A stretch of DNA of 64,000 bases from a bacterium (lineage in GTDB: Bacteria > Bdellovibrionota > UBA1018): assembly GCA_019751945.1 (NCBI GenBank), contig JAIEMT010000023.1:1-64000 (forward strand), in the 5' to 3' direction. Below are positions 1 through 64,000 of the stretch, in pieces (position 1 is the first letter of the stretch; each line of letters opens with the position of its first letter). The notes below the pieces were generated by a model. It did no database searches. It was not told where the DNA came from and worked only from the letters and a program-made list of their open reading frames with translations. Made by a program: the position numbers and the translations under genes.

Positions 1-142
1 TGGCAGATCCAGGTAAGACCGACTCTTTCAAAACCCGATGACGCCCGAGACTCTTAAGAAGTCGACAGGATAAAAGGGAGAAAGAGGGCATATTCCATCA
101 AGGCCCGAGAGTTTTAATCTCTCTCACCAAGAGGTCGGATAT

Positions 143-820
143 ATGGCAGCAGTCTTAAACCTTTTGGATCGTCCACTCCATTTGAACTTTGCACTTGCAC
201 ACAGAAAGGGTCCATATATGGGCGTCAGGCAGAAAGGAAAAAAACGCACCAACTCTCACAAAAACCCATTGCCCCAAGATAATTTCATGCTAGAAGCACA
301 CATGCGAAAAGCAAAACAACTCAGCTTCCTACCCCCCACCCAGAAAGAACACGGCGGCAGCTTTCGAAAAGGACGGCGTAAGACCCAGCGCCCCTTCGAC
401 CCGAAGCGCGCACTCCACCTCACACTCCGAACACGCACCAACCAATCCATGATTCGAAAGAAGTGGCCAATCTGGGAGGGGCTGCAAAAAACCTCAGAGA
501 AGCATCGCGTACGAGTCTATCGCTTTGCGAACGTAGGAAATCACCTCCACCTCCTGATCCAAGTTCGAACCAGAAGAGAATTGAAGGCATTTCTCAGAGA
601 ATTCGCAGGACGTGTGGCCGTGCTGATGACCGGCTCGATCAAAGGACGCCCGGAGAAATTTTGGGATGGATTGGCTTGGTCAAAGATTGTCGAGTGGGGA
701 CGGCAGTTTCAGAATGCTGCTCGGTATGTTCTTCTCAATGTCCTTGAAGCAAGCGGCGCCAGAAACAGAAAACTCCTAGCTCAGCTCGAGACTGAAGGAA
801 TCGCCTGGGTCAGGGAGTGA
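143..820 (+). CDS. Y1/IS200-like transposase, RAYT-type (REP-associated tyrosine transposase)
   Basis: HUH-like motif 'NHLHLLIQV', later 'QNAARYVLLNVLEASG' tyrosine helix, Lys/Arg-rich N-terminus 'RRKTQRPFDPKRALHLTLRT'; no flanking terminal inverted repeats seen. Confidence 0.75.
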   Translation: MAAVLNLLDRPLHLNFALAHRKGPYMGVRQKGKKRTNSHKNPLPQDNFMLEAHMRKAKQLSFLPPTQKEHGGSFRKGRRKTQRPFDPKRALHLTLRTRTNQSMIRKKWPIWEGLQKTSEKHRVRVYRFANVGNHLHLLIQVRTRRELKAFLREFAGRVAVLMTGSIKGRPEKFWDGLAWSKIVEWGRQFQNAARYVLLNVLEASGARNRKLLAQLETEGIAWVRE

Positions 821-846
821 TGCAGTGGCGCTTCAGCAATCGACAG

Positions 847-2166
847 CTACTTCAACAACTGCGGCGAATCAATCCGACGAGCGCCAAACACCGCCGGAAA
901 GAGTTCGCTGAAGATGGGATCTAAGAGCGCTCCCGTATGGGCCCCGTACCGAGGATTAAAAACAACGATGTTGGGATTCTTAGAAGCCCTTGCAAGAATA
1001 TCCGTGATCACCTGAGGCTGCCCGGAACCGTCATGCGAAGAAAGCACCGGATCGTCCTGAGAAAAATAAATCAAAAACGGTCGATCGATGGCTGCGTAAA
1101 TGGAATCCACGCTGGTGGCCTCATCAAAGGCTCGGTCTAAATTCTCAGGAAGCGATTTCTGAGACATCGCAAATCCCGTCCGAACATAGACGTTGTAATA
1201 GCTCAGCTCGCCCAGAATTCTGGAGAGATCGAACTTTACGGCCTTCAAAGTATCGACCAGGTCGGACACGGTGAATTCGTTGAAAGCGCGATCGACAAAT
1301 GTTTCTGGATCCTCTTGAGAAAAATCTGCAATGTCCGACCAAGTAGGCGGATCGAAGCTCCTCGACTTGATCCAGATTTTTACCATGTACCATGAATTAG
1401 AAATGTCCCGTGTCGTCAGCCCTAAGCTGCGATCAATCTTGCTACCGCGATAGCGCGTATCCAAATTGTTGAAAGCCGTTCGGCCATGAAGAATGGGACT
1501 GAAACTCATTCCACCCAAACCGAAAACACGGGGAGCCCCGCTCCTAACGGCATTGGCATCGTGAGCCAGCATCGCCGATGCTAAAAAGCCGCCGCCCGAA
1601 AATCCCACGACACCCGTTCGTGCGGGGTCAGCGCCTGCCGACTGGAGATAGATTCCAATTCTCGAATAAAAATCCTTCGCGATGGAAATGCCGTCCCAAG
1701 GAATCTCTTTACAGGTTCCTTCTAAAAATTCTGGACCCAAGTAGCCTGCGAAGGAAAGGATATTGGGATCGTTAAACTTTTCACGCAGAACGGCTGCCGT
1801 CTGATTGCTAAACGAACCTCTTGTCCATGTCGCGTAAGAGCCCGGAAGAATCACGAAAGTGTAGGGACTGCCTGATTTCGAAGGAGTGAGGTGAGCCGTG
1901 ATTGGATGAGGACAAATCGTCGACTGCTTACCGGGAGGGAGTAAGATTTCAATCCCGTCGTCCTCACGCTTCGGAAGGCGCGACTTCAAGGAAGCAACAA
2001 CGGAAACCACAATCGGATTGTACTGAGTGAGCTTTCCCTCTGCCAAACTCCGCGGAGGAGATGCCTGCCCAAAGACACTTCGGTCCAAGATTTTCCGAAG
2101 GTCCTGCTCAGCCGAAAACGAAGAGGCGGAGACAAAAAGCATGAGGAATAAATAACGACTTCTCAT
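847..2166 (-). CDS. secreted alpha/beta-hydrolase-like protein
   Basis: N-terminal signal peptide 'MRSRYLFLMLFVSASSFSAEQ', GxSxG-like 'GVVGFSGGGFLASAML', late 'YGAHTGALL' His. Confidence 0.6.
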   Translation of the reverse strand: MRSRYLFLMLFVSASSFSAEQDLRKILDRSVFGQASPPRSLAEGKLTQYNPIVVSVVASLKSRLPKREDDGIEILLPPGKQSTICPHPITAHLTPSKSGSPYTFVILPGSYATWTRGSFSNQTAAVLREKFNDPNILSFAGYLGPEFLEGTCKEIPWDGISIAKDFYSRIGIYLQSAGADPARTGVVGFSGGGFLASAMLAHDANAVRSGAPRVFGLGGMSFSPILHGRTAFNNLDTRYRGSKIDRSLGLTTRDISNSWYMVKIWIKSRSFDPPTWSDIADFSQEDPETFVDRAFNEFTVSDLVDTLKAVKFDLSRILGELSYYNVYVRTGFAMSQKSLPENLDRAFDEATSVDSIYAAIDRPFLIYFSQDDPVLSSHDGSGQPQVITDILARASKNPNIVVFNPRYGAHTGALLDPIFSELFPAVFGARRIDSPQLLK

Positions 2167-2228
2167 AAACGATGACTGTGTATAATTTATTTGACATATG
2201 AAGTCAATTATTGGGTAAGCGGCTACTA

Positions 2229-3146
2229 TTACTCAAATTTTCCCAGATATCGCACTTCTTCTTCGAGTGTCACTCCCAGCTCAGACTGGGCCTTGGACTT
2301 CGCCAAACGAATCAAGCCGACCACATCCGCGGCGGTCGCTTTTCCGAGATTAATGATGAAGTTGCAATGCTTCTCGGCGAATTGAGCCTGGCCAATTTGA
2401 TGGCCGCGCAGACCAATTTTTTCGATAACCTGCCAGGCATGCATGCCGGAAGATTTGGGATTCTTAAAAACGCTGCCGCAGGAAGGGAACTCGATGGGCT
2501 GAGAAGCTTTTCGACGAGCCAGCGTCTCATCGATCACCTTTTTCACCTGCTCGGGGTCTTTCATTTCAATTCGCCAATCGGCACCTAAGACTAAATGTCC
2601 TGCCTCTAAGAAATGATTTTTTCTATATTCGTACTTGAGCTGAGGCCGATCCAACTCGGAAAAAATGCCGGTCTTCAGATCTAGAACTCTGACCCGAAGA
2701 AGGGCTTTTGCAGTCTCACCCAGATGGGTCCCCGCATTCATGAAGACAGCGCCACCGACAGATCCCGGCACGCCCGACAGGAACTCTAACCCGCCCCAAC
2801 CCTCAGTCGAAGCTTTGCGAAGTAAGCTGGAGATCGCAACACTTGCGCCCGTGCGCAAAAGCCCCCCATCCGGGGTCATCGACGTATCGAGTTTGGTCAT
2901 TTTCACTACCAAGCCATCAAAACCCGAATCTGAAACCAAGGTGTTGGAACCCAAACCTAAAAGAAAAAACGGAATTCCCGTTTCTCGAATGCCCTTCGAC
3001 AACCATTCCAAATCTTCCTGAGATTTCGGAGCAGCAAGAACGGCGGCAGGTCCACCAATGCGATAATAAGTACTAGCAGCAAGAGGCTCATCGAAACCTA
3101 ACGTTCCAGAAAAACCTGCCGAATTTTTTTCAAACCATTCCTTCAT
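2229..3146 (-). CDS. murB: UDP-N-acetylmuramate dehydrogenase
   Basis: 'TYYRIGGPAAVLAAP', 'LGLGSNTLV', 'GVPGSVGGAVFMNAG', 'SCGSVFKNP'; likely start at MKEWFEKN in ATGA overlap with the murC stop. Confidence 0.95.
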   Translation of the reverse strand: MKEWFEKNSAGFSGTLGFDEPLAASTYYRIGGPAAVLAAPKSQEDLEWLSKGIRETGIPFFLLGLGSNTLVSDSGFDGLVVKMTKLDTSMTPDGGLLRTGASVAISSLLRKASTEGWGGLEFLSGVPGSVGGAVFMNAGTHLGETAKALLRVRVLDLKTGIFSELDRPQLKYEYRKNHFLEAGHLVLGADWRIEMKDPEQVKKVIDETLARRKASQPIEFPSCGSVFKNPKSSGMHAWQVIEKIGLRGHQIGQAQFAEKHCNFIINLGKATAADVVGLIRLAKSKAQSELGVTLEEEVRYLGKFE

Positions 3147-4543
3147 GTCGACCCTAGTGCAGCAATCAGTTGATCCGGCAATTTCGTAATAGAACCGGCG
3201 CCCAGACAAAGAATGAGATCTCCGTCAGTCACCTTTTTCAAAACTTTATCGCGCGTGGAGGTGAGATCTCCGCCGAACAAAACTTCCTGTTTTCCCGTGC
3301 TGTTCTTAGAAATTTCCTTCGAAAGAGTTTGGCCGTCAATTCCCGGGATAGGATCTTCTCCCGCCGGATAAATATCGGTAATCACTACCACGTCCGCATC
3401 TTTGAACGCCGTTAAAAATCCATTCATGCAATGAAGAGTTCGGGTGTACCGATGCGGTTGAAAAGCTACGACGATTCGCCCCTGCCAGTAGAGGCGGGCA
3501 GCAGACAAGGTGGCTGCGATCTCCGTAGGGTGATGCCCGTAATCATCGATGATTACTTTCTTACCGTTCGGATGCTTCCAGCGCACCTCGAAGCGACGCT
3601 TTACTCCGCGGAACTGAGCAAGCCCGCGTGCAATCTGGTCAAAGGAAATTCCGATGCTGTGACCCAAACTCACCACTGCCAGCGCATTTAAAACATTGTG
3701 ACGGCCCGGAACATTCACGCGAAACTTTTTGCCCTCTTTGGGAAGGCTGCGATGATGAACGGTGAACTCGCTCCCCATTCCATCCAATCGAATTTGATCG
3801 GCGGAAAAATCGCATTCCGCTTTAAATCCGTAGGTCACAAAAGGTTTGTTGAATCGACTCACACAGCGAAGTACTCCGGGGTCTTCCCCGCACACCGCGG
3901 CCATTCCGTAAAACGGAAGCTGCGCCACAAAATCCACAAAAAGATTTTCAATCGCTTCTAAAGTACCGAAATGATCCAAGTGATCATTGTCGATGTTGGT
4001 AATAATTCCGTACGTCGCCGGCAAATGAAGAAACGACCCGTCGCTCTCGTCTGCTTCGGCCACTACGAACTTGCCGGCTCCATGCTTCGCATTTCCGCCG
4101 AGAGAATCGACCTTTCCACCCACAACGACGGTGGGATCCAATCCCGCTTCCATCAACACACAGCCCAACATGGAAGTCGTGGTGGTTTTGCCGTGGGTTC
4201 CAGCAACCGCTAGACCCACTTTGCCTCGCATGAGTTCGCCCAGCATTTCAGCGCGCGGAATAATCGGAATTCTTCTTCGACGGGCTTCGACGACTTCGGG
4301 GTTCGTGGGCTTCACCGCTGAAGAAATCACCACCACACTCGCATCGCCCAAATTCTCAGCATGGTGACCGAGCGCCACTCGAATTCCGATTTCGCGAAGC
4401 CTGAGAGTGGTATCCGACTCGCCCATGTCCGACCCGCTGACGCTGTAACCCTGATTATGAAAGACTTCGGCGATTCCACTCATGCCGATGCCGCCGATTC
4501 CCACAAAGTGGAGGTGGCTTTTCTTTTTTTGAATGTCGTCCAT
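3143..4543 (-). CDS. murC: UDP-N-acetylmuramate--L-alanine ligase
   Basis: 'HFVGIGGIGMSGIAEV', 'GTHGKTTTTSM', 'DDYGHHPTEI', 'FQPHRYTRT'. Confidence 0.97.
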   Translation of the reverse strand: MDDIQKKKSHLHFVGIGGIGMSGIAEVFHNQGYSVSGSDMGESDTTLRLREIGIRVALGHHAENLGDASVVVISSAVKPTNPEVVEARRRRIPIIPRAEMLGELMRGKVGLAVAGTHGKTTTTSMLGCVLMEAGLDPTVVVGGKVDSLGGNAKHGAGKFVVAEADESDGSFLHLPATYGIITNIDNDHLDHFGTLEAIENLFVDFVAQLPFYGMAAVCGEDPGVLRCVSRFNKPFVTYGFKAECDFSADQIRLDGMGSEFTVHHRSLPKEGKKFRVNVPGRHNVLNALAVVSLGHSIGISFDQIARGLAQFRGVKRRFEVRWKHPNGKKVIIDDYGHHPTEIAATLSAARLYWQGRIVVAFQPHRYTRTLHCMNGFLTAFKDADVVVITDIYPAGEDPIPGIDGQTLSKEISKNSTGKQEVLFGGDLTSTRDKVLKKVTDGDLILCLGAGSITKLPDQLIAALGST

Positions 4544-4545
4544 TT

Positions 4546-5643
4546 TTAGGTTTCCAGGCAGTTTTGAATCACATCGCGCGCAGCATTAGGACGATAGAAA
4601 GCTTGGGCCGCTTTTTCAAGAGGATTCAAGCGCTCAGGGTGACGATAAAACTCCAAAATTTCCCGGGCCAGGTCCTCGCCTTTAGAATGCGATTGTACCA
4701 AAACCTTGGCTGCGCCTGCCTCTTCGAACTTTCGAGCGTTCTTCTCTTGGTGATTGTCGGCCGCAAATGGAAAGGGAATCAATATCGCAGCGCGGCCCAC
4801 GGCAGCGATTTCTGAGAGTGTGGAGGACCCGGCTCGGCAAACTAAGAGCGAAGCAGCCGAGTAACAATCCACGATGTCGTGAATGAAAACCTCTACGCGA
4901 GCGGGCACCCCTGCCGAAGCGTAACCCGCCTTCACCCGTTCAAAATCTTTTTCGCCCGTCTGATGAATGATCTTCAACTTGCCTTGAATGCTTTTCAAAT
5001 GAGGCAAGGCTTCTAACATCAGCGTGTTAATTCCCGCAGCGCCCTGACTTCCCCCGAAGAGAAAGATTGTAAACGGATCTCGCGGAGCCGAAGGCAAGGG
5101 CTTCATCGCTGAACGGATAGGATTCCCCGTGAAGAGAACTTTCTTAGCCGGAAACTGACTTTCCAATCCCGGAAATGCCACAAAAATTCTTTGCGCAAAC
5201 CAAGAGAGCGCCCGATTCGTAAATCCCGGTACTGCATTTTGTTCAATGATGGCAATTCGAGCCCGTAAAAAAGGTTGAAGCAATCGCGCCATCAAAACCA
5301 CGGGGCCTGAAGAATATCCACCCACTCCGATCACGGTGCACGGATGTTCCCTCATTAAAATTCTTCCAGAGATCCAAAACGAAAGCGGTAACTGAATGAG
5401 AGTTTTCAACTTCCTTGCCAGGCTCACGCGATTCAAAGAACCCAAAGTCAAAACATGCAGGGGATAACCTGCGCGAGGAACGATCTTCTCCTCCATCCCT
5501 CCCTGCGAACCCACAAAAACCACGCGGCCGTTTTGAAATCGTTTCTTCCACTCGTCCGCGAGAGCAACGCCGGCAGCCACATGTCCGCCCGTTCCGCCAC
5601 CGCCCAAGATCAAAGTTGGAATTTTATCTGAGGATTCAACCAT
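4546..5643 (-). CDS. murG: undecaprenyldiphospho-muramoylpentapeptide beta-N-acetylglucosaminyltransferase
   Basis: 'GGGGTGGHVAAGVALADEW', 'GGSQGA', 'CRAGSSTLSEIAAVGRAAILIPFPFAADNHQ'. Confidence 0.96.
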   Translation of the reverse strand: MVESSDKIPTLILGGGGTGGHVAAGVALADEWKKRFQNGRVVFVGSQGGMEEKIVPRAGYPLHVLTLGSLNRVSLARKLKTLIQLPLSFWISGRILMREHPCTVIGVGGYSSGPVVLMARLLQPFLRARIAIIEQNAVPGFTNRALSWFAQRIFVAFPGLESQFPAKKVLFTGNPIRSAMKPLPSAPRDPFTIFLFGGSQGAAGINTLMLEALPHLKSIQGKLKIIHQTGEKDFERVKAGYASAGVPARVEVFIHDIVDCYSAASLLVCRAGSSTLSEIAAVGRAAILIPFPFAADNHQEKNARKFEEAGAAKVLVQSHSKGEDLAREILEFYRHPERLNPLEKAAQAFYRPNAARDVIQNCLET

Positions 5644-5646
5644 GCT

Positions 5647-6830
5647 TCACCCTCGAGTCGGGCTCCGCACGGACCTCGGCCCACGCGCAATGCTCAGCAA
5701 TATTCCCACGGCAAAAAGATCGACGATCAAAGCCGATCCGCCGTAAGAAATAAAAGGAAGATTCAACCCCTTGGTCGGCACTAAACCCAAAACCACGGCC
5801 ATATTCACTAAACCCTGAAGTCCCAGCGCCAAAGTAATTCCCGCGCCCAAATATAAACCGAATCGGTCTCGATGAACCACGTGGCTATTCCAGGAAATCA
5901 GAAGGCCGCGATACACGAAATACAAGTAAGTGCAGACCAGACCAATGACGCCTAGGAATCCCAACTCCTCGCCGATCACCGCAAAAATAAAGTCGTTGTG
6001 TGCTTCGGGAAGGTAAAAGAGTTTTTCCTTTCCGTTTCCAAGACCAACGCCCCAAAATCCACCATGACTCACGCCCACGAGAGACTGAATGATTTGAAAG
6101 CCGGTTCCGCCTGGGTCCTGCCAAGGATCGAGAAAGGTCATCAGACGCTGACGCCGATAGGGAGTCGACAGCATGAGCCACGCCCCCACCGCCAAAGCCA
6201 GCGTAAAGGTGACGGCCAAATACCGCTTCGGAACACCCGCCAAGAACATCAGGGCCACAATGACGGTGCAAATAATCACGGTGGTCCCAAAGTCAGGCTG
6301 AGCCAGAAGCAGCAGCAATGCCGGCAACGGCACAACAAAGTTCGCCAGAACTCCGGCGGAAATATTGTGCAAGCGACCACCCTTGACGTCCAACTGGCGC
6401 GCGACAAAAAGAATCAGGGCAAACTTTGCAAATTCTCCGGGTTGAAAACTGAGTGGCCCCATTCTCAACCACCGCTGCGCCCCACCAATCTTTGTGCCTA
6501 CACCGGGAATCATCACCAGAAGCAAGAGCAAGGTCGCCAAAATTAAAATGGCGTAACCCCAATCCCACCACCGCGTGTAATCCACCAGTGAGGCGATGTA
6601 GAGGCAACCAAACCCTAGCGCTGCAAAAACGAGCTGTTTGGAAACAAAGGAGAGACCAAAACCCGTGCGCTCTTGAGCAAAAATAAACGAAGAGCTCAAC
6701 ACCATGAGCAAGCCGAAGAGCACCATGCCCAAGACGGTGAATAGCAGAGTAAAATCCAATTTATGTTCGGATTGGGACCCGCGAGGCCAAAGACAGGCGC
6801 GGCCATACTCAGCGGTCGAAAGAGAAAGCT
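5647..6830 (-). CDS. ftsW: FtsW-type lipid II polymerase/flippase
   Basis: SEDS features 'AQPDFGTT', 'GNGKEKLFYLPEAHNDFIFAVIGEELGF', 'PFISYGGSALI'; 5' boundary uncertain (the listed ORF start lies inside murD; a TTG at 6759 is one candidate). Confidence 0.9.
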
Positions 6831-8218
6831 TAGAGTTGATTAACCAACTTTTTAAAGTAATCGCCCCGCTCCTCGTAGTTTCTGAACATGTCGTAGCTGG
6901 CACATCCAGGAGATAGGAGAATGATATCGCCGTTTCTGGATTTTTGGTAGGCCAGCAACACGGCTTCTTCAAAGGTTCCTACGAGGTAGGTTTCAGCGTA
7001 ATCGCCAATAGAGCGGTTGATCTTTTCTTTGGCTTCACCCAGCAGAATGAGGATTTTGCACTTCTCAGCCACTAAGTCCACAAGCGGACCGAAGTCCATG
7101 CCCTTGTCCTTACCACCGGCAATCAAAATGATGGGATTGATTCGACTGAACGCCGCAAGGCTTCGCTTCAAGCTCATGACGTTCGTGCCCTTGGAGTCAT
7201 TGAAGAAGAACACGCCGTCCTTTTTTCGAATAAATTCTAGGCGGTGCGAAATTCCGCGGAAGGAGAGAATCACACTCTGAACCGCTTTTTGACTCACACC
7301 CATGGCACGCGCAGCACAAATAGCCGCCATGAGGTTTTCTTTATTGTGGTCGCCCATGAGACGGAACTGAGAAACGTCGTAGATTTCTTCTTTGCCCACA
7401 ATCTTAGCAACGATCTGTTTCGTCTTGGCGTTGAAATAACAACCCACAAACTGTTCAGCAAACTCGCCACTGATGTCGATGGGGTTTTTCTTGGTGAACC
7501 AAATCAAGCGGCCCTGATTTTCTTGGGCAAAGCTTTGAACGATCGGATTGTCGTAATTGAGAACTACGAAACTCTTTTTGTCACAGGCGCGAAGCAAGCG
7601 CTTCTTGGCTTCGGTGTAAGCATTGATATCGCCGTAACGATCCAAATGATCTTCTTCGATATTGGTAAACACCGCGAGAGCCGGAATTAATTTCTCGGTC
7701 AGCTCGAGTTGGAAGCTCGAAAGCTCTGCCACCACAGCGTCATCCGTGGTTTCTTCCATCACATGATTCAAAAGGGGCTGGCCGATATTGCCACCCACGA
7801 AAGCCTTCTTATTATCGGCTTTAAACATCTCACCGATCAGAGCGGTCGTAGTGGTCTTTCCATTCGTGCCGGTCACGGCAATCACAGGCTCTTTCAAAGA
7901 ACCGGCTGCTAGATCAATTTCGCTCACGATGGGAACATTCGCAGCGCGCGCTTCATCGAGCGGCTTGATATTCAACGGAACGCCGGGGCTCAACACAATC
8001 AGCTCCGCAGTTTGAAACGTTTTGGGGTTGTGCTTACCCAATTCAAACTCGACCGTCTTCAAATCGCCGAGCGCATTGACGGAATCCATCAGCTCGCTCT
8101 TTTGCTTTAAATCCGTGATGGTGACTTTTGCACCTTGCTTGGTCATGTACTTCGCGACTGCAACGCCCGTCAGACCAAAACCCACTACCAAAACTCTTTT
8201 GCCCTTAAACTTGCTCAT
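6830..8218 (-). CDS. murD: UDP-N-acetylmuramoyl-L-alanine--D-glutamate ligase
   Basis: 'VAVTGTNGKTTTTALIGEM', 'GGNIGQPLL', 'FFNDSKGTNVMSLKRSL', 'LLSPGCASYDMFRNYEERGDYF'. Confidence 0.97.
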   Translation of the reverse strand: MSKFKGKRVLVVGFGLTGVAVAKYMTKQGAKVTITDLKQKSELMDSVNALGDLKTVEFELGKHNPKTFQTAELIVLSPGVPLNIKPLDEARAANVPIVSEIDLAAGSLKEPVIAVTGTNGKTTTTALIGEMFKADNKKAFVGGNIGQPLLNHVMEETTDDAVVAELSSFQLELTEKLIPALAVFTNIEEDHLDRYGDINAYTEAKKRLLRACDKKSFVVLNYDNPIVQSFAQENQGRLIWFTKKNPIDISGEFAEQFVGCYFNAKTKQIVAKIVGKEEIYDVSQFRLMGDHNKENLMAAICAARAMGVSQKAVQSVILSFRGISHRLEFIRKKDGVFFFNDSKGTNVMSLKRSLAAFSRINPIILIAGGKDKGMDFGPLVDLVAEKCKILILLGEAKEKINRSIGDYAETYLVGTFEEAVLLAYQKSRNGDIILLSPGCASYDMFRNYEERGDYFKKLVNQL

Positions 8219-8226
8219 TTAACTCA

Positions 8227-9303
8227 CTACCTCAACTTCAGTGTCGACAAGGTAATCAACGAAAGCAGGATGGAAATAATCCAAAATCGCACGATCACTT
8301 TGGGTTCTGCCCAGCCCTTCAATTCAAAATGGTGGTGGATGGGAGCCATCCGGAACACCCGTTTTCCAGTTAGTTTGAATGAAGTGACCTGGGCCATTAC
8401 TGACAGCGCCTCAATTACAAAAATTCCGCCGCAAATTGCCAACAGGAATTCATTCTTGGAGATCACTGCAACTACCCCAAGTGCGGCCCCCAATGCAAGG
8501 GATCCGACGTCTCCCATAAAGACTTGGGCGGGGTACGTATTAAACCAGAGAAATCCGAGGCAGGAGGCGGCCACTGCCGCCAGAAACACGCAGAGCTCTC
8601 CGGACCCTGGGATGTGCGGAATCTGTAAGTATTCAGCGATCTTAACGTGGCCTGCGCAATAGGTCAGGATCCCAAAAGTTACCGCCGTTGTAATGGTGGG
8701 CCCCACTGCCAAACCATCTAAGCCATCGGTCAAATTGACGGCATTCGATGCCCCCACAATCACGAAGGTCGCAAAGGGGATAAAAAGGAGCCCCAAATCA
8801 ATCGACCACTCTTTAAAGAATGGGAATTTGAGGTTCGCTGGAATCTCGCGGGTAAAATAGATGGCCGAAGCAGCGGCCACGGCAATGAGCGTTTGAAAAA
8901 TAATTTTCTGACGGGCCGAGAGACCTTTGGGATTTTTCAGAACGACTTTTCTGCGATCGTCGACAAACCCAATCACCGCAAAAAGAAGCGTGGTGACCAG
9001 CGCGATCCAAATATTCTTATTCGTGAGATCCGCCCAGAGAAGTGTGGGAATCACGATCGCAATCAGAATCAAGGCGCCACCCATGGTCGGCGTTCCTTTT
9101 TTACTGAGGTGACTCTGAGGTCCGTCATCCCGTATCGTTTGGCCCATCTGCATTTTTTGCAGGAATCGAATGAAGCTCGGGCCGATCAGCATGGCCAGAA
9201 GTACGCTCGTGATGGAAGCGCCAAAGGTTCGAAAGGTAATATATTTAAAGACGTTGAGTGCAGAGTAATCGACGTGCAGCGGGTACAAAAGATTATAGAG
9301 CAT
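8227..9303 (-). CDS. mraY: phospho-N-acetylmuramoyl-pentapeptide-transferase
   Basis: '[10 protein letters not shown]', '[12 protein letters not shown]', '[15 protein letters not shown]', '[14 protein letters not shown]'. Confidence 0.97.
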
Positions 9304-9342
9304 GAGGGGATGCTACTTATTTTCAAAATGCCATGTCAAGGG

Positions 9343-9367
9343 TTCAAAGGTGGTCACCACCTTTTGG
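9343..9367 (+). repeat. REP-like palindrome, copy 1 (TTCAAAGGTGGTCACCACCTTTTGG + TAG)
   Basis: Perfect 19-nt core AAAGGTGGT-C-ACCACCTTT; same family as copies at 54671 and 54741. Confidence 0.85.
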
Positions 9368-9395
9368 TAGCTCGGGTGCGTTATAGGCGAGGGGT

Positions 9396-9433
9396 TCCAA
9401 TGCGAGACCCCAAATGTGAGGTCCCGCATTGGA
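9396..9433. repeat. Intergenic stem-loop: TCCAATGCGAGAC / GTCCCGCATTGGA
   Basis: 13-nt arms with one mismatch, 12-nt loop CCCAAATGTGAG; no T-tract on either side. Confidence 0.7.
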
Positions 9434-9445
9434 CATGAGATGCGA

Positions 9446-10759
9446 CTACTGCTGACTGGCTCGATCAATCAGTGCTTGAAGATAATCGACGTATTCGGCG
9501 ATGACCTTGGTCGTACTGGCCTCTTCTAGGGCCGAACGCAGCTTGGGTTCGGCAAAACGTCCCAGAACATCGGCTATGGCATGGCCATTTCCGCCCCCGA
9601 TCTGGTCTGCTTGCAAAGCCTGAATCAGCTGACGCTGTTCAACTCGGCCGAAAATCTCTACGCGTCCCACCAGGGTTCTCACCAGCTTGGTCGGTGCCGG
9701 AGTGACCTGCATGGGGAGCAAGCCGTCCGTCCAATCTCTTGGCAAGACGTAGAGAAGGCGATAGCCCGGAGTCAGAAAATAACTCTGCTTCCAGGTGTTC
9801 ACCATGGCTTGAGCCTCGAGCGGAAAGAGCCCCGACTTCTCCAGCTCGACTTGAACCATTTGAGTAGCCTGAGCCAGGTACTCGTTCATCGGAAGTACAT
9901 TCCTAAGACTTGCGGCACTTGCCTGCACTCGGTTGGAGCCGGGCGAGAGACTCCCCAGATTAACTACTGCTCCACCCTGATCCGTTACTCGAATCAAGAT
10001 AGCCGAAGGAACACGCAATAAGGAGGAGTTCGTTATCCTTAACGCTCCCTTTCCGTCTGTAGAATCAATGGTCAGACCCGTCCCGAAATTTCCTAATCCT
10101 CGGTAGAAGATCAGGCGTTCGTTCTCACCGCCTGCGGTGATGTAGTTGGCCTGAACCTCACGTGAAGGATTCCAAATACTATCGGGTGCAGTAGCAGGGA
10201 CGGGGAGGGTTTGATTGGAAACGTGCACGTTCCAAGTCATGTCTCCACCTGCCAAACTCTGCGCGGCTCCCGCTGCGGGAGCGTACGAAGCGGCCTGCGG
10301 AAACCATTGCGTGATCAACCCGCCTGGGAACTTCACGTTCACTTGAACATCCCGTTCCTGTTGCGAGTAGAAATAGATCACGGGCGTCTCCATCTTCTGA
10401 GTCACCTGGAACTCGGGACGATCCAGTGCGAAGTCGCAACCCTTTCCTTCACACCCACTGGGACGCCTTGCCAGATGATTCACCAGCTGGAAGGGCCGAG
10501 ACCCTGCCGCTGCTGTCGCGTCCTTCTCTCGAGAGTGAACAAAATCAGGAAGCTTCTCGTCGTCATAATGCATCCCCGTCAGCATCTTGCCCCGGGGATC
10601 CTGAAGCGAAGTAAAGGTCCCCCACTCATGAACTTCGAAGCCGGGATCGGCCTGAGGATTTTGGGAATGCAGCAGGAGCGCCGCAGCACCTGCCAATGTA
10701 AGAATGGTTTGAACCGTGATTGCCTTATTTTCCAAGATTGCCAAAATTGAACGATACAT
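9446..10759 (-). CDS. hypothetical secreted protein ('VHEWGTFTSLQ' type)
   Basis: RBS aaGGAGatttacaa before ATG at 10759; signal-like 'ITVQTILTLAGAAALLLHSQ'. Confidence 0.6.
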   Translation of the reverse strand: MYRSILAILENKAITVQTILTLAGAAALLLHSQNPQADPGFEVHEWGTFTSLQDPRGKMLTGMHYDDEKLPDFVHSREKDATAAAGSRPFQLVNHLARRPSGCEGKGCDFALDRPEFQVTQKMETPVIYFYSQQERDVQVNVKFPGGLITQWFPQAASYAPAAGAAQSLAGGDMTWNVHVSNQTLPVPATAPDSIWNPSREVQANYITAGGENERLIFYRGLGNFGTGLTIDSTDGKGALRITNSSLLRVPSAILIRVTDQGGAVVNLGSLSPGSNRVQASAASLRNVLPMNEYLAQATQMVQVELEKSGLFPLEAQAMVNTWKQSYFLTPGYRLLYVLPRDWTDGLLPMQVTPAPTKLVRTLVGRVEIFGRVEQRQLIQALQADQIGGGNGHAIADVLGRFAEPKLRSALEEASTTKVIAEYVDYLQALIDRASQQ

Positions 10760-10802
10760 TTGTAAATCTCCTTCTGCCTCGAAGATCCTCCAAAACGCGG
10801 GA

Positions 10803-10815
10803 TGCATAAATTGCA
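10803..10815. promoter_or_regulatory. candidate LysR-type box TGCATAAATTGCA (T-N11-A dyad)
   Basis: TGCA-N5-TGCA dyad in the divergent gap between the secreted-protein gene and the LysR-like gene. Confidence 0.35.
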
Positions 10816-10855
10816 AAGCATGCTATAGGAACCTGCAGAAAACACAGGTGGCCCC

Positions 10856-11719
10856 ATGGAACCGAATCAAGACTTTCCCGTTTCGTCCGAAGACTGCCGG
10901 CTATTGCTGCTCTTGGAAACCGAGGGATCGGTTCGCCAGGTTTCGCAAATATTGAGACGGGACGTTTCCGTCATCACTCGCCAGCTCAATCGCTTGGCTG
11001 AGAAAACGCCGTTCGTCGAAAAGCTGAATGGGAAGTGGCAGATCTCTCTTTCCGGAAAGCGGCTGAATGGCTGGACCCGCGACGCCATTCTCTGTCAGAA
11101 AAATATTTTAGCAGCGCGCACGCATTTGCGAGTGGCCACGACTCGAGAATTCGCGGCGCGAATTTTAGCGCCTCGCTTGGGGGAATTTCTGAATCGCAAA
11201 ACAGAATCCATTTCCATCATTTCTTCGGAAGATGGGGTGGAACAGCTGCTTTTGAATGGCAGCGTGGATATTGGGTTGGATTGCGGACGACCGGTCGACC
11301 CTTCGATTCGATTTCAACGAGTGGTGCCAGAGCCTTTTTCAATCGTTGCCGCACCGAAATTGCTAGGCGGAGCAAAAAACATTTCGATGTCTGGACTTCT
11401 CGAACTGCCTCATCTTCAATACACGCGGCTGTCTACGGCACGAGCTTTGAAACTTCTGACCGAAGTGCCGTATATTCCCATGCGCTTCAACGACCTCGCT
11501 GCTGTGAGAGCTGCTGCGTGCGCGGGCTTAGGATGGGCGGTGGTACCGACGTATTCGGTTCAAGAAGAATTGAACTCAGGCCTACTTCGCGAAGTTCCGC
11601 TGAATCAGAAAGTCACGATTGGAACTGAGCAATTTGGAATCTGGTGGCATCGGGATCGACGGGGGCTGGATTCTTGGATCGAGCGAATTACGAATTGGCT
11701 GCAGAGAGTCCGGCTATAA
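10856..11719 (+). CDS. LysR-family-like transcriptional regulator
   Basis: N-terminal HTH 'GSVRQVSQILRRDVSVITRQLNRLAE', substrate-binding-like 'GSVDIGLDCGRP...FSIVAAP', 'ACAGLGWAVVPTY'. Confidence 0.75.
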   Translation: MEPNQDFPVSSEDCRLLLLLETEGSVRQVSQILRRDVSVITRQLNRLAEKTPFVEKLNGKWQISLSGKRLNGWTRDAILCQKNILAARTHLRVATTREFAARILAPRLGEFLNRKTESISIISSEDGVEQLLLNGSVDIGLDCGRPVDPSIRFQRVVPEPFSIVAAPKLLGGAKNISMSGLLELPHLQYTRLSTARALKLLTEVPYIPMRFNDLAAVRAAACAGLGWAVVPTYSVQEELNSGLLREVPLNQKVTIGTEQFGIWWHRDRRGLDSWIERITNWLQRVRL

Positions 11720-13189
11720 CTATTTCCCAAAATGCGCTAGTGCTTCGGCCGCGACTTCCCGATCATCGAAGTGCACCTTCTCGTGGCCGATGATCTGATA
11801 ATCCTCGTGGCCTTTTCCAGCGATCAAAACCAAATCGCCCGGCACTGCTAAATCCAAAGCCGCGAAAATCGCCTTCTTTCGATCGACTTCAACTTTGTAT
11901 CGATCTTTCAAACCCAGCGGCAGAATGCCGGCGACAATTTCGCCGATGATTTGAATGGGATCTTCGGTACGTGGGTTGTCCGACGTGATCACCGTAAAGT
12001 CCGACATCGTCGCGGCCAGCTTTCCCATCACTGGGCGTTTCGTGCGATCACGATCGCCTCCGCAACCCATCACGGTGATGAGACGGCCCTGCTTTTTCAG
12101 ATCTCCCAAGGTGGTCAAAACTTTTTCAAGGGCATCAGACTTATGAGCGTAGTCCACCAACACATGAATTCCGGTTTTACTCGCCACGCGCTCTAACCGG
12201 CCTGCAACACTTTGTAGATTGCGAACACCGGTTGAAATCGCTTTAGCACTCAAACCCATTCCTTGAGCAGCGGCGATGGCTCCCAAAATATTCGAAATAT
12301 TAAAACTACCAATCAGGGGCGATTCAATTTCCAGTCGTCCAACATTTCCCCGAATTCCACTCACCGAAACTTTCAAATCTTTTCCCGAAACTTGCGCACG
12401 CGCCGAGGTTCCGTAACTCATCACACTGAAACCGCGAAGCCCGGCAGCATTCAACTCGCCCAGCATTCTCTGGCCAAAGGAATCGTCGACGTGAACGGCC
12501 GCTGCGGGATGCTTCCCCATCTGAACGGAGTGTTCCGCATATTCCGTAAACAGGCGGAGCTTGGACTGATAGTAGTCTTCCATATCCGGATGAAAATCCA
12601 TGTGCTCGGGAGTGAGGTTCGTAAAGATCATCGCATCAAAAGCGATTCCATCCGTCCGGTGCTGTTTCAATGCGTGCGAAGACACTTCCATCACCACGGC
12701 AGTGCAACCCTTGTCGCGCATCTCTGCCAAAATTTTTTGCAACTCGACTGGCCCGGGAGTGGTGTGAGTCGCCGGAATGATCTGATCGCCAAACCGAAAA
12801 GAAATGGTTCCTAGAACGCCGACTTTTTCTCCCGCCGCTTTCAAAATCGATTCCACCAAATGAACGCTCGTGGTCTTGCCACTGGTTCCAGTAACGCCAA
12901 CGACTTTCATTTTTTTGGAAGGGTGTTTGTAAAATTCTGCAGCCAAGAGGGCGAGAGCCAAGCGCGAATTGGGGACCTGAATATAATTGCCGTACTCTTT
13001 TTTGGGAGGAAGTTCGCCTACAGAAACTGCGACTCCCGCCTTGGCCACCTCCGGCAAAAACTCGTGCGCATCATGAACCGTACCCTGGATGGCCACAAAA
13101 ACAACGCCGGGACCCGCCGCCTTGGAATGCGATGTAATTCGCGTAATTTTTCCGTCGATGACTTCTTTTAGCAATGCCTCAAAGGTCAT
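11720..13189 (-). CDS. murE: UDP-N-acetylmuramoyl-tripeptide synthetase (MurE)
   Basis: 'GVTGTSGKTTSVHLVESIL', 'THTTPGPVELQ', 'VMEVSSHALKQHRTDGIAFD', 'VDYAHKSDALEKVL', 'SDNPRTEDP'; start at MTFEALL likely. Confidence 0.95.
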   Translation of the reverse strand: MTFEALLKEVIDGKITRITSHSKAAGPGVVFVAIQGTVHDAHEFLPEVAKAGVAVSVGELPPKKEYGNYIQVPNSRLALALLAAEFYKHPSKKMKVVGVTGTSGKTTSVHLVESILKAAGEKVGVLGTISFRFGDQIIPATHTTPGPVELQKILAEMRDKGCTAVVMEVSSHALKQHRTDGIAFDAMIFTNLTPEHMDFHPDMEDYYQSKLRLFTEYAEHSVQMGKHPAAAVHVDDSFGQRMLGELNAAGLRGFSVMSYGTSARAQVSGKDLKVSVSGIRGNVGRLEIESPLIGSFNISNILGAIAAAQGMGLSAKAISTGVRNLQSVAGRLERVASKTGIHVLVDYAHKSDALEKVLTTLGDLKKQGRLITVMGCGGDRDRTKRPVMGKLAATMSDFTVITSDNPRTEDPIQIIGEIVAGILPLGLKDRYKVEVDRKKAIFAALDLAVPGDLVLIAGKGHEDYQIIGHEKVHFDDREVAAEALAHFGK

Positions 13190-13235
13190 GGCCCGGCAGT
13201 ATATAGAACTGACCGGGCCACGAATACTCTTTTTC

Positions 13236-14900
13236 TTACTGAAGATTGAACTCAACCATTCCTTGGCACTTCAGCCTAGTGACCTCGGTGACTTCTTGGT
13301 CCGTAAAGAGAACCGACTTACCCTGGAGCAAATCATAGAAATTGACCTGACCTTGAATAAACTGGGTTCTACTGTCCATTACCTCACCAGAAATCACGCT
13401 GGTAAAACCCAAAGATTTACAAAGAGGATCGAAGGGTCGCTCATACATCCCCACAGACAGATTCAAAACCGGAAGGCCCCCATACTTTGGTGAGTTGAAC
13501 ACTCTCTCCACTCGAGCACTGGCTTTACCGTCGTGAGCGTCCAGAATCCAAGACAACTGCTCAGTTTGTCCTAAAATCACCGCGACCAAGGGCGTGGCGA
13601 GTTGACCGGATACAATCTCTCCGTTGTTATTCAAAAATACGTAGTCTTGAAATACCGCGGTTAAGTCTGTTCCTGCAATTTGTAATTCTGCCGGTGTGTC
13701 GAGCGTGCCCATTAGTGGGGCATCATATCGTTCACTCCAAGTAAACACCTCTCCTTTCTTAAAGGTGGCGGGAAGACCATGCCCCAAGTGGATTTTAAGA
13801 GGCTCTGCTAGCTGACAGCTAGTCTTGTCCGTTTCCCTGCGACTAAAAAAGTCGGTACAAGCTGCCTTTAGTCGACCTTGTACAAAGAGCACTCCTTTTA
13901 AAGTGGTTTCAACAATCCGTCCATCTGCTGGATCGAAAACGATTCGAACCAGTCTCGAAGTGAGAGAGTTTTTTTGACGATTCTTCGCATCGACTTCCAC
14001 CCATTCCCCCAGGACGTATACTTTTCCTTGGAAAGTATCCGGCTCAAAACTGAGAGACAGAATATTTCCGTCTGCATCAAACTCTACATCCGGAGGAGAA
14101 CTCCACTTGAGATCAAGACGTTCTGATTGAATAGAGGTCGGGTTTAGCAACTTTCCATGACAGCCGGACGCAGGAGCACAGTACCTGTCTAAATAGACCA
14201 CTTGTTGAAAAACCTTGGAATAGTAAGGAGCAGAGCCTTTATAGGACAGCTGAGCTTGCCTCAAGAGCCGCTCATATGCCTGCACCGAAGACAAAACCCC
14301 TTGATGATTCGACACTACCGAGAAATGATACAGGCGAGCGCCGAACGAGTCCCGAGCACCATTTTGAATAGTATCCCGGTAGATAATTTCGTGAAGGATG
14401 ATCCCAGCCCGAGTCGTGTTAGACGTCAACGGATCGTTGTACAAATCTTTGCGAATCATGAAACGAGTCTCACCCGGTTTAGGATCTTTGATTTGAATCG
14501 CGAAAAGTTCTTTACGACAGGGCGGGGCAGGTGGATCGATTTCAGAACGATCATCGTCAACTGGTGAAACCCCCAAGTCGTCACGCAATTCTTTGTCGAG
14601 CTGAGACAAAATAACAGCAGCCGCCTGACGATAGCGCTCGGCTCGGCTTGGGTCGATCCACTTCAGTTTCTGCGCGAACAAATCAATCTTCTTTTCAACC
14701 GAGACAGACTCGTCGCCTAGATCCACAGTTTCCGTAGCTTTCAAGTACCGGGACATTTCCCAGTAGTCAAAGAGCTCGATTGAGGTTCGGGTGACTCCAT
14801 CGGGAGCGTAGCAAACTACCGAACCACCTCCATTTCCTACTTCGTGAGCCCACACAGACCCAGCTGTAAGCAATAAAATTCCTATCAGTAGTTTCTTCAT
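13236..14900 (-). CDS. hypothetical secreted protein with HEIIYRD motif
   Basis: Signal peptide 'MKKLLIGILLLTAGSVWAHEVGNGGGSVVCYAPDG', 'AGIILHEIIYRDTI'; 4-nt overlap with the upstream regulator gene. Confidence 0.65.
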   Translation of the reverse strand: MKKLLIGILLLTAGSVWAHEVGNGGGSVVCYAPDGVTRTSIELFDYWEMSRYLKATETVDLGDESVSVEKKIDLFAQKLKWIDPSRAERYRQAAAVILSQLDKELRDDLGVSPVDDDRSEIDPPAPPCRKELFAIQIKDPKPGETRFMIRKDLYNDPLTSNTTRAGIILHEIIYRDTIQNGARDSFGARLYHFSVVSNHQGVLSSVQAYERLLRQAQLSYKGSAPYYSKVFQQVVYLDRYCAPASGCHGKLLNPTSIQSERLDLKWSSPPDVEFDADGNILSLSFEPDTFQGKVYVLGEWVEVDAKNRQKNSLTSRLVRIVFDPADGRIVETTLKGVLFVQGRLKAACTDFFSRRETDKTSCQLAEPLKIHLGHGLPATFKKGEVFTWSERYDAPLMGTLDTPAELQIAGTDLTAVFQDYVFLNNNGEIVSGQLATPLVAVILGQTEQLSWILDAHDGKASARVERVFNSPKYGGLPVLNLSVGMYERPFDPLCKSLGFTSVISGEVMDSRTQFIQGQVNFYDLLQGKSVLFTDQEVTEVTRLKCQGMVEFNLQ

Positions 14901-15700
14901 GTTTTTTCCTTTTTCGTGAGTGGGAACAGTTGAATCTGAAGCCGATAAACTTCTTTATTATTCTGACGAGTATTCTTGCCGACGGTTTTTTCCATGGTTT
15001 GTGCGAAGGTTCTTCGAATGAGTTTGAGTTGCTCTTTCAATGCGGGCAACGCAGCAGCGTCGCAGCTCACGGTCACGGAAGAAAAATCGCGCAGTTCTAC
15101 TGGAATTTCAAAGAGCGCAGAGCGCGCTAAATCCAAACCCTGACTATGATTCGATCGTATGAACGCGTCCGAAACATCGTGAGTGGTGGAAAACTTTTTC
15201 CCGGTGGAACGCAAATAGCTTCCGTCCTTGTGAATCAGACCCAGACTTTGTAAAGCCTGAATTGCTTTTCTGGCCTTAGAGGAGGTGAGAGGAAAATATT
15301 TGGTTAGCTCTTCTGCGCGTCCAATCTCCACACCCGAATCCAGGAGCGCCAAAATTGCGAAGTGCCACCAATCGGAAATGACCTGAAACTCGGCTGAGGT
15401 TAGCTGAAATCTTTTTAAAGACCGATCCTCATGAACCGCGATAGAACGCTTGATAGGGAGAGACTCCACCAGTTTATGAACCAGAGTCGACTCGAGATCC
15501 AAATGCATGAGTAAGCGTGTAGCTAGCTGACGGGTGATGGGGCGCTTGCCTCGCAAAACTTCTGAAACGATAGGAGCTGGCACACCCAACTTTTTCGAGA
15601 ATCGCCGAAGGGAATAACCTGGAAAACGATTTTTCAAAAATTCAAAGCGGCTTTTGAGTAACGAGACAATCTCTGTCTGCGTTGTTTCCCCTGACCCCAT
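14897..15700 (-). CDS. TIGR02147-family regulator (HTH protein)
   Basis: 'SLRRFSKKLGVPAPIVSEVLRGKRPITRQLATRLLMHL', 'SSKARKAIQALQSLGLI', C-terminal 'EVYRLQIQLFPLTKKE' hallmark. Confidence 0.8.
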   Translation of the reverse strand: MGSGETTQTEIVSLLKSRFEFLKNRFPGYSLRRFSKKLGVPAPIVSEVLRGKRPITRQLATRLLMHLDLESTLVHKLVESLPIKRSIAVHEDRSLKRFQLTSAEFQVISDWWHFAILALLDSGVEIGRAEELTKYFPLTSSKARKAIQALQSLGLIHKDGSYLRSTGKKFSTTHDVSDAFIRSNHSQGLDLARSALFEIPVELRDFSSVTVSCDAAALPALKEQLKLIRRTFAQTMEKTVGKNTRQNNKEVYRLQIQLFPLTKKEKT

Positions 15701-15747
15701 GAGTGAGAGTCTTAGATCAGCCTCAATGAAAAGAAAATGCCGTTTGT

Positions 15748-15772
15748 AAAAAAGCGTTACACTTTACGACGC
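15748..15772 (-). terminator. weak candidate terminator after ftsI
   Basis: On minus strand GCGT-N11-ACGC followed by TTTTTT, just past the ftsI stop; only 4 bp of stem. Confidence 0.3.
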
Positions 15773-15786
15773 AACTCTTTGTATCA

Positions 15787-17847
15787 CTAAGGCTCAGCCA
15801 GTGTTAACCGAACACGGCTGCCCTGCGCAACATCCTTCCCGGGAAGGGGGAGCTGCTTGCGCACAATTCCATTACCGAAAACTTCTAGCTGCAAATCCCG
15901 CCCTTGAAGTGCGCGAATCGCCTCACGAACGGTAAGTCCTTGCAAAGGCGGCATCTTCCAAGGGGACGAATCGGCCTCTGCTTGAGTCAGCTGAGCATCG
16001 ATGCTCTGACTAGCCACCTTTGCCAGGGACCAGCGGAGTTTGTCATTGAGGGACGGCGTAGGTGGCGCCTCCGCATGAACCGTTGGCACCGACGCCGGAT
16101 GCGGACCGGGATGGAGCAAGGAATCGGCAAGTAGCGGCGATGGATTTGCAAAGGGCTCTGTAGGCGGAATGCCCAGGCGATTTGCGGCTTTCTGGAAAAT
16201 TCGACTGAAGAGGGGAGCCGCCAACTGCGCTCCGTAGTAAGCACCTTTCGGTTCATGAATCGACGTGAAAACCACAATCTTCTGATCCGTCCCTACCGGA
16301 AATCCAATAAACGATGCGACGTACTTGTCTTTAGAATATGCCTTCGTGCGCGGATCGACCATCTGCGCAGTACCAGTCTTGCCAGCAATTTTATAACCAG
16401 GAACGCGTGCAGAAATTCCGGTGCCTTCGTCCTGCGTGACCGACTTCAAAGCCTCGAGAACCCCGTTCTCAACAAGACCGTCCATCACCTTCTTAGGTGG
16501 CTGCTTCGAAGTTTGCCCCTTCAATAAGACCGGTCGAACTAACCAACCCCCGTTCGCAGCTGCCGCGTAAGCACGCGTGATTTGCAAAGGCGTGACCAAT
16601 AGCCCCTGACCAAATCCGATGTTGGCCAAGTTGATATTCTTCCAATTTTTAGGAGGAGGAACGATTCCCGAAATTTCTCCCGGAAATCCAATTTCCGATT
16701 TGGAACCAAAACCAAAATCTCTGAGAGTTTGATAGTAGTTCGCACTTCCCACCTTGAGCGCCAACTTCGCAGCACCCACGTTCGATGAAACCTGAATCAT
16801 CTTCTTCAAGCTGATCCATTCAAATTTTTCTTTGGCTTCTGCTTCTGAAATTTTTCGATCATCCACGTAGAACGAGCCCATTTCTCCGTAGACTTGATCG
16901 GTGATCTTTGAACCGTGCGCGAGTGCGCTTGCTAAAAGAACGGGCTTCAACGTAGACCCGGGTTCATAGCCGTCAGTAATCGCCCGATTTCTTCTTCGTT
17001 CCACTCGCGGCTCGCGCGCATTCGGATTAAACGACGGCTCGTTCGCCATGGCGAGAATTTCTCCGGACACTGCGTTCATCACTATAACGGTACCGCTTTT
17101 AGCATTCGCACTTAGAACCGCACTGCGAAGTTCCTTCTCCACTTCAAACTGTAACGGAGCATCGATCGTGAGGCTGAGATTCTCCCCATCTTTTAAATCT
17201 TTCACTGCACTGGCATCAAAAAGAGCTGCGCGTCCAAGCGCATCCTTCACAGCTGCGTACGGTGCAGCCTTTCCTTTTAAGAGCCCATCCGCCCAGAGTT
17301 CGACACCCTCTAACCCTTCGGAATCCAAATTCACGTCCCCCAAAACATGCGCCGCCAATTCACCGTGGGGATAGACGCGTTTACTTTCCTTGATGATCCA
17401 AAGCCCGGCGACTAAATCCCCGTCTTGATCCATGAGCTGGAATTTTTTGAAGCGTTCGAGCTCCACTTCCGTCATGTGGCGTTTGATCCAAATGAACTCG
17501 CGCTTTTCAGAAAGTTTTTCTTGAAGCTTTCCCACAGGGAGCAAAGTGGCTTTAGCTAAAAGACCCGCCATCTTTTTCTTGTTCTTAATTTTGGAAGGAT
17601 TTGCAGCAAGACTTCTGCTTTCCACACTCACGGCAAGCGTGTCGCCATTGCGATCTAAAATTTCACCGCGACGAGGACGAACCAGAACTTTCGATTGAAA
17701 CTGCCGCTTTGCCATCGATTCGAGACGAGGGTCACCCAAAATTTGAATCTGCGCTGCTCGCCCAATAACGAGCGCGCCGGCGAGGAGACTCCCCACAATC
17801 AGCGTCATGAAACGAGCGTAGCTCACCTCGATGTGGGATTCTCTCAC
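15787..17847 (-). CDS. ftsI: peptidoglycan D,D-transpeptidase FtsI (PBP3) with C-terminal PASTA domain
   Basis: 'YEPGSTLKPVLLASAL' (SxxK), 'SSNVGAAKLA' (SxN), 'GKTGTAQ'; PASTA 'PPLQGLTVREAIRALQGRDLQLEVFGNGIV'. Confidence 0.95.
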   Translation of the reverse strand: MRESHIEVSYARFMTLIVGSLLAGALVIGRAAQIQILGDPRLESMAKRQFQSKVLVRPRRGEILDRNGDTLAVSVESRSLAANPSKIKNKKKMAGLLAKATLLPVGKLQEKLSEKREFIWIKRHMTEVELERFKKFQLMDQDGDLVAGLWIIKESKRVYPHGELAAHVLGDVNLDSEGLEGVELWADGLLKGKAAPYAAVKDALGRAALFDASAVKDLKDGENLSLTIDAPLQFEVEKELRSAVLSANAKSGTVIVMNAVSGEILAMANEPSFNPNAREPRVERRRNRAITDGYEPGSTLKPVLLASALAHGSKITDQVYGEMGSFYVDDRKISEAEAKEKFEWISLKKMIQVSSNVGAAKLALKVGSANYYQTLRDFGFGSKSEIGFPGEISGIVPPPKNWKNINLANIGFGQGLLVTPLQITRAYAAAANGGWLVRPVLLKGQTSKQPPKKVMDGLVENGVLEALKSVTQDEGTGISARVPGYKIAGKTGTAQMVDPRTKAYSKDKYVASFIGFPVGTDQKIVVFTSIHEPKGAYYGAQLAAPLFSRIFQKAANRLGIPPTEPFANPSPLLADSLLHPGPHPASVPTVHAEAPPTPSLNDKLRWSLAKVASQSIDAQLTQAEADSSPWKMPPLQGLTVREAIRALQGRDLQLEVFGNGIVRKQLPLPGKDVAQGSRVRLTLAEP

Positions 17848-18107
17848 TGCAGGTGCACCACCTGATTGGGTTTGGGTTGGGCCATTTTAAATTTCTTCCG
17901 CGCCAGATTTTCCAAATGACTGGGTGACCGCAGTGTCGCCACCTGGGCCTGCAGCACTTCTTTTTCTTCGCGCAAATTGCTCATCGTGCGCTCGGCTTGG
18001 CTGATGGCATAGGTCGTCCTGAAAATCCAAAGGCGGAGCGATACCGTCGCGAGCGAAAACAAAACCGTGGGAATGATGATCCAAAGTGGCACGTAGCGCT
18101 TGATCAC
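17844..18107 (-). CDS. ftsL: FtsL-like division protein
   Basis: Position between rsmH and ftsI; single TM followed by coiled coil 'RTMSNLREEKEVLQAQVATLRSPSHLENLARKKF'. Confidence 0.8.
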   Translation of the reverse strand: MIKRYVPLWIIIPTVLFSLATVSLRLWIFRTTYAISQAERTMSNLREEKEVLQAQVATLRSPSHLENLARKKFKMAQPKPNQVVHLQ

Positions 18108-18116
18108 TGACCTACC

Positions 18117-19037
18117 TTAAATTCTTTCTGCCACTCTCAGCTTAGCGCTTCTTGCGCGCGGGTTCTGAGCCGTTTCCTCATCATCTGGCAAGAGCGGCTT
18201 TTTGGTCAAAATCTTCAACTCTTCCGACTTTTGTCGAAAGGCCTGTTTGACGAGCCGATCTTCTAAGGAATGAAAACTCAAGATCCCCACTCGTCCGCCT
18301 GGCTTCACCTGAAGTATAACATGGTTCAGCAGACCTTCGAGCTCTTCTAACTCTTCATTGACCAAGATTCGGAGGGCTTGAAAGCTCCGCGTCGCAAAAT
18401 GAATTCGGCCGTGCCGGTACTTTCCAGGAACTGCCCGTTCAATGATGGCGACCAACTGCCCCGTCGTCTCGGGCGCACCATTTTCATCCCGATATCGAAC
18501 AATGGCGCGAGCAATCTGGCGAGAAAAGCGCTCTTCACCATACTTAAATAAAATATCCGCCAGGTCGCGTTCGCTCACCCTTCCCAAAAGCTCGTGACAG
18601 CTTTCTCCAGCATTCGGATTCAACCGCATATCGAGCGGACCATCGTTTTTAAAACTCAACCCGCGAGTGGGGTCATCCATCTGATCGCTTGAAAAGCCGA
18701 GGTCCGCGAGCATGCCGTAGACAGGAACATCGCCCAGCCTTCCTTTCAACTCACTGAACCGCTGGTGCCGAAGCTCCAAACTTCCGGCGCTGATCTCTTC
18801 CGCAAACCGCTCTTTTGCTCGATCAATAGCTCGCAGATCTTGGTCTACACCGATCACTCGGTGCTGAACTCCCGTATCTTTTGCGATGAGTTTGAAAGTA
18901 TCCAGAAAGGCCGACGTGTGACCGCCGCCACCGAAGGTGCAGTCAACAAGATAGGCTGGCTCCTCGAGCTTTCGAAAAGGCTCGGCTAGAAGCTCAGCAA
19001 TTTTTAATGTCAGGATCGGAGTATGTCTCGAGCTCAC
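18117..19037 (-). CDS. rsmH: 16S rRNA (cytosine(1402)-N(4))-methyltransferase
   Basis: 'DCTFGGGGHTSAFL', 'LADLGFSSDQMDDPTRGLSF', 'GRVGILSFHSLEDRLVK'. Confidence 0.97.
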   Translation of the reverse strand: MSSRHTPILTLKIAELLAEPFRKLEEPAYLVDCTFGGGGHTSAFLDTFKLIAKDTGVQHRVIGVDQDLRAIDRAKERFAEEISAGSLELRHQRFSELKGRLGDVPVYGMLADLGFSSDQMDDPTRGLSFKNDGPLDMRLNPNAGESCHELLGRVSERDLADILFKYGEERFSRQIARAIVRYRDENGAPETTGQLVAIIERAVPGKYRHGRIHFATRSFQALRILVNEELEELEGLLNHVILQVKPGGRVGILSFHSLEDRLVKQAFRQKSEELKILTKKPLLPDDEETAQNPRARSAKLRVAERI

Positions 19038-20356
19038 AGGTGATTGGAGCTTGCCACTTTTCGCTGATTCTTAAAATAGCTCTCAATCGCTCGACGACCT
19101 AAATAAGACGATTTCACTACCCAGTACTTCTCGTGAATGGTCAAAGCAGCCACGGCCACTCGGCGATTGCCCAGTTCCGCGAAGCCAATGAACCAATCAT
19201 ATTTGCCACGAGGTTCCGTACCGGTGAGAGAGCCGGTCTTTCCACCGACATCCACCATAGAAAGAGCGCCCCGAGTAAAGCCGCGGAAAGAGGTGCGAGA
19301 AGTTCCGCGAGTCACCGTCTGTCTCATTAACGCCCGAATTTCATTCGCCGTCTGCGGATCCACGGTGACTGAACTCACTCTTGAACGAGCGTGGTAAAGA
19401 TATTTTCCGTCATCGGCGGTGGCGCTTTGAACCACGTAAGGCTCCATCATTTTGCCTTCATTGACGACTGCAGCAGCAATCAGAGCACCCTGAAGCGGAC
19501 TCATCGTGGTTTCGCGGGTAAAGCCTGAAGCGGTTTCAGCCAAAGACCAAGCATCGTCTGAAATATCTGCACGACCCATTTCCATGGGAAGGTCCGAAGC
19601 AATCGAACGATTGAAACCGAAGCGCTCAGCGTATTTACGAAGCTCCGTTGGTCCCACTGTGAACACACCGAGTTTTCCAAAAGCAGAATTTACGGATTGA
19701 GCAAACGCGTCTTTCAACGTGAGGTAACGAGTCCAACGATTGATTTTATCGCGAAGGACATTGCTCTTATAAAGGGTGTGATAGCGACCATTCACTGGAA
19801 TCAAGGTGTTGGCCGAAACGTTCCGTTCCGCAATCGCAGCAGCCGCGGTCACGACTTTAAAAACGGAAGCAGAAGGAAAAGTAGATTGAAGAGCGAGATT
19901 TCCGCCAGTCTTTCGCGGCGGCTTCTGATAATTCGCCATCGAAAGAATCTGACCAGTCGCTGCATCCAGCACCACAACAGAACCGTAGTCAGGCCCATAG
20001 GATTTCAGCAGGCTTTCCATGTCGTGCTGAAGGTCGGTATCAAACGTGTAATCCAATTTGACGTGAATAGGTTTCTTTCCGCCCAGATTTATTTCCACAT
20101 CGGACGGGAAATTTTGTGCGACACCCATCGTTTGGATCGCATCTGCTAAAATTTTCTTTTGCTTGGCATTGACGAGGTCAGAGTCGTCTTTGGAAAAAAA
20201 CTGTGAGCCCAGTAGCCCGACCAGTCCCACGACCGACAAAGAAGCGAGTGCAATGATGGAATATCGTGATCGCTTTAACGTTCTACGCATCTGTATGAAT
20301 AGTCTCTGATTCCTCGTTGTAAGGTCAAGAACCCCTAGGTAATTACGTCCTGCCAT
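19034..20356 (-). CDS. penicillin-binding protein transpeptidase-domain protein
   Basis: 'PSASVFKVVTA' (SxxK), 'QSVNSAFGKLG' (SxN), 'VGGKTGSLTG' (KTG); ATGA overlap with rsmH; no PBP dimer domain evident. Confidence 0.88.
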   Translation of the reverse strand: MAGRNYLGVLDLTTRNQRLFIQMRRTLKRSRYSIIALASLSVVGLVGLLGSQFFSKDDSDLVNAKQKKILADAIQTMGVAQNFPSDVEINLGGKKPIHVKLDYTFDTDLQHDMESLLKSYGPDYGSVVVLDAATGQILSMANYQKPPRKTGGNLALQSTFPSASVFKVVTAAAAIAERNVSANTLIPVNGRYHTLYKSNVLRDKINRWTRYLTLKDAFAQSVNSAFGKLGVFTVGPTELRKYAERFGFNRSIASDLPMEMGRADISDDAWSLAETASGFTRETTMSPLQGALIAAAVVNEGKMMEPYVVQSATADDGKYLYHARSRVSSVTVDPQTANEIRALMRQTVTRGTSRTSFRGFTRGALSMVDVGGKTGSLTGTEPRGKYDWFIGFAELGNRRVAVAALTIHEKYWVVKSSYLGRRAIESYFKNQRKVASSNHL

Positions 20357-20560
20357 GAAAACCTCTGCCGAATTGAAGTTTTAGTCAAATCAGGGGGATT
20401 GTTTTTAGTCGCGTAGAACTGAGTTTTTAGAACTGAAAAGTCGCGAAAAGCACGTCCAGCAAGTGAACCCCGGTACCCTGATTCCATTTTAAATGAGGAT
20501 GATGCTGAGTGGCAAATGGTATCTCGTCGCGGTTAACTTACTGAAATTAAATAAGAAAAT

Positions 20561-20686
20561 CTGTTTGCTGTTTGCAGTCTGCAGAAGCGGGCATCGGTTT
20601 GCTGAAGCAGGGACTGTTGGCAACAGCTCACTGAAACAGCTTCAGCAGACAGCTGCCTGCTTCCGCAGACTGCAAACAGCAAACAG
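20561..20686. repeat. ~126-nt giant imperfect palindrome/hairpin element
   Basis: 33-nt arms 20561-20593 and 20654-20686 match 31/33 as inverted repeats; second inner stem (TGCTGAAGC) and a CTGTT-GGC-AACAG tip. Confidence 0.9.
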
Positions 20687-20694
20687 TATTCCCC

Positions 20695-21633
20695 TTACAG
20701 CGAAACCGGCGCGCCCGGCGTTTCAGGATGCGGATCCACCGCATCCTCTGGCGGAACAGGAGGAGGAAAGGGCGGTTTCTTCTGAGTTTGGATTTCTTCC
20801 GTCGCGGTTTCAGCAGGAGCGGAGGTACCGACTTCTTCTGTAATCGTTGTTGAACCCGGAACTCCTTCGTTCTCGAACCAATAGCGCGCGTTCAGATCTT
20901 CTTTGAGTTGCTCTTCGGTGATGTACTTTGCCGATTCCATTTTGGTGAGAATGGATTTCACCGTTTTGTTGGCGTACTCCGACATCTGTCGCGATTTAAA
21001 CGATTGATTGTAGCGCTTCGGACTCGGCAAAAGCATCGCGAGGAAAGCTCCTTCTCGAGCTGTCAGTTCCGACGGCGCTTTTTTGAAATAGTGCTGAGAA
21101 GCCGCGTTGATTCCGTAAATTCCATCACCCCACTCGGCGACGTTCAAATAAGTTTCGAGAATTTTCTTTTTAGGAACGGAGTTTTCTAGTCGAACGGCTA
21201 AGACCAACTCCTTCGCTTTTCGCCAAAGATTCTTGTCATTATCTAAGAAAACATTCTTTACGACTTGCTGTGTAATAGTGCTCGCGCCGCGATGCAGCTT
21301 TCCCAATTCCCAGTCATCTTTAATGGCTTCACGAATCTGATTGGGATCGTAACCCTTGTGCTGAAAGAAGGCCCAATCTTCGCTAACAATAATGGCTCCC
21401 ACGGCGGTTTTCGAGACGCTTTCTAAACCCACCCAACCCGTTGGCGGAGCTGGCTGCAGCTTGATCTGGGATGTTTTATCCGTGGAGTGGTATTCCACCA
21501 CCGGGTATTGATTTCTCAAAACCGAAACATCCGGAAATTCCTGAGTTAGAAAGTCATAACCTGACCAAACTAGGAACGCGGTGCCTGCCACGATGATCAT
21601 GCTGAAGATGAAAGCAACCCGACCGAAGCTCAA
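20695..21633 (-). CDS. mtgA: monofunctional biosynthetic peptidoglycan transglycosylase
   Basis: GT51 motifs 'SEDWAFFQHKGYDPNQIREA', 'HRGASTITQQVVKNVFL', 'KKILETYLNVAEWGDGIYGINAASQHYF'. Confidence 0.92.
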   Translation of the reverse strand: MSFGRVAFIFSMIIVAGTAFLVWSGYDFLTQEFPDVSVLRNQYPVVEYHSTDKTSQIKLQPAPPTGWVGLESVSKTAVGAIIVSEDWAFFQHKGYDPNQIREAIKDDWELGKLHRGASTITQQVVKNVFLDNDKNLWRKAKELVLAVRLENSVPKKKILETYLNVAEWGDGIYGINAASQHYFKKAPSELTAREGAFLAMLLPSPKRYNQSFKSRQMSEYANKTVKSILTKMESAKYITEEQLKEDLNARYWFENEGVPGSTTITEEVGTSAPAETATEEIQTQKKPPFPPPVPPEDAVDPHPETPGAPVSL

Positions 21634-21708
21634 ATGACACCCACCATTAAAATGCTGATTCGAAACAAGAAGCTTGTATCGCTCCTAGCCAAAATGTAAT
21701 CTAGCCCT

Positions 21709-22644
21709 GTGAAATCAAAGATCTCATCGACCAAGGCTTTTCCAAAAACAGCTTCAAAGAAGACAGCGACACTCCAGCGTTTATCGAAGATTGAGGCACA
21801 GGGCAAGGGCAAGAATCACCCTCAAGAACACAATCCCTATCTCATTCCCAATACCAACCGCATCTATACGAATCCCAAGAAGCAAAAAATCGCTCGCGAC
21901 ATGCTTGAGCGCTATACGGGAACCCCGGTAGAACGCTTCAGAAAACAGATTATCCTCACAAATTTCGATTATTACTTAGAACGATTCCACAACATTTGTG
22001 GAGACGAACGTACCAAGGGTTCGGCCATGAACGTGGTTCATAGCGATCGAGCCGATGTAAGTATCGTCGACTTTTCTATCGGGTCACCCAATGCGGCTCT
22101 GATCATCGAACTTATGGCGGCAATCGATCCCACCGCCGTTTTATTTTTAGGAATGTGCGGAGGACTGCATCGTTCGTTAAAAGTGGGAGATTTCATTCTT
22201 CCGACGGCTGCCATCCGCGACGAAGGTGCGTCGCAGCATTTCATGCCGCGCCAAGTACCCGCCCTTCCCACTTTTAAGATTCAAAAATTTGTCTCTCAGA
22301 TTTTAGTCGAAAAAGGGTTAGACTATCGTACTGGGGTTATTCACACGACGGATTATCGTTTTTGGGAATTTGATATGAAATTCAAAGCCCAATTGTACGA
22401 TGAACGTGCCCTGGCGATTGAGATGGAATCCGCTACTCTCTTCGTCGCTGGTTTCGCGAGCAAAGTTCCAATTGGCGCATTGCTCTTAGTTTCGGATCTT
22501 CCTCTTCGCAGAGGTGGAATCAAAACGATGAAATCAGCGAAAGCTGTTTTTAGACAGTACACCGATATGCATTTGGAAATCGGGATCAAGTCGATGAGTG
22601 AGATCGCGGAACGCGGTGAACATATCCGTCACTACAAATGGTGA
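21709..22644 (+). CDS. amn: AMP nucleosidase
   Basis: 'NTNRIYTNPKKQKIARDMLERYTGT', 'FLGMCGGLHRSLKVGDFILPTAAIRDEG', 'AIEMESATLFVAGF'; GTG start. Confidence 0.9.
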   Translation: MKSKISSTKAFPKTASKKTATLQRLSKIEAQGKGKNHPQEHNPYLIPNTNRIYTNPKKQKIARDMLERYTGTPVERFRKQIILTNFDYYLERFHNICGDERTKGSAMNVVHSDRADVSIVDFSIGSPNAALIIELMAAIDPTAVLFLGMCGGLHRSLKVGDFILPTAAIRDEGASQHFMPRQVPALPTFKIQKFVSQILVEKGLDYRTGVIHTTDYRFWEFDMKFKAQLYDERALAIEMESATLFVAGFASKVPIGALLLVSDLPLRRGGIKTMKSAKAVFRQYTDMHLEIGIKSMSEIAERGEHIRHYKW

Positions 22645-22685
22645 TAAATGGTGACGAAGGTCTTTGTTTAGAGTAGGGCTGATAA

Positions 22686-24491
<1,806 letters not shown>

Positions 24492-24495
<4 letters not shown>

Positions 24496-25451
24496 AGAAG
24501 AAACCGTCCGCAAAAAAAGGGCCGCTCCACGGTTGTACCATTCTGGATTGCTCGACCTTGCTACCGGGTCCATTCGTTGGAAAGCTCCTCGCGCTTCAAG
24601 GGGCCAAGGTTTTAAAAGTGGAAAGTCCGGATCGACCCGATCCGGCTCGAGACTTGGGGCACTATTATAAAGACCTGAATGACTGCAAAAAGCTCGTCCT
24701 CCTGAATTTAACCAAATTAGAAGATCAGAAAAAATTTAAGAAACTGGTGAAGGAAGCAGACGGATTGATCGAAGGCTTTCGTCCTAGTGCTAAATTGAAG
24801 CTGGGCTTGGATGAAAAGTCCCTGCACAAGGTGAACCCTAAACTTTGTATCACCAGCCTAGTGGGCTACCGTGAAGACGGACCCTGGAAAGATCGCGCTG
24901 GTCACGACCTGAACTTTCAAGCCGTTACAGGATGCCTTTCGCTTTTCGAGGGAGTTCCGGGCCTGCCTCTTGCGGACTTATTTAGTGCCTACAAAGCCGC
25001 TTACATGATGGCCGCCAGCCTCCACGCCGTGAAAGCCGGCGGGAAAGGTCGCCGCGCGGTCGTCAGCATGACTGACGCCATCCGAGAAGCCCAGAGCAGT
25101 TTCTACCATGAGTATTTAGCCACGAAAGAAGTGCCCGGCCCAGGCGCCTCGCTCCTGACCGGTAAGTTTCCCTGCTACCGTATTTACAGCACGCAAGATC
25201 ACCACCGAGTCTCTGTCGGCGCCATCGAAGGGAAGTTCTGGGACAAGATCTGCCAGATTTTGCAGTTGCCCCAGTTTGCTGGAAAAGGCTACACCGTAGG
25301 CGAAGAAGGCAAGAAGATCGCAGCCGCCGTACAAGGAGCTTTCAGCTCGAAACCCTGGTCGCACTGGGAAGGCTTGTTTGAAAGCGCCGACTGCTGCGTC
25401 GAAAGAGTTTTAGATTACTCAGAGGTTTCCCGGCTTGGCGTACAACCCTAA
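24492..25451 (+). CDS. CaiB/BaiF-type CoA-transferase family protein (short)
   Basis: 'LDCSTLLPGPFVGKLLALQGAKVLKVESPDRPDPAR', 'GHDLNFQAVTGCLSLFEG'; 319 aa, appears shorter than usual at the C-terminus. Confidence 0.82.
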
Positions 25452-26034
25452 AGATTATTACTTTCACAAAGCAAAGGCCGAGAACTTTGCCGCGCGTTCG
25501 GTTTTCAAGCTCCAGGAAATTGATCGCCGCCTGAAAGTTCTTCGCGCGGGAGATAAAGTTTTAGACCTCGGTGCAGCCCCAGGCTCCTGGTCCCAGTACG
25601 CCTCCCAAAAAGTGGGCGAGAAGGGCCGAGTTCTCGGCATCGATATACAGCCGATCAAGCTCACTCTGCCGAACGCGATTTTTGTAACTGCGGACATGCG
25701 CGACTTAAATCTCGAGGAACTTTTCACTGAAAAGGGAATCAGCCCGCCCTTTGATCTGGTGATGTCCGACATGGCCCCAAAAACCATCGGTGTCAAAATC
25801 ACCGATCAGGCCAGATCTTTCGAGCTCTGTGAATTGGCCCTTCAAACCGCTGAACGTTTTTTAAAACCCAACGGCCATTTTATCTGTAAGCTCTTTCACA
25901 GCGATGAATTCGAACAGCTTAGAAAAATGCTCGCAGCAAAATTTAAGAAGGTAGAAATCATTCGACCCAAAAGTACGCGGAAAGAGAGTAAGGAAATTTT
26001 TCTGATCGCCCTCCATTACCAAGGTGAAAAATAA
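25435..26034 (+). CDS. rlmE: 23S rRNA (uridine-2'-O-)-methyltransferase RlmE/FtsJ family
   Basis: 'ARSVFKLQEID', 'VLDLGAAPGSWSQYA', 'LVMSDMAPKTIGVKITDQARSFELCELAL', 'KLFHSDEFEQL'. Confidence 0.93.
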   Translation: MAYNPKDYYFHKAKAENFAARSVFKLQEIDRRLKVLRAGDKVLDLGAAPGSWSQYASQKVGEKGRVLGIDIQPIKLTLPNAIFVTADMRDLNLEELFTEKGISPPFDLVMSDMAPKTIGVKITDQARSFELCELALQTAERFLKPNGHFICKLFHSDEFEQLRKMLAAKFKKVEIIRPKSTRKESKEIFLIALHYQGEK

Positions 26035-26708
26035 TGTTTGTCTTTTCAAACCTCGCTATCAGCATTGATGGAAAAATTGCAACCGCCAGCCGAGAGCACT
26101 TTCCTCTTGGCACTCCAGCCGATCGAGAACAGATGCAGGTTCTTAGAAAAGAATCGGACGCCATTCTCATGGGTGCCACCACCCTTCGTGCCTTTCAAAA
26201 ACCCCTTTTGGCAGAGGGGGCTTCCAAGCAACCCTTAAATGTCATCCTATCGTCCAAGCTCGACGGGATTTCGCCCAGCTGGGCCTTTTTCACCTCGAAC
26301 AAAATCAAACGCCTGATTTTTGTGGGTGCGAGTTGCCCCAAAGCTAAACTTTCTAAATTTAAAAAGAATTCGGAAATCGTCGTCCTTAAAAAGCCCACAG
26401 CGAAGAAAACACTCGGCGTCCAAATGGCTGAAGCGCTCGAGGAACGGGGAGTGCAGCGCCTACTCGTCGAGGGTGGGGGTGCCGTCATGTGGGACTTTGC
26501 TTCTCAAGATTTAATCGATGAATACCACGTCACCGTTACCCCTCGCGTGCTTGGGGGCACTGATGCACCCACTTTGGTCGACGGATTGGGGCTTAAACCC
26601 GATCAAGTCGTTAACCTCAAGCTGGAACAGTGCCGAGTTTTGAAAAATGAACTCTATCTGATCTATAGAAAAACGGGAAAACGGGGACGCAAGCTAGCGG
26701 ATCTTTAA
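26034..26708 (+). CDS. RibD C-terminal-like (dihydrofolate reductase fold) reductase
   Basis: 'NLAISIDGKIATASREHFPLGTPADREQMQVLRKESDAILMGATTLRA', 'RLLVEGGGAVMWDF'. Confidence 0.85.
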   Translation: MFVFSNLAISIDGKIATASREHFPLGTPADREQMQVLRKESDAILMGATTLRAFQKPLLAEGASKQPLNVILSSKLDGISPSWAFFTSNKIKRLIFVGASCPKAKLSKFKKNSEIVVLKKPTAKKTLGVQMAEALEERGVQRLLVEGGGAVMWDFASQDLIDEYHVTVTPRVLGGTDAPTLVDGLGLKPDQVVNLKLEQCRVLKNELYLIYRKTGKRGRKLADL

Positions 26709-26888
26709 ACGGGGATCGACCGGACATCCCGGGCAGGCGGCGCTCACTTCCTGGGAAATACGCTGCCAGATATTGAAAAGATTCCCCTTCACGGTATTGG
26801 TCAGAAGCACGACTACGCTCAGTGCAATCGCGACGGCGAGGATGTACTCCACTAGGGTCTGACCGCTCTCATCGAGCTTTCGTTTCAT
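26694..26888 (-). CDS. Flp-type pilin-like small protein (class III signal peptide)
   Basis: 'MKRKLDESGQTLVEYILAVAIALSVVVLLTNTV': Gly followed by QTLVEY places Glu+5/Tyr+6 before a hydrophobic helix. Confidence 0.7.
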   Translation of the reverse strand: MKRKLDESGQTLVEYILAVAIALSVVVLLTNTVKGNLFNIWQRISQEVSAACPGCPVDPRLKIR

Positions 26889-26920
26889 ACTCCATCTATT
26901 CTAAGGTATAGTCGCCCCCA

Positions 26921-27526
26921 GTGACAACCCAACCGAATCCCCCGCAGTTAAAGGCGATTTCCTTAAAAAGCGTGCTCCTTCCGGGGCTTGTTGCCATTGG
27001 ACTTGTGGCTGCGGTCCTTACCGCGATGAAATATCTCCTCCCTGCTCACCGCGACCATCTGTTTCCGGGTAAGACCCCGTCTGCCGCCCGAGGCATCCAA
27101 GTCGGGGGAGTTCTTCCAGAGTTTTCGTTTAAAAACTTGCAAGGGGAGTCGTTTCCGGTCTCGGATCTCAAAAATAAGCTAACAATTCTCAATTTTTGGG
27201 CCAGCTGGTGCGACGCCTGTATTGTCGAGGTCCCCTCTTTGGTTAAACTCCGGTACGAATATAGGGACCGAGGCCTCGAAATACTTGGTATCAATCTCGA
27301 CGAAAATCCTGACGATATTGTCCCTTTTTTGGTAAAGAGACTGGGCATTGAATACCCTGTCTTCGTGGATCCAAGCGGCGAGATTGCAGGTTTGCTGGAA
27401 GTCGGTGCCATTCCACACACGGTAGTGTTCGACAGTGATCGGAAGATCCTGCTGATCGAAACAGGGGAACGAGACTGGTTTGATTCAGAAATTCGAACAC
27501 TGGTTGAAAAATGGTTAAAGGAATGA
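26921..27526 (+). CDS. TlpA/ResA-like thioredoxin-fold protein
   Basis: N-terminal TM anchor; 'LTILNFWASWCDACIVEVPSLVKL' (WCxxC), 'ILGINLDENPDD'; GTG start. Confidence 0.9.
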   Translation: MTTQPNPPQLKAISLKSVLLPGLVAIGLVAAVLTAMKYLLPAHRDHLFPGKTPSAARGIQVGGVLPEFSFKNLQGESFPVSDLKNKLTILNFWASWCDACIVEVPSLVKLRYEYRDRGLEILGINLDENPDDIVPFLVKRLGIEYPVFVDPSGEIAGLLEVGAIPHTVVFDSDRKILLIETGERDWFDSEIRTLVEKWLKE

Positions 27527-28218
27527 AGAAATTTGCGCTCCCGCTCTTTCTGACGGAACGAAACAAATACGTTCTGGGCGCACTGACTTTTCTGGTAGCG
27601 GTGCCGATGTACCTGCTCGCCAACCACTATCCGATTTTTACTCCTCAACAGCTTCCGCTCTGGAAATGGGACAAGATGATTCCCTTCATTCCAGAGACCG
27701 TCTTCGTCTATGTGAGCGAATACATTCTCTTCGTCGCCGCGTATCTGTTTTCGCGCGATATGGAGAATATGAATAAATACATTTATTCATTTTTGGGTCT
27801 TCAAACCATTAGCGTAATTATATTTTGGGTTTGGCCAACCACTTACCCGCGAGACCTTTTTCCCCTTCCCGACAATTTGGATTGGCTCACTTTTACCGTA
27901 TTTAGCAACTTAAGGACGGTGGATGCTCCCACGAATTGCTGCCCGAGCCTTCATGTTAGCAGTGTCTACCTATCAAGCTTCATTTTCTTGGATGAACAAA
28001 AAGGGCGCTTTCTTTTTTTCTTTCTCTGGGCAACAGCGGTGGCAATCTCCACCCTGACCACGAAGCAACATTACATTGTCGATGTGATAGCCGGACTCGG
28101 CTTAGCGGTTCTTTCCTATTACATTTTTCACAAGCTGATCCCGTACCGAAAGGTCAGCTGGGCTGCCAAGCGAACCGGTAGTAGATCTCCTCGAAGCGCT
28201 GTGCGTTTAGAATCGTAA
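27511..28218 (+). CDS. PAP2-superfamily membrane phosphatase
   Basis: 'CCPSLHVSSVYLSSF' (PSxH) and 'STLTTKQHYIVDVIAGLGLA' (SxxxxxHxxxD-like), multiple TM segments. Confidence 0.83.
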   Translation: MVKGMKKFALPLFLTERNKYVLGALTFLVAVPMYLLANHYPIFTPQQLPLWKWDKMIPFIPETVFVYVSEYILFVAAYLFSRDMENMNKYIYSFLGLQTISVIIFWVWPTTYPRDLFPLPDNLDWLTFTVFSNLRTVDAPTNCCPSLHVSSVYLSSFIFLDEQKGRFLFFFLWATAVAISTLTTKQHYIVDVIAGLGLAVLSYYIFHKLIPYRKVSWAAKRTGSRSPRSAVRLES

Positions 28219-29392
28219 AATCGGCATCCTTCCCTGGCTCCAAACTTCCTTTAGAACCCGAAAGACCCAACGCCTTGGCGGCGTTGTAAGTCACAGCTGC
28301 GAGAATTTCCGCCCGAGACATTCCCAGGTACAACGCTCCCAACGTCATGATAGCGGGGAGGGACTGGGTCATGCAGGTGCCTGGATTGAAATCGGTGGAA
28401 AGAGCCACGCACGCTCCGGATTGAATCAGCTTTCGAGCCGGTGCATGAGCCGCCTTTAGATAGAAAGCCGTTCCGGGAAGTAAAACACTGACTGTTTGGG
28501 ATTGCGCCAGCTTTTGAATTCCCTTCTCCGAAACTTTGAGAAGATGATCGGCCGAGAGAGCACCTAACTCTGCAGCCAGCGCCGCCGAATCGGTATCGCC
28601 CATTTCGTCGGCATGAACCCGAACAGCCAAGCCCAGTTCTTTAGCTTTCGTAAGAATACGTTTTCCTTCGTCTCGGGTGTAGTAGCCGTCGTCGATAAAA
28701 ACATCACAAGAAGTAGCAAGCTTGCGACGAGCAACCTCGGGAAGCATCCTTTCTAAGAGGTCGTTCAGATACGCTTCTCGGCTCTGATCTTTCGGATAGG
28801 CATGAGCGCCCAAGAAGGTAGGGACGATGGTCATCTCCGGATGTTTCTTGATCAGTTTCTGAACCACTTCCAGAATTTTTATTTCAGATTCCGTGGAAAG
28901 CCCGTAGCCACTTTTAATTTCAACGGTGCGAATGCCCCAGGCGTAGGCTTCTTTCAAACGGACTTCTGCTAGCTTTTCTAACTGAGCGGAGGTTGCTTCG
29001 CGGGTGGCTCGGACGGTGGTGGCAATGCCACCGCCTTTTTTGGCAATCTCTTCATAAGTCGCACCGGCACTTCTCAGCGCGAATTCTTCCGAGCGATCGC
29101 CCGCAAAAACTAAGTGGGTGTGACAGTCCACGAACCCTGCAGTAACGACCTTCTGTTTTTTTAAATCCTTCTTCGAAACCCGGGAGTATTTCTTGGGCAA
29201 CCCGCTAGTCGCACCAACCCATTCCACTCGGTGCGGAATCTCTTTGGATCCCACTTTTTTTACGGAGTAAACCAGAGCACCGTCTTCAATGAGCCCGAGA
29301 TCGGCTTCCTGAATTTTACGCCCATCCTTGCGGCGAATTCCAGCGCCGGTAAAAAGCTGACTGGCATGAACCAACGCGCGAAGTTTCGGCAT
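28154..29392 (-). CDS. hutI: imidazolonepropionase
   Basis: 'VDCHTHLVFAGDRSEEFALRSAGATYEEIAKKGGGI', 'VEIKSGYGLSTESEIK', 'VHADEMGDTDSAALAAELGALSADHL', 'STDFNPGTCMTQSLP'. Confidence 0.96.
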   Translation of the reverse strand: MPKLRALVHASQLFTGAGIRRKDGRKIQEADLGLIEDGALVYSVKKVGSKEIPHRVEWVGATSGLPKKYSRVSKKDLKKQKVVTAGFVDCHTHLVFAGDRSEEFALRSAGATYEEIAKKGGGIATTVRATREATSAQLEKLAEVRLKEAYAWGIRTVEIKSGYGLSTESEIKILEVVQKLIKKHPEMTIVPTFLGAHAYPKDQSREAYLNDLLERMLPEVARRKLATSCDVFIDDGYYTRDEGKRILTKAKELGLAVRVHADEMGDTDSAALAAELGALSADHLLKVSEKGIQKLAQSQTVSVLLPGTAFYLKAAHAPARKLIQSGACVALSTDFNPGTCMTQSLPAIMTLGALYLGMSRAEILAAVTYNAAKALGLSGSKGSLEPGKDADFTILNAQRFEEIYYRFAWQPS

Positions 29393-31051
29393 TTAAAGGA
29401 GCGGAACCTTTCCGCCGCGATCTGCAAACGCCCCTCGGGCAATCTTCTTAGAGGTGTCGTAGCCCGCATCCGCGTGGCGAACAATGCCCATACCGGGGTC
29501 AGAATTGAGAACACGAGCGAGGCGTTTTTCTGCCTCGGGAGTTCCATCTGCGACAATGACCATTCCAGCGTGAATGGAGTACCCCATTCCCACACCGCCG
29601 CCGTGGTGAACGCTCACCCAAGAAGCGCCGTTCACGGAATTGATCAACGCATTCAAAATCGGCCAATCGGCAACGGCGTCACTGCCATCTTTCATGGCTT
29701 CCGTTTCGCGATTTGGCGAAGCCACAGAGCCACAATCCAAATGATCGCGACCAATGACGATCGGAGCTTTCACTTTTTTATTCTTCACGAGATCGTTGAA
29801 AACTTTTCCGGCTTTTTCGCGCTGGCCGTAACCGAGCCAACAAATTCTAGCAGGCAGACCTTGGAACTGAATGCGCTCTTCCGCCATGGCCAGCCAACGG
29901 GCCAAGCCCTTGTCCTCAGGGAAAAGCTCTAAGAGCGCGCGATCGGTGACAGCAATGTCGGCCGGATCTCCGGAAAGCGCCACCCAACGAAACGGCCCAC
30001 GCCCTTCACAGAATTGCGGACGAATGTAAGCGGGAACAAACCCGGGAAAATCGAATGCGTTCTTCACGCCGGCGCGAACCGCTTGGGCGCGAATATTGTT
30101 TCCGTAGTCAAAGACGTGAGTGCCACGCTTCTTAAATTCCAGCATAGCCTCCACGTGACGACCCATCGAGGCGATCGATCGTTTTGCATAATCTTCGGGG
30201 TTCTTTTTCTGAAGCGCCAAAGCATCGGCCAAGCTCATTTTTTCGGGGATGTACCCGTGAAATTCATCGTGAGCGCTGGTTTGGTCCGTCATCAATTCTG
30301 CGACGAACCCTTTCTTCAGCAATTCCCAATGCACTTCCGCGGCGTTGCCAATCAAACCAATGCTCAAAGCTTTTCCAGATTTTTTAGCAGCATCGACTCG
30401 CTTCAAAGCGTCGTCAAGCGAGTGAGCCATTTCATCGAGGTACTTGGTATCGAGGCGCTTCTTCGCACGCCAAGGATCGACTTCGACGTTCAGAGAAACA
30501 GCACCCGCCATACTCGCAGCCAACGGTTGAGCGCCACCCATTCCACCCAATCCCGCAGTCAGAATCAGTTTTCCGGTGAGATCGCCTTGAAAGTGCTGAC
30601 GGCCGGCTTCCGCAAAAGTTTCGTACGTGCCTTGGACAATGCCCTGGGTACCGATGTAAATCCACGACCCGGCCGTCATTTGGCCGTACATCATCAAGCC
30701 GCGATCTTCCAATTCGCGAAAATGTTCCCAAGTCGCCCACTTCGGAACCAACATGCTGTTGGAAATTAAAACGCGAGGAGCATCGGGATGCGACGGCATC
30801 ACGGCCACGGGCTTGCCACTTTGGACAAGCAGGGTTTGGTCGTCCCGCAATTCTTTTAAGGTAGCGACGATCGCATCGTAGGATTGCCAGTTTCGGGCTG
30901 CGCGGCCGTTGCCGCCATAAACCACCAGGTCGTCTGGATTCTCAGCAACCCCGGGGTCGAGGTTATTCATCAACATGCGCAGAGCCGCTTCTTGAATCCA
31001 ACCGCGGCACTGCAGGGTGGTTCCATGCGCCGCATGAATATTCTTAGGCAT
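29393..31051 (-). CDS. hutU: urocanate hydratase
   Basis: '[40 protein letters not shown]' region, '[21 protein letters not shown]', '[20 protein letters not shown]', 'DQTSAHD'. Confidence 0.97.
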
Positions 31052-31096
31052 AGCCTTCGCAATACCACAGAATAATTCGGGGACGAGGCCTAAAAA

Positions 31097-32623
31097 CTAT
31101 CTCTTTAAGATGGCCGCACAGGGGGTGAGGTCCACGGTGCGAACTTTTCCGTCCGCCGCACCCTTAATTTGACCCTGAGAACTGATGCTCTCCGCGAAGA
31201 TCAGATTCATTTCGCCGGTTTTTCCTGGACGCGCTTTTCTTTGATCCACAGTAAAATTGGGATCTTTCGGATCATTGGCAGTAAATACCAACCGCAGGCT
31301 ATCGCCGATATCCGTGGTCAAGACATACGAAACATGCGCACCGATTTTGAAAGGTTTGCCGTCTTCCTTATCTTCGGGGACATTCATGTCCTCTTTGCTA
31401 TCCGAGGGTCCAGTAACATCCATGACCTGGTGAAGACCAAGCTCCTTGCCCGCCGAAGACTTTACAATCGCTCCGCCCAAGCATTTGCCCCACTTCGAGC
31501 GGGAAGAACCCGATTCTGCCATACGCAAAGGCAAACCTACCTTGAGGATAGAGCCCGCTGGATCAGCAGTCGCAGGGGCCGCGGCGTCTTCCGCTGGATC
31601 TTCTTGCTGACCATTCATCATCGCCATCATCGCGGCCATCATTGAATCATCGGAATCATCGGAATTTTCGGAGCCCGGAGAATCTTCTTCCGCTTCTGGG
31701 GCGTCCTTGTTCTCAAAAACCTGAGCACAGGCAGAAATGTCGAGCTCTCGAACTTTGCCTTCGGCAACTCCCAGGACTTTAGCAGTCGAACTCATACTTT
31801 TGGAATAAATGCCCATGAGGGTGAAATTGAAATTCGGATCAGCTGCATCGTTCGCCGTCAAGAACAGGAGAATCTTCCGATCCAAATCCGTATTGAGAGT
31901 GTAAGAAATCTGATTCCCAAACTTCACCGGCTTCGACGTATCACTTAAATCTGCTGCAGCAAGGTCCGCCTGGATTGCCTTCAATTCAGCTTCGGATGAA
32001 GCAGCCGGAGCGGGGCCCTCTAACCCCTTCAACTTTCGAATCCCGAATTCCTTGGGGATGGAAGTCTTCACAAGCAAACCGGCTACGCACTTAGCGATTT
32101 CTTGATTGGGGTTTGGACCCGAATCAACACGAACAGGCAGTTTCACGTTCACGATCGAACCCGCGGGATGTTCCACTGGCCCAGCTGCTTTCGCTGCTCT
32201 TTTCTGTCCCGCTGCAGCCATCTGCATGGCCGCCATCGCGTCGTGGTCTGCATCCGTGTGTCCGCCACTGAATCGTTCGACTCGTGGTTGAGGATCGGCA
32301 AGCTTCTCACGTCCGGCATCTACATTCAGGGTAGGCGCTGGTTTGGGTACATTCTGAGTAGGAGCCGGGTTGGAAGCAGCAACAGTTTGAGTTTCGCGCT
32401 GAACAGCGGCGGACCTGACCGGCATCGTCTTGGGTGGCTTCGCTGTTTGCTTCGGCGATGGAGGAGCCTCCGCCGTCACTTCTTGGGAAACAGCGAGAAC
32501 CGCCGCGATGTCCGCAGACGATGCTGACGAAGCGGGCTTCGCATCAGCCTTATCGTTACTGTTACAACCTGCTCCGAGAGCAAGGAGAGACAACACCGGT
32601 AAAACGAAAGAAAATTTCATCAT
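31097..32623 (-). CDS. predicted lipoprotein with internal tandem duplication
   Basis: Lipobox 'LLALGAGC'; two ~150-aa homologous halves beginning 'PAGSIVNVKLPVRV' and 'PAGSILKVGLPLRM'. Confidence 0.75.
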   Translation of the reverse strand: MMKFSFVLPVLSLLALGAGCNSNDKADAKPASSASSADIAAVLAVSQEVTAEAPPSPKQTAKPPKTMPVRSAAVQRETQTVAASNPAPTQNVPKPAPTLNVDAGREKLADPQPRVERFSGGHTDADHDAMAAMQMAAAGQKRAAKAAGPVEHPAGSIVNVKLPVRVDSGPNPNQEIAKCVAGLLVKTSIPKEFGIRKLKGLEGPAPAASSEAELKAIQADLAAADLSDTSKPVKFGNQISYTLNTDLDRKILLFLTANDAADPNFNFTLMGIYSKSMSSTAKVLGVAEGKVRELDISACAQVFENKDAPEAEEDSPGSENSDDSDDSMMAAMMAMMNGQQEDPAEDAAAPATADPAGSILKVGLPLRMAESGSSRSKWGKCLGGAIVKSSAGKELGLHQVMDVTGPSDSKEDMNVPEDKEDGKPFKIGAHVSYVLTTDIGDSLRLVFTANDPKDPNFTVDQRKARPGKTGEMNLIFAESISSQGQIKGAADGKVRTVDLTPCAAILKR

Positions 32624-32704
32624 ATTGACTGAGTGATATAGTCGAATAGACGCATCGGGTCAATTGAGAACTGGCGACAGTATAATGATATAAATAGAGT
32701 CTAT

Positions 32705-34216
32705 TTAATTAATGGTAGAAAACTCAGCGAAATGAAAACTTTCTACCATCTTTTCCAAGAGTTGCAGCTCAGCGTGGAGCGAGCGATCGACGTCCATCCG
32801 CGGGACTTTTTTGCGGATTTCCAAGTGAAACTTCTCGATGCGATTCGAAGACCGAAGCGGCCGTAAGAGATCAATGCCCTGAGCAGCAGCCAGCATCTCC
32901 ATCACCAAGACTCGACGGGAATTTTCAACCACCCGGGCAGCTTTGCGAGCCCCCCAGGCCCCCATGCTGACATGATCTTCTTTGTCTGCTGACGTCGGAA
33001 TGGAATCAACACTCGCGGGATGGCAAAGGGTCTTATTCTCAGAAACAATACTCGCGGCTGCGACTTGAACAATCATGAAACCGCTATTCAATCCGCCCTG
33101 TTCGGTAAGGAACGCCGGCAATTCTGAAATAGCCGGGTTCACGAGCTTCTCAATTCGCTGTTCCGAAATACTAGCCAACTCTGCCACAGCAATGGCAAGC
33201 GCATCCATCGCGATAGCCACGTACTGGCCGTGAAAGTTTCCGCCACTTAGAATTTTTCCGCTGTCCGGAAAAACGAGGGGATTGTCGGTGACCGAATTGA
33301 TTTCTGTTTCTAAAACTTGTCTGACAAACTTTAGGGTATCGCGCGAAGCTCCGTGGACTTGAGGAATGCATCGCAAACTGTAGGGATCTTGCACACGACT
33401 ACAATTGACGTGGCTCTTGCCGATTTCACTTCGGGTCGAACCCAGGAATTGCATCATGCGCTTCGCCGATAAAATCTGACCCCCATGCGGACGCACTTTG
33501 TGAATCAACGGATCAAACGCGACGGCCGTACCCTTCATCGCTTCTAAAGTCATCGCGCCAATGAGATCGGCCAAATCGCAGAGGTGTTCGGCTTCCAATA
33601 ATTTGAGCGAACCAATAGCCGTCATGAACTGGGTGCCATTAATCAGAGCCAACCCCTCTTTGGGTCCCAAGCGAATCGGCTTCAAGCCGGCTACCTTCAG
33701 GGCTTGTCCGCCGGTCATCTCTTTACCCTTCACGCGGGCGCGACCTTCGCCGATCAGCACCAGCGCCAAGTGAGCTAGGGGAGCTAAATCTCCACTGGCT
33801 CCCACCGAACCTTGCTCAGGAATCAGCGGGCAAACCCCGCGGTTCAATAAACTCAAAATCTGCTGCACGACTGGCAAGCTCACGCCCGAATGCCCTTGAG
33901 CCAAAGCTTGCGCGCGAAGCAAGAGCATGGCGCGAACGTACGAATCCTGCAGGTTCGGACCCATCCCCACCGCGTGCGAACGCAGCAAGTTGTATTGCAA
34001 CACTTCAATGTCTTCGTTGGGAATGCGAACATTCGAGAGTAAACCAAAACCGGTGTTCACTCCGTAAAGCGTTTTGCCTTCTTCCACCTGATCTAAAAGA
34101 AATCGGTGCGACTTTTTAATTTTAGCAACGGCTGCGGGAGCCAACTCCACGCGCGTACCCTCGAGAGCGACTGCGCGAACATCTTCTAAACTAAGAGGCT
34201 TTGCCCCGATCTTCAT
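32705..34216 (-). CDS. hutH: histidine ammonia-lyase
   Basis: 'YGVNTGFG', 'GSVGASGDLAPLAHLAL' (MIO Ala-Ser-Gly), 'QDPYSLRCIPQVHGA', 'GNFHGQYVA'. Confidence 0.97.
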   Translation of the reverse strand: MKIGAKPLSLEDVRAVALEGTRVELAPAAVAKIKKSHRFLLDQVEEGKTLYGVNTGFGLLSNVRIPNEDIEVLQYNLLRSHAVGMGPNLQDSYVRAMLLLRAQALAQGHSGVSLPVVQQILSLLNRGVCPLIPEQGSVGASGDLAPLAHLALVLIGEGRARVKGKEMTGGQALKVAGLKPIRLGPKEGLALINGTQFMTAIGSLKLLEAEHLCDLADLIGAMTLEAMKGTAVAFDPLIHKVRPHGGQILSAKRMMQFLGSTRSEIGKSHVNCSRVQDPYSLRCIPQVHGASRDTLKFVRQVLETEINSVTDNPLVFPDSGKILSGGNFHGQYVAIAMDALAIAVAELASISEQRIEKLVNPAISELPAFLTEQGGLNSGFMIVQVAAASIVSENKTLCHPASVDSIPTSADKEDHVSMGAWGARKAARVVENSRRVLVMEMLAAAQGIDLLRPLRSSNRIEKFHLEIRKKVPRMDVDRSLHAELQLLEKMVESFHFAEFSTIN

Positions 34217-34222
34217 AGGCCC

Positions 34223-34882
34223 TTATCCAATTTTCGATTTCAAATCTGCGATCGCTTTTTTGCGATCCGGTTTTCCAAACACAGCAGAGCCCGCCACAAA
34301 CACATCGCAACCTGCTTTGCGCAGGGCTTCGATGTTGTCGGACTTCACTCCACCATCAATCTCGATCAGGAATTTTCGCGAACCACGCAGCTCCACCAGT
34401 TTCTTCACCTTATCGTAAGAAGTTTCGATAAAGCTCTGACCACCAAAACCGGGGTTCACGCTCATCACCAAAACGAGATCCACCCAATCCAAAACTTTTT
34501 CGATCGAGCTCAGAGGCGTCGCGGGATTTAAAGTCACCCCAGGTTTGCAACCCACTGATCGAATTTTTTTCAAAAGCGCCGGAAGGTCCTTCGTCGCTTC
34601 GGTATGAACAGTGATGTAATCCGCGCCCGCTTTTTGAAACGGCTCGACCCAGAACTCAGGGTTCGTCACCATTAAATGACAATCTAGAGGAAGTTTCGTG
34701 AGAGGCCGAAGCACGTCCACAAACATCGGCCCAATCGTGAGATTCGGAACAAAATGACCGTCCATCACATCCACGTGCAACCAATCGGCACCCGCAGCTT
34801 CTACTTCTTTCACTTCAGAAGCGAGCTTCGAAAAATCTGCAGAGAGCAGCGAGGGTGCTAAAAGACCTGGGGATCGTGTCAT
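34223..34882 (-). CDS. rpe: ribulose-phosphate 3-epimerase
   Basis: 'APSLLSADFSKLASEVKEVEAAGADWLHVDVMDGHFVPNLTIGP', 'VMSVNPGFGGQSFI', 'EIDGGVKSDNI'. Confidence 0.97.
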   Translation of the reverse strand: MTRSPGLLAPSLLSADFSKLASEVKEVEAAGADWLHVDVMDGHFVPNLTIGPMFVDVLRPLTKLPLDCHLMVTNPEFWVEPFQKAGADYITVHTEATKDLPALLKKIRSVGCKPGVTLNPATPLSSIEKVLDWVDLVLVMSVNPGFGGQSFIETSYDKVKKLVELRGSRKFLIEIDGGVKSDNIEALRKAGCDVFVAGSAVFGKPDRKKAIADLKSKIG

Positions 34883-35850
34883 TAGGGTTTTGACCTTATC
34901 TCAAGCGGAAGCTGCTGGCCACTGCCTCGAAGCCCATTTAGAAATCCTGCGGCGTCCACTTCCTTCCGCCCGTCCCACTGCACGCGTTGCAGCTCCAGGC
35001 AACCCTGTGCGGTGGCCATTAAAACCATGCCGCTGCGCTCGAAAATCTGTCCCGAAGCGCCCTTAAGCCCCGCATGAACCCGGGCCTGCTTCACCTTCAG
35101 CCGCTGAGTCGCCCCACCCGAACCAGCCACCCAAACGGAGGTTCCCGGCCAAGGATTCAAGGCCCGAATGCGCCGATCCAAAACGGTGGCGGTCAAAGCG
35201 GGATCCAACCCCTCCATGTCCTTGCCGAGTTTCTCAGCATAGGTGACCTGCGCTTCGTTTTGCTTCTGGCTCTTCAAAGTTCCGTCGGCCAAACCCTTTA
35301 AAGTGGGGAGAATGAGTTCCGCTCCCAGCTTCGACAACCGATCGTGCAAAGTCTGTGCGGTGTCTTCCAACCCAATAGGAGTGGTTCCCTTCATCAAAAT
35401 ATCCCCGGCGTCGAGCTTCTCAGCCATGAGCATGGTGGTGACACCTGTTTCCGCATCTCCCTCTAAAATCGATCGCTGGATGGGAGCAGCACCGCGCCAA
35501 CGCGGTAAGAGCGACGCATGAATGTTCACGCATCCTTTTTTGGGAAGCTCGAGCACATTCTTTTTTAAAATCTGGCCGAACGCCACAACGACGATTTGAT
35601 CGGGGTTCAACGCCGCCAATTTTTCAAACTCTCCGGGGAGAGTGAGTTTCTCCGGCTGAAAAACGGGGAGACCTTTTTCAAGCGCTGCTTTCTTTACAGG
35701 CGAAGGAATCGTTTGTAAGCCACGCCCCGTAGGCCGATCGGGCTGCGTGTAAACACCCACGACTTCAAAACGGGAATCTCCGCAGAGAGCGTCCAACGCC
35801 GGAACTGAAAAATCCGGAGTACCCATGAACACGACGCGAAGAGCGGCCAT
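34882..35850 (-). CDS. fmt: methionyl-tRNA formyltransferase
   Basis: 'RVVFMGTPDFSVPALDAL', 'YTQPDRPTGRG', 'CVNIHASLLPRWRGAAPIQRSILEGDAETGVTTM'. Confidence 0.97.
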   Translation of the reverse strand: MAALRVVFMGTPDFSVPALDALCGDSRFEVVGVYTQPDRPTGRGLQTIPSPVKKAALEKGLPVFQPEKLTLPGEFEKLAALNPDQIVVVAFGQILKKNVLELPKKGCVNIHASLLPRWRGAAPIQRSILEGDAETGVTTMLMAEKLDAGDILMKGTTPIGLEDTAQTLHDRLSKLGAELILPTLKGLADGTLKSQKQNEAQVTYAEKLGKDMEGLDPALTATVLDRRIRALNPWPGTSVWVAGSGGATQRLKVKQARVHAGLKGASGQIFERSGMVLMATAQGCLELQRVQWDGRKEVDAAGFLNGLRGSGQQLPLEIRSKP

Positions 35851-35852
35851 GT

Positions 35853-36479
35853 TTAAAATCCTTTTTCAGTTTTCTTTTTAGACTTGGGAGAAGTTCCCGG
35901 AAACTCCGCTTCGCGCTCGGCCCGTTCCTGCTTCAATTTCTTTTTGACCATTTCTTTTTTAAGCGGGTTCAACCGATCGATGAAAAGTTTTCCGTCCAAA
36001 TGATCCATCTCGTGTTGAATCGCGACGGCGAGAAGTCCTTCGGCCATCAGCGTTTTCGTAACGCCGTCGATGTCTTGGTACTTCAACTTCAATTTCTCGT
36101 AGCGGTTCACTTCCGCTTGGTATTCGGGAACGGACAAGCAGCCTTCAGAAAAACTGATCTTGCCTTCCTTCTCCACGATTTCTGGATTCACGATGATCAT
36201 CGGCTTCTTATTTTTAATCAGTCGCCCGTCGATGACTTCGAAACCTTCCGGGGTCGGCGCGCCTTCCACCAAGTCTTCCAAATCATACTCGGTATCGATG
36301 ACGAGAATTCGATCCAAAATCCCCACCTGATTGGCGGCCAAACCAATGCCCGGGGCGTAGTACATCGTCTCCAACATGTCGTCGGCTAACTTGTGCATGG
36401 ATTTTTCGACCCTTTGGACAGGAGCGGCTTTCTTAGCCAGAACGATGTCGGGGAAGGTGTAAATTTTCAATTTCGCCAT
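35853..36479 (-). CDS. def: peptide deformylase
   Basis: 'GIGLAANQVGILDRILVID', 'FSEGCLSVPEYQAEV', 'AIQHEMDHLDGKLFIDRL'. Confidence 0.96.
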   Translation of the reverse strand: MAKLKIYTFPDIVLAKKAAPVQRVEKSMHKLADDMLETMYYAPGIGLAANQVGILDRILVIDTEYDLEDLVEGAPTPEGFEVIDGRLIKNKKPMIIVNPEIVEKEGKISFSEGCLSVPEYQAEVNRYEKLKLKYQDIDGVTKTLMAEGLLAVAIQHEMDHLDGKLFIDRLNPLKKEMVKKKLKQERAEREAEFPGTSPKSKKKTEKGF

Positions 36480-36482
36480 AAT

Positions 36483-37559
36483 TTAAACGGCTCGTCGGGT
36501 GACGAGAACTCCCGCCACAATACCAAAAACAGCGCTAGGAAGCCATGCTGCAAGCCAGGGTGGGAGTGATCCGTTGGTTCCCAGGGATAGACCTACCGAA
36601 TAGAAAAGCCAATAGAAAAAGGTTACTCCCAAGCAAATCCCGAGGTCCTTGGCCACTCCCCCTTCACGGCGTGTGCGCAGGGAAAAGGGGAAACCCAGAG
36701 TACACATAATTACTGGAATAAAGCTCAAACTGATGCGCGAATGCAGCTTTACTTCGTAGTTCTTGGTGTCCGCGCCCACTTCGCGGGTCTTTTTGATGTA
36801 GCGATAGAGCTCCATCAGGCGCAGACCATCCACTTCCTTCTCGATTTCTTTAAAATCAGTGGGGCTCTCGTTGATAACGAGTTCCTTTTCTTGGAAACGC
36901 CGATTCAGGGGAAAGGGCTCGCCCTTCGAAAACACGGTAACCGTGCCGTCCTTCAGCTTCCACCCCGTAGGGGTAAAATCCGCACGCTCGGCATCGACCA
37001 CCTGAAGCAGGTTGAACGCTTCATCAAAGGTATAGACCGACATCCCATAAATCGTGTTGGACTTGGGATCGAAGGTCCGCAGGTTGTAAATCAGATTCTT
37101 CGAGCGGTACCAAATCTTGTTCTGCTTGAAGTCGAGGAAGAAGTCGGCCCTGTTCTTCATCTCCCGCCAATAATAAGAAACGCGCTTCCGATACAGCGGG
37201 GGCAGAATTCGATCCTGCATCACCACGTTCAAACACGACACCATGAACACGATGGCTAGAAGCACCGCGATGATTTGTTTGGAACCCACGCCGATCGAAT
37301 AACAAGCCACCAATTCATTGGACCGGCTCATCCCCGAAAGGGTCAGCACGGTGGCCACCAGCACGGACGGAGGCACCATTTGAACGATGATTTCGGGTAC
37401 AGACATCAGGTCGTAAAAGAGAACTTGGCGAAGCGGAAATTGATGGTCCAACATTTCGCCCATGAATTTCTGAAACAGGAAAAGCCCTGTCAGAGCCATG
37501 ATCGAGAAGAAGAGCGTCTTTAAAAACAGGGTCGCTATATAGCGGTCTAACGTCCTCAC
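36483..37559 (-). CDS. lptG: LptF/LptG-family permease
   Basis: Six-TM YjgP/YjgQ-like pattern, 'TLDRYIATLFLKT', 'NELVACYSIGVGSKQI'; GTG start at 37559 with GGAG upstream is more plausible than the listed ATG. Confidence 0.82.
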   Translation of the reverse strand: MRTLDRYIATLFLKTLFFSIMALTGLFLFQKFMGEMLDHQFPLRQVLFYDLMSVPEIIVQMVPPSVLVATVLTLSGMSRSNELVACYSIGVGSKQIIAVLLAIVFMVSCLNVVMQDRILPPLYRKRVSYYWREMKNRADFFLDFKQNKIWYRSKNLIYNLRTFDPKSNTIYGMSVYTFDEAFNLLQVVDAERADFTPTGWKLKDGTVTVFSKGEPFPLNRRFQEKELVINESPTDFKEIEKEVDGLRLMELYRYIKKTREVGADTKNYEVKLHSRISLSFIPVIMCTLGFPFSLRTRREGGVAKDLGICLGVTFFYWLFYSVGLSLGTNGSLPPWLAAWLPSAVFGIVAGVLVTRRAV

Positions 37560-37661
37560 ACCGGTTCTCCGTGAGCTTCGATCATATCTTTTTTCGTATG
37601 GGATATGCAAACTTCGGGGTATGGTTTATCAAATATGGCAAGCAGCGTGTCAGGCGGAGAA

Positions 37662-38396
37662 ATGAAAAGTCGTAAGCGTTGGATCATTGAGAACGTCACC
37701 TCCTTAGGCTTGGCCTTGCTCTTGGTTTTCATGATCCGTTCGAGCGTGATCGAGGCGTTTAAGATCCCCTCCGGCTCCATGATTCCCACCCTGCTGGTAG
37801 GCGACCATATTTTCGTCAACAAATTCGCCTACGGCTTAAAAGTTCCCTTCTCAGACCTGATTACAGGCAATCCGATCTACATGGTAAAGCGCGATGCCCC
37901 GAAGCGCGGTGACATTATCGTGTTCATGTACCCGAAAGACGAAAGCTTCTATTACATTAAGCGCGTGATCGGCGTTCCGGGCGATACGGTCGAGATCAAG
38001 AACAAGGTTGTCTACATTAACAACCAGATGATTACCCGCGACCCCGCCCCTGCGGACCAGACGGACAAAGTTTTTCAAACGCTGGCAGATGACCCGAAGT
38101 ACAGCCGCAACTTCTTAGAACTTTACCGAGAGAAGTTAGAATCCCACGACCATCTCATCATGTTGGATAAGACGAATTCCTTCCAAGAAAGCTTCGGTCC
38201 TCAAAAGGTTCCGGCCGATAGTTTGTTTGTGATGGGCGACAACCGCGACTTCTCAAACGACAGCCGCTTCTGGGGCTTCGTACCCATGCGCAATGTGAAG
38301 GGCCGAGCCATGGTGATCTGGCTCTCGCTCTGGATCAACTTCTCCGATGGTCAGCTCACCTTCCGTCCGAAGCGCATCGGCACCATCCTGAACTAA
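37662..38396 (+). CDS. lepB: signal peptidase I
   Basis: 'IPSGSMIPTLLVGDHIFVNKFAYGLKVPF', 'PKRGDIIVFMYPKD...YYIKRVIGVPGDTVEI', 'VMGDNRDFSNDSRFWGFV'; RBS GGCGGAG before ATG 37662. Confidence 0.95.
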   Translation: MKSRKRWIIENVTSLGLALLLVFMIRSSVIEAFKIPSGSMIPTLLVGDHIFVNKFAYGLKVPFSDLITGNPIYMVKRDAPKRGDIIVFMYPKDESFYYIKRVIGVPGDTVEIKNKVVYINNQMITRDPAPADQTDKVFQTLADDPKYSRNFLELYREKLESHDHLIMLDKTNSFQESFGPQKVPADSLFVMGDNRDFSNDSRFWGFVPMRNVKGRAMVIWLSLWINFSDGQLTFRPKRIGTILN

Positions 38397-39191
38397 TTAC
38401 TTCAAAACCCCGAATGTCTTGATCAATCGTGCTTGGGACACGAATCGAGCGGCCCAATCCAAAGTCTGCGCAACGGTTTTGCGAACCCGTCGCGGAGTCC
38501 GATCCAACCCCGCCGCAATCCACGGACCCACGAAGTAGTACCCCCGAACAAATCCGCGTCCCATCCACGACTGCGCCAGCACCTCGTCCCGAAAATCTCG
38601 CAGACGATACAGAGTCGCTTCGTCGACCTCGTCCACCAGCGCTGTCACAACGAAACACTTATCTTCAGCCACCCGCTTGTAGGCGTTGACGAAATCGGCG
38701 CGGTGAATGGCTTTGTTATTGGAAATGTATTTTCTCAAAGTCTCAGCGGCCAAAACTTGATGAGGAAGCCCTTTTGAGAAAACGATAAATTTATCGAGGT
38801 ACTTCACACATTCTTGATGGTTTTTGGGATTCCGCGTTTTGTCGAAAACCTTCGCCAAGTCCCAGTATACGCCGCAGATCAGTAGCAACTCTGCAAAGTC
38901 TTTCTTCTGATCAAAGAGACCGGGGTGAAGTCCCCAAGGTCCCACGCCCTTCCACTCTTCTAGAATGGCCAAGTAACTGCGAAAGGCCTTCGCGCTCTCG
39001 CCGGCTTTTTTTCCCTGAAAGGAATGCACGCCGGTACGAGCCACATCGAGGCGCTTGCGAAACAGATCGCGCAAGCGTTGCTCTTTCATGGCGTCCATGG
39101 ATTCTTGGATTTTTGTGCGGACGCGGGCCGCATGTTCGGCCTTTTGTTCTTCTTTAGTGGGCTTCTTTTGAGATGCGGAGTTGGAGCTCAC
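38397..39191 (-). CDS. protein with CFI-box-CTERM-like C-terminus
   Basis: C-terminal 'CFVVTALVDEVDEATLYRLRDFRDEVLAQSWMGRGFVRGYYFVGPWIA' resembles the CFI-box motif (CFIATAA...LRxFRDxxL...GRxFVxxYY...P). Confidence 0.65.
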   Translation of the reverse strand: MSSNSASQKKPTKEEQKAEHAARVRTKIQESMDAMKEQRLRDLFRKRLDVARTGVHSFQGKKAGESAKAFRSYLAILEEWKGVGPWGLHPGLFDQKKDFAELLLICGVYWDLAKVFDKTRNPKNHQECVKYLDKFIVFSKGLPHQVLAAETLRKYISNNKAIHRADFVNAYKRVAEDKCFVVTALVDEVDEATLYRLRDFRDEVLAQSWMGRGFVRGYYFVGPWIAAGLDRTPRRVRKTVAQTLDWAARFVSQARLIKTFGVLK

Positions 39192-39195
39192 TTCT

Positions 39196-41217
39196 CTATC
39201 CTACCCCGTAGGGGTCGATATCGACAACTAGCCTCCACTTGTTCTGGGTCGCAAGCTGCCGCGCAGCGCTGACGGATTTCTGTAAAACTTGGATATCGGG
39301 GGATTTAATCAGAAGGTCCCAGCGGTAAACGCCCTTAGCTCGCTCCAAAAAGGCCTCGCTCGGACCCAAGAATTCAACCGTGGCACCGCTAAAAGCCTGA
39401 GCCAATTCGGTGGAGCTAAACTGAGCCTGCCTCTGGACATCGCGTTGATCGTCACCTTCCCAACGCAATCGAGCCAATCGGCCAAAGGGGGAATAGGCCA
39501 GCGCCTGACGTAATTCTCGCTCTCCTTCTAAAAAAGCCTCTTCAGAAACTTCACCTTTCACCGCTCGAATGACGTCGTGTTGAGCGCCAAAAGTTTGAAT
39601 CATCACACGACCCGCTTTTTGTCCCCGGCCCGCACGTCCTGCCACCTGAGTGAGAATCTGGTAAGCGCGTTCGGTGGCACGAAAATCCGGCCATCGGAAA
39701 AGCGCGTCGGCCAAAACTACGATCACAAGAGTCACCCCCGGAAAGTCGTGACCTTTGACGAGCATCTGCGTGCCCAAGAGAACGTTGGCCTTTTTTTCTC
39801 GAAAATCGCTCAGAATACTTTCGAGTCGCTTCACACTCGTCACCTGGTCGCGATCCAACCGCAGAGGCACCAAGCCTTCCACCAACTTGGGAAGCTCCTC
39901 TTCCAAACTTTCCGTGCCCGAACCCACCGGACTCAATTCTAAACTCTGACATTTCTGGCAGCTATCGTGAATGGCTTCGACAAACCCACAGACGTGGCAG
40001 CGCAGCTGCCGACTCTTCATATGCACGGTGAGAGAAATCGAACAGCTGGGACAGCCGGGCACTTCACCGCAATCTTCGCAAACTAAGAAAGATGCAAACC
40101 CCCGTCGATTCAAAAAGATCATCGCTTGATCTCCCGCCGCGAGAGTTTCCTGCAAAGCTTTCAGAGTTTTCTTGGCAAGAGGAGAGCGACTTTCCTCAAC
40201 CCGCTCTTCCACACAAAGATCCACGATCTCAATTTCTGGAAGCCCCCCCGGCGCCACTCGATGCTTGAGCTGCGCTTCTCCGTAACGTCCTTCACGCACT
40301 CGCTCACGCGTTTCCAACGAAGGCGTCGCTGAGCCGAGCACCACAAAAGCCTGAGAAATTTTTCCGCGCACGACGGCCAAATCGCGCGCATGGTAGCGGA
40401 CGCGGTCTTCTTGTTTGTAAGTGGGATCATGTTCTTCATCGACAATGATCAAACCCAAATTCGGGACCGGCGCAAAAACAGCGGATCGAGCACCCACAAC
40501 AACTCGAACATCTCCATCCCTCAACGCCGCACCAAAATCACGACGCTTGCCATCTGAAACTGCCGAATGCCAGACCGCAACGGGATAACCCAGCGCTGTT
40601 TCAAAGCGGCGATGGAGCTGAGAAGTAAGTGCGATTTCTGGGACCAAGAGAACGACCCCTCGGCCTTCCGCCAAAGTCTTCTTCGCAAGCTCAATGTAAA
40701 GCTCGGTCTTCCCGCTCCCCGTCACTCCATTAAGAAGAGCGACCTTGGGACCTTCCGCGCGAAACTTTTCCAACTTCTCGAGCGCCTGAGCTTGTTCTTC
40801 GGTGAGCTGAACCGTCGTACCCGCCTGGAGTTGTGCTATGGCGCGCGCTTTCTTTTTCGTGCTTTTCAATCCTACTGAAGCCGGGGGAGCTGCGCAGTTC
40901 AACACTTCGCCCAAAGGCGATCGATAATAGTCGTGCGCCCACTTACAAAGTGCCAACACATCCGGGGGTAAAACGCTGCCTTGCTCATCGACAGAAATAA
41001 TGTCTTTTAAATTCTCTAACGGAACGTGTTCAGGAATTTCACTGAGCGGGCGTGGCGGCTCAACCACAAATGCGTGAGTCTTCGAGCGACCGAACGGAAC
41101 GGTGACCATCCCTCCCACTAAAACTTTGGACGCAAGCTCGCTAGAAATTCGATAGGTAAACAACCCCTCGAGAGGGCGTGGAACAGCGACAGATAAGATG
41201 TGTTGTTCAGACTCCAT
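39196..41217 (-). CDS. priA: primosomal protein N' (PriA helicase)
   Basis: 'LNGVTGSGKTELYIEL', 'VDEEHDPTYKQEDRVRYHARDLAVVRG', 'CxxCG' zinc motifs, 'VAGRAGRGQKAGRVMIQTF'. Confidence 0.96.
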   Translation of the reverse strand: MESEQHILSVAVPRPLEGLFTYRISSELASKVLVGGMVTVPFGRSKTHAFVVEPPRPLSEIPEHVPLENLKDIISVDEQGSVLPPDVLALCKWAHDYYRSPLGEVLNCAAPPASVGLKSTKKKARAIAQLQAGTTVQLTEEQAQALEKLEKFRAEGPKVALLNGVTGSGKTELYIELAKKTLAEGRGVVLLVPEIALTSQLHRRFETALGYPVAVWHSAVSDGKRRDFGAALRDGDVRVVVGARSAVFAPVPNLGLIIVDEEHDPTYKQEDRVRYHARDLAVVRGKISQAFVVLGSATPSLETRERVREGRYGEAQLKHRVAPGGLPEIEIVDLCVEERVEESRSPLAKKTLKALQETLAAGDQAMIFLNRRGFASFLVCEDCGEVPGCPSCSISLTVHMKSRQLRCHVCGFVEAIHDSCQKCQSLELSPVGSGTESLEEELPKLVEGLVPLRLDRDQVTSVKRLESILSDFREKKANVLLGTQMLVKGHDFPGVTLVIVVLADALFRWPDFRATERAYQILTQVAGRAGRGQKAGRVMIQTFGAQHDVIRAVKGEVSEEAFLEGERELRQALAYSPFGRLARLRWEGDDQRDVQRQAQFSSTELAQAFSGATVEFLGPSEAFLERAKGVYRWDLLIKSPDIQVLQKSVSAARQLATQNKWRLVVDIDPYGVG

Positions 41218-41237
41218 TAAAACCTACTAGTAAATCT

Positions 41238-42095
41238 CTACCGCACCAGCTGGTAGTACTTCTGGATCAGATCCTTCATTCGACTGTCCATCGAATCGCC
41301 GCGAGCGGTGAACCCAGCGGTGACCGTCCCCTTGAATTCATTGCTCTCGGGATTAAAGGCAATGTCGTTAATTTCAGCTCGAAGAAAAACATCTTCGTTC
41401 ACGGGCGGAGGACTATCATATCGAAACGGACGAATCGAGGTTGCCGTCGCAACGCTGATCTGCCGCGGGTAGGGAAACTCTTTCAAACCCGTGCGATAAT
41501 TTTCAAAGCGATAATCCATCGTGCCGCCCGAAGTCCCGATCACTAAACGAATGGGGTAGAACTGGTCGCGCTCTACCCAAAGTTGGGGGTAGCGCGGACG
41601 ATTTTGCCCGACCACAAACGAAGCCATTCCCTGCCATCGCACGAGCGAAGTAATTTCAGAAGCGCGACGCACTTCTTCGTCCTTCATCTCTGCCAATTCT
41701 GTTTCAGTGCGAATCGGAATGCCGGCTTCCTTCAAGCTTCGCGTGAGGAGGTCCGTACGGTTCTCAAACAAAAGACCGTTCACCACAATTGGGGCCGACT
41801 CCGTTCCATTTAACCGACGCTCGATCGCATAAAGTTCTTGGCCCGTTTCATCGTAAGCGCGGCTCTTTAAGAAATGGGTGGAGAGATCCAATACGGTGAT
41901 CTCTTTAAACTTCACCGTAGAAGGCGTCCCATGTTCCATCAACGTCACGGTGGAACGAATTCGCAGCGATTTGGGGCCGACTTTTTTTCCGGCAATAGAT
42001 TTCACAATGAACTGCGATGGAACGATGTAAGCGTGAGCGACGCTTCCAAACAAAACCCCTACAACCAAACAGGATGAGAACTTCCCAAATTTCAT
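41238..42095 (-). CDS. hypothetical secreted protein
   Basis: Signal peptide 'MKFGKFSSCLVVGVLFGSVAHA'; no family recognised. Confidence 0.6.
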   Translation of the reverse strand: MKFGKFSSCLVVGVLFGSVAHAYIVPSQFIVKSIAGKKVGPKSLRIRSTVTLMEHGTPSTVKFKEITVLDLSTHFLKSRAYDETGQELYAIERRLNGTESAPIVVNGLLFENRTDLLTRSLKEAGIPIRTETELAEMKDEEVRRASEITSLVRWQGMASFVVGQNRPRYPQLWVERDQFYPIRLVIGTSGGTMDYRFENYRTGLKEFPYPRQISVATATSIRPFRYDSPPPVNEDVFLRAEINDIAFNPESNEFKGTVTAGFTARGDSMDSRMKDLIQKYYQLVR

Positions 42096-42102
42096 GGCCG
42101 CC

Positions 42103-42981
42103 TCACTTCAGATGTTTCTTGAGCAACTCCGTTACGCCCGGGCGAAGCTCGGGTCTCTTCAATGCAAAAGCAATGGTAGCATCGATGAAACCCAGACGAT
42201 CGCCGGTGTCGTAGCGAGTACCTTCAAATTGATAGGCTAAAAGTTTTTCCTTCTGCGCTAAAAGCTGGAGAGCATCGGTGAGCTGAATTTCTCCGCCCTT
42301 ACCCGGCTTCGTTTCACGAATGCAGTCAAAAATTTTCGGACTGAGAACATAGCGACCCGGAATGGCGAGTCGCGAGGGAGCATCTTTTTCAGCAGGCTTC
42401 TCGACCAAGCGGTCGACGTGCATGAGCCGGGGATTCATCATCTTGCCACCGACGATGCCATACTTGTTCACCTCGCTCGCGGGAACTTCCATCACGCCCA
42501 CAACGCTGGCATTTTGAGTCGCATAGATATCGGCAAGTTGTTTCGTGCAAGGTACTTCCGAATCAATCAGGTCATCGCCCAAAAGCACAGCGAAAGGCTC
42601 ATTGCCCACGGCTGGTGCTGCACAAAGCACTGCATGACCTAAGCCCATCGGATTTTTCTGACGAATCGCTATGACGTTACAAAGCTTCCCAATCTTGCGA
42701 GAGAGGTCTGCGAGCTCCGCCTTACTTTTCTTATCGAGGAAATCTTCAAGTTCGGGATTGTAATCAAAATGATTTTCGATCGCCTCTTTGTGACGAGCGG
42801 TGATGATAATGACGTCTTCCGCACCGGCACGAACGGCCTCTTCAACGATGTGCTGAATCATCGGCACGTCGACGATCGGAATCATCTCTTTCGGCACAGC
42901 CTTGGTTGCTGGCAAAAACCGCGTACCTAACCCCGCAGCCGGGATTACCGCCTTACGAATCTTCATTTCGAGAACCCCCAA
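42103..42981 (-). CDS. galU: UTP--glucose-1-phosphate uridylyltransferase
   Basis: 'KAVIPAAGLGTRFLPATKAVPKEMIPIVDVPMIQHIVEEAV', 'LGHAVLCA', 'VLLGDDLI'; start may be the internal MKIRK. Confidence 0.96.
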   Translation of the reverse strand: MGVLEMKIRKAVIPAAGLGTRFLPATKAVPKEMIPIVDVPMIQHIVEEAVRAGAEDVIIITARHKEAIENHFDYNPELEDFLDKKSKAELADLSRKIGKLCNVIAIRQKNPMGLGHAVLCAAPAVGNEPFAVLLGDDLIDSEVPCTKQLADIYATQNASVVGVMEVPASEVNKYGIVGGKMMNPRLMHVDRLVEKPAEKDAPSRLAIPGRYVLSPKIFDCIRETKPGKGGEIQLTDALQLLAQKEKLLAYQFEGTRYDTGDRLGFIDATIAFALKRPELRPGVTELLKKHLK

Positions 42982-43041
42982 TAGAAAGATCTTCCACGCT
43001 CTGTGGGAGGGGCTCAGAACAGAATAATGCTTAAAAAGAGA

Positions 43042-43440
43042 CTAAGCCCGGCCCGGAAATCTTTGCTTTTCTGACTCTAGCTCGGCTTGGCAGTCGATGC
43101 AAAGAGTAGTCGAGGGATTGGCTCGCATTCGTGCTTCAGCGATCGTTTCTTCGCAACGTTCGCATTCACCGAAAGTGCCTTCTTCAATTCGACGAAGGGC
43201 TTCATCGATTTGCCACAGCTCGTCACGTTCACGATTTTTGAGCTGAAGGATGAAGGTGCGATCCGTTTGGGCGCTTGCCTGATCCACACTGTCGGCATAA
43301 GACTCTTCAGTATTAATCAGGTCTGCTGTAGCCTGTTGAAGGTCTTTAGCCAAAGTGGAACGCCTCGATTCAAGTTCGTTCTTGAATGAGGCCAGTTTGC
43401 TCTTCTTAAACACCGGTTGATTGATTGCTCGTTGTGACAT
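43042..43440 (-). CDS. DksA/TraR-family zinc-finger protein
   Basis: 'YGTFGECERCEETIAEARMRANPSTTLCIDCQAELE'-like C4 zinc finger with N-terminal coiled coil. Confidence 0.88.
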   Translation of the reverse strand: MSQRAINQPVFKKSKLASFKNELESRRSTLAKDLQQATADLINTEESYADSVDQASAQTDRTFILQLKNRERDELWQIDEALRRIEEGTFGECERCEETIAEARMRANPSTTLCIDCQAELESEKQRFPGRA

Positions 43441-43516
43441 GCGTCAAAGCAAGTACTCTATCGGCCCGAAAAAGTAAAGATTTTCTATGCGCTGCATCAT
43501 TTTAGAGGGGAAAAAC

Positions 43517-44410
43517 ATGAATAAAATCAAGGCCCAAAGAAATCGCCCTCGTGAACAGTTGATAATTTCTCTCTGTTTCCTAGTTTTTTCTGTCGGGCCC
43601 ACCCTCGCATGGGCTTCGGATTACCAATCTCCCCGAACTGTGGCTCTAGGGGGAGCCGGCCATGCGGGCCCATTACTGAACGACTCGATTTTCTTAAATC
43701 CGTCGTATGTATCCTTCCTTCCCACCTACAGTGTGAGCGGCAGCGTTCTTTTTTTTAAGGGCACCCATCCGACGATTGGGGACAATTATCATGGCCGAAA
43801 TTACAACGTCAGCATTCAAGACGGTCGAACCGAAACCCTGCAAGCGGCCATTTCATACACCCTTCGCGAAGACGGATTCATGATTCACCTGGGAGTTTCG
43901 AAAGCAGTGCTTCAAAGCTTGGGTTTTGCGTTGAGCGGAAAATTCTACGGCACCACGTTTGGGTCGCCCAACATGGGTCAGGACATTACTTTTTCGACCA
44001 CGTTTCTTCCTAATGCATGGATGCAGACCGCGCTCATCGTCGACAACATTCTGGAGAACGATCAGGGCCTTCCAAAAAATATTTATCGCGAAATTACTTT
44101 GGGAACTAAATTCAATTTAGAGAAAATTGTTCTGGTGTATGCAGATCCGCACTACACACCCAACCTTCCCAACTCCAATCAGCGCTTCGGTTATGAACTC
44201 GGAATGGAATTCATCATGATGAGCGACTTCATGTTCCGCGTGGGGATGTTCCAAAACTCGATGATTGCCCACCAAGGGATGTACGGAAATGGTTACGGGG
44301 CCGGAGTGGGATTCCTCGGACCCAAGATTTCGCTCGACTACGGATTACAGCGAGTGAGCGAACCCTATACGGATTGGGCGCATTCGTTTGGCGCGACGAT
44401 TTACTTTTAG
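43517..44410 (+). CDS. predicted outer-membrane beta-barrel protein
   Basis: Signal peptide '..ISLCFLVFSVGPTLAWA', alternating amphipathic strands, terminal Phe ('GATIYF'); RBS GAGGGG before ATG 43517. Confidence 0.6.
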   Translation: MNKIKAQRNRPREQLIISLCFLVFSVGPTLAWASDYQSPRTVALGGAGHAGPLLNDSIFLNPSYVSFLPTYSVSGSVLFFKGTHPTIGDNYHGRNYNVSIQDGRTETLQAAISYTLREDGFMIHLGVSKAVLQSLGFALSGKFYGTTFGSPNMGQDITFSTTFLPNAWMQTALIVDNILENDQGLPKNIYREITLGTKFNLEKIVLVYADPHYTPNLPNSNQRFGYELGMEFIMMSDFMFRVGMFQNSMIAHQGMYGNGYGAGVGFLGPKISLDYGLQRVSEPYTDWAHSFGATIYF

Positions 44411-44471
44411 CTCTTAGGCGGCGTCGCGTACATTCATCACAAGCACCAGCTACTCCATGCTAGGAATTAGA

Positions 44472-45057
44472 CTATTCGGCCGTCACTCGAATGTGCTGCA
44501 GCTTCATACCCGGCTCCCTCTTTTTGAAAACCGTAATAACTTTGCCCAACGATGTCCCACCAGTCTTTGGTGAGGATTTTTTTGAGCTCATACCAAGGCA
44601 GAGAATTTCATTTGCCGGACTGTCCTTCTTACAAGAGAGCAAGTAGTTCGATTCTGCGGATACCCAACCACAATTCAGCACCGAGACATTTCCATTTCTG
44701 AACATCTGGAATTTTAAAAATGGAAAAAGTTCCGAAGTTTTTTTCATCTGATGTAAAAAAATTCTTAGTAACTTTTAAAGTCGGGCTAGCTTCCACTACG
44801 AATTCTTCAGGATTCACTCCCAGAAGCGACTTTAATTTATTTGGTTCCGGCCAAAACTCAGTCTGTAGCCACCTCCCCGAAGATTTAGTCCACTCACTTT
44901 GATTCATGGCATTTAACCTTTGAAAACGATCCCAGATTTTTTTATAGCCCTGCTCGGTAACCGATAGCTCATGAATCTCTGTAGGCTCTTGAACCGGCTG
45001 GGCCTCTCCGTAAGCCTTAAGAGAAAAAAATACGAGAATCCAAATAAACTTTTCCAT
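44472..45057 (-). pseudogene. frameshifted secreted hypothetical protein
   Basis: 5' half in ORF ending 44629 (MEKFIWILVFFSLKAYGEA...), 3' half in ORF 44472..44747 in the +1 frame; natural-looking join near 44694-44698. Confidence 0.6.
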
Positions 45058-45068
45058 AAAAGTCTCCT

Positions 45069-45869
45069 TTAGCTGAAAAACAGTTTGGGTTTTCCCGTCG
45101 CCGGATTCTTTCCAACGATCAGTCCCGCATCGGGGTAGATTTCGCGCATTCGCGCTTCGGTCAGAACTTCTTGCAACGGTCCCCATGCCACCTTCTGCCC
45201 CTTGTTCAATAAGCAGCAGTGATCCGCCCACTCCGTGGCGAGGTTGAAATCGTGAGTCACCAAAACAAAAGAATAGCCTTGGCCCTTGAGTTTTTGGAGC
45301 AGCTTTCCAACAGCGGCCTGGTGATTCAAATCCATTTTAGAAATGGCTTCATCGAGGAGTAGGGTTTTTGCGCCTTGGGCAAGAGCACGCGCGAGGGAAA
45401 CGAGTTGGCGCTCGCCGTCGCTCAAGTGGCGGATGTCGCGGTTTCGAAATTCCCAGCAAAAACTCTGTTCCATCGCCCATTCAATGACGCCGAGATCCTG
45501 CTTCGTTGATTGCTTCAGCAAAGTTCCGGGATGGGTGAGGCGTCCCAAAGAAACCGCTTCAAAAGCAGTCAATGGAAACTCCGCTCGCAATTCCGGTGCG
45601 ATGTAGACGGCATACTTTGCGCGAGCGCGCGCGGTCAGCGTGCCCACTTCTACTGGGCCAAATCGAACTTGTCCGTTCAAACCCGAACGAGGCAGCGGCA
45701 AAATCCCGGCCATGATTTTCAACAAAGTGGATTTTCCAGATCCGTTCGGCCCGAGCAATGCCAGAATCTCGGAGCGCTCGACTTCGACCGACACTTCTTT
45801 CAGCACCGGACGAGAGGAATTCGGAAACGAATACGAAACTCCGTATGCTCCTAAGACAGGGGGTTCCAT
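45069..45869 (-). CDS. ABC transporter ATP-binding protein (BtuD/FhuC-like)
   Basis: Walker A 'LLGPNGSGKSTLLKIM', signature 'HLSDGERQLVSLARAL', Walker B 'TLLLDEAIS', 'VLVTHDFNLA'. Confidence 0.93.
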   Translation of the reverse strand: MEPPVLGAYGVSYSFPNSSRPVLKEVSVEVERSEILALLGPNGSGKSTLLKIMAGILPLPRSGLNGQVRFGPVEVGTLTARARAKYAVYIAPELRAEFPLTAFEAVSLGRLTHPGTLLKQSTKQDLGVIEWAMEQSFCWEFRNRDIRHLSDGERQLVSLARALAQGAKTLLLDEAISKMDLNHQAAVGKLLQKLKGQGYSFVLVTHDFNLATEWADHCCLLNKGQKVAWGPLQEVLTEARMREIYPDAGLIVGKNPATGKPKLFFS

Positions 45870-45870
45870 T

Positions 45871-46824
45871 TTATTGGGCCTCCTTCTTTTCGTTTCGAAG
45901 CATGATCCACATAAACAGTGGCGCCCCGATCACAGCGGTCATCACACCCACGGGCAATTCAAACGGCTTAAACAGACTTCGTGACATCATGTCGGCAAAC
46001 GTCAACGTCGCCGCTCCCCAGATCGCACAGAGCGGAACGAGCTTGAGATGTAAAGAGCCGACCATCTTTCGCGCAAAGTGGGGAACCATCAAGCCCACAA
46101 ATCCAATAATTCCGGAACCGCTTACGCAAAGACCGACCAAAAGAGAAGTCAGCAAAATAAATTTTCGACGGGATCCTTCGATAGAAAATCCCAGGGATCG
46201 AGCAGCTTCTTCTCCGAGCAAGAGCGCATCGAGCTCTCTCCAATGAAACCAGAGTGAGCCTGAGAGGATCACGACCAAAATCAATGTCATCAACGATCCG
46301 CCGATTCGAGCGGAAGATAGGTCTCCCAACAGCCAAGAAAGAGATCCTTGCACCCCGTTGAGATCCGCAAAAGTCATCCAGAGCGCGACCAGGCTCGAGC
46401 CTAAAACTCCGAGCATCACGCCGGTCAGAAGCAAAATCAGATTGCTCGAACCCTGCTTGAGAGAAACCAGAAACAAAATCACTGCAAAGATCATGGCGCC
46501 CACGAATGCGGTTCCAGCCAAACCAATGAAGCTGAATTGAACTCCTAGAGCCATGCCAATCACTGTTCCCAGTGCGGCACCCGAAGAAATCCCAAGCGTG
46601 TAAGGCTCGCAAAGGGGGTTGGCAAAAAGCGCTTGTAGTACGCAACCTGAAACCGCCAAACCCATGCCCACTGCCGAAGCAAGCAAGGCCCGAGGCAAGC
46701 GAAGCTTTGTAATGATATCGACCGTAGCGTGATCGGCAGCGCCCATTTCTAGCGCCAAGAAAAGTGCTAACGCCCAAAATGCGAGACCAACGACATAACC
46801 GCGATATCCCGTGAGGCGATTCAT
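45871..46824 (-). CDS. FecCD/BtuC-family ABC permease
   Basis: 'LRLPRALLASAVGMGLAVSGCVLQALFANPLCEPYTLGISSGAALG', 'GIIGFVGLMVPHFARKMVG'. Confidence 0.94.
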   Translation of the reverse strand: MNRLTGYRGYVVGLAFWALALFLALEMGAADHATVDIITKLRLPRALLASAVGMGLAVSGCVLQALFANPLCEPYTLGISSGAALGTVIGMALGVQFSFIGLAGTAFVGAMIFAVILFLVSLKQGSSNLILLLTGVMLGVLGSSLVALWMTFADLNGVQGSLSWLLGDLSSARIGGSLMTLILVVILSGSLWFHWRELDALLLGEEAARSLGFSIEGSRRKFILLTSLLVGLCVSGSGIIGFVGLMVPHFARKMVGSLHLKLVPLCAIWGAATLTFADMMSRSLFKPFELPVGVMTAVIGAPLFMWIMLRNEKKEAQ

Positions 46825-47720
46825 TTCTTCACTTTCGGATGGACCGCTCGTTCAAGCAAGCTCATTCCTTCCAGCATGCGTAAAGTGGGGCGCAAAATGG
46901 TATCCCCTGAAACCACGTGCACTCGCTTGGTTTGAACGGCTTTCATCTGAGGAAAGTCTTTCCACTTTGCGGCCATTCTATTGAAATACCGTCGATCACC
47001 TCCGAACGTCATCACGAGGACAATGTCGGGATTGCGATGGACCATGTCTTCGATCGTCGGCCGGGGATAGGGCAAGCTCAAATCCGCATAAATATTATCG
47101 CCTCCTACACACTGGAGCGCTTCTTGGAGAAACGTGCTCTTTCCAATGGTAATCAGCGGCTGTTCTCCCAGCTGAACGAAAGTTTTTACACGAGCCTGAC
47201 CTTTCGCTTTAGCGCACACGTGATCGACTCCGCGTTTGAGCTGCTCGGCCATTTTTTTGCCGTCTTTTTCAAATCCCAATGCAGCTCCGACCAACTCAAT
47301 CGACTTGTAAACTTCTTCAAAATTCGAAGTAGAAACAATGACGACGGGAATTCCGAGCTCTCTCAGACGCTCGAGCTGCTGCTTGGAGTTTCCATCTTTA
47401 CTTCCCAAAACAAGATCGGGCTTTAACTCCAATACTTTTTCTAAACTGATGTGGGGGTACGGACCAACGGAACGGGTCTTAGAGAGAGCCGGTGGATAAT
47501 CTGTAGCCTCGCTGACCCCCACAATCTTGTCGAGATCCTGCTGAAAAAAGTCGGCAGCCAACTCCCCCAAAGAAGGAATCAGGGTGACGATGCGTTTGGG
47601 TTGATCTGGAATTTTTACTCGCGCGCCAGTAACGTCGACGACCTCAGTCGCACTCCCCAGCGGGGCCGACAAGAAACTCGCAGCAAGAATGAAGCTAAGT
47701 AGCGGTCTCTGGATTTTCAA
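46821..47720 (-). CDS. BtuF-like periplasmic substrate-binding protein
   Basis: 'KRIVTLIPSLGELAADF', 'VGVSEATDYPPAL', 'LKPDLVLGSKDGN'; likely TTG start at 47720 (signal peptide LKIQRPLLSFILAASFLSAPLGSA), just upstream of the plsY stop. Confidence 0.88.
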   Translation of the reverse strand: MKIQRPLLSFILAASFLSAPLGSATEVVDVTGARVKIPDQPKRIVTLIPSLGELAADFFQQDLDKIVGVSEATDYPPALSKTRSVGPYPHISLEKVLELKPDLVLGSKDGNSKQQLERLRELGIPVVIVSTSNFEEVYKSIELVGAALGFEKDGKKMAEQLKRGVDHVCAKAKGQARVKTFVQLGEQPLITIGKSTFLQEALQCVGGDNIYADLSLPYPRPTIEDMVHRNPDIVLVMTFGGDRRYFNRMAAKWKDFPQMKAVQTKRVHVVSGDTILRPTLRMLEGMSLLERAVHPKVKK

Positions 47721-48276
47721 GCAGCTCGTCCATATCCCCTTCGTGCCGTAAAAGTACAACAAAGAGTAGCACGAGGATGACTCCGAGCGACTTTCTTGAG
47801 GGCTCAATAACAATGTGTGTAATTGTTGCCACGCCCAGCCCAGCGAGGTTCGCCAAAGGAATGTTTCGCTTGATGGCGATGGCCAGCAAGAAACCTAAAA
47901 AACCAATGAGCGCTGCAAACGGCGACAAGAAGGTGAGCGCGCCAAATGCAGGAGCCACCCCTTGTGTTCCGCGAAACTTTAACCAGGGGGAAAAACAATG
48001 TCCTAAAACCAAAAGTACTGCCACAACCCACGGAAGCGGTGCGGGCAAGAAATCTCCGGCCGAAATCGCAGCGCCTCCGTTCCAAAAGGCCAACCCCTCG
48101 GGTGAGAGCAAGAAAACGGGAAGGGCGCCCTTTAAGTAGTCCGCAAGCATCGTCATCCACTTGTGAGCGCTCGTGCCCTTACTAAAAACTCGATTAAAAG
48201 GAATGGATCCCCAGAAAAAGGAAGCAGCTGCGAGAACTGCAAAAAACCCTGGTGAGGACTCCCATCCCGTTGTCAT
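47695..48276 (-). CDS. plsY: glycerol-3-phosphate acyltransferase PlsY
   Basis: 'WGSIPFNRVFSKGTSAHKW', 'LGHCFSPWLKFRGTQGVAPAFGAL'. Confidence 0.8.
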   Translation of the reverse strand: MTTGWESSPGFFAVLAAASFFWGSIPFNRVFSKGTSAHKWMTMLADYLKGALPVFLLSPEGLAFWNGGAAISAGDFLPAPLPWVVAVLLVLGHCFSPWLKFRGTQGVAPAFGALTFLSPFAALIGFLGFLLAIAIKRNIPLANLAGLGVATITHIVIEPSRKSLGVILVLLFVVLLRHEGDMDELLENPETAT

Positions 48277-48277
48277 T

Positions 48278-49072
48278 TCATTTCCTCGCCTTGCCGACAG
48301 GCACTTTTTGAACCTGATCCAATCGAACCTTCATCGCCACGGCTGCACCAATAAAGACGAGCAGCGAAATAAACTGACTAGTGGAGAGCACGTCCGGAAT
48401 CACAAAACCGCGAATCAAATCACCGCGATAAATTTCGATAATGCTTCGGATCACCGGGTAGGCCAGGAAGTAGGTGAGAGCAACTTGCCCGTCGAATTTC
48501 TTTCGCGGAAACAACCAAATCAAAGTCGCAAAAAGAATGAGCAAAGAAACGGCTTCATAGAGCTGGGTGGGATGGAGCAAAATTCCACGAAACGCTGGGT
48601 CCACCAGATCGGAATTCAATCGAATTCCAAAATCAGTTCCAGTGGGTTTCCCGTAACAGCACCCTGCGGAGAGGCAACCAAAGCGACCAAACATGTGAGC
48701 AATGGTTAACCCGGGAAGAGTCGTGTCCATCACCTTCCAAACCGGAAGCTGATACTTCTTCAAATACCAAATCCCAAAGGGCAGAGCGGTCATAATGCCG
48801 CCGAAGAAAACCAGGCCCCCTTCCCAGATTTTGAAAATAGCGAGCGGGTCGGCCAAAAAAGTTTCCCAGCGCGTGAGCACAAAGAGCAATCGCGCTCCGG
48901 CGAATCCCACCAGGAAGCACCAAAAGGTGAGATCTAAAATTCTTTCGACCGGCAGATTTGCCTTCGCTGCCAATCTTCGAATCGTAAAAACAGAAGAAAG
49001 AAATCCGATCGCCACCAGAAATCCATAGGTGTGGACGGGAATCGGGCCGAGCTGAAAAAGTAATGGATGCAT
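48278..49072 (-). CDS. lgt: prolipoprotein diacylglyceryl transferase
   Basis: 'LGPIPVHTYGFLVAIGF', 'GRFGCLSAGCCYGKPT', 'LHPTQLYEAV', 'RSIIEIYRGD'. Confidence 0.96.
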   Translation of the reverse strand: MHPLLFQLGPIPVHTYGFLVAIGFLSSVFTIRRLAAKANLPVERILDLTFWCFLVGFAGARLLFVLTRWETFLADPLAIFKIWEGGLVFFGGIMTALPFGIWYLKKYQLPVWKVMDTTLPGLTIAHMFGRFGCLSAGCCYGKPTGTDFGIRLNSDLVDPAFRGILLHPTQLYEAVSLLILFATLIWLFPRKKFDGQVALTYFLAYPVIRSIIEIYRGDLIRGFVIPDVLSTSQFISLLVFIGAAVAMKVRLDQVQKVPVGKARK

Positions 49073-49075
49073 AAC

Positions 49076-49612
49076 TTAGCTTGTTCCTTCTAAGATCATA
49101 TCCCAGGTCAGAAGCGCGACGCCAACGCAGATCGCCGAATCAGCCAAATTAAAAGCAGGAAAGTGATATCGATACTGCCAATGAAAATCGAGAAAGTCTA
49201 CAACGTAACCCCACGTCACGCGGTCAATCAAATTGCCGGCCGCTCCTGCAATAACCAAGGACAGACCCGCTGCAAGTTTCAAATCCCGGGGATGAATTTT
49301 TCGAAACACGTACCCAATCACTCCTAAGGCCAAAATTGGGACCAGAATAAACACTGGTGCCCTAAACGGCGAAGTCGAATTCGCAAACATTCCGAACGCC
49401 GCCCCCTTGTTCCGGACATAGGTAATATTAAAAAGCCCCTCGATGACCGAAAGAGTTTCGCCCAGGGCGAAGCGCCGAATCAGTAAGTGTTTAGTGAGTT
49501 GATCGAGCAATAACAGCAACGGGGCGATCGCAAAAAATATCAGGTACTTTCTGGGAAGTTTGGAAGCTTTTCGCCCCCACCGGAAATCCAGCCTCCCCAG
49601 GGCCAGCTTCAA
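49076..49612 (-). CDS. lspA: lipoprotein signal peptidase
   Basis: '[19 protein letters not shown]', '[14 protein letters not shown]', '[24 protein letters not shown]', '[12 protein letters not shown]'; TTG start overlapping the ileS stop (ATTGA) is likely. Confidence 0.94.
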
Positions 49613-52464
49613 TCGACGGCCCCCACGCAGCGATCGCAAAGATCGGGATGCTTCTTCGACTCTCCCACCTTGGGAGAATAGACCCAACAGCGTGCGCATT
49701 TTTCACCGGAAGCTTTTGAAACGGTCATCTTCACGGCGTCGGCTTTTTTGATTTCCAATTCACTCACCAAGAACAGGCGAGACAGATCTTCCTGAATGTT
49801 TTTAAAAGCAGCCGCTTGATCGGCTGGCAACTCCATCACGAGTTTCACTTCGCGAGGATGTCCGATCACCTTATTCTGGCGCGCTTCTTCTAAAGCCTTC
49901 ATCGCCACTTCGCGAACCTGCCAAATCGGCGCAAAAGTACTTTCCAGTTCGGCACTTCTCCAACTCTTCAATCCATCCGTACCACCCGGGAAGGAGGTTA
50001 AGAAGACCGACTCCTTTTCACCCAGGTATCCCCAGGCTTCTTCAGAAGTGTAAGAAAGAATGGGCGCCATCGCGAGGAGCATGGTGCGACCAATATGCCA
50101 GAGTGCCGTCTGAGACGATCGGCGCTCTTTGGAATTTTTTGCTGCCGTGTAGAGGCGGTCCTTCAAAATATCGAAGTACATGGCCGAAAGCTCTACGCTA
50201 CAGAAGTTCATGACTTGATGATAGACAGTGTGAAACTCAAAACGATCATACGAATCCCGAACGGTTCCAAAAATCTCGGACGTCCGTGAAAGCGCCCAAC
50301 GATCGAGCTGCCCTATCTGTCCCACCGGAACCGAATGAGCTTTCGGATCGAAGTCGTAAAGATTTCCCAAAATGAAACGAATCGTATTTCGAATCTTGCG
50401 GTAACTTTCGGAGACGCGATCCAAGCTCTCCTGAGAAAAATTAATATCGTTTCGATAATCTTCAAGCACGACCCAGAGACGCAAAATGTCGGCGCCGTAT
50501 TTTTTCACGATGTCTAAAGGCGCAGTGACGTTGCCCTTGGACTTCGACATCTTCTTGCCGTCTTTGTCGTTGATGAATCCGTGGGTGAGCACTCCTTTAT
50601 AAGGAGCCGTTCCGCGAGTTGCGACTGCAGTGAGTAGAGAGCTCTGGAACCAGCCGCGGTGTTGATCGCTTCCTTCTAAGTAGAGCTCCGCCGGCCAACC
50701 TAAGCCGTTCTTTTCGCAAACAGCAGCGTGGCTGATGCCCGACTCAAACCAAACATCCAAAATATCGGTTTCTTTTCGGAACTGCGTCCCGCTACACTTC
50801 CGGCACTTCGCTCCCGAAGGAATCAATTTTTCGGCGGGCTCGGTGTACCAAATATCGATGCCCCGTTTTTCCACCTGATCGGCCACGTGACGGAAAACTT
50901 CAGGCCCCGCGAAAGCTTCATTACACTTTTCGCAATAGAAGACCGTGATGGGAGCGCCCCAAGCGCGCTGACGAGAGACGCACCAGTCTGGCCGGCCGCT
51001 CACCATGGCGTTAATTCGATTGATGCCCCAACCCGGAATCCATTCGACTTGCTGGATGGCTTTTTCAGCAGCTTCACGCAGGGAAGACTTCCCGCCGTTC
51101 AAAACTTTTTGATCCATGCCGATGAACCACTGGGGAGTCGCACGAAAAATCACTGGCTTGTTACAGCGCCAACAGTGCGGGTAACTGTGCTGAACATCTG
51201 TACGCGCCACGAGATGTCCCGACTCTTGAAGCTTTGCAATGATGCCGTCGTTGGCCTTGAAAATGAATTGGCCCTGCATCTCTGGAAAATCCGGAGTGAA
51301 ACGACCTTTTGCATCCACAGGTGCATAGACTGGCAAACCGTATTTCAAACCCACTCGATAGTCATCGACCCCGTGTCCCGGTGCCGTGTGAACAGCGCCA
51401 GTGCCGGCTTCGAGAGTGACATGTTCACCCAGTATAATGAGCGACTTCTTGCCGTCGATAAACGGATGCTTCGCATACTGCTTGTGCAACTTCTCCGCCT
51501 TGAAGGTCATCAATGGCGTGGAGGTCTTGGTAAAGCCAGCAGCTTTTTCAAACGCTTCTTGCAAACCGGTGGCGACAATCCAAAGCTCGGTGCCATCTAA
51601 GCCCGGCACTTTCAAAACCGAGTAGTCGTATTCGGGATGAAGAGCGATGCCTTGGTTGGCAGGCAAGGTCCAAGGAGTGGTGGTCCAAATAATAATGCTC
51701 GTCCGAGTTGCACCTTCGCGTTTAACAACAGAAGCTAACTCCGGGAACGAAGCAATCGCTTCTGAAGTTAAATCAAACTTCACGTAGATCGACGGGCTTT
51801 GCTTTTCAGCGTACTCAATTTCTGCTTCGGCTAACGCCGTACTGTCGGTCGGGCACCAGTACACAGGCTTGTTGCCCTGATACAAAGTTCCCGACTCCGC
51901 ACAACGACCCAGCTCGCGAATGGTCTGAGCCACATAGCCCTGAGCCATGGTCATATAAGGATGGTCCCAGTCCCCGAAACATTCCAGGCGCTGAAACTGT
52001 TGCTTCTGCGTTTCGACAAAGCTCTGTGCGTATTCCCGACACATCTGTCGGAGCTCCACTACCGAAAGCGTGGACTTATCTTTTTTCTGATCGAGAAGTT
52101 TTTTCTCCACGCCAAGTTCAATCGGCAAGCCATGGCAATCCCAACCGGGAATGTAGAGGGAGTCAAACCCCGCCATGCTCTTGTATTTCACCACGACGTC
52201 CTTCAACACTTTGTTGAGGGCGTGGCCGATGTGAATATTGCCGTTGGCGTAGGGAGGTCCATCGTGCAGCAAAAAACGCGGCGCCTTCGCAGCGCGGTTC
52301 TTCGCCACCAACTTTTCATAAACTTTGTCTTTAAACCAACGGTCGATCTGAACGGGTTCCTTTTCAGGCAAACCCGCACGCATGGGAAACTCTGTTTGAG
52401 GCAGATTCAGCGTGGATTTGTAATCAGCCCCACCGGTGGAGCCGTCGGTTTCCTTGGAACTCAT
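49609..52464 (-). CDS. ileS: isoleucyl-tRNA synthetase
   Basis: '[23 protein letters not shown]', '[10 protein letters not shown]', 'KKMSKSKGN', C-terminal 'CARCW...CDRC'. Confidence 0.98.
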
Positions 52465-52479
52465 GGTCCCAGGAACGTA

Positions 52480-53049
52480 TCAATTTGTGCCCCAAAGCAC
52501 AATTCCGTCGCCAAGCTTTTTAGCCAGATTTCGGTCTCTGGACTCGATGTTGGAGTACTCTTCCGGGGCCCAAGCCACGAGGTCCACCATCTTTCCGAGT
52601 GGGTGGCGGGCGGTGATCTTCTTCACCTCCTCGACCTGAGGGCTCACCACAAAGAGATCGTAGTCGCTATCCGACTTGGCCATGCCAACGGCACGCGAAC
52701 CAAAGAGGATGACCTTCTCCGAAATCGGAGCCAAGGCAGCCTTGAGATCCTGCAAATCGCAAATGGCCGAAAATTTCTTCAGCATTTGGACCTGCGGGTT
52801 CTCGTCGTTCAAACGGACCTGCCGATTGTGATCAATGAATTCTACGAGATGAAGCTGCTGGAGTCGAAGCAGCGAGGCTTTAATTCCATCCACCCCACCA
52901 AGTCCCCGAACCCCCTTGAGTTTGGAAGCCACGACTCTCAATGGAAAGGTGGTTGTAGGTTCTTTCAGAAGGAAGCGAATCAATTTTTGTTCAGGAGTTG
53001 CAAAAAAAACATTCTCTAACGACAGCACAGGCTTTCTTACACGCGCCAT
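52480..53049 (-). CDS. winged-HTH + MNT-type nucleotidyltransferase-domain protein
   Basis: 'VILFGSRAVGMAKSDSDYDLFVV' (GSxxxG...DxD); N-terminal HTH-like segment. Confidence 0.78.
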   Translation of the reverse strand: MARVRKPVLSLENVFFATPEQKLIRFLLKEPTTTFPLRVVASKLKGVRGLGGVDGIKASLLRLQQLHLVEFIDHNRQVRLNDENPQVQMLKKFSAICDLQDLKAALAPISEKVILFGSRAVGMAKSDSDYDLFVVSPQVEEVKKITARHPLGKMVDLVAWAPEEYSNIESRDRNLAKKLGDGIVLWGTN

Positions 53050-53507
53050 AGGTTCCCCAGTTCCTCAGCTACTTTCTTCACAGCTTTTTCGATCTCAGGA
53101 CTGAAGGCGTTCTTCACATGGCTGTCGATATCAATTTGCCCTAAGATCTTACCGCCCCGATTTCGCACCAAGACAACAAGTTCCGATTTTGTTTCGATAC
53201 TGCATGCCAGGTAGTTCTCTCTCGAAGTCACGTCCCCGACGTTCTGATCTTGGTTAGTTGCAACGGCAGTGCCACATACCCCCTTTCCAACAGGAATTTT
53301 CGTATGCTCGGTAGGTGAACCTATGTAGGGTCCGAGTTCCAAAAATTTTCCGTTGAGCTCATAAATTCCGACCCAGTGGAATTGAGGAGAGAGGCCGGCT
53401 ACATGACGTACTGCTGATCCGAGGGGTGACGCGGGGTCATACCAGATTGGCCATTCAGGCTGAATTTCCTGAATTTTCGCGGGTTTTTTGCGCTGTGCCT
53501 TTTTCAT
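53037..53507 (-). CDS. GAF-domain protein, free-methionine-(R)-sulfoxide-reductase-like
   Basis: 'HWVGIYELNGKFLELGPYIG', 'IPVGKGVCGTAVAT', 'YLACSIETKSELVVLV', 'LGQIDIDS'. Confidence 0.75.
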   Translation of the reverse strand: MKKAQRKKPAKIQEIQPEWPIWYDPASPLGSAVRHVAGLSPQFHWVGIYELNGKFLELGPYIGSPTEHTKIPVGKGVCGTAVATNQDQNVGDVTSRENYLACSIETKSELVVLVRNRGGKILGQIDIDSHVKNAFSPEIEKAVKKVAEELGNLWRV

Positions 53508-53545
53508 CCGTCAGCGGCTATACACGAAATGATAATGCAATGCAC

Positions 53546-54418
53546 CTATTTCGAAGACCGCGTTACCATCATTACACTCAGAGCCAGCCACAACATTCCA
53601 ACCCACTGCGACCACCCAAAGACCTCGCCCAGAAACTGCCAACCTAAAAGCGCAGCAAATGCGGCATTCAAAAGACCCATGGTGCTGACAATCCCTGCAG
53701 GAGCGAATCGATAGCCCTGGGTCATTGCAAACTGACCCAGACTCGCAAAAATTCCGAGCACCAGTAGAAGCTGAAGTTCATGAGAACTCGGTGTGTGACC
53801 CGTAGCAATGGCGAGCGGTGCCGAAAGCAACGTCGAAATTCCAGTGAAGTAGAGGATGATGCTGTTCGAACCCACCCGCGCCGTCGCCGCGCGAACCGCG
53901 ACGTAGGCCAATGCCCCAAACGCAGCACCCGCCACCGCAATGAAAACAGCGAAGGGCGGAAGCGGAACATGCCCGGTGCTAAAATCGGGATTGAGCAGAA
54001 GAATGAGACCTAAAAACGAGCAGAAAATCCAAATCAGAGAACGGTTTGGAAGCCGCTCCTGGATTAGGAATCGAGAAAACACGATCACGAAGAGCGGGCT
54101 ACTCCAATTCAAGAGTGACGCAATCGCTAAGGGCAGATGGGAGAGCCCATAGAACAAGCAGGACGCCCCGAGAAATCCCGCAATCCCCCGCCCGATGAGC
54201 AAGGACAGGTCCTTCTTCGGAGGAAGCAGCCGCTCCCGTCGAATACCCATCACCGACAAGACGATGACGAAGTTCACGACCGAACGAAAAAACACGAGTT
54301 CGAACTGCGGAACTTGGGTAGAGAGCTTGCGAACCAGGAACGACATCACCGAAAAACTCATCGCGCTCAGAGTCATCCACACAAATGCTGCGGTGGCGTT
54401 GTTGGTTCGTGGTTTCAT
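53546..54418 (-). CDS. EamA/DMT-family transporter
   Basis: Two EamA-type repeats, ~10 TM; 'PLAIASLLNWSSPLFVIVFSRFLIQERLPNRSLIW'. Confidence 0.85.
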   Translation of the reverse strand: MKPRTNNATAAFVWMTLSAMSFSVMSFLVRKLSTQVPQFELVFFRSVVNFVIVLSVMGIRRERLLPPKKDLSLLIGRGIAGFLGASCLFYGLSHLPLAIASLLNWSSPLFVIVFSRFLIQERLPNRSLIWIFCSFLGLILLLNPDFSTGHVPLPPFAVFIAVAGAAFGALAYVAVRAATARVGSNSIILYFTGISTLLSAPLAIATGHTPSSHELQLLLVLGIFASLGQFAMTQGYRFAPAGIVSTMGLLNAAFAALLGWQFLGEVFGWSQWVGMLWLALSVMMVTRSSK

Positions 54419-54508
54419 TTTGACCTTCTCAGGGTAACAGAATGGCTCCAGTTGGTGACACAGTTTCGCCGTTTTGCCCTCTTCTTTTTAGAATTGTGCA
54501 CGAAAATT

Positions 54509-54525
54509 TTGGCACAAATCGCGCA
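54509..54525 (+). promoter_or_regulatory. candidate sigma-54 promoter TTGGCACAAATCGCGCA
   Basis: -24 TTGGCAC exact; -12 GC at correct spacing (consensus TTGGCACRNNNNTTGCW, two mismatches). Confidence 0.5.
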
Positions 54526-54567
54526 GGGAAACTGGGCAAGTCGAGGTTGTAAGGAGAGGTTAGTGGA

Positions 54568-54669
54568 ATGAGAAAAGTTCAACTCAATGCGGATTTCTGG
54601 ATTCCAGCGACGCTGATCGGCCTCACGCTCGTCCTACTCTTGCTCATCAATCTGGTGCGGGGCCTCTAA
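54568..54669 (+). CDS. 33-aa single-TM micro-protein MRKVQLNADFWIPATLIGLTLVLLLLINLVRGL
   Basis: RBS AAGGAGAGG 8 nt upstream of the ATG; hydrophobic helix; below the ORF-track length limit. Confidence 0.6.
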   Translation: MRKVQLNADFWIPATLIGLTLVLLLLINLVRGL

Positions 54670-54670
54670 G

Positions 54671-54765
54671 CCAAAAGGTGGTCACCACCTTTTGGTAGGC
54701 CTAAAGCCATTGATTTAATTGATTTTTCTGCAGACACCTACCAAAAGGTGGTGACCACCTTTTGG
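54671..54765. repeat. BIME-like pair of REP-like palindromes (copies 2 and 3)
   Basis: Perfect 29-nt inverted repeats 54671-54699 / 54737-54765 (CCAAAAGGTGGTCACCACCTTTTGGTAGG), each containing a 25-nt palindrome; 37-nt spacer. Confidence 0.93.
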
Positions 54766-54839
54766 CGCCCGAAGTACCTGAGATCATAGGTGAATAGGTA
54801 TTGACTTAGATGACTGGGACCTGCTACTTCAGTCCCCCT

Positions 54840-55358
54840 ATGTTGCATCAGAAAACGTACCAGGCAAAGCAGTCCAACCCTCATTTTTTCGAGACCAAAG
54901 GTCCTAACGCACCCAAGTGGTACGTCGTAGACGCCTCTGATCAGGTCGTCGGTCGTTTAGCGACTGTTCTGGCCCGAGTGATTATCGGAAAACATAAACC
55001 TACTTTTACAAAGCATGCTGACACGGGCGACTTCGTTGTCGTTCTCAACGCAGACAAAGTGGCCTTCACCCGCAATAAGTGGGACGGCAAACTTTATCGC
55101 GATCACAGCGGTTACGTCAGCGGCTTGAAAACCAAAACTGCGAAAGAAATGCTCAACCGTCATCCGGAAGAAATTCTTCGCCGCGCTGTTTGGGGCATGA
55201 TCAACAAGTCGAGCCTCGGCCGCCATCAAATGAAAAAATTGAAACTGTACGCAGGCGCTGAGCATCCTCACAAGGCTCAGAATCCGCAACCCCTTCCTGC
55301 TGTCGTGACCCGAAGAACCGTGGTCAGCCCGACTGCAAAAAAGAAAATGAATAAGTAA
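54840..55358 (+). CDS. rplM: 50S ribosomal protein L13
   Basis: 'WYVVDASDQVVGRLATVLARVIIGKHKPTFTKHADTGDFVVVLNADKVAFT', 'RAVWGMI', 'KLKLYAGAEHPHKAQNPQPL'. Confidence 0.96.
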   Translation: MLHQKTYQAKQSNPHFFETKGPNAPKWYVVDASDQVVGRLATVLARVIIGKHKPTFTKHADTGDFVVVLNADKVAFTRNKWDGKLYRDHSGYVSGLKTKTAKEMLNRHPEEILRRAVWGMINKSSLGRHQMKKLKLYAGAEHPHKAQNPQPLPAVVTRRTVVSPTAKKKMNK

Positions 55359-55376
55359 GAGTTTTAGGAGAAAGAA

Positions 55377-55778
55377 ATGAGCGAGAAGCAGCAGCACGAA
55401 ATCGGAAAAAGAAAAAACGCGATTGCCCGAGTCTACATGAGACAAAGAGCCAGCGAAGCAGGCACCATTCGCGTCAACGACCGTTCGTTTGAAGATTACT
55501 TTCCTCGCCCCACTTCTCGCATGATCATTATGCAACCCCTCGAGCTCACCTCGACCGTGGGTCGCTTTGATATTCACATCAACGTCCATGGCGGCGGTCT
55601 TTCCGGTCAAGCCGGCGCTGTTCGCCACGGCATTTCCCGGGCCCTTTTGGATGTGGATCCGTCTTTCCGTGCGATCCTCAAAAAAGCGGGCTTCTTGACT
55701 CGCGACTCCCGCGAAGTCGAACGTAAGAAGTACGGTCTGGCTGGCGCACGCCGCAGATTCCAGTTCTCGAAACGTTAA
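55377..55778 (+). CDS. rpsI: 30S ribosomal protein S9
   Basis: '[13 protein letters not shown]', '[22 protein letters not shown]', '[27 protein letters not shown]'. Confidence 0.98.
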
Positions 55779-55912
55779 TCGTCCGAGTTATTCGGAGTTT
55801 ATTGCGACAATTTTATGTCGGTCGCACCCTTTTGTGGGTGGTCGCACTCTCTTAACCTTTTGATTTCAATGTGAATCAATTGGAGTATGATTATTTATAA
55901 GAGGACACGGAT

Positions 55913-56725
55913 ATGAAGACTCGTTTTGGGGTTGTACTGGCAACGACGCTTTTCTCGATCAACACCCTGGCAGCTGCTGAAGTCGCGACTGTGAACGGCA
56001 AGAACATTACAGACACCGAGATGAAATCCTCTCTCGCTGGTTTTACTGACAGTCAAAGACAGAGCATCCTGGGCGACGCTACTCAGCGCAGAAATCTTTT
56101 GAACAGCTTAATTGACCGAGAAGTTTTGGTTCAAGAAGCAGAGAAGACCAAGCTGGATCAAGATGCCGAGTACAAAAAGGCCTTGGAAGGCTGGAGAAAA
56201 GACTACTTAAGCAATCGCATGTTGGAAAAAGCCCTCGCTCCTCAGATGGGTGAAGCGTCTGCAAAAAAATATTACGAACTCAATCAGAACAAATACAACA
56301 CCGACCAGGTTCACGTTCAGCACATTCTTTTAGCTGAAGAAGATGACGCGAAAGACATGCTAAAAAAAGTGAAAGCCCCAGGCGCGGATTTCATGGCCCT
56401 GGCTGAGAAGCATTCGAAAGATCCGTCGGCAAAAAATAATCGCGGAGACATTGGTTTCATCACCCGCGAAGCGCCGTTTGTGAAGGAATTCAAAGACGCT
56501 GCCTTCAAGGGTTCGAAGGGACAAATCCTTGGGCCCGTCAAAACTGCTTTCGGCTGGCATCTCATTAAGATTGTTGAAAAGAAGATTGGCAACTCTTTGG
56601 GTTACGAAGAAGTCGAGTTCCGTGTGAAGTCCGACATGAAGCAAGAACTCATTCAAGGTTACCTGAAAACCTTGAAACAAAACGCCAAGGTTCAGATCAA
56701 CGACAAGAACCTGAACAAGATGTAA
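55913..56725 (+). CDS. parvulin-type peptidylprolyl isomerase (secreted)
   Basis: Signal peptide; 'VQHILLAEEDDAKDMLKKVKAPGADFMALAEKHSKDPSAKNNRGDIGFI...GPVKTAFGWHLIKI'. Confidence 0.93.
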   Translation: MKTRFGVVLATTLFSINTLAAAEVATVNGKNITDTEMKSSLAGFTDSQRQSILGDATQRRNLLNSLIDREVLVQEAEKTKLDQDAEYKKALEGWRKDYLSNRMLEKALAPQMGEASAKKYYELNQNKYNTDQVHVQHILLAEEDDAKDMLKKVKAPGADFMALAEKHSKDPSAKNNRGDIGFITREAPFVKEFKDAAFKGSKGQILGPVKTAFGWHLIKIVEKKIGNSLGYEEVEFRVKSDMKQELIQGYLKTLKQNAKVQINDKNLNKM

Positions 56726-56760
56726 AAAAAACGGCCCGACTCTTGTGGAGTCAGGCCGTT
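56723..56760 (-). terminator. Rho-independent terminator for the 56784..57563 gene
   Basis: Minus strand AACGGCCTGACTCCACAAGAGTCGGGCCGTTTTTTTT: 7+5 bp stem and long T-tract. Confidence 0.85.
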
Positions 56761-56783
56761 AAAATTCTACTGAAGATTTTTAT

Positions 56784-57563
56784 TTATCTCTCAGCGCCCG
56801 CGGCATCCGCTGGGACTTTCACTCTTTCATAGTGATCAAACTGATCGACGGGTAGGCTTTTGGTATCTGAAGTATAGACTCCTTGGCCAAGAGCAGGCAT
56901 TCCGCCCAAGCCACCCCAAAGTCGATTCATACCGCCCATGAGGGAAAGGTCTTCGGCCTGCTTGTCGACACCAGGAGCAAACAAGGTCAAAGCGGTTTGT
57001 TCGCTTACAAGTTCAGCACGTGATAGCTTTGCAGCTAAAATCGCTTGCTTGATTTGGAAAATAACTGATCCCTTTGGAGAGGTGAGATCGCAGTCTTTGC
57101 AGGAATCACCCAAAGTCTTGAGTCGCAGCCGCGCTAAATCCAGTTGGTGATCGATTTCTGCAATATTCATTTCAAGAACCGCATACCGCATTGCCAATTC
57201 GGTACGGGTAACCTTGCCCAGCTTTGCATACTTTTCTAAATAGACTTTTTGGCGATCGAGCTCTCGCATTTTATCTTTCAGATCTTTTTGATCTCCTTCG
57301 ATCGAACCTGCCTCTTCACGAACTTTTTTCAAGCGGTCGGCCAACTCGTGATAGCCCTCTCGAAGAGTGCTCTTGAAATCCTCTAGGTCGCCCTTGAGAT
57401 CTCCAGCCAGATCTGCCAAATTGATGACCTCATCAGCTCCAAAGCCTCCTGCCTCAAAGCCTCCGCCTACCAAACCCTCCAGGGCTGGAGCTGCGTACGA
57501 AGGCGAAGCCAGAGTGGTCGCCACTAAACTTAAAATAGAAAATAATAGATTCTGCTTTTTCAT
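56784..57563 (-). CDS. secreted coiled-coil hypothetical protein
   Basis: Signal peptide 'MKKQNLLFSILSLVATTLASPSYA', long Glu/Lys/Leu coiled coil; ATG 57563 preceded by GAGAGGG. Confidence 0.6.
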   Translation of the reverse strand: MKKQNLLFSILSLVATTLASPSYAAPALEGLVGGGFEAGGFGADEVINLADLAGDLKGDLEDFKSTLREGYHELADRLKKVREEAGSIEGDQKDLKDKMRELDRQKVYLEKYAKLGKVTRTELAMRYAVLEMNIAEIDHQLDLARLRLKTLGDSCKDCDLTSPKGSVIFQIKQAILAAKLSRAELVSEQTALTLFAPGVDKQAEDLSLMGGMNRLWGGLGGMPALGQGVYTSDTKSLPVDQFDHYERVKVPADAAGAER

Positions 57564-57705
57564 AATCCCTCTCATTTATAGATAAGAGGGGGAATTGCAA
57601 CGCTCGGACCAGGGTGCTCTTCCAAAGAAATCAGCGTCTTAGAAAGAGGCCTGCCCAAAAAGAAGACGACACCTGCCAAGTTCCTAACAATGTGTCAGCA
57701 AGGAC

Positions 57706-59583
57706 CTACTGCCTCATTGCCGCTTCAACCAAGATGAGAACAATACCGACGATCGAGCCGCCGGCGATGATTCCTGCCGAAATGGTTTCGCTATTCGCGA
57801 CGAATGCTCGGTGGGTAAAGCTTTGTTTGGGCGCGCCCTTCTTCTTGAAGTACCAGAAGAACAACGTTCCTAAAGCCATCGACAGAATGACATCGAACTT
57901 CAAAACAAACCCCAGACCGAGACCTACTGCAGCGAGCGGGAAACGTCCCTTCGTACGGACATTCAGGAACTCAATCACGATTCCTAAAATCGCGCCGATC
58001 AAAGCAGCCAGCTGTGCCGTGGGATGGAGATTGCCTAATCCCTTCGTCAACGCTTCAGCCACGCCCTTCCAAACCAGTGCGCTGGGCAGGGGGAGTTTCT
58101 CGGAGGTGAACAGAGAAATATCGCCGTGAAAAATCTGATAGAAGACTGGAACGGCGACGAGCGCGCCAGCAAAGATTCCCAAGATATGACCGGCTGCTTG
58201 ATGTCGGGGCTTTCCACCCAACATGTAAGCGGGCTTGATGTCCATCAAGAGATTGCTCGCGTTCAAGGCGACTTCAGTGGTGATCCCAGCTGTCATGAGA
58301 TTTGTCGTGACATTGCCGGGCGCGAGGCCGCTGTAAGTAATCTGTGTGATCTTTCCAAGCGCGCTGCCGGGAGTAATGGCGGTGAGGGCAGTTGCCGTAA
58401 TGGCAATCAGAGTCAGCGCAAGGACCAGCGGGATCGCAATAATGCCCAAAAGGTAGTGAATTCCAAACCAAGTATGGCCCATGTAAACAATGATTGCGCC
58501 AAAGACCGGAATACCCACCACAAAAACGCTCATGGGAAGTTCAATCTGTGAAAGGACGTCTTCTCGCTTTTTTCGGGTCTTGGACATCAAGTTGCCGAAT
58601 GCTGCCTTCAGCGTGTCGGTTCTCGAAAAGAAGGCGTAGAGAGAAGCGGTCGTCATCATCGCAGCTCCACACCAGAGCGACCACATGGTGATGGCTTTGA
58701 ACTTCGCCTCAGGAATAATTCCGTGCTTCAACATGAGGGGTGCCAAGATCCAGTAGTTGATAAATCCGCCGAGCAAGATCGACATGGCGGATTTCATGGT
58801 CATCAGGCCACCTGTGCCGAAGAAAACAATCGAAGAATCCAATTGGATGGTGAGGTGTCGAAGCTCCGTACCTAGAATCTTTGGTGTGAATACTTTGTAA
58901 ATCAACTCATCCCAATAATGAGGAATGGCCATGAACTTCAACTTGATCGCGCCCAAGAAAGCTTCACTGCGAATGGCTTCGATGAATGCTGAAACTCCAG
59001 CTCCCGCCATCAAGAGCTTCGCCTTGAAGACACCTTCTTTTCCCTTCTCGGAGTGAAGACTGTCTAAAACCACACCGACGGCGTAACCTTCAGGAAATTT
59101 TAACTGGTCGTCGTTGATGAAACGTTTCTTAAAAGGAAAAGCAAAGAGCACTCCCAAAATAGCGAGTACGACAATCCACCAAAAGGTTTGCCACATGGGA
59201 ATGACTTGACCGGTGACCATCATATACGCCGGAAGCGATGCCATCATCGGCTGAGTCATGTAACCCGCGCTCGCAGCGATGGATTGCATGGCGTTGTTTT
59301 CTAAAACAGTCATTTCCTTGCCGAGCTTCAGACTCGACAGAAGTTTGAAGAAACCAAAAGACAAGATGACGGACGAAAGACCCACCCCCAACGTCCAACC
59401 CGTTTTAATTCCAATGTAAAGATTGGTGAGACTGAGAACGCCTCCGAGAATCATTCCCGTGAGCGCTGAACGCAAATTCAACTGGGGCATGTTGCCCTTG
59501 TAGATATTCTTGAGCCACCACTCGTCTTTCTCTTTGAGAGAGAGAGTTCGGATTTGTTCGGGAGTGAGTTCTTGAATGGCCAC
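57706..59583 (-). CDS. OPT-family oligopeptide transporter
   Basis: 'LNLRSALTGMILGGVLSLTNLYIGIKTGWTLGVGLSSVILSFGFF', 'NAMQSIAASAGYMTQPMMASLPAYMM', 'KFPEGYAVGVVL'; GTG start. Confidence 0.9.
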   Translation of the reverse strand: MAIQELTPEQIRTLSLKEKDEWWLKNIYKGNMPQLNLRSALTGMILGGVLSLTNLYIGIKTGWTLGVGLSSVILSFGFFKLLSSLKLGKEMTVLENNAMQSIAASAGYMTQPMMASLPAYMMVTGQVIPMWQTFWWIVVLAILGVLFAFPFKKRFINDDQLKFPEGYAVGVVLDSLHSEKGKEGVFKAKLLMAGAGVSAFIEAIRSEAFLGAIKLKFMAIPHYWDELIYKVFTPKILGTELRHLTIQLDSSIVFFGTGGLMTMKSAMSILLGGFINYWILAPLMLKHGIIPEAKFKAITMWSLWCGAAMMTTASLYAFFSRTDTLKAAFGNLMSKTRKKREDVLSQIELPMSVFVVGIPVFGAIIVYMGHTWFGIHYLLGIIAIPLVLALTLIAITATALTAITPGSALGKITQITYSGLAPGNVTTNLMTAGITTEVALNASNLLMDIKPAYMLGGKPRHQAAGHILGIFAGALVAVPVFYQIFHGDISLFTSEKLPLPSALVWKGVAEALTKGLGNLHPTAQLAALIGAILGIVIEFLNVRTKGRFPLAAVGLGLGFVLKFDVILSMALGTLFFWYFKKKGAPKQSFTHRAFVANSETISAGIIAGGSIVGIVLILVEAAMRQ

Positions 59584-59627
59584 GGGTTTTCGTCCTTTTG
59601 TTTAAAAGGAAAACCGATACCCGTGGC
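59579..59627 (-). promoter_or_regulatory. leader stem-loop sequestering SD and GTG start of the OPT transporter
   Basis: Outer arms GCCACGGGT/ACCCGTGGC (9 bp, includes the GTG); inner arms TCCTTTT/AAAAGGA (7 bp, contains the SD); tetraloop AAAC. Confidence 0.7.
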
Positions 59628-59642
59628 TTAATTCGAAGTCAA

Positions 59643-61157
59643 CTAAACGTAATCACGCGCGTTGATTCCGTACTTCTCCAGCTTGCGCAAGAGGGTCTTT
59701 TTCGGAATGTTGGCGTGCAGCGCCGTCTGATTAATACGACCACGGAAAGCCTTCAATGCGCTGATTAAGAACTGGCGCTCGAACTCTTCCTTGCTCGCTT
59801 GGAAATCCAAACGGTTAATGTCCAGACGGAAACCACGGCTGCTCGCTTCCCCTGGGCTCATGGAAAGCGCTACAGTGGCTCCTGCAGGGATTTGCGAGTC
59901 ATCGTCGCCATCGAGGTCTGAATCCAGATCATCGGTTGCGTCGAGGTCTGCTTCTTCAGAAACAGACGACCAAGACGCGGCCTTCTTCGAAGTACCTGCC
60001 AACGATGTGGGCAAACTATCAGTCGTTAAGGTGTCACCCGACTCGATCACAAACGCGTGTTCCACGACGTTTTCAAGTTCACGAATGTTACCCGGCCAGC
60101 CGTAAGCCTTCATCAACTCCATCGCTTCTGGAGCAATGCCGGTGATGTTTTTCTTATGCTGGTGATTGAACTTTTCAATGAAGTGTTGAACCAACGCTTC
60201 GAGATCGTTCTTCCGTTCACGCAGCGGCGGCAAGTTGATCGGAAGAACGTTCAAGCGATAGAAAAGATCTTCGCGGAACTCGTTCTTCTTAATCATCTCT
60301 TCCAAGTTGCGATTCGTGGCTGCCACGATACGAACATTGGCTTCGATTTCGCGATTCGCACCCACGGGCATGAAACGCTTTTCTTGCAACACGCGCAAGA
60401 GCTTCACTTGCATGGCCGGCGAAACATCGCCGATTTCATCCAAGAACAAAGTGCCGCCATCGGCGTACTGGAACTTTCCGATCTTGCGAGAATCAGCGCC
60501 CGTGAAGGCTCCCTTTTCGTGACCGAAGAGTTCACTCTCAATCAACGTTTCCGGAATAGCCGAACAGTTGATCGTGACGAAACGATTGTCTTTGCGAGGA
60601 CCGTTGAAGTGCAGAGCTTGGGCCACCAGTTCTTTACCGGTTCCGCTTTCTCCGCGAATTAATACCGCCGTATCGATGCGCGACAGTTTGTCGATCACGC
60701 TGAAAATTCGCTTCATCTCAGTCGTGTGACCAATGAAGTCCGTGCCGTTTGGCAATTTGATCATCGGCGCCGAGAACGACATGTTCTTCACCATGCTGCG
60801 AGCTCGGAGAGCTTTGTCGACCAAGTACACCAGATTCTCAGATTGAATGGGCTTCTCAAGATAGTTGTACGCGCCCTCTTTAGTCGCTTCCACCGCATCT
60901 CGAACGTTTGAAAAAGCAGTTAGCATAATCACGATCGTGGAGGGATCATGAGCCTTGATTTCTTTCAGCGCCTGCAAGCCGTTCATGCGAGGCATGTTCA
61001 CATCGAGGAGAACAAGATCGTAGCGACCCGCGCGAACGCGATTGACCGCTTCTTCTCCATCCACAGCCTGATCGACTTGGTAATGGTTTTCCGACAGGGC
61101 TCCTGCAACGGAGAATCGGAGCTGGGTATCATCATCTACAACAAGTACCTTAAACAT
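59643..61157 (-). CDS. NtrC-type sigma-54-dependent response regulator
   Basis: REC 'KVLVVDDDTQLRFSV...DLVLLDVNMPRMNG', AAA+ 'GESGTGKELVAQAL', 'GAFTGAD', C-terminal Fis-type HTH. Confidence 0.96.
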   Translation of the reverse strand: MFKVLVVDDDTQLRFSVAGALSENHYQVDQAVDGEEAVNRVRAGRYDLVLLDVNMPRMNGLQALKEIKAHDPSTIVIMLTAFSNVRDAVEATKEGAYNYLEKPIQSENLVYLVDKALRARSMVKNMSFSAPMIKLPNGTDFIGHTTEMKRIFSVIDKLSRIDTAVLIRGESGTGKELVAQALHFNGPRKDNRFVTINCSAIPETLIESELFGHEKGAFTGADSRKIGKFQYADGGTLFLDEIGDVSPAMQVKLLRVLQEKRFMPVGANREIEANVRIVAATNRNLEEMIKKNEFREDLFYRLNVLPINLPPLRERKNDLEALVQHFIEKFNHQHKKNITGIAPEAMELMKAYGWPGNIRELENVVEHAFVIESGDTLTTDSLPTSLAGTSKKAASWSSVSEEADLDATDDLDSDLDGDDDSQIPAGATVALSMSPGEASSRGFRLDINRLDFQASKEEFERQFLISALKAFRGRINQTALHANIPKKTLLRKLEKYGINARDYV

Positions 61158-63180
61158 GGGTCTTTGCCTCTTTCGTACGTTTATCCAAATTAAAAACAGA
61201 CCCCTGGTCGGCTAGACCTGGCGTCGGAATCTCGTCTCCCGGCTGTAAGGGGAGAAGAATTTTAAAAGTGCTGCCCTGACCGTAGTGGCTTTCCACTTCC
61301 ACACGACCGTGGTGCGCTTCAATGAAGTACTTGGTTAGGTAGAGACCCAATCCAGTACCTGCAACTTCTGCAGTTTTTTCGTTCTTCGCGCGGTAGAAGC
61401 GCGTAAACAAACTAATCTTTTCGTCTTCGGAAAGGCCGATACCTTGGTCTTTCACGGAAATCTCAACCCAATCGTCCAATTCTTTAGATTCGATAACGAC
61501 TTCGGAACCTGCCGGAGAGTACTTCAAAGCGTTGTCGATTAAGTTGTTCAGGACTTTCGAAATCAAAACTACGTCGATCTTAATTGGAAAGAGCGGCTCT
61601 AAGTTCGACGTCATTTGAATCTGAAGCGAACGAGCCTTGGCTTTGAAACCTTCTACCGATTTTTCGATGATCTGATTAATGTCTTTGCTTTCACGGTTGA
61701 GCTGGATTCGGTCCGACTCCACCTTATTCAATTCTAAAATACTGCTAATGAATCGGTTCAACTCATCGGTCGACGAAAGAATGTGACCGAGAGTTTCACG
61801 ATCGCGATCTACCAAACGTTCGCCCGCTTTTTTAATCAAGACTTCGGTTAGGCCCTGAATACGAGCAACCGGAGTCTTTAAATCGTGAGTCACAAGCTGC
61901 AAGAAGTTGGTTTTCAATTCTTCAACCTGCAATAAAACTTCGTTTTTGCGCTGATAATCCCAGCGTTTTTTGTATTCTCGAATCAATCGATAGGGAACAC
62001 CCAGATAGTAGGCCAAGAAAATACCCAGCAAAGGCTGGCTGCTGCGCAACCAGATCGAATACTCCGAGTACAACACCAACGAGAACACCAAGAAAAAGAA
62101 ACTCAGGCTCAACGTTGCAAATAGACCCTGCAACGGAGTGAACGTCAGCACCCAGAAGAAAACGAACGAGGTTACTGCAAAAGTTACGAACCAGTTAATC
62201 CAACTGGGAGCGCGAACAACGCCTTCATTATGAATGATGGAATCTAAAATCGCAGCGTGAACTAAAAGCTTCGGGTTGGTGAAAGGTGCGCTGGAATATG
62301 GAGTGAGTGCGTAGTCGCCGGAGTCGTCTTTGGACATCGTTCCCACTAAAACCACTTTGTCTCGAATGGCTGAGCTCGGCACTTTTCCTTCCATCAAATC
62401 GACGAAAGAATAGATGGGGTAGTTCGTACCCGGCGCCGGCATTCCTGGAACGCCCGGAAACTTGGTGTTGCCGTGGTAGCGGAAAAAGAAATAGTCGCCG
62501 TCCACTTCGGGAACATAAAAGCTTCCGCGAGTCAGCTCAGCATTTTTGTTCCAGCCCGCAGCCTGACTCAACGCCAGGTGAAACGAGGGCAAGCCGTAGA
62601 GTCGCAGCAGAGCGCGACGAGTGACCTTGTCTTCAGCAAAAACGTTTCCGTCTTTATGAATCACGGCGATGGAATGCTTCAAAGTGCTGATTGGATACGG
62701 AGGCACCACTTCACCCGTGACGTCGAACGGAGTTCCTAAAATAAACGGAATGCCACGCACTTCCATCCGCTTCACGGATTCCACAAAGCGGTTGATGTAA
62801 TCGGGTTCGAACGCGACTTGATCGCCTTCGTGCACGCGCGTGAAATCCACCAAGTACCCGACAGCACGGGGTCCCAGGCGCTCCAACGCTTCAATAAAAC
62901 GAGTGTGCTCGTCTAAACCGAGCGGTGCGAATTCATCTAAAACTTTTAAGGTAACGTCGTCGATGGCAACAATCACAATCTTCGGATCTGCTTTGAACTG
63001 AGCTCCGCGAGACACACGTAAGTCGTAAAGATTGGCTTCTAAGAAATTGAAATCGAGCCCAATGAGAATGGCGGTGAGGGTGAGCGCTCCCAGAAGAACC
63101 AGGGTGGTCTTCTCCCAGACTTGGGTCAGGGGACGCAGGGATCTCCTGAGAGATTTAAAGATTCGTGTCCAAACAAACAT
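61150..63180 (-). CDS. CHASE2-domain sensor histidine kinase
   Basis: CHASE2-like 'NLYDLRVSRGAQFKADPKIVIVAIDD', H-box 'LVTHDLKTPVARIQGLTE', 'NNLIDNALKYSPAGS', 'DQGIGLSEDE', 'GTGLGLYLTK'; 8-nt overlap with the regulator gene. Confidence 0.95.
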   Translation of the reverse strand: MFVWTRIFKSLRRSLRPLTQVWEKTTLVLLGALTLTAILIGLDFNFLEANLYDLRVSRGAQFKADPKIVIVAIDDVTLKVLDEFAPLGLDEHTRFIEALERLGPRAVGYLVDFTRVHEGDQVAFEPDYINRFVESVKRMEVRGIPFILGTPFDVTGEVVPPYPISTLKHSIAVIHKDGNVFAEDKVTRRALLRLYGLPSFHLALSQAAGWNKNAELTRGSFYVPEVDGDYFFFRYHGNTKFPGVPGMPAPGTNYPIYSFVDLMEGKVPSSAIRDKVVLVGTMSKDDSGDYALTPYSSAPFTNPKLLVHAAILDSIIHNEGVVRAPSWINWFVTFAVTSFVFFWVLTFTPLQGLFATLSLSFFFLVFSLVLYSEYSIWLRSSQPLLGIFLAYYLGVPYRLIREYKKRWDYQRKNEVLLQVEELKTNFLQLVTHDLKTPVARIQGLTEVLIKKAGERLVDRDRETLGHILSSTDELNRFISSILELNKVESDRIQLNRESKDINQIIEKSVEGFKAKARSLQIQMTSNLEPLFPIKIDVVLISKVLNNLIDNALKYSPAGSEVVIESKELDDWVEISVKDQGIGLSEDEKISLFTRFYRAKNEKTAEVAGTGLGLYLTKYFIEAHHGRVEVESHYGQGSTFKILLPLQPGDEIPTPGLADQGSVFNLDKRTKEAKTHV

Positions 63181-63225
63181 TCCGCACCTACAACAACTAC
63201 TCCAGCGAGCTTCAACTTCCGCAGT

Positions 63226-63413
63226 CTAGCCCTGCTGTTGGGGCTAGTAGCCCCTAAGAAAAGCAAACCGTATACCACGTGGTGGCGTTTTGCGCCCATT
63301 TAATTAACCCCTGGAAACCATGGGGTAATGCGTCATTCCAGGCCCTGTCTGGGCGATAGTTTCTGCCCTGAATTCGAAGGTTTAAGCCCACCAGCTGTCT
63401 AGAGTTTAGACAG
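63226..63413. other. hairpin-dense intergenic region
   Basis: CTAGCCC/GGGCTAG (63226-63247), GGGGCTA-G-TAGCCCC (63240-63254), ACCACGTGGT (63274-63283), CCCCTGG/CCATGGGG (63308-63325), CTGTCTA/TAGACAG (63395-63413). Confidence 0.6.
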
Positions 63414-63487
63414 GCCGGCGCTCTCCGTTGACATCGACAGTCAGGACCAGCTATTGATACACACATCTTATTTAAAGGGAGCCCTGA

Positions 63488-63934
63488 ATGAATTTTAAAA
63501 GCGGAATTTTGGTTTTACTGAGTCTGATAGCCGCGGATGTTGCGCTTGCGACGGACTTCATTCTCACCCGCCCCTCGAGCTACACCTTTGTTCGCCGAGA
63601 CGAAGTGCCGGCCATTTCAAACGCTACGGAGCCTCGCCCCCAAACTCTCTATACGGAAGACAAGTACGCTTCTGCTGGATACTTGGAATGCTACGGCGAC
63701 AATCCCAGTCTGAAGGTCCGGTTCCAAGGCAAGCTACAAACTTATATAATCTCTCCAGGACCACAAGGCCCCGAAAAAACCTGCGAAAATCTTCTCGCGC
63801 ATGTTTACGATCTTGGTTTTATCAATCGAAGAGCCGGAAAAATTCAAAAAATTGTCTTTGAAGTCAAAAGCCAAAGACTTCCAGATCGCCCCGAAGAAGA
63901 CGTTGTCTCGACAATCCGAGTTTATCCTTACTGA
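63488..63934 (+). CDS. secreted hypothetical protein
   Basis: Signal peptide 'MNFKSGILVLLSLIAADVALA'; RBS aaaGGGAG; two Cys in the mature region. Confidence 0.6.
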   Translation: MNFKSGILVLLSLIAADVALATDFILTRPSSYTFVRRDEVPAISNATEPRPQTLYTEDKYASAGYLECYGDNPSLKVRFQGKLQTYIISPGPQGPEKTCENLLAHVYDLGFINRRAGKIQKIVFEVKSQRLPDRPEEDVVSTIRVYPY

Positions 63935-64000
63935 TTAAACCCCGTCTTCACGAGTGAGCGGAGTGGAAGGCGGCCAGAGTTCTTCGCACGAAGTATCTTG

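Follow-up and report, generated by a model that had tools for sequence, protein, structure and literature searches.

An inverted palindrome pair upstream of rplM as a probable doublet of a low-copy, RAYT-associated repeat family

The inverted pair of palindromes upstream of rplM in the 64,000-nt stretch of DNA analysed here (the window) most probably represents a mobile repeat of REP type, whose recognition tag is unusual, and not a regulator of rplM. With a probability of roughly 0.87, we read it as one doublet from a low-copy family of REP-type repeats that belongs to a RAYT, a REP-associated tyrosine transposase of the Y1/HUH type, which is encoded elsewhere in the genome and flanked by inverted copies of the repeat. 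This reading follows from the dispersed copies, the inverted flanks of the RAYT gene, the architecture shared by the repeats and the co-occurrence of tagged repeats with RAYT. The low copy number (14) and the lack of a clear tag on the rplM units count against it.

The inverted pair and its position at rplM

The 29-nt units lie 37 nt apart and form an exact reverse-complementary pair (Table 1), as stated in the preliminary description, and a repeat search extended the perfect arms outward by one base to 30 nt (54670–54699 and 54737–54766). Each unit does contain a perfect 25-nt palindrome with 11-bp arms around a 3-nt centre. When region 54560–54840 was compared with the genome from which the window comes, matches elsewhere were confined to the palindromes. 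The TAGG foot had been taken as the asymmetry that orients each unit; the asymmetry conserved in the family is instead a TRACGCA tag situated further out, which the rplM units have lost. Aligned copies show that both rplM units possess the hairpin part and lack a clear tag, and a relic, TTCTGCA, is found immediately left of the right unit, where family members carry TRACGCA. In both units the tag side is turned inward, which is also the arrangement of the pair at the RAYT gene.

Table 1. Features in the window and, where a contig or locus handle is given, elsewhere.
Feature	Position	Strand	Remark
Y1_Tnp gene of second type	143..820		QLSFLP... type, one of six; without inverted flanks
Third copy, complete singlet	9349..9383	-	minus-strand reading TAACGCA-CCCGAGCT-ACCAAAAGGTGGTGACCACC
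Inverted repeat, 48 nt	20561..20686		arms 90% complementary, 30 nt apart
Micro-ORF, putative membrane, 33 aa	54568..54669	+	stop 1 nt before left unit
Left REP unit	54671..54699	-	palindrome 54671-54695 (AAAAGGTGGTCACCACCTTTT, CC/GG ends) + TAGG; tag side faces right (inward)
Inter-unit spacer	54700..54736	.	
Right REP unit	54737..54765	+	palindrome 54741-54765; exact reverse complement of left unit; tag side faces left (inward)
TTGACT, -35-like element of rplM	54801..54806	+	position conserved in relatives
rplM (ribosomal protein L13)	54840..55358	+	
RAYT gene (own genome, G000)	C22:25038-25700		between two inverted repeat copies
Copy in mutS (G000)	C27:27695-27728 (L037:2196-2229)		in frame; core GGTGGGGACCACC
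Copy in another gene (G018)	L167:1967-2001		in frame (NDAAAEPKGGPDL)

The location upstream of rplM was described correctly, the pair standing directly behind the stop of the micro-ORF, with TTGACT beginning about 35 nt downstream of its end. Since TTGACT occupies the conserved position of the rplM promoter and the pair lies upstream of it, the pair is expected to fall outside the rplM transcript. In relatives, TTGACT is followed by TGTAATTC, very near the ATG in many genera (54801–54840 in the window), and the rplM mRNA may be almost leaderless.

No palindrome was found upstream of rplM in any of the 27 relatives with a readable rplM, among which the upstream sequence differs, nor was the micro-ORF found at that place in relatives. 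A terminator scan at the pair gave no match to the consensus, the T run being only 4 nt long, while Rfam yielded only sub-threshold microRNA models at this site, which are expected of any long hairpin. Since neither conservation nor a terminator consensus is seen at rplM, a function there, whether in termination, stabilisation or factor binding as had been proposed, is not supported, and a regulatory element of rplM was rejected because of the missing conservation in relatives. The simplest reading is a lineage-specific insertion with little or no effect at rplM. Predicted folding energies amount to -17 to -28 kcal/mol for single units and about -61 kcal/mol for the rplM pair, and a very stable hairpin of the pair could form in read-through RNA.

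A role of the palindromes as target sites for a double-stranded DNA regulator, be it of rplM or of a regulon, is very improbable. Their perfect symmetry, the nearby promoter and the several dispersed copies are in line with such a role; however, the palindrome is absent upstream of rplM in the 27 relatives, the copies sit mainly at gene 3' ends with one inside mutS, and the family tracks RAYT.

A dispersed repeat family and its RAYT gene

Within the window, a 19-mer of the unit matched five times with at most 3 mismatches, compared with 0.02 matches expected in shuffled sequence. Across the own genome (G000; 3.23 Mb in 71 contigs), the 13-mer core GGTGGTCACCACC occurs in 12 copies, whereas the reversed control gave 1; with the two close variants at C27:27695 and C1:129014, the total is 14. 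Thirteen of these lie outside genes, the remaining copy being in frame inside mutS; the third copy in the window, for example, is placed between the start of an mraY-like gene (9303) and the end of the next gene (9446). Copies thus exist beyond the rplM pair and are not spread equally over coding sequence, which upholds the initial REP-like assignment, as does the presence of the family on both sides of a RAYT gene. Such mostly extragenic placement is a feature of REPtrons, although it is less certain in the relatives than in the own genome.

Alignment of the copies showed that the unit exceeds the palindrome in length. Read from the tag, it consists of W-TRACGCR, a linker of 7-8 nt, ACCAAAAGGT, seven core bases and ACC, usually followed by TTTT. 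The RAYT gene sits between two inverted copies of this repeat, and its stop codon, TGA, is supplied by the tag of the downstream copy. Together with the dispersal of the family, these inverted flanks correspond to the organisation of a REPtron.

The product of this gene, P0001, combines the Y1_Tnp family assignment, the HUH motif and the Y---NP motif by which a RAYT / TnpA-REP protein is recognised. It scored 26.7 bits against PF01797, above the cut-off, and its sole PDB match is TnpA-REP (4er8, E 4e-8). The HUH residues H61/H63 as well as Y120, N124 and P125 of Y---NP are invariant in 22 sequences. Against the REP_Tyr_transpos profile NF047646, it reached 67.1 bits (E 1.5e-18), below the 80-bit cut-off, and we count this result against our preferred reading. 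A Pfam search of P0001 found no C-terminal helix-turn-helix domain, a feature of TnpA-Y1 subclass 2.1. The own genome contains seven Y1_Tnp genes, and the six others are of another type, for which a search for cognate repeats gave no inverted flanks above 21 points. One of these lies in the window (Table 1); four of the other five QLSFLP-type genes (L030, L031, L033 and L034) have upstream leaders that resemble one another and may contain paired stretches, and the leaders of the QLSFLP-type genes gave no match in Rfam.

Matches to P0001 were found at E <= 0.001 in 23 of 58 genomes, the own genome included, and 21 of them are strong. At 17 of the 22 readable RAYT loci (again with G000), inverted flanking repeats scored above the shuffled maximum. 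Most of these repeats are of one architecture, from the TRACGCR tag through the 7-8 nt linker, ACCAAAAGGT and a 7-nt core to ACC, the core being specific to the genome; diverged cores are GGTAGGCCGTACC in G021, GGTCGGGCCCACC in G018 and GGTCGGCCCGACC in G030. A search of the 58 genomes with a pattern of tag and hairpin, ACGCA-N5-9-ACCAAAAGGT-N7-ACC, found copies in nine genomes and none with the reversed control. All nine encode RAYT, compared with 21 of the 58 overall (Fisher p = 2.8e-5, not corrected for kinship). Two stem pairs, 8-14 and 9-13 by alignment column, are variable and show changes on either side, while G018-type cores break one pair, so that covariation lends the predicted stem modest support. 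G018 also holds a tight inverted doublet (L170:1924-1995), in which two units stand tag to tag with a gap of 3 nt.

The preliminary description had called the pairing BIME-like. Two inverted doublets exist in the own genome, at rplM and around the RAYT gene, but all other copies are singlets, so that this part of the proposal gains only weak support, and inverted doublets are not the main form there, as they would be in REPINs. A classical REPIN, in which the doublet replicates as a unit and singlets are decayed doublets, would be a finer version of our preferred reading and compatible with it; we consider it doubtful. The inward, tag-to-tag pair forms a 30-bp hairpin and is oriented as around RAYT genes, and three of the four close pairs in G018 are also inward. 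However, singlets dominate, and the near-identity of their cores within a genome is not what decayed remnants should show. Given the predominance of singlets, the doublet may not be the moving unit.

For the TnpA-REP proteins of E. coli, Stenotrophomonas and Marinomonas, binding of hairpins in single-stranded DNA, tag-dependent cleavage and strand transfer have been described (PMC8266576). By analogy with the E. coli protein, the RAYT would bind the repeat hairpin in single-stranded DNA, with the TRACGCR tag serving in recognition or cleavage; strand transfer by the enzyme would disperse the repeat. The rplM pair would then be a degenerate, tag-less product of one dispersal event, probably neutral and at most forming a hairpin in read-through RNA.

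Core, linker and gene context

The search pattern fixes ACGC[AG], ACCAAAAGGT and ACC, so that comparison is confined to the free parts: the core, the linker and the two leading bases of the tag. The flanks of the copies differ at 0.72-0.75 of positions, as expected of unrelated sequence, compared with 0.06 for the free 7-nt core. Comparisons within genomes show a difference in a fraction of 0.50 at linker positions 8-10 and of 0.06 at the free core positions; G017 is an exception in that its core varies too. Drift in dead copies should affect core and linker alike; either recognition or selection holds the core, or movement of a copy alters its linker. An origin of the linker from the target site was rejected, as 720 tests revealed no association beyond 2.5 SD between a linker base and a flanking position. 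A bolder version, which we consider rather unlikely, is a REP class with a detached TRACGCR tag in a RAYT lineage reported to be REP-less, whose single units move and whose linker is rewritten at each move and so forms a record of insertion.

On the tag side, the neighbouring gene is directed towards the repeat in 53 of 77 scorable contexts; on the opposite side, this holds for 49 of 78. Many copies have converging stop codons within 0-12 nt, and the TRA of the tag itself serves as a stop codon in 9 of 80 copies. By ORF calls that are rough in the relatives, 25 of the 80 copies from the own genome and relatives lie more than half inside ORFs; after a codon-usage check of these ORF-internal copies, three were left with coding-like scores on both sides. 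The copy in mutS encodes HDAPLNQKVGTTF, and the MutS loop that holds this stretch varies in length among relatives. Another in-frame copy lies in a G018 gene (Table 1), which we take to encode an Xer-like tyrosine recombinase.

This gene context also bears on the alternative that the repeats are bidirectional intrinsic terminators (AAAA-stem-loop-UUUU) selected at gene ends, with the RAYT link being secondary. The terminator-like shape of AAAAGGTnnnnnnnACCTTTT, the converging stop codons close to many copies and the predicted folding energies all fit this alternative. We nevertheless judge it improbable, as the scan was empty at the rplM pair with its short T run, and as terminators leave the TRACGCR tag, the near-identity of cores within a genome and the inverted flanks of the RAYT gene unexplained.

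Relation to known repeat systems

Like the GTAG REPs, REPtrons and REPINs of E. coli and Pseudomonas, the repeats are short extragenic palindromes of which inverted copies flank RAYT. They share with GTAG REPs the crowding at gene 3' ends, the stop codons supplied by the tag and the occasional in-frame copies in DNA repair genes; 3'-end placement, tag-derived stop codons and copies within repair genes have been reported for both GTAG and CGTC REPs (Di Nocera 2013, PMC3733652). In contrast to GTAG REPs, the tag is set off from the stem by the 7-8 nt linker plus ACC, and copies are few and mainly singlets. Assignment to the GTAG class was rejected, since no conserved GT[AG]G stands directly at the 5' foot and GTAG occurs only 3' of the hairpin, where it is unconserved (GGTTG, GGTTA and GGTTT in relatives).

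The other strand of the tag, TGCGTYA, contains CGTC in its TGCGTCA form and thereby resembles the CGTC-tagged REPs (Di Nocera 2013). Here, however, a linker separates the tag from the hairpin and the stem is GGT/ACC rather than AT-first. This class was also rejected, as the CGTC at the end of the hairpin, the AT-first stem of 8-9 bp and the CCA tail given in the text of PMC3733652 were not found. Moreover, CGTC repeats were not found to flank any transposase gene in that study (Di Nocera 2013, PMC3733652), whereas the repeats described here flank the RAYT.

Among named groups, the TIRYT/TIRtron set (Di Nocera 2013, PMC3733652) comes closest; the present system shares with it a RAYT-like gene with non-GTAG inverted flanking repeats and repeat families that are dispersed, moderately abundant and in part self-complementary. 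The GGGGWSAS motif, found in many though not all members of that set, is absent from the inverted repeats here. P0001 possibly belongs to TnpA-Y1 subclass 2.1, with which its length and its NHFH and Y---NP motifs are compatible; no REP-like sequences have been reported for genes of this subclass (Quentin 2018, PMC6006769). What sets the present repeats apart from both the TIRYT/TIRtron set and subclass 2.1 is an architecture of TRACGCR tag and hairpin that is common across genera.

The REP and RAYT literature searched makes no mention of Bdellovibrio, and no description of such a system was found for this lineage. With this family, REPs gain a further class that has a tag and a transposase of its own. 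The several genera with diverged cores form a natural set for testing how RAYT recognises its repeats, and the near-invariant core next to a variable linker could separate drift from change during transposition.
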